Shown: positions 1 through 64,000 of the stretch, in pieces
How the letters are laid out: each line of letters opens with the position of its first letter
Position numbering within the stretch: position 1 is the stretch's first letter
DNA from: an uncultured SAR116 cluster alpha proteobacterium
GTDB lineage: Bacteria; Pseudomonadota; Alphaproteobacteria; Puniceispirillales; Marisalimonadaceae
Assembly (NCBI GenBank): GCA_902593735.1
Contig: CACJJL010000011.1
Location: 1 to 64,000, forward strand
Reading direction: 5' to 3'
Length of the DNA stretch: 64,000 bases
Translations under genes and position numbers: made by a program
The notes under the pieces: generated by a model
Told to the model about the DNA's origin: nothing
The model's database searches: none
What the model saw: the letters and a program-made list of their open reading frames with translations, nothing else

Positions 1-1328
1 TTAAGAAAGGTCTGAATATTCCTATTGCAGGAGTACCGAAACAAGTTATAGTTGACACTAAAATTCCAAAATCGGTAGCAGTTTTAGGTCCTGATTACAA
101 TGGCCTTAAACCTAAAATGTTTGTTAACGTAGGTGATAAAGTTGAACGAGGTTCTCCTCTTTTTTGCCATAAAGACAATCTAGAGGTTCATTTTGTTTCT
201 CCCTGTAAAGGTTTTGTCAAAGAAATCAATAGGGGAGAAAAGAGAGCATTATTAAGTGTAGTTATTGATATTGAAAATTTAGAAGATAAGGGTACTTCAA
301 TAACAAAACTTCATTCTAAAGAAAAATCAAAAAAAGAGTTCACAAAAAAATGCTTGTTTAGCAGTGGCTTATGGACTTCATTTTTAACAAGACCTTACTC
401 AAAAATCCCTGATAGCCAATCTGAACCATCTTCAATTTTTATAACTGCTATGGACACAGAACCACTTAGCCCAGACGCAGATATTATCATAATGAATGAT
501 CAAACCTCATTTGAAGAAGGTGTGAAACGTATTTCACTCTTGACTAATGGTAATGTTTTTATATGTAAAAAAGAAAATAGTGAAATTCGGGTCAATGGTT
601 TTGATACATATGAATTTGCTGGGCCACATCCTGCTGGTTTAAGTGGCACTCATATGCATTTTTTAGACCCACCAAATGCAAATAAGACCGTATGGTCAAT
701 TAATTATCAAGATGTTATTGCAATTGGTAAATTATTTTTAAATGGCTACATTGATATTAATAGAACAATTTCAATCTCTGGTCCTTTATCTAGTAATCCC
801 AGATTAGTAAACACTGTTATAGGTGCTTCCCTTGACGATATCTTAGAAGGAGAATATAACAAAGTAGAGGATTGTAGAATAATTTCAGGATCTATTCTGT
901 CAGGATTTCATGCGTCTGGAGACATGGCTTATTTAGGAAAATATTCTAGGCAGATTACAATTATAAAAGAAGATAAAGAAAAACATTTTTTTGGTTGGAT
1001 TAAACCTCAACCTAATAAATATTCAGTTATGCCTGTACTTTTATCAGCTTTTAGTTTTTTTAAACTATTTAATCTTACCTCAAATTTAAATGGAGGAAGA
1101 AGAGCAATGGTTCCAACCGGTGTTTTTGAATCATTAATGCCACAGGATTTTTTGCCAACACAATTACTTAGGTCTCTTTTGGTAATGGACACCGACGTTG
1201 CTCAATCATTAGGTGTACTTGAACTTGATGAAGAGGACATAGCATTGTGTACTTTTGCTTGCCCTGCAAAATATGAATATGGTACTGCTCTAAGGGACAG
1301 TTTAACAAAAATTGAAAAAGAAGGTTAA
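1..1328 (+). CDS. nqrA: Na+-translocating NADH:quinone reductase subunit A (5' end cut by window)
   Basis: NqrA is the cytoplasmic, cofactor-free subunit of the six-subunit Na+-NQR, which oxidises NADH, reduces ubiquinone and exports Na+. The frame is open from base 3 and reads KKGLNIPIAGVPKQ, the usual NqrA N-terminus, so only about four or five codons lie outside the window. About 441 residues are visible, against roughly 446 in Vibrio. Matching stretches include the GPHPAGLSGTH motif (bases about 630-650). The internal ATG at 117 is not the start because conserved sequence continues upstream of it. It is the first gene of a tight operon, three bases before nqrB. Confidence 0.96.
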   Translation, partial: KKGLNIPIAGVPKQVIVDTKIPKSVAVLGPDYNGLKPKMFVNVGDKVERGSPLFCHKDNLEVHFVSPCKGFVKEINRGEKRALLSVVIDIENLEDKGTSITKLHSKEKSKKEFTKKCLFSSGLWTSFLTRPYSKIPDSQSEPSSIFITAMDTEPLSPDADIIIMNDQTSFEEGVKRISLLTNGNVFICKKENSEIRVNGFDTYEFAGPHPAGLSGTHMHFLDPPNANKTVWSINYQDVIAIGKLFLNGYIDINRTISISGPLSSNPRLVNTVIGASLDDILEGEYNKVEDCRIISGSILSGFHASGDMAYLGKYSRQITIIKEDKEKHFFGWIKPQPNKYSVMPVLLSAFSFFKLFNLTSNLNGGRRAMVPTGVFESLMPQDFLPTQLLRSLLVMDTDVAQSLGVLELDEEDIALCTFACPAKYEYGTALRDSLTKIEKEG

Positions 1329-1331
1329 TTA

Positions 1332-2549
1332 ATGTCATTAAGAAATTACTTCCATTCTATAGAACCTCATTTTGAAAAAGGTGGTAAGTACGAAAAATAC
1401 TACCCTATTTTTGAAATGGTTGAGACAATATTTTTTACAAGTAATACAGTTACAAAAGTTGCTCCGCACGCTAGAAGCTTTGTAGATATGAAAAGGGTAA
1501 TGACCTATGTTGTCATTTCTACTATACCATGTGTCCTATGGGCACTTTACAACACTGGTTTACAGACTAATAGTGCTTTGGCTACTCTAGGTGTTGAAGC
1601 TCAATCAGGATGGCGTATATCGTTGCTTCAATTTATTGGCTTAGGAATTAGTCCTGAGAGTTTAGTTTCAAATATTTTTCATGGATTATTGTATTTTTTA
1701 CCAATCTACTTAACTACTTTAATAGCTGGAGGTATCTGTGAAGTAACATTTGCTACAATCAGAGGTCATGAAGTAAATGAGGGTTTTTTAGTTTCATCTA
1801 TGTTGTTTGCATTAACCTTGCCTGCATCTACTCCTTTATGGCAAGTAGCACTTGGTATTTCCTTTGGTGTTGTAGTTGGTAAAGAAGTTTTTGGCGGAAC
1901 TGGTAAGAATTTTCTTAACCCAGCACTTACAGGTCGTGCATTTTTATATTTTGCGTACCCTGCTTATATGTCAGGAGATTCAATCTGGACACCAGTTGAT
2001 GGATATTCAGGAGCTACTTCTCTGGGAATAGCTGCTGCCGAAGGATATGAAAGTTTGAGTAATTATGGCATCACATGGGCAGATGCTTTTCTAGGAACCA
2101 TTCAAGGATCACTGGGTGAAACGTCTACGCTTGCTTGCGCCATTGGTTTGGTTTTTCTTCTTTTAACAAAAATTGCAAATTACAGAATGGTTGTTGGATG
2201 TCTTTTAGGAATGATCATTTTTTCTACATTTCTTAATTGGGTAGGCTCAGACACAAATCCAATGTTTAGTATGCCTTGGTATTGGCATCTGGTTATTGGA
2301 AGTTATGCTTTTGGATTAGTTTTTATGGTAACTGAACCTGTGTCTGGTAGTCATACTAACCTTGGACGATATATATACGGAGCATTGATAGGTTTTATGG
2401 TTGTAATGATAAGGGTACTAAATCCTGCATTTCCTGAAGGTATGATGTTAGCAATCTTATTTGGAAATATATTTGCGCCATTAATTGATCATTTTGTTGT
2501 TATGGCAAATATTAAAAGAAGGACAAAATTTAATGTCCAAACCCAATAA
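1332..2549 (+). CDS. nqrB: Na+-NQR subunit B, covalent-FMN membrane subunit
   Basis: NqrB is the large membrane subunit that carries covalently bound FMN and riboflavin and forms much of the Na+ pathway and quinone site. The 405-residue protein has many hydrophobic segments from about residue 58 onward. It contains the flavinylation motif SGAT, with the predicted FMN-bearing threonine at residue 229 (codon at 2016). The GTGKNFLNPALTGRAF stretch (around 190-205) is typical of the NqrB/RnfD family. The gene starts three bases after nqrA and overlaps nqrC by 17 bases, which implies translational coupling. Covalent flavin attachment needs an ApbE transferase, and none is encoded in this window. 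Confidence 0.96.
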   Translation: MSLRNYFHSIEPHFEKGGKYEKYYPIFEMVETIFFTSNTVTKVAPHARSFVDMKRVMTYVVISTIPCVLWALYNTGLQTNSALATLGVEAQSGWRISLLQFIGLGISPESLVSNIFHGLLYFLPIYLTTLIAGGICEVTFATIRGHEVNEGFLVSSMLFALTLPASTPLWQVALGISFGVVVGKEVFGGTGKNFLNPALTGRAFLYFAYPAYMSGDSIWTPVDGYSGATSLGIAAAEGYESLSNYGITWADAFLGTIQGSLGETSTLACAIGLVFLLLTKIANYRMVVGCLLGMIIFSTFLNWVGSDTNPMFSMPWYWHLVIGSYAFGLVFMVTEPVSGSHTNLGRYIYGALIGFMVVMIRVLNPAFPEGMMLAILFGNIFAPLIDHFVVMANIKRRTKFNVQTQ

Positions 2550-3324
2550 TATTTTAACTAAATTTAAAAACATGCCAGTTGATGGCATGACTAAAACTTT
2601 ATTTGTTGCTATTACTCTATGTCTTGTTTGTTCTATGGTTGTTTCTTTTGCTGCTGTAAATTTAAAAGAAGTTCAAGAAGTTAACAAAGCAGTTGATAAA
2701 CAAAAAAATATTCTTCAAGTAGCTGGACTTTATTATGATGGAATTGATGTTGAAAAATCATTTTCTTCATTCGAGCCAATAGTCGTTGACTTAAATCAGG
2801 GTAAATTTACAAATCGTTTTGATCCTCTAACTTTTGACGATAGAAAAGCTACACAAGATCCACAATTAAGTATACCATTAAAAGAAGATCCAGCGTCAAT
2901 AGGAAGGAGAACCAACTTTGCAACTGTCTATCTTCTTAAAAAAGAAGATGGATCTCTAGATAAGATTATACTTCCAATACATGGATATGGTTTGTGGTCA
3001 ACATTATATGGTTTTATAGCTTTAGAAAAAAATGGTAATGATATTTTTGGTCTTCAATTTTACCAACATGCAGAAACACCTGGCTTAGGGGCTGAAGTAG
3101 ATAACCCTAAATGGAAAGCTCAATGGAAAGGAAAGAAAATCAACAATGATAGTGGTGAACTGATGATTACAGTAGCCAAAACTCAAAAGTATAAAGATCA
3201 TCATATTGATGCTTTAGCTGGAGCTACCCTTACTTCCAATGGTGTTGATAATTTAGTAAAATTTTGGATGGGTGAGGCTGGTTTTAAAAAATTTCTAACA
3301 AATTTACAAAATGGAGCAGCTTAA
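2533..3324 (+). CDS. nqrC: Na+-NQR subunit C, covalent-FMN subunit
   Basis: NqrC has one N-terminal membrane anchor (about residues 20-40) and a periplasmic FMN-binding domain. The motif AGATLT holds the predicted FMN-linked threonine at residue 232, and the upstream stretch [11 protein letters not shown] is also typical of the family. I chose the ATG at 2533 (MSKPNNIL, 263 residues, close to the usual 257). An upstream in-frame ATG at 2485 would add 16 residues buried inside nqrB and has no family support. The stop overlaps the nqrD start by one base. Confidence 0.95.
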
Positions 3325-3977
3325 TGTCTCAAACTAGGAAACAATTACTTACTGATCCATTGGTAGATAACAACCCTATAACACTTCAAGTCTTGGGAAT
3401 TTGTTCTGCTTTAGCGGTAACATCTTCTTTGAATGTTGCATTTGTAATGTCATTGGCTGTTATAGCTGTTTGTGGCTTTTCGTCTTTATTTATTTCATTT
3501 TTAAGACATTATATACCCAATTCAATTAGAATTATTGTTCAGATGGTTATAATTGCATCCTTGGTAATTCTTGTTGACCAAATCATAAAAGCATATGCTT
3601 ATGAAATTTCTAAAACATTATCAGTTTTTGTAGGATTAATTATTACAAATTGTATTGTTATGGGAAGGGCAGAGGCTTTTGCAATGAAAAATAAGCCATT
3701 TGAGTCATTTGTAGATGGGGTTGGAAATGGTTTAGGATATAGTCTTTTATTGATGAGTGTTGGAGTAATTCGTGAGCTTTTTGGTGCTGGCTCACTATTT
3801 GGGATAATGATTTTTGAACCTGTGAGCAATGGTGGGTGGTATGTTCCCAATGGTTTGTTACTTCTTCCTCCTTCAGCCTTTTTTATTATAGGATTTATTA
3901 TTTGGGGTGTTAGGACATGGAAAAAGTCACAAGTTGAGGCCCGTGAATATAAAATACAAACACTAGAGGAACATTAA
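3324..3977 (+). CDS. nqrD: Na+-NQR subunit D
   Basis: NqrD is a hydrophobic subunit of the RnfE/NqrD family. With NqrE it coordinates a membrane-embedded [2Fe-2S] cluster. The 217 residues contain about six hydrophobic helices. The two conserved cysteines are visible at residue 27 (VLGICSA) and residue 110 ([11 protein letters not shown]). Start and stop overlap nqrC and nqrE by one base each, as in the Vibrio operon. Confidence 0.95.
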
Positions 3978-4585
3978 TGGAAGGTTTGATTTCATTAGCT
4001 GTAAAAGCAATTTTTGTAGAAAATCTAGCTTTATCTTTCTTTTTAGGAATGTGTACTTTTATTGCTGTGTCTAAAAAAATATCAACAGCAATAGGCTTAG
4101 GTATTTCAGTAATGATAGTTCAATCAATAACTGTTCCCGCTAATAATATTATACTTTCATATTTGCTAAAACCAGGTGCATTAGCTTGGGCAGGATTTCC
4201 AGATATTGATTTAACTTTTTTAGGTCTTATTTCTTATATAGGCGTAATAGCTGCATTGGTTCAAATTTTAGAGATGATATTAGACAAATATTTTCCACCA
4301 CTTTATAATGCACTTGGAATATTTCTTCCATTAATAACAGTTAATTGCGCTATATTAGGAGGTTCATTGTTTATGGTTGAAAGAGATTATAATTTTTCAG
4401 AAGCAACAACATATGGAATAGCTTCAGGGTTTGGTTGGGCTTTGGCAATTGCAACAATGGCTGGTGTAAGAGAAAAACTTAAATATAGTGATATTCCTGA
4501 CGGCTTACAAGGACTTGGAATTACTTTTATAACTGCTGGGCTTATGGCAATGGCTTTTATGTGTTTTTCTGGTGTTAAACTTTAA
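3977..4585 (+). CDS. nqrE: Na+-NQR subunit E
   Basis: NqrE is a six-helix membrane protein homologous to NqrD with inverted topology. Together they hold the intramembrane [2Fe-2S] cluster. The 202-residue product is near the usual 198. It keeps the conserved cysteines at residue 26 (FLGMCTF) and residue 124 (TVNCAILGG), and family motifs such as MVERDYNF. It is the fifth gene of the operon, 11 bases before nqrF. Confidence 0.95.
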
Positions 4586-4596
4586 AGGATTAATAA

Positions 4597-5817
4597 ATGG
4601 ATACATTTGTACTCGGTATAACTCTTTTTACAATGATAGTGCTTACTTTAGTTTCAATTATCATATTTGCTAGAAGTAAATTAGTTTCATCAGGAGACGT
4701 AAATATAACCATTAATGGTGAAAAAACTGTATCTGTTCCAGCTGGAGGTAAATTATTACAAACTCTTGCTGCAGAAAAACTTTTTGTTCCGTCAGCTTGT
4801 GGAGGAGGTGGAACTTGTGCTCAGTGCAGAGTTAAAGTTCATTCAGGTGGTGGAGCTATTTTACCTACAGAAGAGAGTCATATTAACAAAAGAGAAGCGT
4901 CTTGTGGGGATCGTTTGTCATGTCAAGTTGCTGTAAAACAAGATATGGAAATCGAAGTTCCAGAAGAAGTTTTTGGCGTTAAAAAATGGAGATGTAAAGT
5001 CAGAAGCAATGATAATGTTGCTACTTTTATAAAAGAATTAATATTAGAACTTCCAGAAGGAGAAGATGTCAACTTCAGAGCTGGAGGGTATATTCAAATC
5101 GAGGCACCAAGTTATTCATTATCATATAAAGATTTTGATGTTGCAAAAGAATACCATGAAGATTGGGATAGATTTAAAATATGGGATTTTAACGCTGAAA
5201 GTAATGAGCCAATAGAAAGAGCTTACTCTATGGCAAATTGTCCTGATGAAAAAGGGATTGTCATGCTAAATGTTAGAATAGCCTCACCCCCGCCTGGTTC
5301 TACAGGAATTCCTGCTGGAAAAATGTCTTCATATATATTCAACTTAAGACCTGGCGATGAGGTAGTAATTTCTGGTCCTTTTGGGGAGTTTTTTGCTCGA
5401 GAAACAGAGAAAGAAATGGTTTTCATTGGAGGTGGCGCAGGTATGGCTCCAATGAGGAGTCATCTTTTTGATCAATTTAATAGAATTAAAACTAAACGTA
5501 AGGTCACCTTTTGGTATGGCGCAAGATCTAAAAAAGAAATGTTTTATGTTGAAGACTTTAATAAGTTAGCTAAAGAGAACTCTAATTTCAGTTGGCATGT
5601 GGCTCTTTCTGATGCAATGCCTGAGGATAAATGGGATGGACTTACAGGATTTATTCATAATGTTTTATATGAACAATATCTAAAGGATCATCCTGCGCCA
5701 GAAGATTGCGAATATTATATGTGTGGACCTCCAATGATGAACCAATCAGTGATAAACATGCTTCTTGACCTTGGTGTTGATAGGGAAGATATTATGCTTG
5801 ACGATTTTGGTGGTTAA
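4597..5817 (+). CDS. nqrF: Na+-NQR subunit F, NADH-oxidising flavoprotein
   Basis: NqrF takes electrons from NADH. An N-terminal membrane anchor (about residues 4-25) is followed by a plant-type [2Fe-2S] ferredoxin domain with cysteines at 68, 74, 77 and 109. Then comes an FAD domain with RAYSMAN, and an NADH-binding domain with [11 protein letters not shown] and CGPPMMN. The 406-residue length matches the family. It is the last gene of nqrABCDEF, and the usual downstream nqrM/apbE genes are not here. Confidence 0.97.
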
Positions 5818-5830
5818 ATGAATTTTCATT

Positions 5831-5859
5831 TATAATTAAATTTATTTTTTTTAATTATA
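5831..5859. repeat. AT-only inverted repeat after nqrF
   Basis: A perfect 10-base inverted repeat (TATAATTAAA at 5831-5840, complement at 5850-5859) with a nine-base T-rich loop lies between nqrF and the NuoL-like gene. It could mark the end of the nqr transcript. It has no G-C pairs and no clean T tail after the stem, so it is at best a weak terminator, and chance is plausible at this base composition. Confidence 0.3.
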
Positions 5860-5890
5860 TTAGTAACATAATCTAAACTTAAAAAGATTA

Positions 5891-7600
5891 ATGACGCTAA
5901 ACATGGAAATTTTAATATTTATTTTCCCATTAATTAGTTTTTTTATTTTTCAGTTTTTCAAACTAAAAATAAAGAATGTAATTTTATACTGTTTTAATAT
6001 ATTATTGCTTATTACATGTCTAATATTAACTACTTACATGTTTTCAAGTTTATTAAATGTGAATAATGCTTCGCCAATAATTTTGTATCCCTTTATTAAA
6101 TCTGATTATTTCTTCATAGATTGGACATTAAGATTTGACCTACTTGTCACAGGATTAATGATGGTTTCAATATTTATTGTTTTGATAACAGTAATTTTTT
6201 CAATTAGCTTTTATAAAAGTCATATAATAAATTGTAAAATACAAAGTGCAACCTCATTATCTTTATTCAGTTTTTTTATATTAGTATCGTCAAATAATTT
6301 AATTCAATTTTTTGCTGGTTGGCATTTGATAATTTTATCATCTTATTTTTTATCTAACATTTTTAATAAAAAAAATAATACTTATAATAATGGTAACGTG
6401 TTTTTATATAATAGAATTTCTGATTTAGTATTTTTTTTAAGTTTATTTTTCATCTACGCTTATACCAAGTCAATTCAGTTTGATTTTATATTTAACAATT
6501 TTGAAATTCTTAATTCGAGTTATTTGTCTTTGTTTATTAAAGATATTAGAGTTTCCGAAATCATTTTTTTTTCATTATTTCTTTCTTTTTTATTAAGATG
6601 TCGACAATTTTTTGTAACAAATTCTAGTTATGATTTTTCTAATTTAGGTATACCATCATTAATTTTAATTATTTATGTTATATTTTTGCCCACTGGTTTA
6701 TACTTTGTCTTAAGGTTTGTGCCTATTACTCACTTTTTAACAGAAAGCTCAAATTTAAATATATTATTAGGTTTTTCTTTAACATCAATTTTTTTATTTT
6801 TATTGTTAAAATCAAAAAATATTAAAGATTTCGTAATTTATAATGCTTCTTGTTTATTTAGTGTTTTATTATTTTCTATTGGTGTCAAATCTTACAACCT
6901 AGCATTGTTTCATTTTCTAACTTCAACTTTGTCTTTAGTATTACTTTGTATGGGTTTTGGTATTATAGTGTCAAATTTAAATAGCGAATATAGCATTAGG
7001 AATATGGGTGGTCTTTTTTTTAAAGCCCCATCAACTTTTTTATTTACTTTAATTGGTAGTTTGTCATTAATAGGAATACCATACTTTTCTGGATTTTATT
7101 CCAATAAACTTCTTTTTTTATCATCCCATTTTATTAATGAATCAATTTATTTATTATCATTAATTATATGCTACATGTACACTTTTGTAATATCATATGT
7201 TTTATTTAAATATATCTTCTCTATTTTTTTTAGTCAGAATAATTGTAATATCCATTTATATAATAAGGTAAATGAAGATTTTTTTTTAAAAAAGTTAATC
7301 CTTTTTTTGCTTTCTATAATTATAATTTTTTTAGGTTGGATTTTGAAAAATTTATTTATTGGTTTGAATGCTGAATATTTATGGGAATTGGTATTAGTTG
7401 GTAATGCAAATTTTTCCATTAATCATGAGGATATTTTTTATGAAAAAAATCAGGAAATTAAAGATATTTTATGCTATTTTGGTATGGCATTAGCTATGTT
7501 TAATTACACGATTTTTTTAAAATTAGGAAATAATATGCGTCTAAAAAATAATAAATTGTATAAATCTTATTTGAAATTTATTTATACTGATAAAAACTAA
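5891..7600 (+). CDS. Degenerate NuoL/ND5-like membrane protein
   Basis: This 569-residue, almost wholly hydrophobic protein resembles NuoL/ND5, the antiporter-like subunit of complex I (about 613 residues in E. coli). Shared landmarks include FFAGWHLIILSSYFL (140-154) for the usual GWE..GLCSYLLI, LYNRISDLVFFL (172-183) for the NRIGD stretch, and NMGGLFFKAP (371-380) followed by SLSLIGIPYFSGFYS (390-404). The channel residues of the family look replaced: Glu after GW is His145, and the loop-and-helix segments that normally hold the key Lys and His read RCRQ (236-239) and TSTLSLV (344-350). No nuoM or nuoN follows. The frame is intact, so it may still be expressed. It lies immediately upstream of birA-coaX-rnj, which in relatives follow nuoN. 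Function unknown. Confidence 0.7.
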   Translation: MTLNMEILIFIFPLISFFIFQFFKLKIKNVILYCFNILLLITCLILTTYMFSSLLNVNNASPIILYPFIKSDYFFIDWTLRFDLLVTGLMMVSIFIVLITVIFSISFYKSHIINCKIQSATSLSLFSFFILVSSNNLIQFFAGWHLIILSSYFLSNIFNKKNNTYNNGNVFLYNRISDLVFFLSLFFIYAYTKSIQFDFIFNNFEILNSSYLSLFIKDIRVSEIIFFSLFLSFLLRCRQFFVTNSSYDFSNLGIPSLILIIYVIFLPTGLYFVLRFVPITHFLTESSNLNILLGFSLTSIFLFLLLKSKNIKDFVIYNASCLFSVLLFSIGVKSYNLALFHFLTSTLSLVLLCMGFGIIVSNLNSEYSIRNMGGLFFKAPSTFLFTLIGSLSLIGIPYFSGFYSNKLLFLSSHFINESIYLLSLIICYMYTFVISYVLFKYIFSIFFSQNNCNIHLYNKVNEDFFLKKLILFLLSIIIIFLGWILKNLFIGLNAEYLWELVLVGNANFSINHEDIFYEKNQEIKDILCYFGMALAMFNYTIFLKLGNNMRLKNNKLYKSYLKFIYTDKN

Positions 7601-7626
7601 CTATAAAAAATTTAGATAACTTTTTG

Positions 7627-8361
7627 ATGATTAAAATTAACTTAAATATCTTAAAAAAATGCTCTAGTACCAATGATGTTGCTATCAATAAGGCTTATGA
7701 AGGATTGCCAGAAGGAAGTTCATATTTGTCTTATTTACAATTAAAAGGAAGAGGAAGAAATGATAAAAAATGGGAGTCATTAAATGGTAATCTATTTTTA
7801 TCAACTATTTTCAGACCAAGTAATGATAGACAAAATTGGCATCAGTTATCTTTAATTGTTGGATATTCAGTGCTTGAAGTTTTATCAAAATTAGGTGTAG
7901 ATAGAAATAAAATTACAATAAAATGGCCTAATGATGTGTTAGTTGAGGGGAAAAAAATTTCTGGAGTTTTATTAGAAGCTTTTGATAGTTTTATTGTTGC
8001 TGGGATTGGTATTAACATAAATAAAACTCCAAAAAATGATTGTAAATGGTATACGACTAAACTAATTGAGCATTCAAATAATTACTTTTCTCTAAAACAG
8101 ATTGCAAATATGTTATTAGAAAAAGTTTTTAAAAATTATTATATTTGGACAAATAGGGGTTTTGTTTTTTTTAAAGAGAAAATTAATAATAATTTAAATA
8201 ATATTAATAAAAAAATCATTGTTAATTTAAATTCGAATTTAAATGATGTCAGTGGGATTTTTGTAGGTTTAGGAGAAAATGGAAGTTTGAAAATTAAAGT
8301 TGATGATAAATATTTTGAATATTATTCTGTCGAAAATTTTTTTTTCCCAAATAAAGTTTAA
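7627..8361 (+). CDS. birA: Biotin--[acetyl-CoA-carboxylase] ligase
   Basis: BirA activates biotin to biotinoyl-AMP and attaches it to the biotin carboxyl carrier protein. The 244-residue protein is the short form without an N-terminal DNA-binding domain, so it should not repress transcription. Catalytic landmarks are SSTND (near 13), KGRGRNDKKW (near 40) and KWPNDVLVEGKKISGVLLE (near 98), which hold the biotinoyl-AMP loop and the biotin pocket. The ATG at 7627 is preferred over the TTG one codon upstream. coaX follows after two bases. Confidence 0.93.
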   Translation: MIKINLNILKKCSSTNDVAINKAYEGLPEGSSYLSYLQLKGRGRNDKKWESLNGNLFLSTIFRPSNDRQNWHQLSLIVGYSVLEVLSKLGVDRNKITIKWPNDVLVEGKKISGVLLEAFDSFIVAGIGININKTPKNDCKWYTTKLIEHSNNYFSLKQIANMLLEKVFKNYYIWTNRGFVFFKEKINNNLNNINKKIIVNLNSNLNDVSGIFVGLGENGSLKIKVDDKYFEYYSVENFFFPNKV

Positions 8362-8363
8362 TT

Positions 8364-9161
8364 ATGATTTTAGCTATTGATTGTGGAAATACAAATACTG
8401 TATTTGCCTTATACACCACAAATAAAAAAATTAAACAATTAGTAAGTTGGAGAATTAATAACGATTCAAATAGGACAGCTGATTTGTATTACCCTTGGTT
8501 GTTAAAGATGTTTGAACTATCAAAATTGGATATTAAAAATGTTACTGGAGTGACTATAGCATCAGTAGTTCCTGGAACACTTGTGAATATAAAATCCTTA
8601 ATTAAAAAATATCTCAATATTACAACATTAATTGTAAATGAAAATATTCTTGATTTGGGGATAAAAGTAAATATTGAGAATCCAAAAGAAGCAGGCGCTG
8701 ATAGATTAGTTAACTCATATGCGGCTGAGAAACTAAAAATTTCTCCTGCTATTATTATTGATTTTGGAACTGCTACAACCTTTGATATTGTTGGCAAAGA
8801 TGGTAGCTACAATGGTGGCATAATTGCCCCTGGGGTAAATTTATCTTTAGAAGCTCTATATCTTGCTACAGCTAATTTACCAAAGATATCACTAAGACCG
8901 TTGATTGACAAGAATACTTCTATAATTGGAAAAAATACAATAAACGCTATGGAGTCTGGTATATTCTGGGGGTATGTTTCAATGATTGAAGGATTAATTG
9001 AAAAAATAAAATCAGTTAATAAATATTCTAATTATAAAGTTGTGGCAACTGGTGGATTAAGTAATTTATTCAAAAAATCGTTAAAAAGTATTGATATAAT
9101 TGTAGATGATTTAACTTTGTTTGGATTGGTAACGTTATATATAAATAATAAAATAAATTAA
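8364..9161 (+). CDS. coaX: Type III pantothenate kinase
   Basis: CoaX phosphorylates pantothenate, the first step of coenzyme A synthesis. The 265-residue protein has the ASKHA-fold phosphate loops DCGNTNTVFAL (6-16) and DFGTATTFDIV (near 132). It also has the pantothenate-site stretch EAGADRLVNSYAA (near 111) and GGIIAPGVNLS (near 151). It is co-directional with birA and rnj, an order often seen downstream of nuoN in alphaproteobacteria. Confidence 0.95.
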   Translation: MILAIDCGNTNTVFALYTTNKKIKQLVSWRINNDSNRTADLYYPWLLKMFELSKLDIKNVTGVTIASVVPGTLVNIKSLIKKYLNITTLIVNENILDLGIKVNIENPKEAGADRLVNSYAAEKLKISPAIIIDFGTATTFDIVGKDGSYNGGIIAPGVNLSLEALYLATANLPKISLRPLIDKNTSIIGKNTINAMESGIFWGYVSMIEGLIEKIKSVNKYSNYKVVATGGLSNLFKKSLKSIDIIVDDLTLFGLVTLYINNKIN

Positions 9162-9178
9162 TTATCAGAAATAAAATA

Positions 9179-10834
9179 ATGAATTGGGATAAATCAGACT
9201 TATTATTTTTGCCTGTAGGTGGCTCAGAAGAAATAGGTATGAATGCAAATTTGTATCATTATGATGGCAAATGGATATTAGTGGATTTTGGCATTTCATT
9301 TCCTGATGAGACAGACTTAGGTATTGATGTTTTATTACCAGATTATGAATTCATTGATTCTTTAGGAAATAATTTTTTAGGTATTATTCTAACTCACGGA
9401 CATGAAGATCACATAGGTGCAATACCATATTTTGCAGATAAGATAAATTGTCCTATCTGGGGTACACAATTTACTATTGCTCTCTTAAAAAGAAAATTAA
9501 AAGAAAATAATAAAAATAATGAAATTAAATTAAAAACTTTAAATATTGATGAACAATTTAATGTTGGTCCCTTTAGATTAAAAGCAGTAAAAACTTCACA
9601 TTCAATTCCTGATCCAGTATCAATTTTAATTTCTACAGATATAGGAAATATATTTCATTCAGGGGATTGGAAATTAAATACTGCTTCAAATATTAATGAA
9701 AATGTCGACATAAATCATTTTCTATCTTTAGGAAAAGATGGAATTTTGGCAATGGTATGTGATTCTACCAATGCTTTAGTTGAAGGGAGAACACCATCAG
9801 AGGATTTTGCATATGATGGGTTAATGGAAATTATACCAAAGATAAAAGGAATGGTGCTTGTTACTTGTTTTTCTTCAAATATAAGTAGAATTAAGTCTTT
9901 ATTAGATATAGCTAAAAAATCTGATAGATCTGTCTTAATTATTGGTAGAGCGCTTTTGAGAGCAATTGAAGTAGCAAAAGAGGTTGGAATTTTAGATAAT
10001 TTACCTGATTTATTGACTGCAAATAACCTTAATTTAATTCCCAGGAATAATGTTTTAATTATTTCTACTGGATCTCAAGGTGAACCCAATTCAGCTCTAA
10101 GCAGAATTTCTAAAGGTGCTGATAAATTTATTAAACTAAAAAAAGGTGACTCAATAATTTTTTCTAGTAGAAAAATACCTGGTAATGAGAATGCGATATT
10201 AAAGGTTCAGAATCGATTTCTAGAGATGGGTGTTGAAATAATTACTGATGATGACAAAAATGTACATGTTTCAGGTCATCCTTCAAAAGATGAGTTGGTA
10301 GAAATGTATTCTTATATTAAGCCTAAAATTTCTATTCCAGTGCATGGCACTAGAGAGCATATTAATGCACACGCGGATTTAGCACGTCAATGTCAAGTAC
10401 CACAGATTATAAAACCTAAAAATGGAGATGTAATAAAATTAAGTGGATCTTCTCCCAGTGTAGTTTCAAGAATTAATTTTACTAATAATGTTTATGATGC
10501 TGGTGAAATAGTTCCTATAAATAATGAGAGATTTACAGTCAGAAGACATTCACTATGGAATGGCTTCGTAAGTGTTTCAATTGTTATTAATGAAGAAGGT
10601 TATCTAGCTTCCCCTCCTCAGATATCTCAAGTAGGAGTATCTGACAGTAAATTGATGGAAAATTTTTTAGTAAATATATCTTTAAAAATTGAAAATTTGA
10701 TTGATGAAAATTCTTTAACAATAATAAATTCTAACGATGATATTTATGAAAAAATCAAAAAATTAATAAGAAGCGAATTTAAATCAATTTATTTTAAGAG
10801 ACCAACAATAAGTATTCATATCAATAGAGTTTAA
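9179..10834 (+). CDS. rnj: Ribonuclease J family protein
   Basis: RNase J is a metallo-beta-lactamase/beta-CASP nuclease with endo- and 5'-exonuclease activity in RNA decay and maturation. The zinc motif HGHEDHIG has His73, His75, Asp77 and His78. Further ligands lie in HSIPD, HSGDWKLN, CDSTNAL, SGHPSKDE and HGTREH. The 551-residue length is normal. It follows coaX after 17 bases and probably shares its transcript. Confidence 0.95.
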   Translation: MNWDKSDLLFLPVGGSEEIGMNANLYHYDGKWILVDFGISFPDETDLGIDVLLPDYEFIDSLGNNFLGIILTHGHEDHIGAIPYFADKINCPIWGTQFTIALLKRKLKENNKNNEIKLKTLNIDEQFNVGPFRLKAVKTSHSIPDPVSILISTDIGNIFHSGDWKLNTASNINENVDINHFLSLGKDGILAMVCDSTNALVEGRTPSEDFAYDGLMEIIPKIKGMVLVTCFSSNISRIKSLLDIAKKSDRSVLIIGRALLRAIEVAKEVGILDNLPDLLTANNLNLIPRNNVLIISTGSQGEPNSALSRISKGADKFIKLKKGDSIIFSSRKIPGNENAILKVQNRFLEMGVEIITDDDKNVHVSGHPSKDELVEMYSYIKPKISIPVHGTREHINAHADLARQCQVPQIIKPKNGDVIKLSGSSPSVVSRINFTNNVYDAGEIVPINNERFTVRRHSLWNGFVSVSIVINEEGYLASPPQISQVGVSDSKLMENFLVNISLKIENLIDENSLTIINSNDDIYEKIKKLIRSEFKSIYFKRPTISIHINRV

Positions 10835-10843
10835 TTTAGATAG

Positions 10844-11092
10844 ATGAGTTTAGTATCTTATATTGTAGTTTTTTTAATAAATTGGATGATTTTGTTTTTT
10901 ATGTCTCTTCCAATAGGGGTAAATGTTTCTGAGAAACATGAAAAAGGATTAGCTAGCTCTGCACCAGATAAACCTAATTTGAAAATAAAAGTTCTTGGTT
11001 CATTTATAATATCATCTATTCCATCTTCCGTTATTTACTGGGTAGTTGAAAAGGAAATATTTAATAAATTCTTTAACATTACTATTTTATAA
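10844..11092 (+). CDS. DUF1467 family small membrane protein
   Basis: An 82-residue protein with two predicted membrane helices (about residues 4-26 and 50-68). The pattern MSLPIGV followed by GLASSAPDKPNLKIK matches the DUF1467 family, which usually sits beside rnj in alphaproteobacteria. No function is established. The start is nine bases after the rnj stop, so it is likely the last gene of the birA-coaX-rnj run. Confidence 0.8.
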   Translation: MSLVSYIVVFLINWMILFFMSLPIGVNVSEKHEKGLASSAPDKPNLKIKVLGSFIISSIPSSVIYWVVEKEIFNKFFNITIL

Positions 11093-11122
11093 AAAATTAA
11101 ATATTTTTATTAAATTTTGAAA

Positions 11123-11151
11123 TTGAACTTTAAGTTTTTCTAGGGTACAAA
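11123..11151 (+). promoter_or_regulatory. Candidate sigma-70-type promoter for rpiB-glyA
   Basis: TTGAAC (11123-11128) and TACAAA (11146-11151) are separated by 17 bases, each matching four of six consensus positions. They sit in the 91-base gap before rpiB, which would give a leader of about 25 bases. Chance matches are common in DNA this AT-rich. Confidence 0.3.
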
Positions 11152-11183
11152 ACTCAATAATAGTTCTTTGTTGGTATTGTTAA

Positions 11184-11612
11184 ATGTTTAGTAAAATTTT
11201 CTTATCCTCAGATCATGGTGGTTTTGAACTTAAAGAAAAGGTCAAGAATTTTTTAATAAACAATAATATACATCTTGAAGATTTAGGGTGTAAATCTCTT
11301 GAACCTGTTGATTATCCAGATTACGCAAAAATTTTATCCAAAAGATTAAAAAAAGAAAATAAATCTATAGGCATTCTTTTTTGTGGAACTGGAATTGGAA
11401 TTTCAATGGCTGCAAATAGATTTTCACATGTGAGAGCCGCATTATGTACAAGTGTTGAAATGGCTTCAAAAAGTAGAAAACATAATGATGCTAATGTACT
11501 CGTATTAGGCGGCAGAATTTTAGAAGAAAAATTAGCCTTAGAAATAGTGAATGAGTTTTTATATACTAATTTTGAAGCTGGAAGACATAGTTTAAGAGTT
11601 GATAAAATATAA
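11184..11612 (+). CDS. rpiB: Ribose-5-phosphate isomerase B
   Basis: RpiB interconverts ribose 5-phosphate and ribulose 5-phosphate in the pentose phosphate pathway. The 142-residue protein shows [10 protein letters not shown] with Asp10/His11, the VDYPDYA stretch, [13 protein letters not shown] with the catalytic cysteine in the mid-60s, and RAALC. The 3' neighbour glyA (23-base gap) is the standard alphaproteobacterial arrangement. Confidence 0.94.
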
Positions 11613-11635
11613 AATTTGATAGTAAGGATAGATAT

Positions 11636-12907
11636 ATGTTTTATAAAGATGGATTTTTTAATAAAGATATTAGTGATTATGACCCTATTTTATCTAAATC
11701 TCTTAATAAAGAACTAAATAGGCAACAAAATCAAATTGAGTTGATAGCTTCTGAAAACATAGTGTCAAAATCAGTTCTACAAGCTCAAGGTTCAGTTTTA
11801 ACTAATAAATATGCAGAAGGATATTTTGGTAAAAGATATTATGGTGGATGTGAATTTGTTGATGAAGTTGAAAAACTGGCGATTGATAGAGCAAAAAAAC
11901 TTTTTAATTCAAATTTTGTCAATGTTCAACCTCACTCTGGTGCACAAGCAAATCAGGCAGTGTTTCTTAGTTTATTAAAGCCAGGTGATACTATTCTTGG
12001 AATGAGTTTGGCCGCTGGTGGGCATTTAACTCATGGTGCTAAACCTAATGTTTCTGGAAAATGGTTTAATGCTATTCAATACGGTGTAAGAAAAGAAGAT
12101 TCACTTATAGATTTTGACGAAATAGAAGAACTTTCTTTTAAGTATAAACCAAAACTAATCATTGCAGGAGGTTCTGCTTATCCTAGAATTATTGACTTTA
12201 AAAAGTTTCACGATATAGCTCGTAGCATAAATGCTTATTTTTTAGTAGATATGGCACATTTTTCAGGTTTAGTTGCAGGGGGTGTACATCCAAACCCTAT
12301 TGACTATGCAGATATAGTAACGACAACTACACATAAAACTCTCAGATCTGGAAGGGGTGGAATGATCTTAACAAATAATGAAGACCTTTTTAAAAAAATA
12401 AATTCTGCCGTTTTTCCTGGCCTTCAAGGTGGTCCTTTAATGCACATTATTGCTGGTAAAGCTGCAGGCTTTGGAGAAGCGTTAACAAATGAATTTAAAA
12501 CATATGCAAAAAATGTTGTTTTAAATGCTCAATGTTTATCTAAAACATTAATTAAAAGAGGCTATGAAATAGTTTCTGGAGGCACTGACAACCATATAGT
12601 TTTATTAAATTTAAACAGTAAGAATATAACAGGAGCTAATGCAGAATTGGCGCTTGAGAATGCTGGTTTAACATGTAACAAAAATGGTATTCCATTTGAT
12701 CCTTTACCTCCATCAATTACTTCAGGTGTTAGGTTTGGTTCGGCTGCAGCTACTACTAGAGGTTTAAAAGAAAAAGAATTTGAATTAATAGGTAATTTTA
12801 TTGCTGACGTCTTAGACAATTTTAAAGATAATAAATCTAATGAAGAAAAAGAAAAAATTATTTACGAAAAAGTTAAAAATTTATGCGCAAATTTCCCAAT
12901 TTATTAG
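11636..12907 (+). CDS. glyA: Serine hydroxymethyltransferase
   Basis: GlyA converts serine plus tetrahydrofolate to glycine plus methylene-tetrahydrofolate and is a main source of one-carbon units. The 423-residue PLP enzyme contains [10 protein letters not shown] (near 35), the [11 protein letters not shown] stretch (near 96), [12 protein letters not shown] (205-216) and [13 protein letters not shown], with the PLP lysine at residue 234. It lies between rpiB and nrdR in one direction. No glycine riboswitch fits in the 23 bases upstream. Confidence 0.96.
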
Positions 12908-12923
12908 TTTATAGGAGTATATT

Positions 12924-13376
12924 ATGAGATGCCCTTTTTGTGGGAAAGATGATACACAAGTAAAAGACTCTAGGGCAAGTGATGATGGCGGATCGATTAG
13001 AAGAAGAAGACTATGCACTAGCTGTGGCTCAAGATTTACAACTTTTGAAAGAATTCAATTAAGAGACTTAACAGTTATAAAAAGGAATGGAAAAAAGATT
13101 CCTTTTGAAAGAGATAAACTGTTAAAATCAATGCTGTTGGCACTCCGCAAACGACAAACGGAAGAGGATGCAATTGAACGTGCTGTTAATGGCATTGTTA
13201 GACAGCTTGAATCTTATGGTGAAAATGATATTCAATCAAAACTCATTGGTGAATTAGTTATGAACGCTTTGGCTGAAATTGATAATGTTGCCTATGTCAG
13301 ATATGCATCAGTGTATAAAGATTTTAGAGAAGCTAGAGATTTTGGTAAATTTGTAGAACAAGAAATCAAAGAATAA
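12924..13376 (+). CDS. nrdR: Transcriptional repressor NrdR
   Basis: NrdR is a zinc-ribbon/ATP-cone repressor of ribonucleotide reductase genes that senses dATP/ATP. The 150-residue protein has zinc cysteines 3, 6, 31 and 34, the basic stretch SIRRRRLC, and an ATP-cone beginning [17 protein letters not shown] (near 48). The preceding AGGAG (12912-12916) is a good ribosome binding site. Its place before ribD is conserved across alphaproteobacteria. Confidence 0.95.
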
Positions 13377-13393
13377 TAAATTATAGTTAACAA

Positions 13394-14524
13394 ATGTCAG
13401 TAAAACACATTAAATGGATGAATTTTGCAATTTTACAGGGTTTAAGATCAAAGGGTACAACTGGAAAAAATCCACCGGTAGGATGTGTAATTGTAAAGAA
13501 TAATATTTTATTATCGTATGGAAGGACAGGTGTAACAGGCAGACCACATGCTGAAGAAGAAGCTATTAACAACGTAGTTGACAAAAAAAATCTGATTGGA
13601 TCTTCTATGTATGTAACTCTTGAGCCGTGTGCTCATAAAAATAAGAATGGATTATCTTGTGCTGAACAAATTTATAAATCTGGTATAAAAGAAGTTTTCA
13701 TTAGTTGTATAGACCCCGACCATAGAACCAACAAAAAAGGAATTAATTTTTTAAGAACAAAAGAAGTTAAAGTTCATGTAAATCTATTGAATAATGAGGC
13801 ACTTAAGCTTTATGACGGGTTCTTTTCCAGGATTTTATTCAACAGACCTTTTGTTACTCTTAAAATTGCTTGTTCATTGGATGGTAAAATTGCATTAAAA
13901 AACAATAAATCTAAATGGATAACTAATGAGTTGAGCCGTTCTTATGGACATTTTTTAAGGTCCCAAAATGATGCAATTATGACTTCAAGTTCTACTATAT
14001 TAAATGACAATCCAAGAATGAATTGTAGATTAAATGGATTAGAAAAAAGAAGCCCTACAAAAATTATATTGGATAGATATTTAAAAATATCTTCAGGATA
14101 TAATATATATGATACATCCAATAAAAATGATATCTTTGTTTATTCTTTTATGGAAATGAAACATCATTTGAATGAAAATAAATTTGTAAAAAAAATTAAA
14201 GTTGATAAAAAATTGAATGATAAAGATTTTTTTGATTTTATTTTTAACGATTTGGCTAAAAAAGGTGTAAATAATTTATTAATTGAAACAGGTTCTACTA
14301 TAAATACTTTATTGTTATCTTTAAATCTAGTAGATGAATTAGTAATCTTCCGTTCAGGAAATATTATTGGCAATGATGGTCTTCCTTTTGTTAATAATTT
14401 AAATTTTAAAGAAATTAATGAGCTTACAAATTACAAAATTTCTAGTCTTAAAACTTTTGAAGATAACACTTTAGAAATCAGAAATTTGACAAATAAGGAT
14501 GTTACATGTTCACAGGTATCGTAA
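13394..14524 (+). CDS. ribD: Bifunctional riboflavin deaminase/reductase
   Basis: RibD carries out the deamination and side-chain reduction steps of riboflavin synthesis. The N-terminal deaminase has the zinc site HAEEEA (His52, Glu54) with Cys79 and Cys89 in EPCAHKNKNGLSCAE. The C-terminal reductase starts near 150 with TLKIACSLDGKIAL and includes TNELSR and LIETGSTIN. The 376-residue length is normal. Its 3' end overlaps ribE by 19 bases. Confidence 0.95.
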   Translation: MSVKHIKWMNFAILQGLRSKGTTGKNPPVGCVIVKNNILLSYGRTGVTGRPHAEEEAINNVVDKKNLIGSSMYVTLEPCAHKNKNGLSCAEQIYKSGIKEVFISCIDPDHRTNKKGINFLRTKEVKVHVNLLNNEALKLYDGFFSRILFNRPFVTLKIACSLDGKIALKNNKSKWITNELSRSYGHFLRSQNDAIMTSSSTILNDNPRMNCRLNGLEKRSPTKIILDRYLKISSGYNIYDTSNKNDIFVYSFMEMKHHLNENKFVKKIKVDKKLNDKDFFDFIFNDLAKKGVNNLLIETGSTINTLLLSLNLVDELVIFRSGNIIGNDGLPFVNNLNFKEINELTNYKISSLKTFEDNTLEIRNLTNKDVTCSQVS

Positions 14525-15114
14525 GTCATATAGGTAAAGTTAGCAAGATTTCACATCCTGATGATTGGGAATTATTGGTTGACGTCATAAATGATAATGA
14601 CCGAGATATTAGTTTTGATATAAATTCAATAGCCATTGGTGCTTCTATATCTTGTTCAGGAATTTGTTTGACCTTAAAAAAGGTTTCTAATAACACGTTA
14701 TTTTTTGATGTAAGCGATGAAACACGAGAAAAAACAAATTTTTCAACTTGGAAAGTTGGATCTTTAATTAATTTAGAAAAGTCTCTTAAAGTTGGTGATG
14801 AATTAGGTGGACATTTTGTTTACGGACATGTTGATACCACTGCTGTGATTAACTCAATTGAAAAGATAAATGGTTCATACAAAATAACCTTTAAAATAAA
14901 AAGAGATTTTTTAAAGTATTTTGCATCTAAGGGTTCTGTTTCAGTTGATGGCGTATCTCTCACAGTTAATGATGTTGATAAAGACTTCTTTACAGTTAAT
15001 ATTGTTCCTTTTACATGGTTACACACAAGTTTTAAGAATTATAAAACTGGTACTGTTGTAAATATTGAAATTGACATTTTAGTGAGATATTTAGAAAGTC
15101 TTAATACAATTTAA
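14506..15114 (+). CDS. ribE: Riboflavin synthase alpha chain
   Basis: This trimeric enzyme dismutates two 6,7-dimethyl-8-ribityllumazine molecules to riboflavin. The protein starts with the invariant MFTGIV and shows the two-repeat (lumazine-binding) architecture: SCSGICLTL in the first half and VSVDGVSLTVN in the second, joined by GGHFVYGHVD. It has 202 residues. The start overlaps ribD, suggesting coupled translation. Confidence 0.95.
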   Translation: MFTGIVSHIGKVSKISHPDDWELLVDVINDNDRDISFDINSIAIGASISCSGICLTLKKVSNNTLFFDVSDETREKTNFSTWKVGSLINLEKSLKVGDELGGHFVYGHVDTTAVINSIEKINGSYKITFKIKRDFLKYFASKGSVSVDGVSLTVNDVDKDFFTVNIVPFTWLHTSFKNYKTGTVVNIEIDILVRYLESLNTI

Positions 15115-15130
15115 GTAACTATGATATAAT
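15101..15130 (+). promoter_or_regulatory. Candidate internal promoter before ribBX
   Basis: TTAATA (15101-15106) and a perfect TATAAT (15125-15130) are 18 bases apart, overlapping the end of ribE. The ribBX ATG follows about 28 bases after the expected start point, with GGAG at 15155-15158 as its ribosome binding site. Such boxes occur by chance in AT-rich DNA. The 50-base gap is too short for an FMN riboswitch. Confidence 0.3.
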
Positions 15131-15164
15131 ATTTTAAATAAAAAAATTTTTTCTTGGAGTAGAA

Positions 15165-16262
15165 ATGGGTTTGTCCAGTATTGAAGATGTAATTAAAGAT
15201 GCATCTAGAGGTAAAATTTTTATATTAGTTGATGATGAAAACAGAGAAAATGAAGGAGATTTATGTGTTTTAGGAGAATTTGCATCTCCTCATGTAATTA
15301 ACTTTATGGCAAAATACGGTAGAGGCCTTATTTGTTTGTCTCTAACTAGATCTCAATCAGAAAATTTAGGTTTGTCTTTGATGGAAAGAAGGAATGAAGG
15401 CAGATTTGAAACTGCATTCACTGTCTCCATTGAAGCTACTAATGGAGTTACTACAGGTATTTCAGCGGCAGATAGATCATTAACAATCAAAACAGCAATT
15501 AATCCCAATGTGTCTGAGAATGAAATTACAACACCTGGACATGTTTTCCCATTGATTTCTAAAGATGGTGGAACTCTAATTAGAGCTGGACATACTGAAG
15601 CAGTAGTGGATATAGCAAAACTTGCTAACGCAAATCCTTCAGGAGTTATTTGTGAAATAATGAAAGATAACGGAGAAATGGCTAGATTACCAGATCTTAT
15701 TACTTTTTCAAAAAAGCATAAAATTAAAATTGGTTCAATTTCAGATTTAATATTGTACAGAAGGAAGAATGAAATTTATTTAAAAAGAGTTTCTGAGTCT
15801 ATTCTTGAAAGTAAGTTTGGTGGAGTGTGGAGAATAATTATATATAAAAACATAATTGATCAATCAGAACATATTGCGCTTGTAAAAGGTATAATAAATC
15901 CAAATGATACAATTTTGGTAAGAGTTCATGCTCTTGATCTATTATCTGATGTATTAGGAAAGCAATCAACAGAAAGAAATGGTTCTGAATTATCTTCTGC
16001 AATGGAAACAATAGCCAATGAAGGGAATGGCATTATTATATTGATAAGAGATTTATCACCTGAATCTCTATCTAAAAGAATTTCAAAATCTTTAAAGTCA
16101 ATCCCAAAAAAATCCACTAATATTAGAGAATATGGGGTGGGAGCTCAAATTTTGTCAGAATTAGGAGTTAAAAATATGACTATTTTATCTAACAAAAAAG
16201 CTCATGCTATTGGGTTAGAAGGTTTTGGTCTCAGTATAAAAGACTGGAAAAAACTAGGCTAA
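15165..16262 (+). CDS. ribB: 3,4-dihydroxy-2-butanone-4-phosphate synthase with degenerate GTP cyclohydrolase II domain (RibBX type)
   Basis: The N-terminal half (to about residue 205) is a complete DHBP synthase with DDENRENEGDL (22-32), TGISAADRSLTIK and GHTEAVVDIAKLA. It makes the four-carbon unit for lumazine. The C-terminal half aligns with GTP cyclohydrolase II. It lacks the three zinc-binding cysteines: the region after VRVHALDLLSD contains none. The second domain should therefore be inactive as a cyclohydrolase, as in RibBX proteins, and a separate RibA is expected elsewhere. It is 365 residues, four bases before ribH. Confidence 0.9.
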   Translation: MGLSSIEDVIKDASRGKIFILVDDENRENEGDLCVLGEFASPHVINFMAKYGRGLICLSLTRSQSENLGLSLMERRNEGRFETAFTVSIEATNGVTTGISAADRSLTIKTAINPNVSENEITTPGHVFPLISKDGGTLIRAGHTEAVVDIAKLANANPSGVICEIMKDNGEMARLPDLITFSKKHKIKIGSISDLILYRRKNEIYLKRVSESILESKFGGVWRIIIYKNIIDQSEHIALVKGIINPNDTILVRVHALDLLSDVLGKQSTERNGSELSSAMETIANEGNGIIILIRDLSPESLSKRISKSLKSIPKKSTNIREYGVGAQILSELGVKNMTILSNKKAHAIGLEGFGLSIKDWKKLG

Positions 16263-16266
16263 TATT

Positions 16267-16716
16267 ATGATTGATAAAAAAAAAGTTTTATTAATTTGTG
16301 CTCCATATTACAAAGATATTACTAGTAATTTAATTAAAGGAGCGTCAGATTTATTAGAATCTAAATCTGTGGATTATAAAATTTTAAATGTTCCAGGAGC
16401 ACTAGAAGTTGCTCCTGCAATAAAATTTGTTTTAGACAAATCACTAAAAAAACCAAATTTTGATGGCTTTGTAGCTTTAGGTTGTGTTATAAGGGGTGAA
16501 ACATATCATTTTGAAATAGTTGCAAATGAAGCCGCAAGAGCTTTAATGGATTTGTCTATAAATTATTCTATACCTATTGGTAACGGAATTTTGACTGTTT
16601 TTAATAAAGATCAAGCTATTATTAGATCTGACCCCAAAAAATTGAATAAAGGGGCAGATGCAGCACAAGCCTGCTTATCTTTGATAAATATAAAAAATAG
16701 TATCAATTATGAATGA
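16267..16716 (+). CDS. ribH: 6,7-dimethyl-8-ribityllumazine synthase
   Basis: RibH condenses the pyrimidine intermediate with dihydroxybutanone phosphate. The 149-residue protein has PGALEVAPAIKF (near 39), LGCVIRGETYHFE (near 74, including the catalytic histidine) and PIGNGILTVFN (near 104). The 3' end overlaps nusB by eight bases, the usual coupling of these genes. Confidence 0.95.
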   Translation: MIDKKKVLLICAPYYKDITSNLIKGASDLLESKSVDYKILNVPGALEVAPAIKFVLDKSLKKPNFDGFVALGCVIRGETYHFEIVANEAARALMDLSINYSIPIGNGILTVFNKDQAIIRSDPKKLNKGADAAQACLSLINIKNSINYE

Positions 16717-17188
16717 TACGAAACATAAATGTAAGGAAAATTTAAGACATATTTCGATAAGGAAAAAAACAGCTTCTAGGATATGTTCTACCCAAGTATT
16801 GTATGGTGCATCATTTTCAAATTGTGAAATTGATGTATTAATAAACTCTTATATAGATAATTATTTGCCTTCAATATTAGAGGAATTAGACTTAAAAGAT
16901 TTGGATTATGATCTCTTAAATTCTATAATTAAAGGTGTTTGTAATAATATTTTAAAAATTGATGAAATAATCTCAAAAAAGCTATCTAAAAATTGGTCAA
17001 TCGAAAGATTAAGTGAAACAGAGAAATCAGTATTAAGATTAGCAACATACGAATTACTATTTGAAAGGAAATTTAAAAAATTAACTATAATTAATGAATA
17101 TATAAGTATAATTGAAGTGTTTGGTGGAAGCCCAGATTTTGCTAATGGAATATTAGAAAATATTTCAAAAGATATAAATGAAAATTAA
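16709..17188 (+). CDS. nusB: Transcription antitermination factor NusB
   Basis: NusB binds boxA RNA with NusE/S10 in antitermination complexes on rRNA operons. The 159-residue helical protein shows the family N-terminus RKKTASRICSTQVLYG (19-34) and the C-terminal motif INEYISIIEVFGG (near 128) with FANGILE. It overlaps ribH at one end and thiL at the other. Confidence 0.92.
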   Translation: MNDTKHKCKENLRHISIRKKTASRICSTQVLYGASFSNCEIDVLINSYIDNYLPSILEELDLKDLDYDLLNSIIKGVCNNILKIDEIISKKLSKNWSIERLSETEKSVLRLATYELLFERKFKKLTIINEYISIIEVFGGSPDFANGILENISKDINEN

Positions 17189-18128
17189 AATGAACGAATT
17201 TGATTATATAGATAAATATTTTAAACCTTTAACTAACAAATTTGCTTCTGATTTAAAAAACGACGCAGCAATAATTAATCAAAAATCATCTTTTGATTTA
17301 ATTATTAGTACTGACACTTTGTGTGAGGGTATTCATTTTTTTGGACATGAGGATCCAGCAGATATAGCAAAAAAAAGTCTAAGAGTTAATCTTTCTGATA
17401 TGGCAGCAATGGGAGCCAATCCCATTTTTTATAATCTTGCATTAAGCATACCAAAAATTAGAGCAAGTCAATTTATACCTAAATTTGCCAAAGGTCTTAA
17501 AGACGATCAGGAAACATTTGGTATCAAGTTAATTGGAGGTGATTTAACGTCTTCACTAAAACACATAAATATCACAATTACAATTTTTGGTGAGACTTCT
17601 AAAAGTAAATCTATACCCAGAGACGGCGCTAAGACAGGAGATTGCTTATATGTTTCAGGAATTTTGGGTTTATCAAAAATAGGGTTAAACAATTTTAATT
17701 CAAAGTATGAATGCTTTCAAGAGGCTAAGCTAAAATACTTACTTCCACAACCAAGAGTTGATTTAGGTATTTCACTTAAAAATATAGCTAATTCAATGAT
17801 AGATATTTCAGATGGCTTGATACAGGATGCAACACATTTAGCTAAAAATTCAAACTTATCAATAGAAATAGATATAGATAAATTGCCATTGCCGAATTTT
17901 ACAACCTTAAATAAAAGTACTATTTTAAATTCTGCTTTATATGGTGGTGACGATTACGAATTATTATTTTCATGTAATCCTTTTCATGAAATTTATTTAA
18001 AGAAATTATCTTCTAAAATAAATATAAAACTTACAAAAATAGGTATTTTTAACAAGTACGAGGGGAAATATATAAAATTTAAAAATAGTCAACTTGAACC
18101 TAAAAATAAGTCATATTTACATTTTTAA
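17178..18128 (+). CDS. thiL: Thiamine-monophosphate kinase
   Basis: ThiL phosphorylates thiamine monophosphate to the active cofactor diphosphate. The 316-residue protein contains STDTLCEGIHF, RVNLSDMAAMGA, GGDLTSS, DGAKTGDCLYVSG, DISDGLIQD and YGGDDYELLF, together the Mg-ATP and substrate sites. The usual DDAA near residue 30 reads NDAA. The start at 17178 overlaps nusB by 11 bases. An in-frame ATG at 17190, just after the nusB stop, is an equally reasonable start. Its 3' end overlaps the convergent bamE by four bases. Confidence 0.93.
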   Translation: MKIKMNEFDYIDKYFKPLTNKFASDLKNDAAIINQKSSFDLIISTDTLCEGIHFFGHEDPADIAKKSLRVNLSDMAAMGANPIFYNLALSIPKIRASQFIPKFAKGLKDDQETFGIKLIGGDLTSSLKHINITITIFGETSKSKSIPRDGAKTGDCLYVSGILGLSKIGLNNFNSKYECFQEAKLKYLLPQPRVDLGISLKNIANSMIDISDGLIQDATHLAKNSNLSIEIDIDKLPLPNFTTLNKSTILNSALYGGDDYELLFSCNPFHEIYLKKLSSKINIKLTKIGIFNKYEGKYIKFKNSQLEPKNKSYLHF

Positions 18129-18568
18129 TCTTCTATATTTTGTCTTCTTAGTGCATTTATCATGTCTTTCCAAAATTGTGTAAAATCTATTGTGTTTTCA
18201 TCTTGATTTTTTGCTATATCTAAATCAATTCCATCTTTTTCCGTATATTTTTTATATTCTTGGACGACATTATTTTTATCTAGTATTATTTCTAAAACTA
18301 ATAATTTGTCTGTCTTCCTTTTCTCAAGAGCTTTATAGCTTGTTTTGTGTGTCAAATAATAAATAATATTTTTATTGAAAACATTTTCAAATATTGGAGG
18401 TCCGTATTTAATAATTAATTCTCTTTTTGATGTTTTTCCAATTTCAACATTAAATTTTTCAATCTTTTTACTAGACAACCCATTTTTTTGTAAACTTTGT
18501 GAACATGAACTAAGAAATAATAAAGATAATATTATCAAAAAATTTAAATAATACATATTTGTTTCCAA
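18125..18568 (-). CDS. bamE: BamE/SmpA-like outer-membrane lipoprotein
   Basis: The 147-residue precursor has a hydrophobic signal and a lipobox ending LFLSSC, so it should be lipidated. The mature part has the SmpA/OmlA pattern: EIGKTSKRELIIKYGPP, then IYYLTHK and an EIILDKNNVVQEY strand. BamE is a small component of the BAM complex that inserts outer-membrane proteins. It diverges from the CBP3 gene with only 17 bases between start codons, a classic alphaproteobacterial pair. Confidence 0.82.
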   Translation of the reverse strand: METNMYYLNFLIILSLLFLSSCSQSLQKNGLSSKKIEKFNVEIGKTSKRELIIKYGPPIFENVFNKNIIYYLTHKTSYKALEKRKTDKLLVLEIILDKNNVVQEYKKYTEKDGIDLDIAKNQDENTIDFTQFWKDMINALRRQNIED

Positions 18569-18585
18569 TTCATTTTATTTGATGT

Positions 18586-19173
18586 ATGTATGCACTTTAT
18601 AATATTTGTTTGGACAATGTAGATATGTTTTTTAATTCATATGTAGTTAGTAATTACCAAAAAAAACAAATAATAGATTTATTTTATCAAAAAATAGTAA
18701 ATATTTCTAGAAGTAAAGTTTTTTATACCAAATTATATGTACCTGATACACTAGATGGAAGGTATGATTTGTTAGCTTTGTTTTCAATAATATTAACTTT
18801 TTCTATGTCAAGAACAGGTTCAAAAGGAATTGAATTATCACAAATTTTATTTGATAAAATTTTTTTAGATTTAGACTTAAGTCTTCGTGAATTAGGAGCG
18901 GGAGATGCTGGTGTACATATTAAAATAAAAAACATGGTTAAATCTTATATGGGGCGTCAAAAAGTTTATTGTGATTGTTTTGAAATAAATGATTTCAAAA
19001 AATTGGAAAAACATATTGTTAATAATGTTTATAGAAATGTTAAAAATTATCATAATTCTCATGAAAAACTAGCTGAATATTGTAAAGAATGTGTTATTGA
19101 GTTTAAAGATAAAAATATTAAATATTTTTTATCTGATGATTTAAATTTTCCAAATTTAGACAAAATTAATTAA
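18586..19173 (+). CDS. Ubiquinol-cytochrome c chaperone (CBP3/UQCC family)
   Basis: Family members assist assembly of cytochrome b in the bc1 complex. The 195-residue protein carries PDTLDGRYDLLALFS (46-60), LSRELGAGDAG-like LSLRELGAGDAG (near 100) and SYMGRQKVY, which are hallmark motifs. In relatives a DUF177 gene usually follows. Here about 106 bases without an ORF lead to plsX. The start could also be at the ATG of VDMFFN, 13 codons downstream. Confidence 0.85.
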   Translation: MYALYNICLDNVDMFFNSYVVSNYQKKQIIDLFYQKIVNISRSKVFYTKLYVPDTLDGRYDLLALFSIILTFSMSRTGSKGIELSQILFDKIFLDLDLSLRELGAGDAGVHIKIKNMVKSYMGRQKVYCDCFEINDFKKLEKHIVNNVYRNVKNYHNSHEKLAEYCKECVIEFKDKNIKYFLSDDLNFPNLDKIN

Positions 19174-19279
19174 TAACCAATAAGACTTTAATTTATTAAT
19201 TTGCATAAATCATATGATGTTGTTAATAGTTTACTATTTTAAATTTTTAATTTTAATATAATTTCCAAATGGAGTAATT

Positions 19280-20299
19280 TTGACAAAATTAATACATATA
19301 TCTTTAGATACTATGGGTGGAGATTATGCTCCTAAAATTGTTGTAGAAGGTGCCGCGCAATCTAAAATAAGATATCCAAATTTAGTGTTTTCATTTTTTG
19401 GAAATAAAAGAAAAATAGCTCCACTAATAAATTCTTTAGGAATACTTCAAAATTCTAAAATTATTCATACAAGTGATATTATAGACGCTAATGAAAAACC
19501 GAGCATTGCAGTACGTAAAGGCAAAAACTCATCAATGGCAATGGCAATTCAACTAGTTAAATCTGGAAAAGCTGACGCTGTAGTTTCTGCAGGGAATACA
19601 GGTGCTTTAATGGCAATGACCAAGTTATTTCTTAGACCAATGGAAGGTATAACCAGGCCAGCTATCGCAGCTTATTTTCCAACTATTGCTGGTGAAAGTT
19701 GTATGTTAGATTTAGGTGCAAATATTGAATGCGATGCTAAAAATCTGGTTCAATTTGCTTTTATGGGACAGGCTTTTGCAAACATTGTAATGGGCATTAC
19801 TAATCCAACAATTTCACTTCTTAACATTGGTGAAGAAGAACAAAAGGGTCTAGATTATATTAAAGAGGCATCAAAAATTCTAATAAGTTTGAAGAACCAA
19901 ATTAATTATACAGGATTTATTGAAGGTGATAAAATTGCTCAAGGTATAGCTGATGTAATTATTGCCGATGGATTTATTGGAAACGTTTCTCTTAAAACTG
20001 CTGAAGGAACTGCTATGTTAGTTACTTCTTATTTAAAAAAAGCATTGACAAGCTCTTTAAGTTCTAAAATTGGTTATTTGTTTGCTAAAAAAGCGATAAA
20101 TAATTTTAGACTTCAAATGGATCCAAGAAAATATAATGGAGCAGTCTTTCTTGGATTAAATGGTATTGCTGTTAAAAGCCATGGTGGCACTGATGCATTT
20201 GGTTTTGCAAACGCAATTGGAGTTGCTGTAGATATGGTAAGGTATAATTTTATTTCTGATTTACAAAATAACATTAGTAAAATTAAATACAGCCTTTAA
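19280..20299 (+). CDS. plsX: Phosphate acyltransferase PlsX
   Basis: PlsX converts acyl-ACP to acyl-phosphate for phospholipid synthesis. The 339-residue protein starts with the family signature ISLDTMGGDYAP and includes VSAGNTGALMA, DLGANIECD and the ADGFIGNVSLKTAEG stretch. The start is a TTG, supported by GGAG at 19271-19274 five bases upstream. It lies directly before fabH, as in most bacteria. Confidence 0.95.
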   Translation: MTKLIHISLDTMGGDYAPKIVVEGAAQSKIRYPNLVFSFFGNKRKIAPLINSLGILQNSKIIHTSDIIDANEKPSIAVRKGKNSSMAMAIQLVKSGKADAVVSAGNTGALMAMTKLFLRPMEGITRPAIAAYFPTIAGESCMLDLGANIECDAKNLVQFAFMGQAFANIVMGITNPTISLLNIGEEEQKGLDYIKEASKILISLKNQINYTGFIEGDKIAQGIADVIIADGFIGNVSLKTAEGTAMLVTSYLKKALTSSLSSKIGYLFAKKAINNFRLQMDPRKYNGAVFLGLNGIAVKSHGGTDAFGFANAIGVAVDMVRYNFISDLQNNISKIKYSL

Positions 20300-20314
20300 T
20301 CGCCCTGTCATTAT

Positions 20315-20330
20315 AGGAGGATGTAAAATT
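20315..20330 (+). promoter_or_regulatory. fabH ribosome binding site with ATG-TAA mini-frame and presumed ATT start
   Basis: AGGAGG (20315-20320) is a perfect Shine-Dalgarno. The ATG touching it (20321) is out of frame with fabH and is followed at once by TAA. Seven bases after the AGGAGG comes ATT (20328-20330), in frame with the conserved KAS III N-terminus. Spacing therefore favours initiation at ATT. The alternative is a one-base sequence error (an extra T at 20324) that would turn the ATG into the start. Confidence 0.5.
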
Positions 20331-21320
20331 TCTTATAATATATTACTAACTGGTGTAGGCGCCTATTTGCCTATTAACAAATGTTCAAATGAAAGTCTTT
20401 CTGAATTTGTTGACACTTCAGATGAATGGATATCAAAAAGATCTGGAATTAAAAATCGATATTTTGTTTCAGATGGAGAAACTACTTCTGATATGGCTTA
20501 CAATGCTTCTTGTATTGCTATTAAAAATGCAAATATCAATAAAAATGATATCGATTTGATAATAGTTGCTACTACTACTCCTGATCATACTTTCCCTTCT
20601 ACAGCTACTCTTGTTCAAAAAAAATTAGGAATAAATGCAGTTTCTTTTGATGTTCAAGCAGTTTGTGCAGGTTTCATTTTTGCTCTTTCAGTTGCAAAGT
20701 CTATGATGTCTGAAAAATTGTATAATAACTGTTTAATTATTGGAGCAGATTCAATGTCAAAACTGTTAGACTGGAATGATAGGTCAACCTCAGTTTTATT
20801 TGGAGATGGTGCAGGAGCGATTGTTCTTCAAAAATTTGAATGTAATAAAAACATATATGATGATTGGGGAATATTATCCAATGTAATACACTCAGATGGA
20901 AATTTTTATGATTTATTAAAAACTAATGGTGGAGTTTCAAGTAATCAAAGCACGGGTTTCATAGAAATGACAGGTAAAGAAGTTTTTAAACACGCCGTAG
21001 ATAAGCTTTCATCCTCTTTTGAGGAAGTTTTAACATTTTCGAAAAAAAACATTGACGAAATTGATTGGCTTATACCGCATCAAGCAAATCAAAGAATCAT
21101 TTTAGCTGTTGCAGAAAAAATGAAAATTGATATCAATAAAGTAATCTCAACTGTAAAAGATCATGGCAACACCTCTGCTGCTTCTATTCCACTCGCTTTG
21201 CACAAAGCGATTAGAACTAATAAAGTTAAAAATGGCAATTTAATTGGTTTTAATGCAATTGGCGGTGGTCTAAGTTGGGGAGCTTCAATCGTTAGAATTG
21301 GTAAACCACAACTTTTGTAA
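20328..21320 (+). CDS. fabH: Beta-ketoacyl-ACP synthase III
   Basis: FabH condenses acetyl-CoA with malonyl-ACP to start fatty-acid synthesis. Counting from the ATT at 20328 (330 residues), the catalytic triad is Cys113 (VCAGF), His251 (PHQANQ) and Asn281 (HGNTSAAS). The first strand LLTGVGAYLP lies upstream of the nearest in-frame ATG/GTG/TTG codon (TTG 20367), which would cut it off. The true start is therefore further 5', most likely the ATT behind AGGAGG. If a base was wrongly inserted at 20324, the start would be ATG 20321 (332 residues). Confidence 0.93.
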   Translation: MSYNILLTGVGAYLPINKCSNESLSEFVDTSDEWISKRSGIKNRYFVSDGETTSDMAYNASCIAIKNANINKNDIDLIIVATTTPDHTFPSTATLVQKKLGINAVSFDVQAVCAGFIFALSVAKSMMSEKLYNNCLIIGADSMSKLLDWNDRSTSVLFGDGAGAIVLQKFECNKNIYDDWGILSNVIHSDGNFYDLLKTNGGVSSNQSTGFIEMTGKEVFKHAVDKLSSSFEEVLTFSKKNIDEIDWLIPHQANQRIILAVAEKMKIDINKVISTVKDHGNTSAASIPLALHKAIRTNKVKNGNLIGFNAIGGGLSWGASIVRIGKPQLL

Positions 21321-21362
21321 AAAAAAACTTTTAACTTAGTAAATTTGTATTAATATGTAGCT

Positions 21363-21650
21363 ATGAAAAAAACATGGACGAGAAATGATCTTATTGAATC
21401 AATAAGTGACAATGTTGGCTTATCTCAATCTGATTCATCTTTTATAATAGAGGAAATTTTTGAATTTATTTTAAATGAACTTGAAAAGGGTGAAGATGTA
21501 AAAATTTCATCCTTTGGCACATTTTCAGTTAGGCACAAAAATACTAGAATTGGTAGAAATCCTAAAACAAAAATTGAAGTTCCAATTAAAGAACGTAATG
21601 TTGTAACATTTAGTTCTTCAAATATTTTAAAGTCAAAATTCAATTTATAA
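21363..21650 (+). CDS. ihfA: Integration host factor alpha subunit
   Basis: IHF is a sequence-specific DNA-bending heterodimer of the HU family. The 95-residue protein shows the family pattern KISSFGTFSVRHKNTRIGRNPKT (split here by hydrophobic core positions) ending in the beta-arm RNPKTK. The IHF-alpha identity rests on its place between fabH and merR, the standard alphaproteobacterial context. HU itself cannot be fully excluded. Confidence 0.88.
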   Translation: MKKTWTRNDLIESISDNVGLSQSDSSFIIEEIFEFILNELEKGEDVKISSFGTFSVRHKNTRIGRNPKTKIEVPIKERNVVTFSSSNILKSKFNL

Positions 21651-21661
21651 ATTTATAATTA

Positions 21662-22003
21662 ATGTCTAGCGAAATGTCATTCTTCACAATCTCAAAAACT
21701 TCTAAAATTATAGGCGTCCAATCTCATGTTTTGAGATTTTGGGAAAAAAAATTTTTATCAATTAATCCAAAAAAAAGTAGTAGTGGCAGAAGATATTATT
21801 CATCAGATGATATTCAATTTTTACTTAAGATAAAAAAATTGCTTTATGAAGAGGGGTTTACGATTAAAGGTGCTGTAAATTATATTAACAAAAAACATAA
21901 AGAAAAAGATTCAAATGAGGACAGTCAAGCAATTTTGAAATTAAATGAAGCAATATCATTAATTAAAGAAGGCTCACATTTAATAAAAAAAAATATGAAT
22001 TAA
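21662..22003 (+). CDS. MerR-family transcriptional regulator
   Basis: A 113-residue protein with one N-terminal winged HTH: FFTISKTSKIIGV, VLRFWEKKF and GRRYYSSDDI, then a helical tail with no obvious effector domain. The gene next to ihfA is conserved in alphaproteobacteria, but its target is unknown. Its 3' end overlaps ppiD, which runs the other way, by four bases. Confidence 0.88.
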   Translation: MSSEMSFFTISKTSKIIGVQSHVLRFWEKKFLSINPKKSSSGRRYYSSDDIQFLLKIKKLLYEEGFTIKGAVNYINKKHKEKDSNEDSQAILKLNEAISLIKEGSHLIKKNMN

Positions 22004-23865
22004 TTACTAATCTCTGGTTTAAGGAAATAATCTTCTAATTCCTTATAATTTCTTTTCAACTTATGCTTTTTGGCTAAGTCAATAACAAAAGAATTTGAAA
22101 AATCATTAAAAAAGCTTTTGGAAAAATTGATATTTAAATCGTCATAAATTTTTTTATCAAATTTATAATTATCAATTTTAATTTTTTTAATTCTTAAAGC
22201 TATTATTGATTTATTAGATACTAAAAGGTTAATAGCCTTATCATTTATATTAAAAATGCTTTCAATTAAAAATGGATCGTTAATTTTTTCTAAAAATTTA
22301 TCACTTCTCGTAATAGAAGTGTTAAAAGCAAGATTGTTTTCATTTTTAGAAATTAGCTGCTTTGCTTTTTCCTTAGATTTAAAAATTAATTCCTTTTCTA
22401 ACCAATTATTATAAACCTTTGATTTTACTTGCTTAAATGTTGGTTTTTCATTTTTATTTTCACTAACTATCTCTATTAAATTGTAGATATCTTCAGTTGA
22501 ATTAAATATTTCGCTTATTTCATTTAAATTAGTATCCCAAATATTTTTTAAAAATTGTGGTTTTCTCTCAAGAAAGCTAGTTTTTTTATCATATGAGTAA
22601 ATTAATCCTTGCTTAGATATTTTTCTAATTTTTTTTATTTTTAATTTATTATTTAATATTTCTGAATTTACAATATCGTCTAAATTATTTCCTTCTGCAA
22701 TTTGGTCTTCAATTAAATCAAGTTTTTCAAAAAGAATTTCTTCTGACAATTCTTTTCTTAACTTATTTTTGATATCTTCTATTACTTCTTCATAATCAAT
22801 TTGTTTTTTTGGAACAATTTTAATTATTTTGTAAATACTATAACCAAATTTAGTTTTTATTGGACCAATTGTTTCATTTAAATCACTTTCAAAGACTTTT
22901 TCTGCACTTTCAGTTGGCAAATCAGATTTACTTAAAAGGCCAATATTAGTGTCAGTTTTACTTAAATTAAAAATATTTTTTGTAAGTCTGTTAAAATTTT
23001 TACCAGATTTCTCTAAACGAATAAATTGATCAGCTTTTGACTTATCTTGAGTGACTATTTGAAGAATTTCTCTCTTTTCTTCAATAACATAATTATTCTT
23101 TTCAATTTCATATTTATCATATATATCTTTTTGATTTAAAACAACCTCATTTTCGAAGATTGAAGGATCTATTTCTATGTAATTGATGTCTCTTGTAATA
23201 GGTATTTCGTAAAATTCTTTATTTTCGTTATAAAATTGTTGCAGAATATTATCAGTTGGCCTAGATAATTCATTTTTATTTATAAATTCAAATGTTTCGT
23301 ATTGAATTTCTCTAACTTCATTTTGCCAATCAATCATTTTTTTAACAATTTTTTCATTGTAATAATCATTCAAAATAAATGGCATTGATATTTGTCTTAG
23401 ATTAGATTCTGTATTAATCATCTGTATATATTTAGCCTCAGATAAGCCTACGTTTTTTAATGATTGTGAAAATTTATTTTGTGAAAATTTTCCTAGAGTA
23501 TTTTTAAAAGCTTCTTCTTTTTTTATTGCATTTGTTTTTTCTGATAATGGTACATGTAAATTTAGAGAATCTGCTTCTGCATTTATTAAGATTTCTCGTT
23601 CAATATTTTTTAAAATATTTTTATGCAAACCGCCTTTGATAGCGTCTTGCAAGCTTGGTCTTTCAGGTAACAAATATCTAGATCTATTAATTTCATTTAG
23701 AATTTCTTCAATAGATATAGCTTGACCTTCAACGCTTACAATATTTTTTCCTCTACTTCCACCAGTTAAGTCCCCAACTCCCCACAATGCAAATCCACAT
23801 ATTAATAATACTAGAAAGCATTTAAAAAATATAGAACGAGTTTGATTACGAAGTGCTCTTAACAT
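22000..23865 (-). CDS. ppiD: Peptidyl-prolyl isomerase PpiD-like, membrane-anchored
   Basis: PpiD-type proteins are inner-membrane-anchored periplasmic chaperones that help outer-membrane proteins fold. The 621-residue protein has a cytoplasmic tail (MLRALRNQTRS), one membrane helix (about 13-31), a SurA-like N-domain (about 36-190) and a parvulin-like domain near 255-365 (IGLLSKSDLP, GPIKTKFGYSIYKI). A long, diverged helical C-terminal part follows. Divergent from tpiA, with 109 AT-rich bases between. Confidence 0.87.
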   Translation of the reverse strand: MLRALRNQTRSIFFKCFLVLLICGFALWGVGDLTGGSRGKNIVSVEGQAISIEEILNEINRSRYLLPERPSLQDAIKGGLHKNILKNIEREILINAEADSLNLHVPLSEKTNAIKKEEAFKNTLGKFSQNKFSQSLKNVGLSEAKYIQMINTESNLRQISMPFILNDYYNEKIVKKMIDWQNEVREIQYETFEFINKNELSRPTDNILQQFYNENKEFYEIPITRDINYIEIDPSIFENEVVLNQKDIYDKYEIEKNNYVIEEKREILQIVTQDKSKADQFIRLEKSGKNFNRLTKNIFNLSKTDTNIGLLSKSDLPTESAEKVFESDLNETIGPIKTKFGYSIYKIIKIVPKKQIDYEEVIEDIKNKLRKELSEEILFEKLDLIEDQIAEGNNLDDIVNSEILNNKLKIKKIRKISKQGLIYSYDKKTSFLERKPQFLKNIWDTNLNEISEIFNSTEDIYNLIEIVSENKNEKPTFKQVKSKVYNNWLEKELIFKSKEKAKQLISKNENNLAFNTSITRSDKFLEKINDPFLIESIFNINDKAINLLVSNKSIIALRIKKIKIDNYKFDKKIYDDLNINFSKSFFNDFSNSFVIDLAKKHKLKRNYKELEDYFLKPEISN

Positions 23866-23974
23866 TAATTTACCCAGTTTGTTTGTTAAATTATATAAAT
23901 TAATATACTATTTAAAAAAAATTATAAATACCTATTTAATTAAATAAATTTATTATCATAGGATAATTTTAAAT

Positions 23975-24727
23975 ATGTTCATAGCTGCCAATTGGAAAAT
24001 GAATTTAAGTAAAAAATCAATTTCATACTTTATTGAAAGTCTGCAGAGTGTTGAATTTTCAAAAACTGTAAACGCATGTATTTTTCCACCTTCAACATAT
24101 ATAGACTTTTTGTTAAACTCTATAGGTAAATTACCAATTTCAGTTGGAGGACAAAATTGTCATTATGAGTTATCTGGAGCATTTACTGGTGAAATTTCAC
24201 CACTGTTTCTGAAGGATATAGGATGTACTTATGTAATCTTAGGACATTCTGAAAGAAGATGTTTTAATAATGAAACTAATGAAGATATTAAATTAAAAAT
24301 TCAATCAGCAATAAAAGCAGACTTAAACCCAATTCTTTGTGTCGGCGAAAAATTAATTGATCGAGAACAAGGCAATGCAAATAAATTTATAAAAAATCAA
24401 ATAATCGGTTGTCTACCTGAAAATCTTGACAAAACATTTATTGCATATGAACCAATTTGGTCTATTGGAACTGGTAAAATTCCAAATTATTCTCAAATTT
24501 CAGAAATGCATAAGCACATTAAAGAAATTGTATTCGATATTACAAGAAAAAATATTAAAGTTTTGTATGGAGGCTCTGTCAATAAGAAAAATATAAGTAA
24601 CATATTGAAAATTAAAGATGTTGATGGAGTTTTAGTGGGTGGTGCAAGCTTAAATGTTAAAGATTTTCTTGCAATTTACAGTGCAGCAGTTAAACATTTA
24701 TGTGAAAATAATAATATAGAGAATTAA
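23975..24727 (+). CDS. tpiA: Triosephosphate isomerase
   Basis: TpiA interconverts dihydroxyacetone phosphate and glyceraldehyde 3-phosphate. The 250-residue TIM barrel has Lys8 (AANWKMN), His91 (GHSERR) and Glu159 (AYEPIWSIGTG), plus the phosphate loop YGGSVN. The stop is immediately followed by the secG start. This begins a long co-directional run to ratA. Confidence 0.96.
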   Translation: MFIAANWKMNLSKKSISYFIESLQSVEFSKTVNACIFPPSTYIDFLLNSIGKLPISVGGQNCHYELSGAFTGEISPLFLKDIGCTYVILGHSERRCFNNETNEDIKLKIQSAIKADLNPILCVGEKLIDREQGNANKFIKNQIIGCLPENLDKTFIAYEPIWSIGTGKIPNYSQISEMHKHIKEIVFDITRKNIKVLYGGSVNKKNISNILKIKDVDGVLVGGASLNVKDFLAIYSAAVKHLCENNNIEN

Positions 24728-25039
24728 ATGATTACAATAATTTTAGTGATACATGTTATTTTAGCGTTATGTATTATTATCGCAGTATTATTACAAAAAA
24801 GTGAAGGCGGTGGATTAGGTATTGGCGGTTCCGGAAGTGGTGGAGGTGGTTTTATGACAGCTAGAGGAACTGCAAATTTTATGACTAAGTTAACTGCATT
24901 ATTAGGAGGTTGTTTTTTCTTAACTTCTATCATTTTAGCTTTACTTTCTCCTGATAATGCTCCTTCTATTGCAACAGAAGTACAAAAATCAATAGAAAAG
25001 AATTCAACTAATGAGCCGTCTGTTCCTATTGGCAATTAA
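24728..25039 (+). CDS. secG: Protein translocase subunit SecG
   Basis: SecG is the small accessory subunit of SecYEG. The 103-residue protein has two hydrophobic helices (about 2-20 and 56-76) around the glycine-rich stretch KSEGGGLGIGGSGSGGGG. The polar tail is short. The start directly follows the tpiA stop and pyrG is 17 bases downstream, the conserved tpiA-secG-pyrG order. Confidence 0.93.
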   Translation: MITIILVIHVILALCIIIAVLLQKSEGGGLGIGGSGSGGGGFMTARGTANFMTKLTALLGGCFFLTSIILALLSPDNAPSIATEVQKSIEKNSTNEPSVPIGN

Positions 25040-25056
25040 AAAAATCTAGGATTTAA

Positions 25057-26703
<1,647 letters not shown>

Positions 26704-26729
26704 TGTTATATATTTTGGTATTGTATTAA

Positions 26730-27554
26730 ATGTCCCAAAACTTTGTTGAAATATTAAATTTTAAAGTATCTAATGAACTTCCTTTATTTTTAATTGCTGG
26801 CCCTTGTTCTATTGAAAGCAAAGAACACGCTATTAACCATGCAGGTATGATTAAAGATATATGTAAAAAATTAAATATAAATTTTGTTTATAAATCATCT
26901 TTTGATAAAGCAAATAGAACTAGTACAAAGTCTTCTAGGGGGGTGGGCCTGGAAAAGGGTTTAAGTATTTTATCTGATGTAAAAAAAACATTTAATTTGC
27001 CAATTTTGACTGATGTTCATGAAACACATCAATGTAAAGATATTGAAGAAATTGTTGATATTATTCAAATACCTGCTTTTTTATGTAGGCAAACTGATTT
27101 ATTAATTGCTGCTGCTAATACTAAAAGGGTAATAAATGTAAAAAAAGGACAATTTTTAGCCCCTTGGGACATGAAAAATGTATTAGACAAGATTTTAAAT
27201 AATGGGAATGATCAAATTTTACTTACTGAAAGAGGTACATCTTTTGGCTACAACACATTAGTTTCAGATATGCGCGCACTTCCGCAAATGTCTAGTTTTG
27301 GATACCCAATAATTTTCGACGCAACACATTCTGTTCAGCAACCTGGAGGATTAGGCCTTACATCTGGAGGTCAAAGAGAGTTTGTTCCAACATTATCAAG
27401 AGCTGCTGTTTCAGTAGGAGTTTCAGGTTTGTTTATTGAAGTTCATGAAAATCCTGATAAGGCTCCAAGTGATGGCCCAAATATGTTAAAAATGTCTGAA
27501 CTTGAACCTTTATTGGCTAAATTGATAGAAATAGATAAAATTATTAAAGTGTAG
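26730..27554 (+). CDS. kdsA: 2-dehydro-3-deoxyphosphooctonate aldolase (KDO-8-P synthase)
   Basis: KdsA joins phosphoenolpyruvate and arabinose 5-phosphate to make KDO 8-phosphate for lipopolysaccharide. The 274-residue barrel shows IAGPCSIES (near 23), the [10 protein letters not shown] stretch (near 54), [16 protein letters not shown] and [12 protein letters not shown]. Its presence indicates a KDO-containing outer membrane. It lies just before eno, giving a PEP-using gene beside a PEP-making one. Confidence 0.96.
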
Positions 27555-27579
27555 TATAGTATCCTAAATTGGAGTTATT

Positions 27580-28863
27580 ATGGTCTATATTGAAGATGTC
27601 CAAGCTAGACAAATATTAGATAGTAGAGGTAATCCAACTTTAGAAGTGGATGTGAGATTATCTGATGGAAGTGTTGGTAGAGCAGCTGTCCCATCAGGAG
27701 CCTCAACAGGAAAGTATGAAGCTTATGAGCTAAGAGACAGAAAAAGTAATTTATACAACGGGTATGGTGTAAGTAAAGCTGTTGAAAATGTAAATGTTGA
27801 AATATTCAACACTTTTTCTGGAAGAAATCCACTTGAACAAAAAAGTATAGATTATGATTTAATTGAGCTTGATAATACAAAAAATAAAAGTCGTCTTGGG
27901 GCCAATGCTATGCTAGGTTTTTCAATGGCTGTTGCAAGAGCTTCTGCTAATTTCAAAGGTTCACCTCTTTGGCATTATCTTGGTGGTATTAGAGCAAATA
28001 CTTTACCTGTGCCAATGATGAATATAATTAATGGTGGTGCACACGCTAATAATGGATTAGATTTTCAAGAATGTATGATAATGCCTATTGGGTTTTCAAC
28101 ATTTTCTGAAGCACTTAGAGCTGGTGTAGAAATTTTCCAAAGTTTAAAAAGTATTTTGTCAGAAAATTCGCTTTCAACTGCAGTTGGCGATGAAGGTGGA
28201 TTTGCACCTAATATTAGTAATCTTGATGAAGCACTTTCCTATATTTCTAGAGCTGTAGAAAAAAGTGGATATAAATTAGGAGAAGAAATTTTTATATCTA
28301 TTGACGCTGCTGCTAGTGAATTATATAAGAAAGGTTTTTATCATCTAAGTGGTGAAAATAAAAAACTAAATACTAATGAACTTTTTAAATATTGGGAAGG
28401 TATTTGTAAAAAATTTCCAATTGTGTCAATTGAAGATCCTTTTGATGAAAATGATTGGGATGGCTTTAAGGAGCTCACTAAGTTTTTAGGTAAAAAATTA
28501 CAAGTTGTTGGAGATGATTTATTTGTTACAAATAAAAAACGACTTCTTAAAGGTATTAAAGAAAAGTCAGGTAACGCAATTTTAATAAAATTAAATCAAA
28601 TTGGAACCGTTTCAGAAACTCTAGAAACTATTGAACTTGCCAAAAATTATAATTTTGGGGTTATAATTTCTCATAGATCAGGGGAAACAGAGGATGTTTT
28701 TATAAGTGATCTCTCAGTTGCACTTAATGCTGGTCAAATTAAAACAGGCTCATTGTCTAGAAGTGATAGAACAGCTAAGTATAATCAACTTCTTAGAATT
28801 GAAGAAGCTTTAGGGGACAACGCTTGTTATTATGGTAAAAATTATTTTTATAGAAATAACTAA
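27580..28863 (+). CDS. eno: Enolase
   Basis: Enolase dehydrates 2-phosphoglycerate to phosphoenolpyruvate. The 427-residue protein has [14 protein letters not shown] (near 13), [10 protein letters not shown] (near 38), [10 protein letters not shown] (near 206), metal-binding [20 protein letters not shown] and [14 protein letters not shown] at 27571-27574 lies six bases upstream of the ATG. It is followed after 11 bases by the ftsB-like gene. Confidence 0.97.
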
Positions 28864-28874
28864 TAGGATTTAAA

Positions 28875-29186
28875 ATGCATAACTTTTTTATCAGAAAAAA
28901 CTTTGTTTTAAATTCTTTTACAATATTAAGTTTTCTTATTTTTGTCTTTTTTACTTCACACATATTTTTTAGCGACAGATCAATTTGGAAAATATTTTTA
29001 TTAAATTCTCAAATTTCTGCTTATAAAAAAGAATATAATGAATTAATTCTTGATAAGGAAAAAATTATATCAGAAATTGATCTTCTGAGAGATAATAACC
29101 TTGATTTTGACTATATTACAGAAATCTCGCACAAGACACTGGGATTAATACAATCAGACCAGATTGTTTTAGAAATAAAAAATTAG
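28875..29186 (+). CDS. ftsB: FtsB/DivIC-family septum formation initiator
   Basis: A 103-residue bitopic protein with a membrane helix at about residues 14-34 and a coiled-coil-like segment (about 45-72, LNSQISAYKKEYNEL). The C-terminal part ends near YITEISHKTLGLIQSDQIVL, as in DivIC/FtsB proteins. Family members act in the FtsQLB divisome complex. Position between eno and pdhA is the conserved alphaproteobacterial context and supports the call. Confidence 0.82.
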   Translation: MHNFFIRKNFVLNSFTILSFLIFVFFTSHIFFSDRSIWKIFLLNSQISAYKKEYNELILDKEKIISEIDLLRDNNLDFDYITEISHKTLGLIQSDQIVLEIKN

Positions 29187-29263
29187 ATTAAATTAGTATT
29201 AGAAATAAATTTAATTCTTTGTTAAAAATAAGATGTTATTTACTTTAAATTCATAGGAATAAA

Positions 29264-30268
29264 ATGAAGAAAAATATAGCTAAAAAAATATTAACCGAAC
29301 CCAAAATGAACTATGATTTAAATTTATTACAAGAAATGTATAAAAAAATGCTTCTTATTAGAAGATTTGAAGAAAAAGCTGGTCAATTATACGGAATGGG
29401 GCAAATTGGAGGTTTCTGTCATTTGTACATTGGGCAGGAAGCTGTAGTTGTTGGCATTCAATCTGCTCAAATTGATGGTGATAGTATTGTCACATCTTAT
29501 AGGGATCATGGTCATATGTTAGCATGCGACATGGACCCTAAAGGAGTAATGGCAGAGCTCACGGGCAGAAAAGATGGTTATTCAAAAGGCAAGGGAGGTT
29601 CCATGCATATGTTTAGCCGTGAAAAGGGTTTTTTTGGTGGGCATGGTATTGTAGCCGCTCAAGTACCAATAGGTGCAGGTTTAGCTTTTTCACACAAATA
29701 TAATGGAAATAAAAATGTTTCGATTACTTATTTTGGAGATGGTGCAGCAAATCAAGGTCAAGTTTATGAGTCTTACAATATTGCCTCGCTTTGGAAGCTC
29801 CCAGTAGTTTTTGTAATTGAAAATAATAAGTATGGTATGGGAACGTCTGTAAATAGATCTTCAGCAGGAGAAAATTTATCTGATAGAGGTAAACCTTATG
29901 GTATTATGTCTGAGATTATTGATGGAATGGATATTCTAGCTGTTAGAGAAGCTGCTGTGAGAGCGATTGAATATTGTAGATCAGGGCAAGGTCCATATAT
30001 TTTAGAAATGAAAACATATAGATATAGAGGACATTCAATGTCTGACCCTGCCAAATATAGGACCAGAGACGAAGTTGACAAAATTAGAAAAACATCTGAT
30101 CCAATAGAAAATATAAAATCTCTTTTAAATAAGATGGGTGTTGAAGATAAAACTCTTAAAGATATTGATACAGATATTAAATCAGTTGTTGCTGAAGCAG
30201 CGAAATTCGCTCAAGTTTCACCTGAGCCATCTGAGGATGAATTATTTACAAATGTAACTATTAATTAA
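29264..30268 (+). CDS. pdhA: Pyruvate dehydrogenase E1 alpha subunit
   Basis: E1 alpha binds thiamine diphosphate and, with E1 beta, decarboxylates pyruvate. The 334-residue protein has the ThDP motif [12 protein letters not shown] (near 163) ending in NN (VIENNKYG), [14 protein letters not shown] and the phosphorylation-loop-like [15 protein letters not shown] lies about eight bases before the ATG. First gene of pdhA-pdhB-pdhC-lpd-lipA. Confidence 0.96.
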
Positions 30269-30278
30269 TGGTGTTTTA

Positions 30279-31613
30279 ATGACAATTGAAATATTAATGC
30301 CAGCCCTTAGTCCCACTATGGAAGAGGGCACCTTATCAAAATGGCTTGTAAATGAAGGAGATTCTATTTCATCTGGTGATTTAATTGCTGAAATAGAAAC
30401 TGATAAAGCTACTATGGAAGTTGAAGCAGTTGATGACGGCAAAATTGGACAAATATTAGTTACAGAGGGCACTGAAGGAGTGAAAGTCAACACACCCATT
30501 GCTTTGTTAATTGATAGTAATGAATTACCTCATGCCACTATTAAAAATATTGCTGATAAACCGTATTTAGAAAAAGAAAATGTTACATCCAAACCTATAA
30601 ATGAAAAATCAATCTCAATTGAAGCTGATTCTAGTTTAATTACAGTAAGGGAAGCATTAAGAAATGCTATGGCTGAAGAAATGAGAGCTGACAAAAGTGT
30701 GTTTGTAATGGGAGAAGAAGTTGCTGAATACCAAGGTGCATATAAAGTAACTCAGGGTTTACTAGATGAATTTGGAGGTAAACGAGTATATGACACCCCA
30801 ATTACAGAACATGGTTTCGCTGGGATAGGTATAGGGGCTGCCTTTGGAAATTTAAAACCTATTGTTGAATTTATGACGTTTAACTTTGCTATGCAAGCAA
30901 TGGATCAAATAATAAATTCAGCAGCTAAAACACTTTATATGTCTGGTGGTCAAATGGGTTGTCCAATAGTTTTTAGAGGCCCTAATGGAGCGGCATCTAG
31001 AGTTGCAGCACAACATAGTCAATGTTATGCAAGCTGGTATGCACATTGTCCTGGTTTAAAAGTTGTTTCTCCATGGTCAAGTAAAGATGCTAAAGGTCTT
31101 CTTAAGTCAGCAATTAGGGATCCTGATCCAGTAATTTTTCTAGAAAATGAAGTAATGTATGGTCAAAGTTTTAGCTGTCCAGATGATGACAATTTTACTT
31201 TACCTATTGGTAGGGCAAATATCGAAAAAGAAGGGAATGATGTAACAATAATTGCTTTTTCCATAATGGTTGGAAAATCCTTAGAAGCTGCAGAAATTCT
31301 TAAAAATAAAAACATTAACGCAGAAGTTATTAATCTTAGAACATTACGTCCACTAGATATTGATACCATAATTGAATCAGTCAAAAAAACAAATAGGGTT
31401 GTTACTTGTGAAGAAGGTTTTCCTTTTTCTGGAATTGGTGCGGAAATTTCAGCTTTAATCACTGAAAAAGCTTTTGATTGGCTCGATGCTCCTGTTGTAA
31501 GAGTGACAGGGAAAGATGTTCCAATGCCTTATGCGGCTAATTTAGAAAAATTGGCTTTACCACAAGTTGATGACATTGTAAGTGCATCTGCACAAGTGTG
31601 CTATGAAGATTAG
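30279..31613 (+). CDS. pdhB: Pyruvate dehydrogenase E1 beta subunit with N-terminal lipoyl domain
   Basis: The first 80 residues form a lipoyl domain with the lipoylated lysine in [11 protein letters not shown]. After a linker, the transketolase-type beta subunit begins near 124 ([15 protein letters not shown]) and includes [26 protein letters not shown] and [17 protein letters not shown] lipoyl domain on E1 beta is a known alphaproteobacterial trait. It is 444 residues. Its lipoyl module closely resembles that of the next gene. Confidence 0.96.
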
Positions 31614-31622
31614 GAATATTCG

Positions 31623-32888
31623 ATGAGTGTAGATATCTTAATGCCAGCTCTCAGCCCTACAATGGAAGAAGGAACTTTATCAAAATGGTTGGTAAAAGAA
31701 GGTGATAAAGTTATATCAGGTGATCTAATTGCTGAAATTGAAACAGATAAAGCAACAATGGAAGTTGAAGCAATCGAGGATGGTATTATTGGTAAGATTT
31801 TAGTATCAGAAGGTCAAGAATCTATTAAAGTTAATTCTCCCATAGCCATCCTTTTATCTGAAGGTGAAAATCTTTCAGAAAACACAATCTCCACAGATTA
31901 TAACAAAGAAATACAAAAAGAAGTACAAAATAATAAAGAAAACGTTGTGCAGATTAACAATATCAAAAATAACGATGAAATAGTATACTCAAATTCTGAG
32001 GATACAACAAAATCATATTTTAAACCTGATAAACTAGAAAGAATTTTTGTTTCTCCTTTAGCAAAAAGAATTGCCAAACAAAGAGATATACCATTAAGTT
32101 CAATTAAAGGTTCAGGCCCTCATGGTAGAATTCTAAAAATTGATGTAGATAATTTTGATGTAAATAAAATTGAATATTCAAGCTTAAACAATCTAGAAAG
32201 TAATAATTTTGAAATTGTAAAAAATAGTGCGATGAGAAAAACTATTGCAGAAAGATTAGTTAAATCTAAAAATGAAGCTCCTCATTTTTATCTATCTTTA
32301 GATTGTAATATAGACGAACTTTTAAAAGTAAGAAAAGCAATAAATTCTAAATCTAATGATGAATATAAAATTTCTGTAAATGATATGATTATTAAAGCTT
32401 CTAGTGCTGCACTCTTAAAAGTACCTAAGGCTAATGCCAGCTGGGAAAATGAGAATACAAAATATTTTAACAATACTGACATATCTGTTGCTGTGGCTAT
32501 TGAGGGTGGATTAATTACACCTATTGTAAAAAATGTTCAGTCAAAAGGTTTATTAGAAATTTCATTTGATATGAAAGATTTAGCTAACAAAGCTAAGGAG
32601 GGTAAACTACAGCCTCAAGAATACTTAGGTGGTTCTTTTTCAATTTCTAATCTTGGAATGTATGGTATTAAGGAATTTTCAGCAGTAATTAACCCACCTC
32701 AAGGTTGCATACTTGCTGTTGGGTCAGGAGAACAAAGACCAATAGTAATTGACAATGAAATTTCAATCGCAACTATTATGACTGTAACTTTATCTTGTGA
32801 TCATAGAGTTGTGGATGGCGCCGTTGGTGCAGAATTTTTATCAGAATTTAAAAATTTAATTGAAAACCCCTCATTAATGCTATTGTAG
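31623..32888 (+). CDS. pdhC: Dihydrolipoamide acetyltransferase (PDH E2)
   Basis: E2 transfers the acetyl group from lipoate to CoA and forms the complex core. Layout: one lipoyl domain (1-80, [11 protein letters not shown]), a low-complexity linker, a peripheral-subunit-binding domain near 140-175 ([23 protein letters not shown]), and the catalytic domain with [16 protein letters not shown] near the C-terminus (His and Asp of the active site). It is 421 residues. Confidence 0.96.
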
Positions 32889-32897
32889 GAAAAAGAT

Positions 32898-34310
32898 ATG
32901 ACAGACGTAGATTATGATCTTATAGTTATAGGAGGAGGTCCTGGTGGATATGTAGCTGCAATTAGAGCATCTCAATTAGGTATGACAGTTGCATTAGTTG
33001 AAGATAAACATTTAGGTGGAATTTGTTTAAATTGGGGATGTATTCCTACTAAAGCTCTATTGAGAGCTAGTGAGATTAGACATTTGTTAAATAATGTTGA
33101 TGAATTTGGATTTAAAGTATCTGGCATAAAAATGGATATAAATAATATAACTAAAAGGTCTAGAAAAGTTGCATCGCAATTGTCATCTGGCATTAGTCAT
33201 CTTTTGAAAAAAAATAATGTACAAGTTTTTGAAGGTTTTGGCAGTTTGGCTAAAGACACATCAAATATTAAGAAAATAAGAATAAAAACTAAGGATAATA
33301 ATAATATTGAAAAAACTACTAAGAATGTTATCCTTGCTGCTGGTGCTAGATCTAGAAATTTACCTTTTGTTTCATCTGACGGAGTAAATATTTGGGATTA
33401 TAAAACCGCAATGACTCCTCCAAAATTACCTTCATCACTTATTATAGTTGGCTCTGGTGCAATTGGAATTGAATTTGCCTCTTTTTATAATGATTTAGGA
33501 GTTGATGTAACTATTGTAGAAGCTTTACCTTCAATTTTACCAAACGAAGACATTGATATATCTAAAATTGTAAAATTAAATTTTGAAAAAAGAGGTATAA
33601 AGATTAGAACTAATTCAGCATTGAAATCAGTTACAACTAGAGAAAATTCAGTTTCAGCTGAAATAATTACCAATGAAAAGGTTGAAACAATAAGCTCGGA
33701 AAAACTTATTTTAGCAATTGGAATAATTGCAAATACTGAAAAACTAGGCTTACAAGATTTTAATGTAAAAATTGATAAAGGTCATATCGTAACTAATGAG
33801 TTTTTAGAAACAGATGAGAAGGGAGTATACGCTATAGGTGATATAACTGATGGCCCTTGGTTGGCACACAAAGCCAGTCATGAAGGTATTTTATGTGTAG
33901 AAAAAATTGCAGGTCATCAAAATTTAAAACCAATAGATAAAACATCAATCCCAGGATGTACATACTGTAGACCTCAAGTTGCCTCAATAGGAATGACCGA
34001 AACAGAAGCGAGATCTAAAAATCTTAATCTCAAAATTGGTAAATTTCCATTCATAGGTAATGGTAAAGCTATTGCTTTAGGTGATTCTGAAGGTTTAATT
34101 AAGACTATTTTTAATAAGGATACTGGCGAGTTAATTGGAGCTCATATGGTTGGCCCGGAGGTTACAGAATTAATACAGGGATTCTCTATTGCAAAAAAGT
34201 TAGAAACTACAGAATATGAGCTTATGCATACTATTTTTCCTCATCCAACGCTTTCTGAAGGTATTCATGAGTCTGTTTTGGATGCTTATAATCAAGCTAT
34301 TCATTACTAA
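32898..34310 (+). CDS. lpd: Dihydrolipoyl dehydrogenase (E3)
   Basis: E3 reoxidises dihydrolipoamide with NAD+. The 470-residue flavoprotein has the FAD fold GGGPGGYVAAIRA (12-24), the redox disulphide in GGICLNWGCIPTKAL, the NAD fold GSGAIGIEFASF (near 186), GDITDGPWLAHKASHEG, and the C-terminal HPTLSEGIHE with the catalytic His-Glu pair. Probably also serves other 2-oxoacid dehydrogenases. The 2-oxoglutarate complex is not in this window. Confidence 0.96.
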   Translation: MTDVDYDLIVIGGGPGGYVAAIRASQLGMTVALVEDKHLGGICLNWGCIPTKALLRASEIRHLLNNVDEFGFKVSGIKMDINNITKRSRKVASQLSSGISHLLKKNNVQVFEGFGSLAKDTSNIKKIRIKTKDNNNIEKTTKNVILAAGARSRNLPFVSSDGVNIWDYKTAMTPPKLPSSLIIVGSGAIGIEFASFYNDLGVDVTIVEALPSILPNEDIDISKIVKLNFEKRGIKIRTNSALKSVTTRENSVSAEIITNEKVETISSEKLILAIGIIANTEKLGLQDFNVKIDKGHIVTNEFLETDEKGVYAIGDITDGPWLAHKASHEGILCVEKIAGHQNLKPIDKTSIPGCTYCRPQVASIGMTETEARSKNLNLKIGKFPFIGNGKAIALGDSEGLIKTIFNKDTGELIGAHMVGPEVTELIQGFSIAKKLETTEYELMHTIFPHPTLSEGIHESVLDAYNQAIHY

Positions 34311-34337
34311 ATAGAATGGAAATAAATATTATTTATC

Positions 34338-35276
34338 ATGAATGATTTAAAAAAAATAAGACATCCAGAAAAAATTAACAAACCTGATAATATATCACCC
34401 AAGAAACCTTTTTGGTTAAAAGTCAAAGCTCCTCAAGGTAAGATTTTTGACGAAACAAAAGGTTTATTAGATGATCTTAATATTACAACGGTTTGTGAAG
34501 AAGCTAGTTGTCCAAACATTGGCAATTGTTGGTCCAAAAAACACGCCACAATGATGATTATGGGTGATATTTGTACAAGGGCTTGTTCATTCTGCAATGT
34601 TGCAACTGGAAAACCTAAAAAACTTGATTTGTCTGAACCAATAAGGGTTGCTAAATCAGTTGCAAGGCTAAACTTAAACCATGTTGTCATAACTTCTGTG
34701 GATAGAGATGATTTATATGACGGTGGAGCAGATCATTTTGTTGCGACCATAACAGATATAAGAAAATATTCTCCAAACACTTCAATTGAAATTCTAACTC
34801 CAGATTTTTTAAAAAAGAATGGAGTTTTAGAAAAGGTTATAGATGCAAAACCAGATGTTTTTAATCATAATCTTGAAACTGTCCCAAGATTATACCCGTC
34901 TGTTCGTCCTGGAGCTAGATATTTTCATTCATTAAGTTTATTAGCTAAAGTTAAAGAAGTTGATCCAAATATTTTTACTAAATCTGGAATAATGGTTGGT
35001 TTAGGTGAAACTCAAAATGAAATTTATCAGGTTATGGATGATATGAGATCTGCAGATATTGATTTCTTAACTATTGGTCAATATCTACAGCCAACCATAA
35101 AACATCATAAAGTAGAGAGATTTGTACATCCCAATGAGTTTGATAAATATAAAAAAATTGCATTATCTAAAGGCTTTTTATTAGTTTCATCCTCTCCATT
35201 TACAAGAAGTAGTTTTCATGCAAGCGAAGATTTTGAAAAATTAAAAAAAATTAGAATTAATCAAATAAATAATTAG
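34338..35276 (+). CDS. lipA: Lipoyl synthase
   Basis: LipA is a radical SAM enzyme that inserts sulphur into octanoyl-protein to form lipoyl groups, which the three neighbouring PDH proteins need. The 312-residue protein shows the auxiliary cluster motif [13 protein letters not shown] and the radical SAM motif [13 protein letters not shown], then [11 protein letters not shown] and RSSFHASE. Clustering with pdh genes makes functional sense. GGAA at 34318-34321 may be part of its ribosome binding site. Confidence 0.96.
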
Positions 35277-35290
35277 AAAAGTTATCCTAA

Positions 35291-35719
35291 ATGAGGCATG
35301 AAGAACGGAGAATAATAAACCATACTCCAAATAATTTATTTAACTTAGTTGCAGATGTTAAAAAATATCCTGAATTTCTGCCTTGGTGTTTAGGCGCAAG
35401 AATTAAAAACACAACTTTAAAGTCTTTCGAAGCTGATTTAATAATTGGATTTAAAATTTATAAAGAAATATATTCTTCAAATATAACTCTTGATAAAAAA
35501 AAGAAAAAAATAATTGTCGATTATAAAGATGGACCTTTTGAATATCTTCAAAACTATTGGTTGTTTAAAGAAAATCCATATGGCTGTGAGATAGAGTTTA
35601 TGGTTGATTTTAAGTTTAAATCTATTTTTTTACAAACATTGATGGAAACATTGTTTAACGAAGCTGTAAAAAAAATGGTTAAAGCTTTTGAGAATAGGGC
35701 TAATGAATTGTATAATTAA
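35291..35719 (+). CDS. Coq10/RatA-family START-like protein
   Basis: A 142-residue SRPBCC/polyketide-cyclase-fold protein opening with the family pattern of NHTPNNLFNLVADVKKYPEF and LPWC. Mitochondrial Coq10 binds ubiquinone and aids respiration. E. coli RatA has been linked to ribosome assembly. The alphaproteobacterial position after lipA favours the Coq10-like reading. It is convergent with cinA, with three bases between them. Confidence 0.88.
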   Translation: MRHEERRIINHTPNNLFNLVADVKKYPEFLPWCLGARIKNTTLKSFEADLIIGFKIYKEIYSSNITLDKKKKKIIVDYKDGPFEYLQNYWLFKENPYGCEIEFMVDFKFKSIFLQTLMETLFNEAVKKMVKAFENRANELYN

Positions 35720-35722
35720 ATC

Positions 35723-36211
35723 TTAGATTTTTAAAATAACATTATTGGCTAATTTAAGAGACTCGTATGTAGTTTTTTGTCTAATTTCAAGTCTACTTCC
35801 ATCAAATTTATATTTGTTTGTGATAATTTTTTCTTTTGTTCCAATTCCAATCCAAACAAGCCCAACTGGTTTATCAACACTTCCTCCGGAAGGTCCAGCA
35901 ATTCCTGTAACTACAATAGATAAATCTGCATTTAGTATTTCTAAAGAGTTTTTAGCCATATTGGATGCTACTATTTCACTAACGGCTCCATTTTTTGTAA
36001 TTAAATCTTTTGGGATATTAAGTAATTTACTTTTCATATCGTTAGAATAAACAATTACAGAAGATTTAAATATTTGACTTGAGCCATTAATATGAACAAT
36101 TGCAGATGATATCATTCCACCTGTGCAACTTTCTGCTGTTGTTATTGTTAAATTTTTTTTAATACAATTGATATAAAGTTTTTTACTTTCACTATTTATC
36201 TTTTTCCACAT
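35723..36211 (-). CDS. pncC: CinA C-terminal domain protein, nicotinamide-nucleotide amidohydrolase
   Basis: The 162-residue protein corresponds to the stand-alone C-terminal domain of CinA, which deamidates nicotinamide mononucleotide in pyridine nucleotide recycling. Motifs: TTAESCTGGMISSAI (near 24), ENG-type loop KNGAVSEIVASNMA and TGIAGPSGG with KPVGLVWIG. The molybdopterin-like N-terminal domain of full CinA is absent, as is common. Confidence 0.9.
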   Translation of the reverse strand: MWKKINSESKKLYINCIKKNLTITTAESCTGGMISSAIVHINGSSQIFKSSVIVYSNDMKSKLLNIPKDLITKNGAVSEIVASNMAKNSLEILNADLSIVVTGIAGPSGGSVDKPVGLVWIGIGTKEKIITNKYKFDGSRLEIRQKTTYESLKLANNVILKI

Positions 36212-36673
36212 TTTTAATCCATAAAGTTTATGTATAAATATTTTAATAAAAATTTGTAAAATTTTATTTTGAGCTGAGACTTAAATGTAATAGATACATT
36301 AATTAAAATACTTAAGTTATTTAGTTTACTTTAATAATGTTATTACTACTTACTTAGTAATATCAAATATCTCGATTATATTATTAATTACAAAAAGTAT
36401 AGATTCATTTTTCAGGCTACTCACAAACTAAAAATTCTATAATATAACTTATAATTAATTTGCTTCTAATTATTTTAATTAGCTCTTATATTTTTTATCA
36501 ATTAACTGATCATAACTAATAAATGAGTATATATTTAATACTGAGATAAAACAAATTAATATTGTAATTTTTAAATATATTAAAGTTTTAAAATGATTTT
36601 TTAAGTAATTGTTATATACTAATTATAGATACCTATCAATTTTTTGTAGATAAGATAAAATAATATATTGTTA
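36212..36673. other. 462-base AT-rich gap between ispDF and pncC
   Basis: This is the largest non-coding gap in the core part of the window, lying between two minus-strand genes. I see no ORF above about 15 codons, no tRNA and no GC-containing hairpin with a T tail. It presumably holds the pncC promoter. A small RNA cannot be excluded by eye. Confidence 0.5.
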
Positions 36674-37870
36674 TTATTCAGAAAAATGTTTGTCTCTTAC
36701 CTGAATAGCTGTTGATACCATAGCTACTATTCCTTCTTGTCTACCAATAAAACCAATGCTTTCAGAGGTTTTTCCTTTAATACTGATTTTTTGTTCATTA
36801 ATTTTTAAAATCTTAGCAATGTTTTCCTGCATTTGTTTTGAATAATCTAAAATTTTTGGTGTTTCACATACAATTATAGCATCTATATTATTAATTGTTC
36901 CGTGTATTTTTTGAAGTAATTTTGATGCATGTTTAAGAAAAATAGAACTATCAGCATTTTGCCATTTCTTTTCTGAGGGTGGAAAAATACTACCGATATC
37001 ACCTTTATTTACTACACCTAAAATACTATCAGTAATTGCATGAAGCAAAACATCAGAATCAGAGTGACCTATTAATCGTTTTGGATTTTTAATCTTTATA
37101 CCACCTATAATTATAAAATTATTTTTTATGTTTTTACGGTTATCAAATCGATGTATATCAAATCCATTGCCAATCTTAGTTATGTATGTACTTTTATTTC
37201 GAGACAAGTGTGGTTCCAATAGATTTAGATCTTTTTCATATGTAATTTTTAAAGTTAGTGGGTCGCCTTCAATAGCAATAACTTTTAGAGAATTATTTAA
37301 AAAAACCGAGCTTTCATCCTCAAATTTTTTTTTATTTTTTTCAAGTAGTTTTTTAAGAATTTTAAAATTACATAATTGTGGAGTTTGAACCAAAACTTTA
37401 TTTTTTTTGTCAATAGTACTTTTTAAAGTATTAGTCGTAATTGTTCTAATAGCATCATTTATTTTTAAAACAGGTACCACACAAAAGACTTCTTTTTTAC
37501 TATAGGAAATTAATTTTTTTATAACATTTGAAGAAATAATTGGTCTTGCGGTATCGTGGATCAATACATATTTAGGTTCAAAATGCTCGACAGCTTTTAA
37601 TCCATTATATGTACTTTTATGTCTTTCATCTCCTCCCAAAATAGGATTAAGTAAAGAATATTTTCTGCACAAATTTGATACCTTTAAGAAATCTTGATTA
37701 TTAGTAACAATCTGAATTGAAATATTTCTAATTTGTTTTTTAAACTTTATAATGTTCATTTCGAGAATTGTTATATTTTTAACACTTATCATTTGCTTAG
37801 TAGTTTTTTTATTAACTCTTGTGCCTTTTCCCCCTGCTAGTAATATTAATACGACATTATTGCTAATCAT
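36674..37870 (-). CDS. ispDF: Bifunctional IspD/IspF isoprenoid enzyme
   Basis: A fusion of 2-C-methyl-D-erythritol 4-phosphate cytidylyltransferase (IspD, first about 225 residues, LLAGGKGTRV) and 2-C-methyl-D-erythritol 2,4-cyclodiphosphate synthase (IspF, from about 232, GNGFDIHRF and HSDSDVLLHAITDSILG). These are two non-consecutive steps of the MEP pathway. I place the start at 37870 (398 residues) because the reverse strand has GGAG six bases before that ATG. A further 11 upstream codons are open but have no such site. Divergent from ntrB. Confidence 0.94.
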   Translation of the reverse strand: MISNNVVLILLAGGKGTRVNKKTTKQMISVKNITILEMNIIKFKKQIRNISIQIVTNNQDFLKVSNLCRKYSLLNPILGGDERHKSTYNGLKAVEHFEPKYVLIHDTARPIISSNVIKKLISYSKKEVFCVVPVLKINDAIRTITTNTLKSTIDKKNKVLVQTPQLCNFKILKKLLEKNKKKFEDESSVFLNNSLKVIAIEGDPLTLKITYEKDLNLLEPHLSRNKSTYITKIGNGFDIHRFDNRKNIKNNFIIIGGIKIKNPKRLIGHSDSDVLLHAITDSILGVVNKGDIGSIFPPSEKKWQNADSSIFLKHASKLLQKIHGTINNIDAIIVCETPKILDYSKQMQENIAKILKINEQKISIKGKTSESIGFIGRQEGIVAMVSTAIQVRDKHFSE

Positions 37871-37995
37871 AATACACTCCACAATTGCACTAATATTAGG
37901 CAATTTATATATAGTTTTTTACAAATATAAATATATGTATAATTTATAGACATTAACAATTTTTAATTTGACCGTTTGACTATTTTTTTAATGGA

Positions 37996-39057
37996 ATGCA
38001 ACATAATATTTTAAATGAATTAAGAACTCCAGTTTTTTTAATAAATGAACTTAATAATGTTATATATATCAACGAAATTGGTGAAGAATTTTTTGGCGTT
38101 AGTTCGAATATTATAATTGGGAAAAAAATTAATGAATTTATCCCAAATGATTCTCCTGTATTAAATTTAATTCACAGGGTTAGAAAAAACAAAGTCGGTA
38201 TAACAGAAGAAAGTTTAGACTTTAGTAATGTAAATTTTCCTAATAGAAAAGTTAGAGCTCATATTGTTCCTTTATCTTTTGACAATAGTCAAATTGTCGT
38301 CCAGATAAGTCAATTAGCTCTATCAGAAATGTTTCAATCCCAAAGAATAAATAGCAAAATTTCTAAATCTTTTTCATCAATGGTTGATATGTTAATGCAT
38401 GAGTTAAAAAATCCTTTAGCTGGTATAAAAGGTGCATCTCAATTAATTGAAAGTGATTTAAAAGAGAATTCTAATTTTTTTGAATTAACTCAGCTTATCT
38501 CAATTGAATGTGATCGTATAGAAATTCTTCTAAATAGGATGGAGCAAATAAGTAATAATAACATTAAACTTGAATATGAAAGCTTAAATATTCATGAAAT
38601 TTTAAATCACTGTATACGTGTTGCAGAAAATAGTTTTGGTGCTGATATAAACTTTGTAAGCGAATTTGATCCATCTTTACCTCGATTATTTGCTAATAAG
38701 AATTTATTAATACAAATCGTAATCAACTTGCTTAAAAATGCTGCAGAAGCAAGTCAAAATAAGGGTAATATTAAAGTTAAGACTAGTTTCAATTCTAATA
38801 AAATTACTTCTTTTGGTATAGAAGATATTCCAACACCATTACCTCTTCAAATTGAAATCATTGATTTTGGTATTGGTATTCCAAATAATTTAATATCCAA
38901 TATTTTTGATCCCTTCGTATCATCCAAAAAAGAAGGAAAGGGGCTTGGTTTATCAGTCGTTGCCAGTGGTTTAGAAGAAATGGGAGCGGTTATAGATGTT
39001 TCTTCAAATCCTGGATTTACAGTTTTTTGTATCAATTTTCCTGTTCGGAAATCTTAA
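37996..39057 (+). CDS. ntrB: Nitrogen-regulation sensor kinase NtrB
   Basis: NtrB phosphorylates or dephosphorylates NtrC in response to nitrogen status through PII. The 353-residue soluble kinase has a PAS-like N-domain, the phospho-acceptor box MLMHELKNPLAG (near 133), an N box NLLKNAAEAS and G boxes DFGIGIP and GKGLGLSV. No membrane helix is seen, as expected. ntrC follows after 19 bases. In many relatives dusB lies between ispDF and ntrB. Here it is missing. Confidence 0.93.
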   Translation: MQHNILNELRTPVFLINELNNVIYINEIGEEFFGVSSNIIIGKKINEFIPNDSPVLNLIHRVRKNKVGITEESLDFSNVNFPNRKVRAHIVPLSFDNSQIVVQISQLALSEMFQSQRINSKISKSFSSMVDMLMHELKNPLAGIKGASQLIESDLKENSNFFELTQLISIECDRIEILLNRMEQISNNNIKLEYESLNIHEILNHCIRVAENSFGADINFVSEFDPSLPRLFANKNLLIQIVINLLKNAAEASQNKGNIKVKTSFNSNKITSFGIEDIPTPLPLQIEIIDFGIGIPNNLISNIFDPFVSSKKEGKGLGLSVVASGLEEMGAVIDVSSNPGFTVFCINFPVRKS

Positions 39058-39076
39058 ATAAAAGGAGTTTTTATTT

Positions 39077-40510
39077 ATGGAAATTAAAAATGTAAAAAAT
39101 ATTATTGTTGTAGACGATGACAGAAGTGTTAGGGTAGTCATTTCTACTGCGTTAACCAGAGCAGGCTATAATGTAAAGTCAAGTGGTACGGCTGCTGGAA
39201 TGTGGAGATTGGTAGAATCTGATTTTGCAGATGTTTTAATTACAGATGTTGGATTGCCAGACGGTGACGCATTAGATATTTTGCCTAAATTACAAAAAAA
39301 TAACCCAAATTTGAAAATAATTGTAATGTCTGCTAGGACAACCTTGTTAACTGCAGTCAGAGCTGAAAAAAAAGGTGCTTTTGAATATTTACCAAAACCA
39401 TTTGATTTAGATGAGCTTTTAAACTTAGTGACTAGTACATTTCATACATCAAAAATTGAACATAGCAATAGTAATAATATACAAAAGAATATGTATGATT
39501 CTGGCCCAGTTATTGGTAAGTCTATGGCAATGCAAGAGATTTATAAAATTATTTCTCGTATAGTTAATACAAATTTTTCTGTATTAATTTCTGGAGATAG
39601 TGGAACAGGGAAAAATCTAATTGCTAAATCAATTCATGACCTTAGTTCTGTAACTAATAATTTATTCATCAATTTAGATATGACTTTTTTTGATAATTAC
39701 TCTTTTAATGGATTAATAGAAAGGATAAATTTATTTAGCTCGAGTGAAATAAAAAATATTAACGATTTAAGTGGAAGTTCAATTTATATAAAAGATATAA
39801 CAGAGGCTTCTAGTATTCAACAAAAAAATTTATTAAATTTTATTGAAAGTGGACTTTCTCAACTTTTTGCTGAAAACACCACTCTTAAGAAAAGTAGAAT
39901 TTTTGTGTCAACCAAAAAAAATATTATTAACTATGTCGAAAAGGGTTTATTTAGAGAAGATTTATATTACCGACTAAATGTTGTTCCAATAAAGTTACCA
40001 TCACTAAAAGATAGATTTGAAGATATACCAGATTTAACTTCCGCCTTTTTAAGAGCAAATTTTACAAACAAACAAATAAATAGATCTATATCTTACGAAG
40101 GAATAAATGCATTAAAAGAGTATTCATGGCCAGGAAATGTAAGAGAACTAAAAAATGTCATAGATAGATTATGTTTGCTTTCCTCTACTGAAGATATTTC
40201 TTTATCTCTTATAAAAGAAGTTTTATCTGAAGATAGAGTTGATGAAGAAAATAAATATGAAGAAAATCTTGAATTATATTTTAAAAATTATTTAAAGAAA
40301 TATTTCAAGGATTTTGATGAAAATTTATCTTTAAATAATTTACATACTAATTTTATATCTAAGATTGAAAAACCTTTAATTGAAACAACCTTAAATTTGT
40401 TTAGAGGAAATCAAATTAAAGCCTCAAAGTGTTTAGGTTTTAATAGAAATACCTTAAGATCTAAAATAAATATGTATGGTATTAATGTTGTTAAAAAAAG
40501 AAAAGTTTAA
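39077..40510 (+). CDS. ntrC: NtrC response regulator with degenerate AAA+ domain
   Basis: The receiver domain is intact (VVDDDRS, phospho-acceptor Asp57, KPF lysine near 107) and the C-terminal Fis-type HTH is present (GNQIKASKCLGFNRNTL). The AAA+ domain is eroded. Walker A reads GDSGTGKN (173-180). The GAFTGA loop that contacts sigma-54 is missing between about 200 and 230. Walker B, normally LFLDE, reads IYIKD (236-240). The arginine-finger stretch FREDLYYRLN (292-301) remains. The protein may bind DNA but should not activate sigma-54 polymerase. Length 477, as usual for NtrC. Confidence 0.92.
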   Translation: MEIKNVKNIIVVDDDRSVRVVISTALTRAGYNVKSSGTAAGMWRLVESDFADVLITDVGLPDGDALDILPKLQKNNPNLKIIVMSARTTLLTAVRAEKKGAFEYLPKPFDLDELLNLVTSTFHTSKIEHSNSNNIQKNMYDSGPVIGKSMAMQEIYKIISRIVNTNFSVLISGDSGTGKNLIAKSIHDLSSVTNNLFINLDMTFFDNYSFNGLIERINLFSSSEIKNINDLSGSSIYIKDITEASSIQQKNLLNFIESGLSQLFAENTTLKKSRIFVSTKKNIINYVEKGLFREDLYYRLNVVPIKLPSLKDRFEDIPDLTSAFLRANFTNKQINRSISYEGINALKEYSWPGNVRELKNVIDRLCLLSSTEDISLSLIKEVLSEDRVDEENKYEENLELYFKNYLKKYFKDFDENLSLNNLHTNFISKIEKPLIETTLNLFRGNQIKASKCLGFNRNTLRSKINMYGINVVKKRKV

Positions 40511-40570
40511 GAATTTTTCGTAAAAGTAAATATTTAAGTTATTTTTAATATTGTGTTATGTTAGTGCAAA

Positions 40571-42740
40571 ATGGGACACTTTATTTTAAATTTTTTAAAA
40601 CAAAAACTATTCTATTTATCTGTGACAATATCGTTAGGTTTTTGTTTTTTCATTTATAATTCATTATATCAGTTTAAACTTATTAATGAGAATAAAGATC
40701 TATTCGTATTCACATTATTTTTATCTTTTTTATTAATAATTATTTTATTTACAATTTTTTTTAAAAATTTTTTAAATATCTTAAATAAGATAAAATTAAA
40801 AAAAGCAGGTCAAGAATTACAAAAAAAAATTTTAATAATTTTTTCAGTTATTGCACTAAGCCCTACCTTATTTATAGCATTTTTTTCTATATTTATATTT
40901 GATACGGCTTTAAGTGGTTGGTTTAATAAAAAAATTTCTACAGCTATCTCACAATCAGTTGAGGTGGCTAATCAGTATTTAAATGAGCATCAAAGTGCTA
41001 TAAGAGGAGAAATTTTAGAGTTAGTAAACTTGATAAATACTAACTCAGAATTTTTATCATCTGATAAGAAAAAATTTAATAAATTTTTAAATAATTATAC
41101 TCGTCAACATAATTTGTCTGAGGCAGTGATTATTGACTCTATTGGGAATGTTTTAGCATTTTCAGAATTTGTTTTTGAATATACGTATACTGAAATACCA
41201 CAAAAATATTATGATACTGCAAACAATGGAAGTATTTTTATAATCAAAGAGGATAATTCAAACAAAATAAGAGCATTTATAAAATTGTCACAATACATCG
41301 ATGCCTATCTATTAATAACTAGATTTGTTGATCAAAGTGTATTAAATGCAATTGAAAGTACATCAATTGCGGTATCAGACTATCAATCAATTGAGCTTAA
41401 ACAGTTTGATATTAAAATTTCTTTTATTTTTATTTTTATCTTAATTACTATAATCTTATTATTTACTTCACTTATAATTGGATTAAATGTTGCCAACAAA
41501 TTGCTTGAACCTATAAGTTCTCTGATAAAAGGAGCAGAAGAAGTAGGTGGTGGTAATTTAGATTATAAAATTTCAAATGAAGTGTTAAATAAAATAAACA
41601 TAGAAGAGATTAAAAGATTAGTACAAGCTTTTAATTTAATGATTTCAGATTTAAAATCAAATAGAGTTGACTTAGAGAATGCAAATGATCAGTTGGATAA
41701 ACGTAGAAAATTTTCTGAGTCAGTATTGTCAGGTGTATACTCTGGTGTAATTGGACTTGATAGAGATTTAAAGATAAATCTTCCTAATGTAACTGCCACA
41801 AAACTTTTAAACATTTCTATTAGTAAAGATTTTGGGAGATCAATAGTTGATATTGTTCCTGAATTTAAAAATCTTATAAATAAATTAATAAATACTGATA
41901 AAAATGTTGTAGAAGATAAGATCCAAATTGTAAGAAATGATAAAGTTCTAAATTTAATAACAAGGATAGTTATTCAAAGATCAGATAATTTAATTTTAGG
42001 TTATGTTTTAACATTTGATGACATTACAAGTCTAATAACTGCTCAAAAAATGGCTGCATGGTCTGATGTTGCAAGAAGAATAGCTCACGAGATCAAAAAT
42101 CCTTTGACTCCAATTAGACTAGGAGCTGAACGCATGATTAATCAATTGAATAATGACAATAAAATTGAAATCAAACTTTTTTGAACAATCTCTAAATATG
42201 ATTACAAGACAAGTTGACGATATACATCATTTAGTTAACGAATTTTCTTCATTTGCGAGAATGCCATCTCCAAAATTAAAATTAATAAATATTCATAAAG
42301 TTGTAATAGATTGCATAAAACCAATTGTTACAACTCATGATGATGTTAGATTTATAATTGATGATTTTAAAGAAAATGCATTCATAATGGGAGATGAGAA
42401 ACAAGTAAGACAAGCTTGTAACAATATAGTTAAGAATTCTTATGAAAATATTATTTTAAATAATATAAAAAATGGTCTAATTACAATTTTATTTTCGTCA
42501 GATAATAATTTTGTTTCTATTATATTTAACGACAATGGAACAGGCATAAAAAAATCAATGATATCTAAAATAACTGAACCATATTATACCACTAAAACAG
42601 GTAATACAGGCCTTGGACTAGCAATTACAAAAAAAATTATAGATGATCATAATGGTATAATGTTAATAAAAAAAATAAAGAAATTTAGAGGTACTTCCGT
42701 AACTTTTAAGTTTCCTTTATTAAATAAAAAAAAGAGTTAA
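40571..42740 (+). CDS. ntrY: NtrY membrane sensor kinase, split by a +1 frameshift
   Basis: NtrY partners NtrX in nitrogen/redox signalling. The first frame (40571-42184, 537 residues) holds N-terminal membrane helices, an extracytoplasmic part, a helix near 285-305, HAMP, PAS and the His506 box ARRIAHEIKNPLTPI. The rest of the kinase (ITRQVDDIHHLVNEF, NIVKNSYENI, DNGTGIK, TGLGLAI) continues in the next frame from about 42153. The break is at a run of six T (42177-42182) directly before TGA. Removing one T gives a 722-residue protein of normal NtrY length. Sequence error, mutation or +1 slippage are all possible. Confidence 0.9.
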
Positions 42741-42744
42741 AAAA

Positions 42745-44145
42745 ATGTTAAGAAATAAAATTTCAATTCTTGTTGTTGACGACGAGTTTGATATTTGCAG
42801 TATGGTAGCTGATATTCTAAAAGATGAAGATTATAATGCAATTATTGCAACTAATTATAACATGGCAATTGATATAATTAAAAAAGAAAATATAACCCTT
42901 TTGATAACTGACATTTGGATGAATAATAATACAAATGCAGGTCTTGATCTATTGTCATTTAGCCAAAGTTATGACCCACTAATTCCTGTCATAATGATGT
43001 CTGGTCATGGAAATATTGAAACAGCCATGAAAGCAGCAAAAAACGGTGCTTATGACTTTATTGAAAAACCATTTAAATCAGAGAGATTGTTATTATTGGT
43101 AGAAAAAGCACTTCAAGATCGTAGTCTAAAAATAAAAGTTTTGGATTTTGAAGCAAAAGAAAATAAGAGAACAGAGTTAATTGGCAAATCTGCTATTTTC
43201 AAAAATATTAAACAAAATTTAGATAAAATTGCATTAACTAATAGTAGAGTATTAATTACAGGCCCATCTGGATCTGGGAAAGAACTAATTGCTAAATGGA
43301 TACACAAAAAATCTAAAAGAAAAACCTATCCATTTATTGTTGCATCATGTGCTACATTATCACCTGAGAGAGTTGAACAAGTTCTTTTTGGCTGGAATGA
43401 AACAAATGAAGATGAAAAAAACAATCAATCTAGTGTGGGGTTATTTGAGCAGGCTAATCATGGAACTCTTTTTTTTGATGAAATTTGTGATTTACCTAAC
43501 CAAACACAAGGTAAAATAGTCCAAGCAATACAAGATCAATCTTTTTACAAAATTGGTTCAAACAAAAAGATTTATGTTGATGTTCGAATAATTTCAGCAA
43601 GTAATAAAAATTTATCTTTGTCCGTTCGAGAAGGTAGATTAAGGGAAGATTTATTTTACAGACTGTCTGTAGCCCCTATTGAAGTTCCTCCATTAATTAA
43701 AAGAGGTGAGGATATTAAAGATTTAATAATTCATTTTTTAAATTATTTGTCAAAGGATTTTGGAAGTAACATCATAAAGTTTTCAAATGAAACATTAGTC
43801 ATCTTAGAAAATTATGAATGGCCAGGCAATGTAAGACAATTAAAAAACATTATAGAATGGTTAATAATAATGTATGGTAATCAGAAAAATTTTATAGTAT
43901 TACCTTCTCATTTACCACCAGAAATTTTAGGCTACAATAACGATGACAATAACAAAGTTTTCTCTAACCATTTAAGTTTATCTTTAAAAGATGCAAGAAA
44001 AGTTTTTGAAGCAGATTATTTAAAAGAACAATTAAAAAGATTCAAAGGAAATATAGCAAAAACATCTTCATTCATTGGTATGGACAGATCTGCTCTCCAT
44101 AGAAAATTAAAAGAACTGGAAATTAATATTAGTAAACATAATTAA
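42745..44145 (+). CDS. ntrX: NtrX response regulator without GAFTGA
   Basis: The 466-residue protein has a receiver domain with Asp56 (LITDIWM) and KPF near 108. Its AAA+ domain has an intact Walker A (GPSGSGKE, 173-180) and Walker B (TLFFDEI, 241-247). The Fis-type HTH is GNIAKTSSFIGMDRSAL. The GAFTGA loop expected after LFG (214-216) is replaced by a polar insert, WNETNEDEKNNQ. It probably retains ATP-driven assembly without sigma-54 contact. Four bases after ntrY. Confidence 0.93.
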   Translation: MLRNKISILVVDDEFDICSMVADILKDEDYNAIIATNYNMAIDIIKKENITLLITDIWMNNNTNAGLDLLSFSQSYDPLIPVIMMSGHGNIETAMKAAKNGAYDFIEKPFKSERLLLLVEKALQDRSLKIKVLDFEAKENKRTELIGKSAIFKNIKQNLDKIALTNSRVLITGPSGSGKELIAKWIHKKSKRKTYPFIVASCATLSPERVEQVLFGWNETNEDEKNNQSSVGLFEQANHGTLFFDEICDLPNQTQGKIVQAIQDQSFYKIGSNKKIYVDVRIISASNKNLSLSVREGRLREDLFYRLSVAPIEVPPLIKRGEDIKDLIIHFLNYLSKDFGSNIIKFSNETLVILENYEWPGNVRQLKNIIEWLIIMYGNQKNFIVLPSHLPPEILGYNNDDNNKVFSNHLSLSLKDARKVFEADYLKEQLKRFKGNIAKTSSFIGMDRSALHRKLKELEINISKHN

Positions 44146-44169
44146 ATAAATTAAATTAAGAAATTATAA

Positions 44170-45555
44170 ATGAAACAAAAAGTTATAATATGTGGTGCTG
44201 GAAGAGTTGGCACATCTATAACAGAACATTTATCAAACGAAGGTTTTGATATTACAGTTATTGATTCCAATACTGAAGCTATACAACGTATAACAGAGTT
44301 ATATGATGTACGAGGCGTTTTAGGACTTGCTTCATATCCAAATGTTCTTGAAGACGCAGGTATTAAAGATACAGACATGTTAATAGCGGTAACACAATCT
44401 GACGAAATAAATATTGCAGCTTGTCATGTGGCCAAGTCAATTTTTGCTACGCCTACTATGATTATTCGTATTAGGTCAAAAGAATATCTTGATCCTAAGT
44501 ACTCAAATTATTTGCTAAAAAATGTAGGTGTAAATAGAATAATTTCACCAGAAGATGAAGTTGCCACAGCAATTGTAAATCAATGGAGGACACCTGGAGC
44601 ATTTGATGTTGCTGAATTCGCAATGTCCCTTGTTACTATGTTGGGTGTATCTTGTAAAGATGACTGTCCTATCCTAGATACTCCATTAAGAAATTTGGTT
44701 GACTTATTTCCTGACCTTTCAGTAAACGTAATGGCTATAATAAGAGGTTCTAAATTAATAGTTCCAAGAGGTGGAGAAGATACAATATTAGCAGGTGACA
44801 GAGTTTACCTAGCATGTCCAACTGAGCAAATAAATAGAACACTCGTAGCTTTTGGCCATATTGAAACAACAGCTGAGAAAGTTACTATTTCAGGAGCTGG
44901 AGCCATTGGAATTAGAGTTGCGGAGGAAATACATAAACTTTCACCAGAAACAAATCTTACAATTTTAGAAATAGATAAAGAAAAAGCACGTCATGCAGCT
45001 GAAATGCTAGAGTATGCATCAATAATTTCAGGAGATTCACTTGATCCAGAAATAATTTTGGAAGCTAGACTTGGTCAAGGTGAAACTTATATTGCTGCCA
45101 CTAATAATGATGAAGTAAATATTTTATCTTCTTTATTATCAAAAAGATCAGGTGCTTCTCATACAGTCGCCTTAATTAATCAACCAGTTTTTATTCCGCT
45201 TTTTAATTCATTAGATCTTGAGGGTGTAGTTAGTCCTCCAAACCTTACCGCCTCATCTATTTTACAAGAGGTAAGAAGTGGACAAATTGAACATGTTCAT
45301 TCAATTATAGAAGAATTTGGCGAAGTAATATCATTTGAAGCCTTGAAATCATCTTCAATCATTGGTAAACCTATCAAAGATATAAAGTTGCCAAAAGATG
45401 TATCATTGGGCGCAATCTTAAAAAATGATAAAACAATTGTGTCTCCAAGAGGTGACACTATTATTGATGCGGGAGATATTGTAGTAATGTTTGTACCAGT
45501 TAAATCAATGAAGAAAGTAGAAGAATTACTTTCAGTAAATTTGGATTTTTTTTAA
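44170..45555 (+). CDS. trkA: Trk system potassium uptake protein TrkA
   Basis: TrkA is the cytoplasmic NAD-binding gating subunit of Trk K+ channels. The 461-residue protein is a tandem duplication: Rossmann motifs GAGRVGTSI (near 7) and GAGAIGIRVAE (near 236), each followed by a TrkA-C domain. The conserved place after ntrX supports the call. The membrane subunit TrkH is not in the window. The stop overlaps the next start by one base. Confidence 0.94.
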   Translation: MKQKVIICGAGRVGTSITEHLSNEGFDITVIDSNTEAIQRITELYDVRGVLGLASYPNVLEDAGIKDTDMLIAVTQSDEINIAACHVAKSIFATPTMIIRIRSKEYLDPKYSNYLLKNVGVNRIISPEDEVATAIVNQWRTPGAFDVAEFAMSLVTMLGVSCKDDCPILDTPLRNLVDLFPDLSVNVMAIIRGSKLIVPRGGEDTILAGDRVYLACPTEQINRTLVAFGHIETTAEKVTISGAGAIGIRVAEEIHKLSPETNLTILEIDKEKARHAAEMLEYASIISGDSLDPEIILEARLGQGETYIAATNNDEVNILSSLLSKRSGASHTVALINQPVFIPLFNSLDLEGVVSPPNLTASSILQEVRSGQIEHVHSIIEEFGEVISFEALKSSSIIGKPIKDIKLPKDVSLGAILKNDKTIVSPRGDTIIDAGDIVVMFVPVKSMKKVEELLSVNLDFF

Positions 45556-46397
45556 TGGCAAATATATCTTATGTAGATGGAATTTATTGTAATAATCAAA
45601 ATGCTGCAATTCATATAAATGATAGGGGATATCATTTTGGTGATGCTGTTTATGAAGTAATATTATTTAATAACGGTGTTTTCTATGATTACGATGGTCA
45701 TATCAATCGATTATTCAATTCTCTAAAATCCATTGATATTAAATTTCATTTATCACAACAACAACTTAAAATAATTATAAAAAATCTTTTTAAATTAAAT
45801 AGAGTCAATTTTGGTAGTATTTATATTCAGGTTTCAAGAGGTGTAGCTGATAGAAATCATAGTTATTTCAATCTTAACTCAAAACCAGTATTAACAATGA
45901 TTATTTCAAAGAAAAAAAATAATATTCATGATTATGTCAAAGGTGTCAAAGCAATAACTATATCTGATAATAGATGGTCTAGACCAGACATCAAAACAAC
46001 GCAATTATTACCAAACGTTATGGCTAAAACTTTTGCTAATAAAAAAAATGCTTATGAAGGAATTTTTATTGATCATGAAGGTTATGTAACTGAGGGATCC
46101 AGTTCAAACATTTGGATTATAAATAATAATGAAGAAATTCTAACTCGTGAAATTGATGGAAAAATATTATCTGGTATTACTAGAAAAACTATTACTAAAT
46201 TTGCTAAAAATAATAATTATAAAATATTAGAAAAAAAATTTACAAAAGATGAAATGTTGGAAGCTAAGGAAGTTTTTTTAACAAGTGCATCTTCATTTGT
46301 TAAGCCAATTGTAAAAATAGATAATGTAAAGATAAATAATGGTGTAATCGGCAAAAATTCAATTGAGTTAAGAAATTTATATTTCCAAAATTTTTGA
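45555..46397 (+). CDS. dat: D-amino-acid transaminase-like class IV aminotransferase
   Basis: A 280-residue PLP fold type IV enzyme. DRGYHFGDAVYEV (23-35), DIKTTQLLPNVMAK (near 150, with the PLP lysine in IKTT) and TEGSSSNIWI match D-alanine aminotransferase better than branched-chain transaminases. It would supply D-glutamate or D-alanine for peptidoglycan. Substrate choice is inferred. Confidence 0.85.
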   Translation: MANISYVDGIYCNNQNAAIHINDRGYHFGDAVYEVILFNNGVFYDYDGHINRLFNSLKSIDIKFHLSQQQLKIIIKNLFKLNRVNFGSIYIQVSRGVADRNHSYFNLNSKPVLTMIISKKKNNIHDYVKGVKAITISDNRWSRPDIKTTQLLPNVMAKTFANKKNAYEGIFIDHEGYVTEGSSSNIWIINNNEEILTREIDGKILSGITRKTITKFAKNNNYKILEKKFTKDEMLEAKEVFLTSASSFVKPIVKIDNVKINNGVIGKNSIELRNLYFQNF

Positions 46398-46411
46398 ATT
46401 TGCAATATTTT

Positions 46412-47725
46412 ATGATCAAATATAACATATTTTTAATACTGCCTATTTTTAAAAATTATAAATATTCTCAAAATAATATTTTTAATCATGAAAACTTTAT
46501 TTCACGTTCTTCAGAAACTAGAAGTTTAGCCCAAGCACTAAACGCATCAATTGTTTTTGAAAAAATAATTAATATTACCATTCCAAAATCAGCATCCTTA
46601 ATTAATAATAAAGTTGCTGATGAAATTAAAAATAATTTTGACTTAAGCTTAATTGATTTAATAATTTTTGATTGTTCTTTGTCGCCTATACAGCAAAGAA
46701 ATTTAGAACGAATTTTACAAAAAAAAATCATTGATAGAACACAGCTTATTATAGAAATTTTTGGCCTAAGAGCCAAAACTAAAGAGGGTAAATTACAAGT
46801 TGAATTAGCTAATTTAAGTTTTGAAAAAACAAGACTTGTAAGATCTTGGACACACCTTGAAAGGCAAAGAGGTGGTTTAAGTAAAGTAGGTGGTCCTGGT
46901 GAGAGTCAGATAGAATTAGATAAAAGAATGATTAATGCAAAAATTAAACGATTAAAAAAATCACTCACAAAGGTCACACAAACTAGAGACGTCCAAAGAA
47001 AACTTAGAAAAAATGTTTCTTCTTTAATTCTTTCTTTGGTTGGCTATACCAATAGCGGAAAGTCAACAATATTTAATAGTCTTACAGCTTCTGATATTTT
47101 AGTCAAAGATATGGTATTTGCTACTTTAGATACAAAAATGGGTTCTATGAACATGTCTGACAATAAAAAAATTATAATCTCAGACACTGTTGGATTTATA
47201 TCAGCATTACCTACTGAGTTAATTAATTCTTTTAAATCTTCTTTAGAAGAACTTTTTTCTTCAGATTATTTATTACTAGTTCATGATTTATCAAACCCTA
47301 ATATAGAAAATCAGGCAAAATTAGTTTTTGATACATTAATCTCTATTGGTTTTAATGAAGAAGAATTAAAAAAGAAAATAATTAATGTTTTTAACAAATG
47401 TGATTTAAATTCAGATTTGAGTAATATAAAAATTAAGTTCAAGAAAAATTCAGTTAAAACTTCAGCTTTAACATCTAAGGGGATAATAGATTTAAAAAAT
47501 TATATTGAAAATTTGGCTGAAAAAAAATTTACAAAAGTACTTTTTCACATACCTATTGACTCTTATAAAATTTCTTCTTGGTTGTATAAAAATTCATATG
47601 TATATAATGAAACCTTTTGCAACATAGATTTTGTGGGCAATAAAGTTAAGGCGAAGATATCTAATGATAAATTAAATGCATTCAAATCTAATTTTCCTGA
47701 AATAGAGTTGTATACTATCTTATAA
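46412..47725 (+). CDS. hflX: GTPase HflX
   Basis: HflX is a ribosome-associated GTPase that splits stalled ribosomes. It has an N-terminal nucleotide-binding domain, the linker motif GGPGESQIELD, G1 GYTNSGKST, G3 DTVGF and G4 NKCD. I chose the ATG at 46412 (437 residues). A TTG at 46394 overlapping dat would add six residues. In most alphaproteobacteria hfq lies between dat and hflX. Here there are only 14 bases. Confidence 0.93.
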   Translation: MIKYNIFLILPIFKNYKYSQNNIFNHENFISRSSETRSLAQALNASIVFEKIINITIPKSASLINNKVADEIKNNFDLSLIDLIIFDCSLSPIQQRNLERILQKKIIDRTQLIIEIFGLRAKTKEGKLQVELANLSFEKTRLVRSWTHLERQRGGLSKVGGPGESQIELDKRMINAKIKRLKKSLTKVTQTRDVQRKLRKNVSSLILSLVGYTNSGKSTIFNSLTASDILVKDMVFATLDTKMGSMNMSDNKKIIISDTVGFISALPTELINSFKSSLEELFSSDYLLLVHDLSNPNIENQAKLVFDTLISIGFNEEELKKKIINVFNKCDLNSDLSNIKIKFKKNSVKTSALTSKGIIDLKNYIENLAEKKFTKVLFHIPIDSYKISSWLYKNSYVYNETFCNIDFVGNKVKAKISNDKLNAFKSNFPEIELYTIL

Positions 47726-47727
47726 TT

Positions 47728-48603
47728 ATGAATGATATTTTAATTCAAAATAATAAAACAAGAAATGAGATTATCACCTTTATGATGAATTTATTAATTA
47801 ATGTTAATAAAAACATTATTTTACATTATTATAAGAATTTGAAACCCGCAGATATAAGTACAAAAACATCAAATGACGATTATGTAAGTATTGCAGATAA
47901 AAAAAGTGAAGAATTTATCTCAGCGCAGTTAAAAGGTTTTTTAGATATTAGTGAAATAATAGGTGAAGAAAGTTCTTTTTTAGAAAATCAATATGATAAA
48001 TATTTAGATAAATCTCTATTGTGGGTTGTTGATCCAATAGATGGGACAAAAAATTATATTAATGGAAAAGAAAATTTTTGTTCTATGATTTCATTAGTGA
48101 GTAATATGTATCCTATAGCTACATTTATTTATTACCCTTTAAAAAACATATTTGTTTATGCTATCAAAAACCATGGAGCATTTATAGTTGATACAAATAA
48201 AAATATATCAACTAAACTTTTAATAAAACCTGCTAAAAACTTGAAAATAATAGGCTCTGGTGGAACTAAGGGGATTCCCGAGAACTATAGACAATCTATT
48301 CTTAAAAATTTAAAAACTAATACAGAAAGATTATTTATTGGTAGTGCTGGTATCGAAACTATTATGCTAGCTAAAAATGAAATTCAATTTATTTTTCACG
48401 GCAGAGTTACTCCTTGGGACCATTCTCCTATGAATCTAATAACAAAAGAAGCTGGTGGCTGTGTTTACATGGCAATCAATAAAGGTGCATTTAATATAAA
48501 ATCTAAAGGATCAATCCTAGCTGCCAGTAATGTTCAAATTTGGAATAATATTAGAGATTTAATCATTCCATCTGATAACCCTTACAGGACATATAAGAAT
48601 TAG
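47728..48603 (+). CDS. Inositol monophosphatase/CysQ family phosphatase
   Basis: A 291-residue Mg-dependent phosphatase with GEES (metal Glu), WVVDPIDGTKNYING (near 101) and the C-terminal TPWDHSPMNLITKEAGG. These motifs are shared by inositol monophosphatase, CysQ (3'-phosphoadenosine 5'-phosphate phosphatase) and histidinol-phosphatase types, and I cannot separate them by eye. Its 3' end overlaps the convergent SDR gene by four bases. Confidence 0.85.
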   Translation: MNDILIQNNKTRNEIITFMMNLLINVNKNIILHYYKNLKPADISTKTSNDDYVSIADKKSEEFISAQLKGFLDISEIIGEESSFLENQYDKYLDKSLLWVVDPIDGTKNYINGKENFCSMISLVSNMYPIATFIYYPLKNIFVYAIKNHGAFIVDTNKNISTKLLIKPAKNLKIIGSGGTKGIPENYRQSILKNLKTNTERLFIGSAGIETIMLAKNEIQFIFHGRVTPWDHSPMNLITKEAGGCVYMAINKGAFNIKSKGSILAASNVQIWNNIRDLIIPSDNPYRTYKN

Positions 48604-49364
48604 CCATTTTTCACAATATTAAATGGGTTAAAAGCTTGGTCTCCAGCCATAATTTCAATTTTATTAACATTTATATTTTTAGGTCTTGTAGCCACCCAAT
48701 AAATTGTTTCTGCAATATCTTCTGCTTTTATTGATCTTGTGTCTTTATAAACTTTAGATGCTTTTTCTTTATCACCTTTAAACCTAACAATAGAAAACTC
48801 CGTTTCTGCTAAACCCGGCTCTACTGATGTTACATTAATACCTTTGCCAACTAAATCAGCTCTTAAATTTAAAGAAAATTGACTTACGAACGCTTTGGTT
48901 CCCCCATAAACATTTCCCCCAGGATAAGGATATGAGCCAGCGACTGATCCTAGATTAATTATATGACCTTCTCCGTTTTCAACCATCAATGGTAAAATAG
49001 CTCGAGTAGCATATACTAATCCTTTTATATTAGTATCAATCATTTGATCCCAGTCATCAAGATTTGCATTATCAGCGCCTTCTAATCCAAGAGCTAAACC
49101 TGCATTGTTACACAATACAGATATATTATTAAAATTTGGTGATATATTTTGTATAGCTGATTTAACTGCACGCCTGTCACTTATATCAAAAGCAAGTGGT
49201 AATGATTTCTCACCTAATTCCAATGCAAGTTCCTCTAAACGATCAGCTCTTCGACCTGTAATTATTGTTTGCCAACCTTTTTCATTAAATAGCTTAGCCG
49301 TTGCTTTACCAAAGCCTGAAGTGGCACCCGTAATAAGAATAGTTTTAGGTATGTAATTATTCAT
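48600..49364 (-). CDS. Short-chain dehydrogenase/reductase, YdfG-like
   Basis: A 254-residue classical SDR: cofactor loop TGATSGFGKATA (13-24), Arg-rich TGRRADRLEEL suggesting NADP(H), NNAGLALG, and the active-site YGGTKAF with the serine GSVAGSY upstream. The pattern resembles YdfG-type 3-hydroxy acid dehydrogenases (serine, 3-hydroxypropionate, malonic semialdehyde). The true substrate is unknown. It shares an eight-base overlap with mazG upstream and is likely co-transcribed. Confidence 0.88.
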   Translation of the reverse strand: MNNYIPKTILITGATSGFGKATAKLFNEKGWQTIITGRRADRLEELALELGEKSLPLAFDISDRRAVKSAIQNISPNFNNISVLCNNAGLALGLEGADNANLDDWDQMIDTNIKGLVYATRAILPLMVENGEGHIINLGSVAGSYPYPGGNVYGGTKAFVSQFSLNLRADLVGKGINVTSVEPGLAETEFSIVRFKGDKEKASKVYKDTRSIKAEDIAETIYWVATRPKNINVNKIEIMAGDQAFNPFNIVKNG

Positions 49365-50205
49365 TAATTCCTCTTTGATTATTTTTTATTTTATTCCAAA
49401 GATTTTTAAAATCATGTTTTGTTAAATTATGCCATTTTAGTTTGTTGTCTTCAATAAAGTTTTCCATCTCATTAAATCTGGTTGTAAATTTTTTATTAGC
49501 TTTTCTTATAGTTTGCTCTGGATCTAAATTTAATCGTCGTGATAGATTAATAATAGTAAAAAAAAGATCTCCTAATTCCTCTTCAATCATTTTTTTGTTA
49601 TTCACCTTGATTGCATCTTTTAATTCATGAATTTCTTCATCAATTTTATTCAAAACTTGAGTTTCATTTTCCCAATCAAAATTAAATGATGCAGCTTTTT
49701 TTTGAATTTTAAGAGATCTTAGTAACGTTGGAATATTTTTTTCAATTTGGTCTAATGTATTTTTCGTTTTTGTTCTTTTGTTTTTTTCTAATTTTTTAAT
49801 TTTTTCCCATGATTCATGAGGTAGATCATTTTCATTATAATTTTTATCAAATATTTGTGGATGTCTTCTAATTATTTTATTAGATATCTCATTAGCTACA
49901 TCATCGAAATCAAAATCTCCTTTATCATCGGCCACTTGTGAAATTAAAATAACTTGTAATAATAAATCTCCTAACTCTTTTTTTATCTCTTCAATATCAT
50001 TGTTTTCTATGGCATCTACAAGTTCGTAAGCTTCTTCAATAGAATAGGGAGCTAATGAATTGTAATCTTGTTTTTGGTCCCAAGGACAACCATCTGTTGG
50101 ATCTCTTAATATTTTAATCACTTTTTTTATTTTTGAAATAGATTCTAGCTTGTTTAACTCACTTAATTTTTCATCAGATAATTTTTTCATTTTTAAACTT
50201 TTCAT
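49357..50205 (-). CDS. mazG: Nucleoside triphosphate pyrophosphohydrolase MazG
   Basis: MazG hydrolyses (d)NTPs to monophosphates, a house-cleaning and stress function. The 282-residue protein has two MazG repeats. The first has CPWDQKQ, EEAYELVDAIE and KKELGDLLLQV. The second has EIHELKDAI and EEELGDLFFTIINLSR. The start may instead be the internal ATG at codon 6. Divergent from the DUF502 gene, 58 bases away. Confidence 0.94.
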   Translation of the reverse strand: MKSLKMKKLSDEKLSELNKLESISKIKKVIKILRDPTDGCPWDQKQDYNSLAPYSIEEAYELVDAIENNDIEEIKKELGDLLLQVILISQVADDKGDFDFDDVANEISNKIIRRHPQIFDKNYNENDLPHESWEKIKKLEKNKRTKTKNTLDQIEKNIPTLLRSLKIQKKAASFNFDWENETQVLNKIDEEIHELKDAIKVNNKKMIEEELGDLFFTIINLSRRLNLDPEQTIRKANKKFTTRFNEMENFIEDNKLKWHNLTKHDFKNLWNKIKNNQRGINE

Positions 50206-50263
50206 ATTAGTTTTGAGTATTTATTTATATAATCTATAATATTTATACCATCAGGAGTTTAAA

Positions 50264-50909
50264 TTGTCTGAAGAAAAAATTGGTTTGTTTGCGAGATTTA
50301 GAAGATATTTTCTTGCAGGTATATTAGTCACATCTCCTATTTTGATTACAATCTACGTTACTTGGATCATAATTACTTTTATAGACTCTCAAGTTGCAGG
50401 TTTATTGCCTGATAGTTTGGATTTCACTAAACAGTTACCACACCAAATACCTGGAATAGGATTGATCATAAGTATTGTGGTAATTACTTTTATTGGAGCA
50501 ATAACTCCTGGATTTATTGGCAGAACTTTACTTAAAGCTGGGGAAAGAGTGCTTGATAAAATGCCAGTTGTTAGAAGTATATACGGTGCAATTAAGCAAA
50601 TTATGGAAACAGTCATGTCTACTAACTCTGATAGTTTTAGAGAGGTTGTTTTAGTTGAATATCCAAGGAAAAAAATTTGGGTTATTGGGTTTGTTACAGG
50701 AGAGACAAAAGGAGAAGTTCAGACCTTAAACGATGAAACCTTAATCAATGTTTTTTATACCTACCACTCCTAACCCTACAAGTGGATTTCTTTTATTTGT
50801 TCCCAAAAAGGATTTAATATATATGAAAATGAAAGTTGAAGATGCTGTAAAAATGGTAATTTCTGGAGGTATAGTTACTCCAAAAATGAAAACTAATAAG
50901 ATTAAGTAA
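50264..50909 (+). CDS. DUF502 membrane protein, split by a frameshift
   Basis: DUF502 proteins are small two-helix membrane proteins of unknown function. The TTG start follows GGAG at 50254-50257. The first frame (to 50773) has helices near 13-35 and 62-85 and the family motifs GERVLDKMPVVRSIYGAIKQ and VVLVEYPRKKIWVIGF. It then leaves the family pattern at a run of six T (50751-50756). In the next frame the expected continuation IPTTPNPTSGFLLFVPKK runs to a stop at 50909. Dropping one T gives 214 residues, the normal length. Confidence 0.85.
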
Positions 50910-50912
50910 TGA

Positions 50913-53039
50913 TTAACCACCTTTTAATAATCTGATAGCGTCATTATTTTCGAAAATAGACAAAAGAACATTAATTTTTTCTTTATCGTCTTCATTTTCC
51001 AGCATTTTCTTCGCTTCCTCTCTTGCAACGGGAATCATTTGGTTGTGGATATGCAAATCTACAAACTTAAAATCAAGATTGCCAGATTGTTTGCTTCCAA
51101 GAATTTCTCCTGGTCCACGTAATTCTAAATCATGTTCAGAAATTTTAAATCCGTCATCATTTTCTTTTAAGATTTTTAACCTAGAATGAGCAATTGAGCT
51201 TAAATTAGAATTATATAACAATATGCACGAGGATTCTTTATTACTTCTTCCGACTCTTCCTCTCAATTGATGTATTTGAGCTAACCCAAATCTTTCTGCA
51301 CATTCAATTACCATTATAGTAGCTTCAGGAACATCTACTCCAACTTCAATTACCGTAGTTGCAACTAGAATTTTACTTTCACCAGATTTAAACTCATTCA
51401 TTGATGTTTCTCTTTCAATCTGATTTTGTTTTCCATGAATCAATGAAACATTAATGTTTTTAAAATTATTTTTTAAAAAATTATATCTTTCGTTAACAGC
51501 AATTAGATCTGAATTCTCAGAATCTTCAATTAGAGGGCAAACCCAATATACTAATGCTCCAGCATTAATTGCTCTTTCAATAGAAGATAACACTTCGGCT
51601 ATTTTAGTTTGTGACAAAACATATGTATTAATTGATTTTCTACCAATCGGTTTTTCACTTAAAACAGAAATGTCCATATCACCATAAGCAGTCAGTGCGA
51701 GAGATCTAGGTATAGGCGTTGCTGTCATAACCAGTACATTAACGTTATTACCTTTTTCTGTTATAGCAACTCTTTGTTTAACTCCAAACCTATGCTGCTC
51801 GTCAATAACAGCTAAAGATAGGTTGTTATAAATTAATTTTTTTGAAATTAATGCGTGAGTTCCAATTATAATTTTAATTTCACCATTTTCTATTTGTTTA
51901 ATTACATTAGATCTAGTTTTGTTATCATAAACAGATCTACTTTCTCCTAATAGAAGAGTTGGTTCAATTTTTAGTGGTATAAGTAAGTCTTTAATTGTAT
52001 TAAAATGTTGGATTGCAAGAATTTCCGTTGGAACCATCAATACTGCTTGAGATCCGTCTAATATTGCGTTGAGCATAGAAATTACAGCAACAATTGTTTT
52101 ACCAGATCCAACATCACCCTGAAGCATTCTAACCATAGTTTTATTGTTATGAATGTCCTCTTTTATTTCATTTATAACTTTTATTTGATTACGAGTTAAC
52201 TCAAATGGTAAATTCGAATAAAAATTTTCAATTAATTCTGAGTTACTATAAATTTCTTTAATTTCTTTAATTTTAGAAATTTTATTTTTTATTAGTAACA
52301 TAGAAATCTGATTTGCTATTAATTCATCTAGAGCAAGTCGTTTTCTAAAAATGCTATTTAAGTTTAAGTCATCATTGTTTTCTGGATTATGTATTCTAGA
52401 TATACAAGTATGCCAATTTGGAAATTTGTATTTTATTAGTATATCTTTACTTAACCATTCAGGAATTATTGGAATTTTCTTAATACCTTGATTGATAACT
52501 TTGGATATAAATTTTTGGTTTATTCCAAAAAACAAAGGGTAAATTGGTTGAAACAATGGTATTAATTTTTTCTCAGTTTCTTTTACAACATAGTCAGGGT
52601 GAGCAATCTGACCAATCCCATTAAAGTTTTCAAATTTTCCACTTATAAAAACTCTATTTCCAACTTTGTAAATATTTTTTAGATATTGTGTATTTTGCCC
52701 AAAATAAACAATATCTAACCTAACATTTTTTTCTTTATTGAGGCCAAAGGTTATTATCCTAGACATATTATTTTTTTTTCTAAAATTGAAGGGAGGAATA
52801 TTTATTTCCACAACCTCTACTTCACAAGTTAATATGTCACCATGATTTACTTCTTTTAAAGATATATTTTGGAATCTATCAATAGACTTGTGAGGTAAAT
52901 AAAATAAAAGATTTATTAAATATGGACCAATTTTTTTTTCAAAAAGGTTTAATTTTTTTTCACCAACACCACTTAAATTTCCAAGTGATGAGAATAATTC
53001 AAAAATCTCTTTTGGTCTTTTAATAATTACATTAGACAA
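50913..53039 (-). CDS. recG: ATP-dependent DNA helicase RecG
   Basis: RecG remodels stalled replication forks and branched DNA. The 708-residue protein has an N-terminal wedge/OB domain, Walker A LQGDVGSGKT, the DEQH box IDEQHRFGV, TATPIPRSLALT, and C-terminal helicase motifs TTVIEVGVDVPEA and QLRGRVGRS. It ends three bases from the DUF502 gene on the other strand and diverges from sdhE-mfd, the usual alphaproteobacterial layout. Confidence 0.95.
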   Translation of the reverse strand: MSNVIIKRPKEIFELFSSLGNLSGVGEKKLNLFEKKIGPYLINLLFYLPHKSIDRFQNISLKEVNHGDILTCEVEVVEINIPPFNFRKKNNMSRIITFGLNKEKNVRLDIVYFGQNTQYLKNIYKVGNRVFISGKFENFNGIGQIAHPDYVVKETEKKLIPLFQPIYPLFFGINQKFISKVINQGIKKIPIIPEWLSKDILIKYKFPNWHTCISRIHNPENNDDLNLNSIFRKRLALDELIANQISMLLIKNKISKIKEIKEIYSNSELIENFYSNLPFELTRNQIKVINEIKEDIHNNKTMVRMLQGDVGSGKTIVAVISMLNAILDGSQAVLMVPTEILAIQHFNTIKDLLIPLKIEPTLLLGESRSVYDNKTRSNVIKQIENGEIKIIIGTHALISKKLIYNNLSLAVIDEQHRFGVKQRVAITEKGNNVNVLVMTATPIPRSLALTAYGDMDISVLSEKPIGRKSINTYVLSQTKIAEVLSSIERAINAGALVYWVCPLIEDSENSDLIAVNERYNFLKNNFKNINVSLIHGKQNQIERETSMNEFKSGESKILVATTVIEVGVDVPEATIMVIECAERFGLAQIHQLRGRVGRSNKESSCILLYNSNLSSIAHSRLKILKENDDGFKISEHDLELRGPGEILGSKQSGNLDFKFVDLHIHNQMIPVAREEAKKMLENEDDKEKINVLLSIFENNDAIRLLKGG

Positions 53040-53101
53040 GAAATCAAAAACCTTTATTTATAATAAACAATAACAAAAAATATCAATAAAACGAGAAAAA
53101 A

Positions 53102-53359
53102 TTGAATAATAGAAATGTTTTTATAAAAAAATTAATTTATAGATCTAAATATACTGGCACTCGTGAAACAGATATTTTGTTAGGTAATTTTGCAGAAAAT
53201 CATTTAAAAAATCTCGATGATGAAAACTTATTAGCATATCAAGCGCTTCTTAATTCAGGAGATCCTAGAATTTGGCGTTTATCTATAGATATTGAAAAAT
53301 CAAAATCTTCTAAAGAAAACTATCTAATAGACCTTATAAAAGAATTTAAAGGTCATTAA
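53102..53359 (+). CDS. sdhE: FAD assembly factor SdhE
   Basis: SdhE (DUF339) helps attach FAD to succinate dehydrogenase. The 85-residue helical protein carries the family pattern YRSKYTGTRETDILLG (13-28, including the Arg-Glu pair) and ending ALLNSGDPRIW. The start is a TTG. It sits between recG and mfd as in many alphaproteobacteria. The succinate dehydrogenase genes are not in the window. Confidence 0.9.
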   Translation: MNNRNVFIKKLIYRSKYTGTRETDILLGNFAENHLKNLDDENLLAYQALLNSGDPRIWRLSIDIEKSKSSKENYLIDLIKEFKGH

Positions 53360-53360
53360 A

Positions 53361-56300
53361 TTGTTTAATTTTAATAAAGATTTAAATAAAATTAGAGAAA
53401 TTAATGGTATCAGAGATAGCTTAATACCTTTCTTAATTTCTTCTTTATCTCAAAATCAAAATATATTTTACGTAGCACAAAATGATTTAGAACTCTCGAA
53501 TGTTTATAATTTTTTATATTCAAATTTCAAAGAAATAAACATATACAAAATCCCAGCATGGGATTGTTTGCCTTATGATATCTCATCACCAAATCTCAAT
53601 TTAATTGGAGAGCGTGTACAATCATTTACAGATCTTTGTTTTTTTAAAAACAATAAAAATAAAAGCAAAAACGTTATTTTAACTACTATTAATGGATTAT
53701 TTACCAAGACAGCGCCTAAAGAATTTTTTTTAAAACATTTTATAAATTTAAATTTATCTTCAGATTATAAATTTCAATTTATTATCGAGTTCTTAAATAA
53801 CTCAGGATATAAAAGGGTACAAACTGTAAGAGAGTTTGGTGAATTTAGTATACGAGGAAGTATATTAGACGTTTTTCCTGTTGGTAACCAAAGTGCATTT
53901 AGAATTGACTTTATAGGTGATAATATTGAAACAATCAAAACAATGGATCCTCTTACACAAAGATCTAAGGATAAAATAAATGATTTTAATATTTATACAT
54001 CAAATGAATTTATATTGAATGAAAAAAACATAGAGAATTTCAGAAAAAGATTTAGGAATAAGAACGGTGCTGCCAGTATAAAAAGTTTATTTTATGAAAA
54101 CATATCTGCTGGTATGAAATTTAACGGAATAGAACATTTTTTACCTTTATTTCATGAAAAACCATTAAATTCAATTTTTGATTATTTGCCACTTGGGCAA
54201 GGAATTATATGTTTGCTTACAAAAAATTTTGAAAATCTAATTCAAGAACGAGAGTTAGAAATAAATAATTTTGGTAACGAAAGAAAAGATGAAAACACTG
54301 ATTATAATGCTTTTGAGATTAAAGAATTATACATTTCAAAAATTAATATTTTAAATAATATTAAAAAATTTAATGTTATTAAATTAAATGAATATGACAA
54401 ACCTAGCAGCACTAATCAAAATGAAATAAATCTTTCTTCTAAACCTTTAATAATTCCTAATATTATTAACTCAGAAAAAATTAATAAAATCAATAACTTT
54501 GTTCAATTTTGTATAAATGAGTTTAATAATAACAAAATAATTACAATTATTACAGAAGATGAAACTAAAATAAATAATTTAGTTAGTTTTTTTGAAGAAG
54601 ATTTAAATAAAAGTAAAATTATATTTGAATTAATTGATATAAAAAAGCTTGTTAACGGTGAAAATTTGTCAAATTTTAATTTTTCATATTCTCCATACCT
54701 AGAGAGTTTTAAATTAAATAATCATATCATTATATTCACGAGAGACATTTTGGTTTTCCAGAAAATAAAAGAAAATCATGGAGAAGAAAAACTGAAAATT
54801 TTCTTAAAGATGTAAACTCAATAAATGTTGGTGACTTTGTAGCTCACATTGATCATGGGATTGGTTTGTATGATGGATTATTGAAAATATCAACAAATGG
54901 AATAGATCATGATTGTTTGAAATTATTATATCAAGATGGTGATAAGTTATTTCTTCCTGTAGAGAATATGAATTTATTAAGCCGTGTAGGTGATTCAGGT
55001 ATTATTAGAAACTTAGACAAGTTGGGTGCATCCAATTGGCAGAATAGAAAAGCAAATGTCAAAAAAAGAATTAAAGATATGGCTGAAAAATTAATTAGAG
55101 TTGCTGCGCAAAGAGAAATCATTAATACAGAAAAATTATCAATTACAGATGATTACGATAAATTTTCTAATGATTTTCCTTTTCAACTTACTGATGACCA
55201 AGATTCTGCAATCAAAGATGTAATATCTGACCTTGAATCAGGAAAACTCATGGATAGGCTGATTTGTGGCGATGTTGGTTTTGGAAAAACTGAAGTAGCA
55301 TTAAGAGCTTCTTTTATTGTGGCAAATGCTGGTTATCAAGTTGCATTAGTAGCCCCAACTACAATTTTAGTAAAACAACATTATAAAAGTTTTTATGAAA
55401 GGTTTAAAAATTCATCACTAAAAGTTTCTTCATTATCCAGAATGACTGTGCCAAGCAAAAGAAAGATTATTAAAAATAATCTTAAATCTGGAGATATAAA
55501 TATTGTTGTTGGAACACATGCTTTACTTTCAAATGATATTGATTTTAACAATTTAGGACTATTAATTGTTGATGAGGAGCAACACTTTGGAGTTGCTCAA
55601 AAAGAAAAAATAAAAGAATTACAAGGCAATATTCATGTTTTAACTCTGACCGCAACACCAATTCCTAGAACGCTTCAATTATCTTTATCTGGACTAAAAC
55701 AATTGAGTTTAATTAGCACCCCACCTGTTGATAGGTTATCAATTCGTACTTTTGTTTTTGAATGGGATAAAGTTGTTTTATTAGACGCTTTAAACCGTGA
55801 AAAAAATAGAGGAGGGCAATCTTTTATTGTTTGCCCAAGGATAAAAGATATAGATGGTTTGTATGAAAAAGTAAAAAAAATGGCACCTAATCTATCGATA
55901 AAAGTTGCTCATGGTCAAATGAAGATTGATGAATTAGATTCTTCAATTAATTCATTTTCAGATGGTAAATCAGATATATTAATTTCTACTAATATTATTG
56001 AATCAGGAATAGATATTCCCAACGCAAATACAATGATAATTTATAAATCTGACATGTTTGGACTTTCTCAACTTTACCAATTAAGAGGACGTATTGGACG
56101 AGGGAAAAAAAGAGCATATGCCTATTTCACAGTCGAGGCAGGTAAAGTTTTAAATAAAAACTCTCAACAAAGACTAGATGTAATTAAAACCCTTGATAAT
56201 CTAGGAGCTGGTTTTTCACTTGCTAGCTACGACATGGATATAAGAGGAGCTGGAAATTTACTTGGTGATGAACAGTCAGGTCAAATTAAAGAGGTTGGAG

Positions 56301-56821
56301 TTGAGTTGTATCAAGATATGCTTAGGGATGCTGTTTACTCTTATAAAAATAAAGAAGCAACATTAGAAGAAGTTTGGTCTCCTTCAATTTCATTAGGTTT
56401 AGCAGTGCTAATCCCAGATACTTATGTATATGATCTATCAACTAGAATGGCACTCTACAGAAAAGCAGGAGACTTAAGAAGCAGTGATGAGATAAATGAG
56501 TTTAATGAAGAATTATTTGATAGGTTTGGAGTTCCTCCCGTAGAAGTTAATAATTTGCTTCAAACATTAATAATTAAACATAAGTGTTTAAAAAATAATA
56601 TTAGTTTTATAGATGCAGGACCTAAAGGTATTTTATTGGGATTTAAAAATAATTTTTTCAAAAATACAGACAAGCTATTAGATTGGATTAGCAAATCATC
56701 TGGACAAATAAAAGTTAGACCAGATCAAAAACTTTTTATGGTAAAACAATTGAAAAGCAGAGAAGAAAAAATTGAAAATGTTAAAGAGTTTATAGATGAG
56801 TTAGAGGATTTAAAAACTTAA
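53361..56821 (+). CDS. mfd: Transcription-repair coupling factor Mfd, split by a -1 frameshift
   Basis: Mfd removes stalled RNA polymerase and recruits UvrA. The first frame (TTG start at 53361 to 54815) has the UvrB-like domain (IPAWDCLPYD, GEFSIRGSILDVFP). The second frame carries the polymerase-interaction region (NVGDFVAHIDHGIGLYDGL, from about 54828), Walker A GDVGFGKTE, the DEEQ box, TATPIPRTLQLSLSG and the TRCF C-terminal domain. The frame changes near 54748-54751 (four T before GG). Adding one T there restores D-I-F-G-F-P-E-N and a 1153-residue protein, normal for Mfd. The TTG at 54866 is an internal Leu codon, not a start. Confidence 0.92.
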
Positions 56822-57106
56822 TTAAACTCTGCAATCAAATGTACCTAATGCCGTGTCATCTTCAAAAGTTTTTATTTTAATTAAAACAAAACTATTATGG
56901 TTATTGCATACATTTTTAATTATTTTGCGAACTTCTAAAGGAATGTTTGTAATAGAATTTTTTTCAATCTTCCACTTTAGCTCAAATGGTTTTTCTTGAT
57001 AAGTAAAACTACTACTATTATTTAAATCATGCTGAGTGATATTTGAATGCTGATTACAATTAGATAAAATTAACAAAACACAAAATAAAATTATATATTT
57101 AAACAT
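56822..57106 (-). CDS. Small predicted lipoprotein of unknown function
   Basis: A precursor of 94 residues from the ATG at 57106 (98 from 57118) with a hydrophobic signal and a lipobox ending LILSNC, followed by a short polar domain with three more cysteines near KNVCNN and TFDCRV. I do not recognise a family. It abuts the mfd stop on the opposite strand and is downstream of gloA on its own strand. Confidence 0.65.
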   Translation of the reverse strand: MFKYIILFCVLLILSNCNQHSNITQHDLNNSSSFTYQEKPFELKWKIEKNSITNIPLEVRKIIKNVCNNHNSFVLIKIKTFEDDTALGTFDCRV

Positions 57107-57183
57107 AATAAAACTCACATATATGCTTTTTTTTTAAAATCAACTTTAAAAATTAAAAGTATTAAATTCAACAATTATAAAAA

Positions 57184-57624
57184 TTACCACGAACCAATAT
57201 TTTTCATGCTTGACCAAGGCTCTTTTACTTCAAGGTTATCACCTTGCTGAAGTAATTCTATTGAAATATTATCTGGCGATTTTATAAATGCCATTCTTCC
57301 TTCTCTAGGAGGTCTATTGATAGTTACTCCAGCATCAATTAATTTCTGGCATGTTTCATAGATATTTTTAACAGAAAGAGCAAGATGACCAAAATTTCTA
57401 CCGCTTCCATACTTTTCTGGATCCCAATTATAGGTTAATTCTATTTCAGGTGATCTGGTTTTTATTGCATTGTCTTCGTCTTCTGGTGCGGCTAGAAAAA
57501 TAAGTGTAAATCTTCCTTCTGGAACTTCTTTTCTTCTAATTTCAACAAGACCAAGCTTATTGCAATAAAAGTCAATAGATTCTTCAATATTAGTAACTCT
57601 AATCATGGTGTGTAAAAATTTCAT
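57184..57624 (-). CDS. gloA: Lactoylglutathione lyase (glyoxalase I)
   Basis: GloA isomerises the methylglyoxal-glutathione adduct to lactoylglutathione. The 146-residue vicinal-oxygen-chelate protein has the metal ligands His5 (LHTMIRV), Glu in IELTYNW, His in NFGHLALSV and Glu in [15 protein letters not shown] and GRFTLIFL are also typical. Single gene with 92 bases to the divergent aldolase gene. Confidence 0.92.
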
Positions 57625-57716
57625 TTTAAATCCAAAATTTGTTAAAATAATATAATATACATAAAGTTAAGAATTAAACTATACTAAATTTACAAATATT
57701 TAATAAAGGTTTTTTT

Positions 57717-58853
57717 ATGAATTTAGAAGCTTTTGAGGTAGGGTTTAATATTCCTGCCAAAGTTGGAATGGATATTACTGAGATTCAAACTCCATCTTTG
57801 ATTATTGATTTCAAGATATTTGAAAATAATATAAACAAAATGAGAGAATTTGTTCTCAATAATAATGTAAAATTGAGACCTCATGCCAAAATGCATAAAT
57901 CAATCGATGTTGCTAAATACCAAATTAATAAAGGTGGAGCACATGGAATATGTTGCCAAAAAGTTAGTGAAGCAGAGATATTTGTTAAAGCTGGAATAAA
58001 AGATATTTTAATAACCAATCAAATAACTGATTCCTTTAAATTAGAAAGACTAGCTAAAATAACTTCTAAAGAATTAAGGATAGGTTGTTGTGTAGATAAT
58101 AATGAAAATTTAACTAATATTCAGAAAGCCGCAGAAAGAAATAATTCTTTAATTGATATTTATATTGAATATGATTGCGGTGCAAATAGATGTGGAATTA
58201 AATCATTTGATAAAATAAATGAACTCATAATAATGATTACAGAAATGGATAACTTAAAATTTGTTGGTTTTCAAGCTTATAATGGTTCTATTCAGCACAT
58301 TCAAGATTATAAAATGAGAAAAAAAGAGGTCAAAAAAACTTGTAACAATATTAAAGAATTAAAAGCTGAGTTTGCAAAACATTCACCTTTTATTACGGGT
58401 GTAGGTACAGGTTGTTTTGATTTAGAAGTATCTGAAGAAGTATATGATGAAATACAAGTTGGTTCATATGCTTTTATGGATGCCCATTATTCATCCTTAA
58501 AACATGACAGAAAATTAAATAACTTTAATAATTTTGAAAATTCGCTATTCGTTTTTACTGGTGTAATGTCAAAAGCATTACAAAATCATGCTGTTGTAGA
58601 TGCCGGTTTAAAATCAATAGCAATTGACAGTGGCTTGCCAAAAACAATAAATTCTCAGTTGGAATATATAAAATGTTCTGATGAGCATGGAATAATAGCT
58701 GATCCAAATAATATTCTTAAAATTAATGATAAAATTTGTTTAATTCCAGGACATTGTGACCCAACTTGTAATTTGCATGATTGGTATGTTGTTGTTAAAG
58801 ATTCAAAAGTTATTAATTTATGGCCTATTTCTGCAAGAGGATTTAGTTTATAA
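57717..58853 (+). CDS. D-threonine/3-hydroxyaspartate aldolase-like PLP enzyme
   Basis: A 378-residue fold-type III PLP protein of the DSD1/D-threonine-aldolase family. EVGFNIPAKVGM and EIQTPSLIID at the N-terminus, RPHAKMHKS (54-62, PLP lysine region), CCQKVSEAE, GSYAFMDAHY and the metal-site PGHCDPTC (344-351) match, from memory, the 3-hydroxy-D-aspartate aldolases such as BhcC of Paracoccus. These cleave hydroxyaspartate to glycine and glyoxylate. D-threonine aldolase or D-serine dehydratase activity is possible. No other beta-hydroxyaspartate cycle gene is adjacent. AAAGG precedes the ATG. Confidence 0.8.
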   Translation: MNLEAFEVGFNIPAKVGMDITEIQTPSLIIDFKIFENNINKMREFVLNNNVKLRPHAKMHKSIDVAKYQINKGGAHGICCQKVSEAEIFVKAGIKDILITNQITDSFKLERLAKITSKELRIGCCVDNNENLTNIQKAAERNNSLIDIYIEYDCGANRCGIKSFDKINELIIMITEMDNLKFVGFQAYNGSIQHIQDYKMRKKEVKKTCNNIKELKAEFAKHSPFITGVGTGCFDLEVSEEVYDEIQVGSYAFMDAHYSSLKHDRKLNNFNNFENSLFVFTGVMSKALQNHAVVDAGLKSIAIDSGLPKTINSQLEYIKCSDEHGIIADPNNILKINDKICLIPGHCDPTCNLHDWYVVVKDSKVINLWPISARGFSL

Positions 58854-58896
58854 TTTCGCTTTAATTAATTTTAATTAAAAATAAATGAGTTAAGAG

Positions 58897-59535
58897 ATGT
58901 ATTATGACACTAGAAAAAATAACCACGGTTTACCCTACAATCCTTTCAAAGCCCTTACAGTGCCTCGACCAATTGGATGGATAAGTTCATTGAGTAAAAA
59001 TGGTATTGGAAATCTATCACCATATAGTTACTTTAATGGACTTTCTTATGATCCTCCGTTTGTAATGTTTTCAGCTGGAAACCGAGAAGATGGAAGTAAA
59101 AAAGATAGTGTCTTAAATGCTGAAGAAACTGGTGAATTTGTTGTAAACATTAGCACATGGAACACTCGTCACCAAATGAATGATACTAGTTGGATAATGG
59201 AATCTGAGATAGATGAATTAGAAAAGACAGGATTAACAGCTATCGATTCAGTAAATGTAAAACCCAAAAGAGTTGCTGAATCTCCAGTACATTTTGAATG
59301 TAAATATCATCAAACAGTTCAACTTCCCGGAAGAGGAGGATTACACAACGTTGTGTTTGGACAAGTTATTGGCATTCATATTAAAGACGAATTCATTACT
59401 GACGATGGAATAGTAGACATCTTAAAAATGAAAGTGATTGCTAGACTAGGATATAATGATTACACATTAGTAGACAAAACTTTTTCGATTATAGATTTTG
59501 AGGATAAAGGGAAAATGACTAAGAGTTGGAGATAA
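58897..59535 (+). CDS. Flavin reductase-like (FMN-binding split barrel) protein
   Basis: A 212-residue protein of the flavin reductase-like family. VPRPIGWISSLS (22-33), GIGNLSPYSYFNGLSYDPPFVMF and EFVVNIST are the characteristic FMN-site stretches. Such proteins supply reduced flavin to monooxygenases or reduce other substrates. Its role is unknown. It follows the aldolase gene after 43 bases in the same direction. Confidence 0.85.
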   Translation: MYYDTRKNNHGLPYNPFKALTVPRPIGWISSLSKNGIGNLSPYSYFNGLSYDPPFVMFSAGNREDGSKKDSVLNAEETGEFVVNISTWNTRHQMNDTSWIMESEIDELEKTGLTAIDSVNVKPKRVAESPVHFECKYHQTVQLPGRGGLHNVVFGQVIGIHIKDEFITDDGIVDILKMKVIARLGYNDYTLVDKTFSIIDFEDKGKMTKSWR

Positions 59536-60050
59536 GAGTAAAATTTATTATGAAAACCTGATTAATATTTGATAAATATATGATTGAAATATGTTAATTA
59601 ACAAAACATAAACATGAATTAAGTAAAAGCTAGAAAGATTATTTTTCTTATTTTATTATTTTAGTTAATCACGGAATTTATAAATAAATAGAGAAAAATT
59701 AATTATGAAATTTTAATTGTTCTTTATTAAGTATAATATTTCCTTATGATAGGTTTTTATCGTATTTTTACATTTTTAGGTAATTTTAAATCAATGCTTA
59801 TGCATCCTTTTACAAATCAGCATTGGTTGTTTCTAAGTTAGTGTTTGCTCATTGACTAAGTCCATATGAATATAAACCTAGGTTAATTAATATATTATTA
59901 GAGACTTATTTATATCATATTTTTAATAATTTAAAATTATCGGCATGTAAAAAGACTAAGTTGTTTCTTTTAAAGCTACTTGAAGAAAAAAGTTTAAGGT
60001 TAAAAAGTTGTTTTGCTAATACATAAAATTATTCTCAATAATGATACAAA
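59536..60050. other. 515-base gap without a recognisable gene
   Basis: No ORF above about 20 codons on either strand, no tRNA and no repeat array seen. Part of it has slightly richer, code-like composition (about 59790-59880) but with frequent stops. It may be a decayed gene. Unusual in a genome otherwise packed this tightly. Confidence 0.5.
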
Positions 60051-60605
60051 CTAAGGGGATAGCCATTCTCCTTGCCAATTAGTTGTCTTTTTGTAATGAG
60101 CACGAATGTGTTTATCTCCTAGAAGCAGTAACTGAATTGCTTGTATATCACATACTAAAACGGCAAACCGTTTCTGATTTGAGGTATAATCATAAGCAAA
60201 AGGGCTTTCAAGGACTGTGCCAGGACTAGGAATAGTTCCATAAGTAACCTTAGATTTACTTGGTACATCTCTCCAGTATGGAATAGTAATGTCCCCAACC
60301 TTAACTTCAACAATAACTTCCATCTGAATTTGTAATTGGACTTTTGGTAGCCAAATATGAATTCCGGCGTGTGGGTTATCTTCAAGGGCTAACATTTTTG
60401 AAGAAGCGGTATCAGTATGGAATTCTATTTGGTTATTTTTCCTATCGTAACTTCTAATCACTAAAGTACGAGCGCTTGGAAAACCATTTAAAGTAGATGT
60501 CACAAAAGTAGGATACCTTGCAGGTGATTTTTTGTCAGCCTTTCCCCGAGAAATCTGTGCCCAGCAAAAGTCCAAAAAATTATCTAATTTTTGAAAAGCT
60601 TTCAT
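60051..60605 (-). CDS. Pyridoxamine 5'-phosphate oxidase-like FMN-binding protein
   Basis: A 184-residue split-barrel protein. Near 31-55 it has PTFVTSTLNGFPSARTLVIR, the FMN-site pattern of the PNPOx family, then FHTDTASSKM and the C-terminal NWQGEWLSP. The length and tail fit PNPOx-related proteins of the Alr4036 type rather than certain PdxH, so vitamin B6 oxidase activity is not assured. Flanked by two long gaps, and its base composition looks somewhat less AT-rich than its neighbours. Confidence 0.75.
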   Translation of the reverse strand: MKAFQKLDNFLDFCWAQISRGKADKKSPARYPTFVTSTLNGFPSARTLVIRSYDRKNNQIEFHTDTASSKMLALEDNPHAGIHIWLPKVQLQIQMEVIVEVKVGDITIPYWRDVPSKSKVTYGTIPSPGTVLESPFAYDYTSNQKRFAVLVCDIQAIQLLLLGDKHIRAHYKKTTNWQGEWLSP

Positions 60606-61235
60606 TTAATACAATATTTAATATTGAATCTCAGGATTATAAACTAGTATTAAATACATATTAAGAAGATGGTGCTTTAGATATGCTTTGTCAATATCAT
60701 ATTGGTAATCATATAACTTTTGATGATTTAAGAATATTTGCCTGGAACGGTAATGTTTTCAATAACGCTAAAATCATTGAGTTTAAAAAAGATTATTTAA
60801 TGTCATTATATAATTTGTTAACCATGGATCAGAATTCATCATTTACAATAAAATAATGACCTTTTTCCTCATGAAGGGAAGTCCCTGAGGCATGATAGTC
60901 TAATCAATGTTGATAAAATGATTTTAGATCTTTGATAACATAATCATCATTATTATCTCCAACTAATACCGTATTCATTGGAACTAATCTTTTTCAGACA
61001 TACTCGAATTAAGAATGACAATTATTTTTTTTCTTTACCACTTACCATTCCAAACATATCTTCTATAAAATTATCCCACTTTTTTGATATTAGAATGTAA
61101 AATTTTTGCAAAAACGAATTAGAAATTTTCATTAAATTATTCCTTTTTACCCTTATTAAAATTTAACTAATGCAATGTGTCTTTTATCCATTGGTATATA
61201 TTTAAATACGCTCTTTCTAGAGCCTCTTTATTTAT
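60606..61235. other. 630-base gap with possible small ORFs or gene remnants
   Basis: The stretch between the PNPOx-like and Nmad3-like genes holds no normal gene. Two short frames are visible. One is a 57-codon frame at 60683-60856 (+) beginning MLCQYHIGNH. The other is a 36-codon frame at 61022-61132 (-) beginning MKISNSFLQKF, with AAGGA at a fair distance before its ATG. There is also a short interrupted inverted repeat near 60870-60895. I recognise none of them, and they may be debris. Confidence 0.4.
61022..61132 (-). CDS. Possible 36-residue small protein
   Basis: A short frame (MKISNSFLQKF at the start, GKEKK at the end) with AAGGA about eight bases before its ATG and a long basic, aromatic-rich composition. 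It lies about 100 bases downstream of the Nmad3-like gene on the same strand. No family recognised. Its only support is the ribosome-binding-site-like sequence. Confidence 0.25.
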   Translation of the reverse strand: MKISNSFLQKFYILISKKWDNFIEDMFGMVSGKEKK

Positions 61236-62078
61236 CTACTCTGCAAGTTTTTTAGCTTCTTTAACTTCCTCAATTGTTTTAGCATCTTTAAAAATACTTT
61301 TTAACCATTTCTTACAATCCTCTATTTTTTTTGGTTCAGCTATAAATTCCTGTCCTCTCCCAACAACATTAACACTATCTTTTTCCCATCTTTTTTTATC
61401 TTTATGATAAGTCATACCACAGCCACCATGAACAGGATTAAGCCATTTAGGACACTTCCAAATAGATTTTTTAATTGATGGATTAATACTTAAATTTGTT
61501 TTATCCGATGCCTTAAATTTACCAAAACCATAATAGCTGTCTATACCAAAAATACTTAATTTTTCACTTGCCAAATAAAGAGTATTATTTACTTTCCAAT
61601 GCCCAATAGTATGAGGATGAGACATGGAATTTGGTTTTGTTTTTAAATACCAACTTGGATCTTTTCCAAAACGAATAATCCTACCAATTTGAAGCCATCC
61701 AAAAAATCTATAATGTCCAGGATTCTCTTTTGAGAAAAATGTCTTTTTGTCAATTGTAATTGTCTCTCTAAACCACCACCAAAATAAAAAAAGATCACCA
61801 ATATTTACATCATTATTTTCTAAATGTGTTTGTGCTGCTCCAACCTGTCCAAACTCTCCGTAATTTAAGTTTGGATCAAAATGACAAGTATCTGTTGGGC
61901 TAATTTTTCCATTTGACAACTCTTTTATATCTTTACCCAATCCAAGATGATTGTAGGTTGTAAGGGTATTCTTATTAGAAGGTATAGGAAAGCTAATGAG
62001 GTTCTCTTCTCTTTTAATACTTGGCATTCCGCCAGTAATACTGTCAAAACCTTTTCTACTAAATATAATCTTTGTCAT
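61236..62078 (-). CDS. Nmad3-like (nucleotide modification associated domain 3) protein
   Basis: The 280-residue protein shows the pattern I associate with Nmad3: FSRKGFDSITGGMPS at the N-terminus (SRKGFDS at 7-13), HFDPNL (66-71), VGAAQTHLE (79-87), GDLFLFWWWFRE (94-105), GWLQIG (127-132) and RGQEF (251-255). Nmad families were described computationally alongside phage and bacterial DNA hypermodification systems, and their biochemistry is unclear. Here there is no methylase, glycosyltransferase or other modification gene next to it. It is isolated, beside tRNA-Ser, suggesting acquisition. The family call is from memory of motifs. Confidence 0.6.
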   Translation of the reverse strand: MTKIIFSRKGFDSITGGMPSIKREENLISFPIPSNKNTLTTYNHLGLGKDIKELSNGKISPTDTCHFDPNLNYGEFGQVGAAQTHLENNDVNIGDLFLFWWWFRETITIDKKTFFSKENPGHYRFFGWLQIGRIIRFGKDPSWYLKTKPNSMSHPHTIGHWKVNNTLYLASEKLSIFGIDSYYGFGKFKASDKTNLSINPSIKKSIWKCPKWLNPVHGGCGMTYHKDKKRWEKDSVNVVGRGQEFIAEPKKIEDCKKWLKSIFKDAKTIEEVKEAKKLAE

Positions 62079-62273
62079 AAGTTTAATATAACTTTAACTT
62101 TTACAATAATGTATTTTTTTATTTTTAGTACGCAATCTCTGTCACTCAATTTTACTTTAGGTTGAATCAGACAACAAGGAACAACTTAGAAACTAAGTAA
62201 TTGTAAGTTATTGTAATTTATAGATAATTTATTGCAACTTTTTACTTATTAGTTATATCAGATTTTAGGAATA

Positions 62274-62363
62274 TGGCGGATGGGGTGGGATTCGAACCCA
62301 CGGAAGGCTTTCACCTTCGCCGGTTTTCAAGACCGGTACTTTCAACCACTCAGTCACCCATCC
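62274..62363 (-). tRNA. tRNA-Ser (anticodon UGA)
   Basis: The minus strand folds as a class II tRNA. The acceptor GGATGGG (62357-62363) pairs with CCCATCC, the anticodon stem CCGGT/ACCGG surrounds loop CTTGAAA with anticodon TGA, a long variable arm (GCGAAGGTGAAAGCCTTCC) follows, and the T loop is GGTTCGAATCC. CCA is encoded (62274-62276). It reads UCN serine codons, mainly UCA. It flanks the accessory stretch to its left. Confidence 0.97.
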
Positions 62364-62505
62364 TTATTTTCGATATTTAAACCAGGTTAATTATGAAGGC
62401 AAGTTATAATTTTATTATAATAGATTTAATTATTTTTAAATAATTAGTTTTAAACTTTTTTAAAATTAAGTTATTAATAGATTGTTAGAAACGGGGGTAT
62501 TGATA

Positions 62506-63480
62506 ATGAGATTTTTAAAAATTTTAAAAATATTACTTGTTTTAATTACTGGTTCATTTTTAACAATATCAAGCTTTGCAGATGATAAGTTTAACTCAAT
62601 TGTTTTAAAAATATCTAAAGAGGCAAAAGAAAAAGGTATATCTGAAAACATTATAGACCAATTTAAGAAGAAAACAAAATTTATAAAAAGAGTAGTTGAG
62701 CTTGATAAATCACAACCTGAATTTAAATTAACTTTAGATCAATATATTTCAAAAGTTGTCACAAAGGCACGAATTAAAAAGGCTAATCAAAAATATAAAC
62801 AAAATAAAATCTTACTAGATAAAATAGGTTTAAATTTTGGTGTACAACCCAGATTTCTAGTTGCGTTATGGGGTATTGAAACTGATTTTGGAAGATTGAC
62901 TGGCGGATTTTCTGTCATGTCTGCTCTAACTACTTTAGTTTATGATGGAAGAAGATATGATTACTTTAAAAAAGAACTATTAAATGCATTAAAAATTGTT
63001 AATGAAGGTCATATAACCATTAATGAAATGACAGGTTCGTGGGCTGGAGCAATGGGTCAATGCCAATTCATGCCATCAAGTTTTATTAATTATGCAACTG
63101 ATTGGGACAAGGATGGAACAAAAAATATCTGGACATCTAAATCAGATGTATTTGCGTCCGCAGCAAATTATTTACAAAAAGTTGGTTGGTCTAATAAAAT
63201 CACTTGGGGAAGAAAAGTTTACATTGGGAATTATAAAGGCGACATTAATGATACAAGTTATCATCTGTTAAGTTATTGGTCTTCATCTGGTGTTTTGAGA
63301 TCAAACAAAAAAGATTTACCAAAAAACATTATAAAAGCAAGACTAATTATACCCAAAAATTATAAAAATTATGGTTATCTGGTATATAAAAATTTTGACT
63401 CGCTTTTAAATTGGAATCGTTCAAACTTTTTTGCCATATCTGTTGGAATATTATCGGATACAATAAAAGAAAATAGTTAG
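62506..63480 (+). CDS. MltB-type lytic murein transglycosylase
   Basis: The enzyme cleaves peptidoglycan glycan strands to anhydromuropeptides. From the ATG at 62506 it has 324 residues: a signal peptide (MRFLKILKILL to about SSFA, residue 24), then the SLT_2 catalytic domain with LWGIETDFGRLTGGF (catalytic Glu), GSWAGAMGQCQFMPSS and DWDKDGTKNIW. A start eight codons upstream (62482) would place polar residues before the signal. GGGGG at about 62491-62495 may be its ribosome binding site. No C-terminal peptidoglycan-binding domain is seen. Confidence 0.93.
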   Translation: MRFLKILKILLVLITGSFLTISSFADDKFNSIVLKISKEAKEKGISENIIDQFKKKTKFIKRVVELDKSQPEFKLTLDQYISKVVTKARIKKANQKYKQNKILLDKIGLNFGVQPRFLVALWGIETDFGRLTGGFSVMSALTTLVYDGRRYDYFKKELLNALKIVNEGHITINEMTGSWAGAMGQCQFMPSSFINYATDWDKDGTKNIWTSKSDVFASAANYLQKVGWSNKITWGRKVYIGNYKGDINDTSYHLLSYWSSSGVLRSNKKDLPKNIIKARLIIPKNYKNYGYLVYKNFDSLLNWNRSNFFAISVGILSDTIKENS

Positions 63481-64000
63481 ATGTTTTATTTAATTAATAA
63501 ATTACATAATTTAAATACATCAAAATATAAAATTTTATTTTTGTTATTAATTATGTCCATCTTGCAAAGTTGTACTTCAAGCATTGAAGTAGCTGCAACA
63601 TTAGGGAAAAAATATATAATTCCAAAAGAAGATCAAAAACAAATAGCTAATCCCATTTATAAAATAGGTAAAAAATATAATGTAGCAGGAAAATTTTATT
63701 ATCCAAAAAGAGATCTTAATTATAATAAAACTGGTATAGCATCATGGTATGGTCCAAAATTTCATGGTAAGTTAACAGCTAATGGTGAAATATATAATCA
63801 AAATGCTCTTACAGCAGCCCATAAAACTTTACCAATGCCAAGTGCCGTTAAAGTCACCAATTTAGAAAATAATAAATCTATCGTCCTCAGAATAAATGAT
63901 AGAGGTCCTTTCGTTAATGATAGGATAATAGATTTATCATCAAAAGCCGCAGAAATTTTGGACCTTAAGATAAAAGGGACCGGTTTAGTAAGAGTTAAAC
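63481..64000 (+). CDS. rlpA: RlpA-family lipoprotein (3' end cut by window)
   Basis: RlpA proteins are septal lipoproteins, and some are lytic transglycosylases acting on denuded glycan. The ATG lies directly after the mltB stop. A hydrophobic signal leads to a lipobox ending ILQSC (bases about 63556-63570). The double-psi beta-barrel motifs follow: GIASWYGPKFHGKLTANGE, ALTAAHKTLP and INDRGPFVNDRIIDLS. About 173 residues are visible, and any C-terminal SPOR domain lies outside. Pairing with an MltB gene suggests joint work on peptidoglycan. Confidence 0.93.
   Translation, partial: MFYLINKLHNLNTSKYKILFLLLIMSILQSCTSSIEVAATLGKKYIIPKEDQKQIANPIYKIGKKYNVAGKFYYPKRDLNYNKTGIASWYGPKFHGKLTANGEIYNQNALTAAHKTLPMPSAVKVTNLENNKSIVLRINDRGPFVNDRIIDLSSKAAEILDLKIKGTGLVRVK

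Follow-up and report, generated by a model that had tools for sequence, protein, structure and literature searches.

The window (the whole stretch of DNA analysed, 64,000 nt) shows, downstream of nqrABCDEF, a solitary gene encoding a shortened relative of the complex I subunit NuoL, named here NuoL*, which has lost proton-wire residues and is maintained by purifying selection. NuoL* has likely been reused in some way, and there is a slightly better than even chance that it is a disarmed NuoL fold that now serves in the membrane without pumping, perhaps to dock other proteins. The window belongs to an 84% complete SAR116 genome related to AAA536-G10 and contains the following genes:

3 to 1328, plus strand: nqrA, with its 5' end cut off by the contig edge (PF24836, PF05896, PF11973)
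1332 to 2549, plus strand: nqrB (PF03116, E=5e-95)
2533 to 3324, plus strand: nqrC (ORF, 78-98% identical by tblastn to the gene in this place in relatives; named by order)
3324 to 3977, plus strand: nqrD (ORF, order as in relatives; named by order)
3977 to 4585, plus strand: nqrE (ORF, order as in relatives; named by order)
4597 to 5817, plus strand: nqrF (PF00111, PF00970, PF00175)
5903 to 7600, plus strand: NuoL*, a solitary NuoL-derived membrane protein of 565 aa and 15 TM helices (PF00361, NCBIfam NuoL, fold)
7624 to 8361, plus strand: birA, biotin ligase, the ancestral downstream neighbour (PF03099; same place in relatives)
8364 to 9161, plus strand: coaX, type III pantothenate kinase (PF03309)
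9179 to 10834, plus strand: rnj, ribonuclease J (PF22505 and others)
10844 to 11092, downstream of rnj: ORF of 82 aa, whose place agrees with the putative DUF1467 gene of the original prediction

The names nqrC, nqrD and nqrE come from the match to relatives and gene order. ORFs and Pfam matches agree in order and strand with the original prediction of nqrA-F, one NuoL-like ORF, birA, coaX and rnj. The ORF of NuoL* ranges from 5891 to 7600 (569 codons), with an alternative ATG at 5891, and the start common to relatives is the ATG at 5903, which gives the 565 aa; residue numbers follow the 569-aa numbering and canonical positions are those of E. coli NuoL. Between nqrF and NuoL*, a consensus scan, whose counts did not exceed those of shuffles, found no terminator, and GC3 is uninformative on expression (0.14-0.18 in NuoL* versus 0.14-0.23 in the nqr genes of four genomes).

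In the eight relatives read, nuoL-nuoM-nuoN-birA-coaX is kept without exception. NuoD and NuoH are found in one of the 37 genomes of the window's genus versus 23 of 24 genomes from other families, and the single positive genome of the genus is probably contaminated. Genome G029 has NuoL* plus nuo genes on other contigs; these contigs were judged to be contamination, a judgement rather than a proof, because the rnj on one of them (C68) is only 35% identical to that of the window (other families, 45-50%) and the listed contamination of this genome is 5%. The window's genome, at its 84% completeness, shows no match to NuoD or NuoH and no NuoM or NuoN, the only other PF00361 genes being three Mrp genes; complex I was searched for elsewhere in this genome and no full nuo operon was found. 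This complementary distribution (61 genomes), together with synteny, supports the claim that Na+-NQR took the place of complex I while a single subunit stayed behind. The exchange of nuo for nqr with an adjacent nuoL is already published for this clade, in one sentence of 2021 on SAR116 LGC2-C and LGC2-D (excerpts of PMC8547437), and the window's genus would be one of these two, going by its family name and nqr. Section 8 of that paper is silent on NuoL residues, shortening, selection, loss and function; it is the sole description of this nuoL met in the open literature, where no account of the later fate of the protein was found. In excerpts of other papers, IMCC1322 shows complex I and no NQR (PMC11813361), and NuoL is used as a marker with no mention of nqr or SAR116 found (PMC8879329).

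NuoL* is derived from NuoL, as predicted for the isolated NuoL/ND5-like gene, with matches well beyond chance (PF00361, E=6e-19; NCBIfam NuoL, E=6e-53), and it contains the fold landmarks NRISD, MGGLFFKAP and GIPYFSGF. Its score to TIGR01974, the NCBIfam NuoL model, is 180.7 bits against a cut-off of 407.5, yet this is its best-matching family and no other transporter family ranks higher. A predicted model of medium confidence, based on 16 copies, mostly of the same genomes under public names, shows the NuoL fold of TM1-15. The C-terminus ends at the start of the lateral helix HL, and HL and TM16 are absent: the alignment stops before both in 14/14 copies, and in the structure comparison E. 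coli chains align with NuoL* to residues 531-534 at most. Four positions of the window copy are used below:

6323 to 6325, plus strand: His145 codon at the Glu144 place (alignment; Tyr in eight, Gln in five and His in one of 14 copies)
6596 to 6598, plus strand: Arg236 codon at the Lys229 place (alignment; Arg in 14/14 copies)
6935 to 6937, plus strand: Leu349 codon at the middle Lys342 place (alignment; Leu in 11 copies and Val, Phe and Thr in one each, of 14)
7235 to 7270, plus strand: QNNCNIHLYNKV, the 12-residue motif of the TM13-TM14 loop

In the alignment with E. coli NuoL, the window copy shows E144 replaced by H145, K229 by R236, H254 by I261, H338 by S345, K342 by L349, K399 by N405 and D400 by K406, and it retains H334 (as H341), R175 and D178. 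The later Lys and His positions are thus mostly non-ionisable, as claimed, with H334 kept, K229 changed to Arg and D400 to Lys as exceptions. Among the 14 full-length copies within the 37 genomes, to which all residue counts refer, E144, K229, H254, H338, K342 and D400 are replaced in every one, and Lys399 survives in four, His334 in eight and Lys305 in ten. The lost residues are canonical in the NuoL of 8/8 sisters, and 142 columns invariant in canonical NuoL are now variable. NuoL* thus probably conducts no protons, and the suggestion of an ion channel is, for protons, unlikely given these losses. The best conserved 12-residue stretch of NuoL* is QNNCNIHLYNKV (mean pairwise identity 0.89, almost equalled by an N-terminal stretch with 0.88), located in the assigned cytoplasmic TM13-TM14 loop, where canonical NuoL has a loop with HESP instead; G029 carries a looser version of the motif (KNKGNIHEFNKI).

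The 37 genomes of the genus contain 14 full-length copies, five contig-end fragments (G003, G009, G014, G020 and G024), six nqr contigs that stop at or before the place of NuoL* (G001, G011, G016, G023, G033 and G034), ten genomes in which neither nqrB nor NuoL* was found, and two clean absences in a pair with intact nqr (G027 and G030). Beyond these, G067 and G068 bring the full-length copies to 16, and G066 shows a C-terminal fragment whose TAG is the normal stop of NuoL*. At E<=1e-95, one of 385 genomes of the class gives a match, the window's own, in an even draw with one member of the genus. A motif scan of genome contigs gave 18 loci, 17 of them SAR116 or alphaproteobacterial and one from Magasanikbacteria at 24% identity. 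The exact-motif scan found no relatives in viral contigs, and a phage or viral origin finds no support, two Acinetobacter 'phage' records annotated nuoL_2 matching at 23.5% identity.

This distribution bears on the role as accessory subunit of Na+-NQR, which the original prediction had offered as an example of reuse and which we regard as unlikely; such a subunit would bind the complex and stabilise it or tune ion flow. NuoL* lies directly 3' of nqrF on the same strand in 14/14 loci fetched (the window and L041-L053) and is seen only in this nqr-bearing genus, and a new membrane partner for NQR is plausible for a protein no longer needed as part of the complex I pump. However, the position beside nqr was inherited from nuoL, and G027 and G030 keep an intact nqr without NuoL*, which is thus dispensable at least there; of the 1427 NqrA-F sites that are otherwise invariant, five carry fixed changes unique to this pair, versus nine, 15 and 38 for the other groups in the comparison, so NqrA-F carry no extra changes after the loss. 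Codon-model omega is 0.12 for NuoL* against 0.016 for NqrB and 0.008 for NqrF, and the published related nqr of HTCC2181 comes without nuoL (excerpts of PMC8547437). In the tests made, nothing beyond position supports an NQR role.

Even less probable is a lone cation (Na+) path beside NQR and Mrp, both of which are found in this presumably sodium-cycling cell. According to excerpts of PMC4938563, NuoL substitutes for MrpA in the Na+ tolerance of B. subtilis, and its mutants E144Q, K229A and H254A, at positions altered in NuoL*, still rescue with a lag; the loss of Lys342 and His338, however, takes away more of the wire than those mutants cover, and the benefit of a free Na+ leak next to a Na+ pump is not obvious. 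A link of NuoL* with Mrp was dropped, since Mrp is ancestral and looks complete without it, with one large subunit in 30/37 genomes of the genus and 19/24 others.

The original prediction had left decay and reuse side by side. A relic kept by chance and in slow decay would agree with the loss of the gene in one genome pair, the 142 variable columns and a fast evolution, NuoL* being the fastest-evolving gene of the locus with 36-51% identity to the window copy. Against this, all 16 full-length copies have open frames, the single TGA listed in four of them lying just upstream of the conserved ATG, and omega is 0.12 (birA, 0.09; fits on 13 of 14 copies, omitting G018, whose contig ends in birA) rather than near 1 with stops. 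The NG86 dN/dS of NuoL* has a median of 0.27 and a range of 0.18-0.69 (43 of 91 pairs). Among the five pairs listed for the window copy, pairwise omega is 0.32-0.56, which reflects either weaker constraint or saturation. The frame was kept in 0/60 neutral simulations at each of three divergences, with at least five stops at 91% nucleotide identity. About 80 columns are invariant across the 14 copies; the stem branch to NuoL*, which in the NuoL tree is not nested within its own family, measures 2.0 substitutions per site, and these columns were conserved afterwards. Neutral decay is excluded by the simulations and reuse is favoured, so a relic is improbable. Least probable by far is that NuoL* serves a dissolved-inorganic-carbon transporter as its DabB/MpsA-type subunit: DabB, too, is a NuoL relative that stands alone and has a shortened C-terminus, but it retains and requires the two His and the Lys lost by NuoL* (excerpts of PMC13144422), DabA (PF10070) gives no match in the window's genome (84% complete, hence not final) and NuoL comes first in the NCBIfam ranking.

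Under the reading of NuoL* as a disarmed and reused NuoL, the gene would derive from the NuoL that this organism once had in complex I. At the stem of the genus, nqrABCDEF would have replaced the nuo genes where they stood, with nuoM and nuoN gone and nuoL staying. Out of complex I, the protein may have shed the lateral helix and TM16, its clamps to neighbours, together with the proton-wire residues, and purifying selection has since maintained it as a single protein of 15 TM helices. On its own and with its wire intact, NuoL would leak protons, given that Nqo12 lacking its transverse helix conducts them by itself (excerpts of PMC11496545), so cutting the wire would be favoured if the fold was kept for another use. 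A docking platform is suggested by the best conserved stretch being the new cytoplasmic loop motif: NuoL* may be a non-conducting membrane scaffold whose TM13-TM14 loop docks a putative partner, as DabB carries DabA. A docking scaffold in particular is a tentative proposal, and a stand-alone membrane protein serving a sodium-based energy economy, as docking platform or sodium path, is conceivable at somewhat under an even chance.

The locus, found in a group of common surface-ocean bacteria, is a natural experiment on the fate of a respiratory pump subunit after the loss of its complex, and indicates that a part left over when a sodium pump takes the place of a proton pump can be kept by selection. 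Evolution produced nearly the truncation engineered for proton-conduction studies (Nqo12 delta-TH), and the Lys and Glu positions shown experimentally to control conduction are changed in NuoL* (excerpts of PMC11496545). About 16 full-length orthologues in the genus, a gene-free genome pair and sister genera with intact NuoL make the proton-carrying residues and the reuse of a pump fold testable.

Among known systems, MrpA shows a homologous antiporter-like fold; the window copy scores at most 24 bits to the NCBIfam models named subunit A, and NuoL* lies outside the Mrp operon, the Mrp cluster being on another contig. DabB/MpsA shares with NuoL* the replacement of the ion-pair Glu (Ile151 in DabB), but DabB retains Lys235, His339, His343 and Lys347 and partners DabA (excerpts of PMC13144422), unlike NuoL*, in which H338 and K342 of the His-His-Lys wire are replaced in 14/14 copies and H334 is kept in 8/14. 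NuoL/ND5/Nqo12 is the antiporter-like subunit at the distal end of complex I; NuoL* differs from it in that no complex I partners were found, HL and TM16 are absent, and six ion-pair and wire residues are replaced in 14/14 copies. Nqo12 delta-TH is, like NuoL*, a single protein cut after TM15 with its C-terminus on the cytoplasmic (N) side; it keeps the wire and by itself conducts protons, which K385I blocks (excerpts of PMC11496545), whereas NuoL* has neither the middle Lys nor the ion-pair Glu.

The plus strand of the window shows nqrABCDEF, a single NuoL-like gene (NuoL*), birA, coaX and rnj, and opens inside nqrA, at the edge of its contig, in a genome of 1.81 Mb that is 84% complete. The original prediction placed an isolated NuoL-like gene between nqrABCDEF and birA-coaX-rnj, and this was confirmed as a real and conserved arrangement:

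5891-7600, plus strand: NuoL-like open reading frame; the start conserved in relatives is the ATG at 5903, giving a product of 565 aa.

NuoL* is carried by SAR116 single-cell genomes and MAGs, including SCGC AAA536-G10; AAA536-G10 is used as a family name in extracts of PMC8547437, where complex II was not detected in genus LGC2-C. In several single-cell genomes (loci L059, L060, L062, L063, L065 and L066) the nqr contig breaks off no more than about 200 bases from where NuoL* starts; since the G+C content of the gene is 20-22%, it may resist amplification or assembly. In three genus loci (L095, L097 and L098) a divergent apbE-like gene, named by eye, is upstream of nqrA, and the window's contig stops short of its place. 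ApbE is the flavin transferase required in NQR maturation.

The survey of 61 genomes, 37 from the genus and 24 from other families in the order, shows NuoD in 1/37 versus 23/24, NuoH in the same pattern, and NqrB in 25/37 versus 0/24. The sole NuoD-bearing genus genome, G029, is listed with 5% contamination and the rnj on its nuo contig C68 (L071) shows just 35% identity to the window's rnj, so its nuo contigs were judged foreign, and the search for nuo in related genomes agrees with the predicted replacement of complex I. G029 is a Black Sea MAG, in which the foreign-looking nuo contigs C68 and C96 are found beside its own nqr-NuoL* contig. Eight relatives of four families, including two other genera of the window's family, show nuoL-nuoM-nuoN-birA-coaX, with rnj next wherever the stretch extends to it; thus, nqr is at the former place of the upstream nuo genes and NuoL* at that of nuoL. 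What precedes nqrA in three genus loci is unlike what precedes nuoA in four other loci, and since these upstream genes vary even among nuo families, this left border is uninformative. The outline of the arrangement is already published (PMC8547437); the further part, a leftover subunit that was disarmed and is being kept, did not turn up in the literature searches made.

The frame is open in 16/16 full-length NuoL* copies, and one TGA listed for four of them falls just upstream of the conserved ATG. The gene had been predicted to be either decaying or reused, and dN/dS across relatives favoured retention: omega (codon model, F3X4 frequencies, 13 genomes) is 0.12, compared with 0.087 for birA, 0.059 for rnj, 0.046 for coaX, 0.026 for nqrC, 0.016 for nqrB and 0.008 for nqrF. 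The NG86 median is 0.27 (range 0.18-0.69; the 43/91 pairs with dS <1), with medians of 0.22 for birA, 0.12 for rnj and 0.017 for nqrF in pairs under the same limit. When one copy was evolved neutrally at the composition observed, 11 stops on average and never fewer than 5 had arisen at 91% nucleotide identity, and the frame stayed open in 0/60 replicates at each of three divergences. NuoL* is not a mere relic and is being kept. What speaks against this is the window's copy, with an NG86 omega of 0.32-0.56 in the five pairs listed, by weaker constraint there or by saturation. Its NuoL*-birA segment (5903-8361) is unusually distant from close relatives, with a dS of about 0.9-1.1 to G032, while other window genes are nearer (nqrA-F 0.16-0.25, coaX/rnj 0.5-0.7), and in the NuoL* tree this copy falls outside its neighbour-gene-tree group; from this dS contrast and tree conflict, import by recombination is possible.

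In the neighbour-gene tree (nine genes, 37 tips) the window's group is one of four in the genus, beside the G013 group, G029+G066 and G027+G030. Three of the four contain NuoL*; from G027+G030 (pair support 1.0) it is cleanly missing, and the nqrF-birA gap there is about 84-103 bp. This pair is placed next to the G013 group with a support of 0.09, and since outgroups have nuoL here, the absence is a loss whatever its branch point. The NuoL tree gives the NuoL* stem 2.0 substitutions per site, where internal branches within SAR116 NuoL have 0.01-0.19: a burst of change following the swap. NuoL* is beside all SAR116 NuoL (support 83) and outside its own family (77 against), which so long a branch may cause. 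Within the genus, identity to the window's copies is 36-51% for NuoL* and 54-67% for birA (one birA partial), and between two sister genera it is 73% for canonical NuoL and 42% for birA; thus, the rate of NuoL* shifted from slower to faster than that of birA.

Thermus E132 and K385 correspond to E144 and K399 of E. coli NuoL. Extracts of PMC11496545 report that Nqo12 without its transverse helix (residues 516-605/606) conducts protons in liposomes, that E132Q increases conduction and K385I abolishes it, and that the middle-Lys change K235M stops it in the sister subunit Nqo13. E. coli NuoL cut near the C-terminus leaves complex I at 7-14% quinone reductase activity (extracts of PMC3274701), so the truncation of NuoL* is bearable only after complex I loss. 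After this loss, a lone NuoL with an intact wire would be a leak, and NuoL*, with its fold kept and its wire cut, fits retention for a non-pumping use.

NuoL* is unlikely to be an NQR accessory: position and co-occurrence are all that favours this role, but its surroundings were inherited, and among the 1427 NqrA-F sites that do not otherwise vary G027+G030 has 5 fixed changes unique to it, compared with 9, 15 and 38 for the remaining groups. This, from two genomes, is weak negative evidence. A candidate Na+ path is a distinctly doubtful function, although in B. subtilis MrpA is replaceable by a lone NuoL, even in E144Q, K229A or H254A forms (extracts of PMC4938563). NuoL* as DabB or MrpA is disfavoured. 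The window's genome also contains an Mrp-type antiporter cluster (L054:4124-11440, contig C16) with three separate PF00361 genes of 496, 485 and 565 aa and without a long fused MrpA; the 565-aa gene is found in 30/37 genus and 19/24 other genomes.

The reading chosen is a docking scaffold, and it starts from one loop:

7235-7270, plus strand: QNNCNIHLYNKV, the best-conserved 12-residue stretch of NuoL* (mean pairwise identity 0.89).

It stands where the canonical HESP-containing TM13-TM14 loop was, no variation is seen at its N446, I450, H451 and K455 across 16 copies, and the N-terminal stretch is almost as conserved (0.88). The NuoL N-terminus is periplasmic, so this loop is on the cytoplasmic side, with which the Lys+Arg counts agree: 16-22 in assigned cytoplasmic versus 5-8 in periplasmic loops (four copies, helix borders by eye). 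DabB, another lone NuoL relative, contacts DabA via helices 11-14 and a cytoplasmic interface (extracts of PMC13144422). Because of this precedent and the conserved cytoplasmic loop, NuoL* may, tentatively, be a docking scaffold for a putative partner, and, whatever its presumed function, it belongs among the known stand-alone NuoL-derived membrane proteins.
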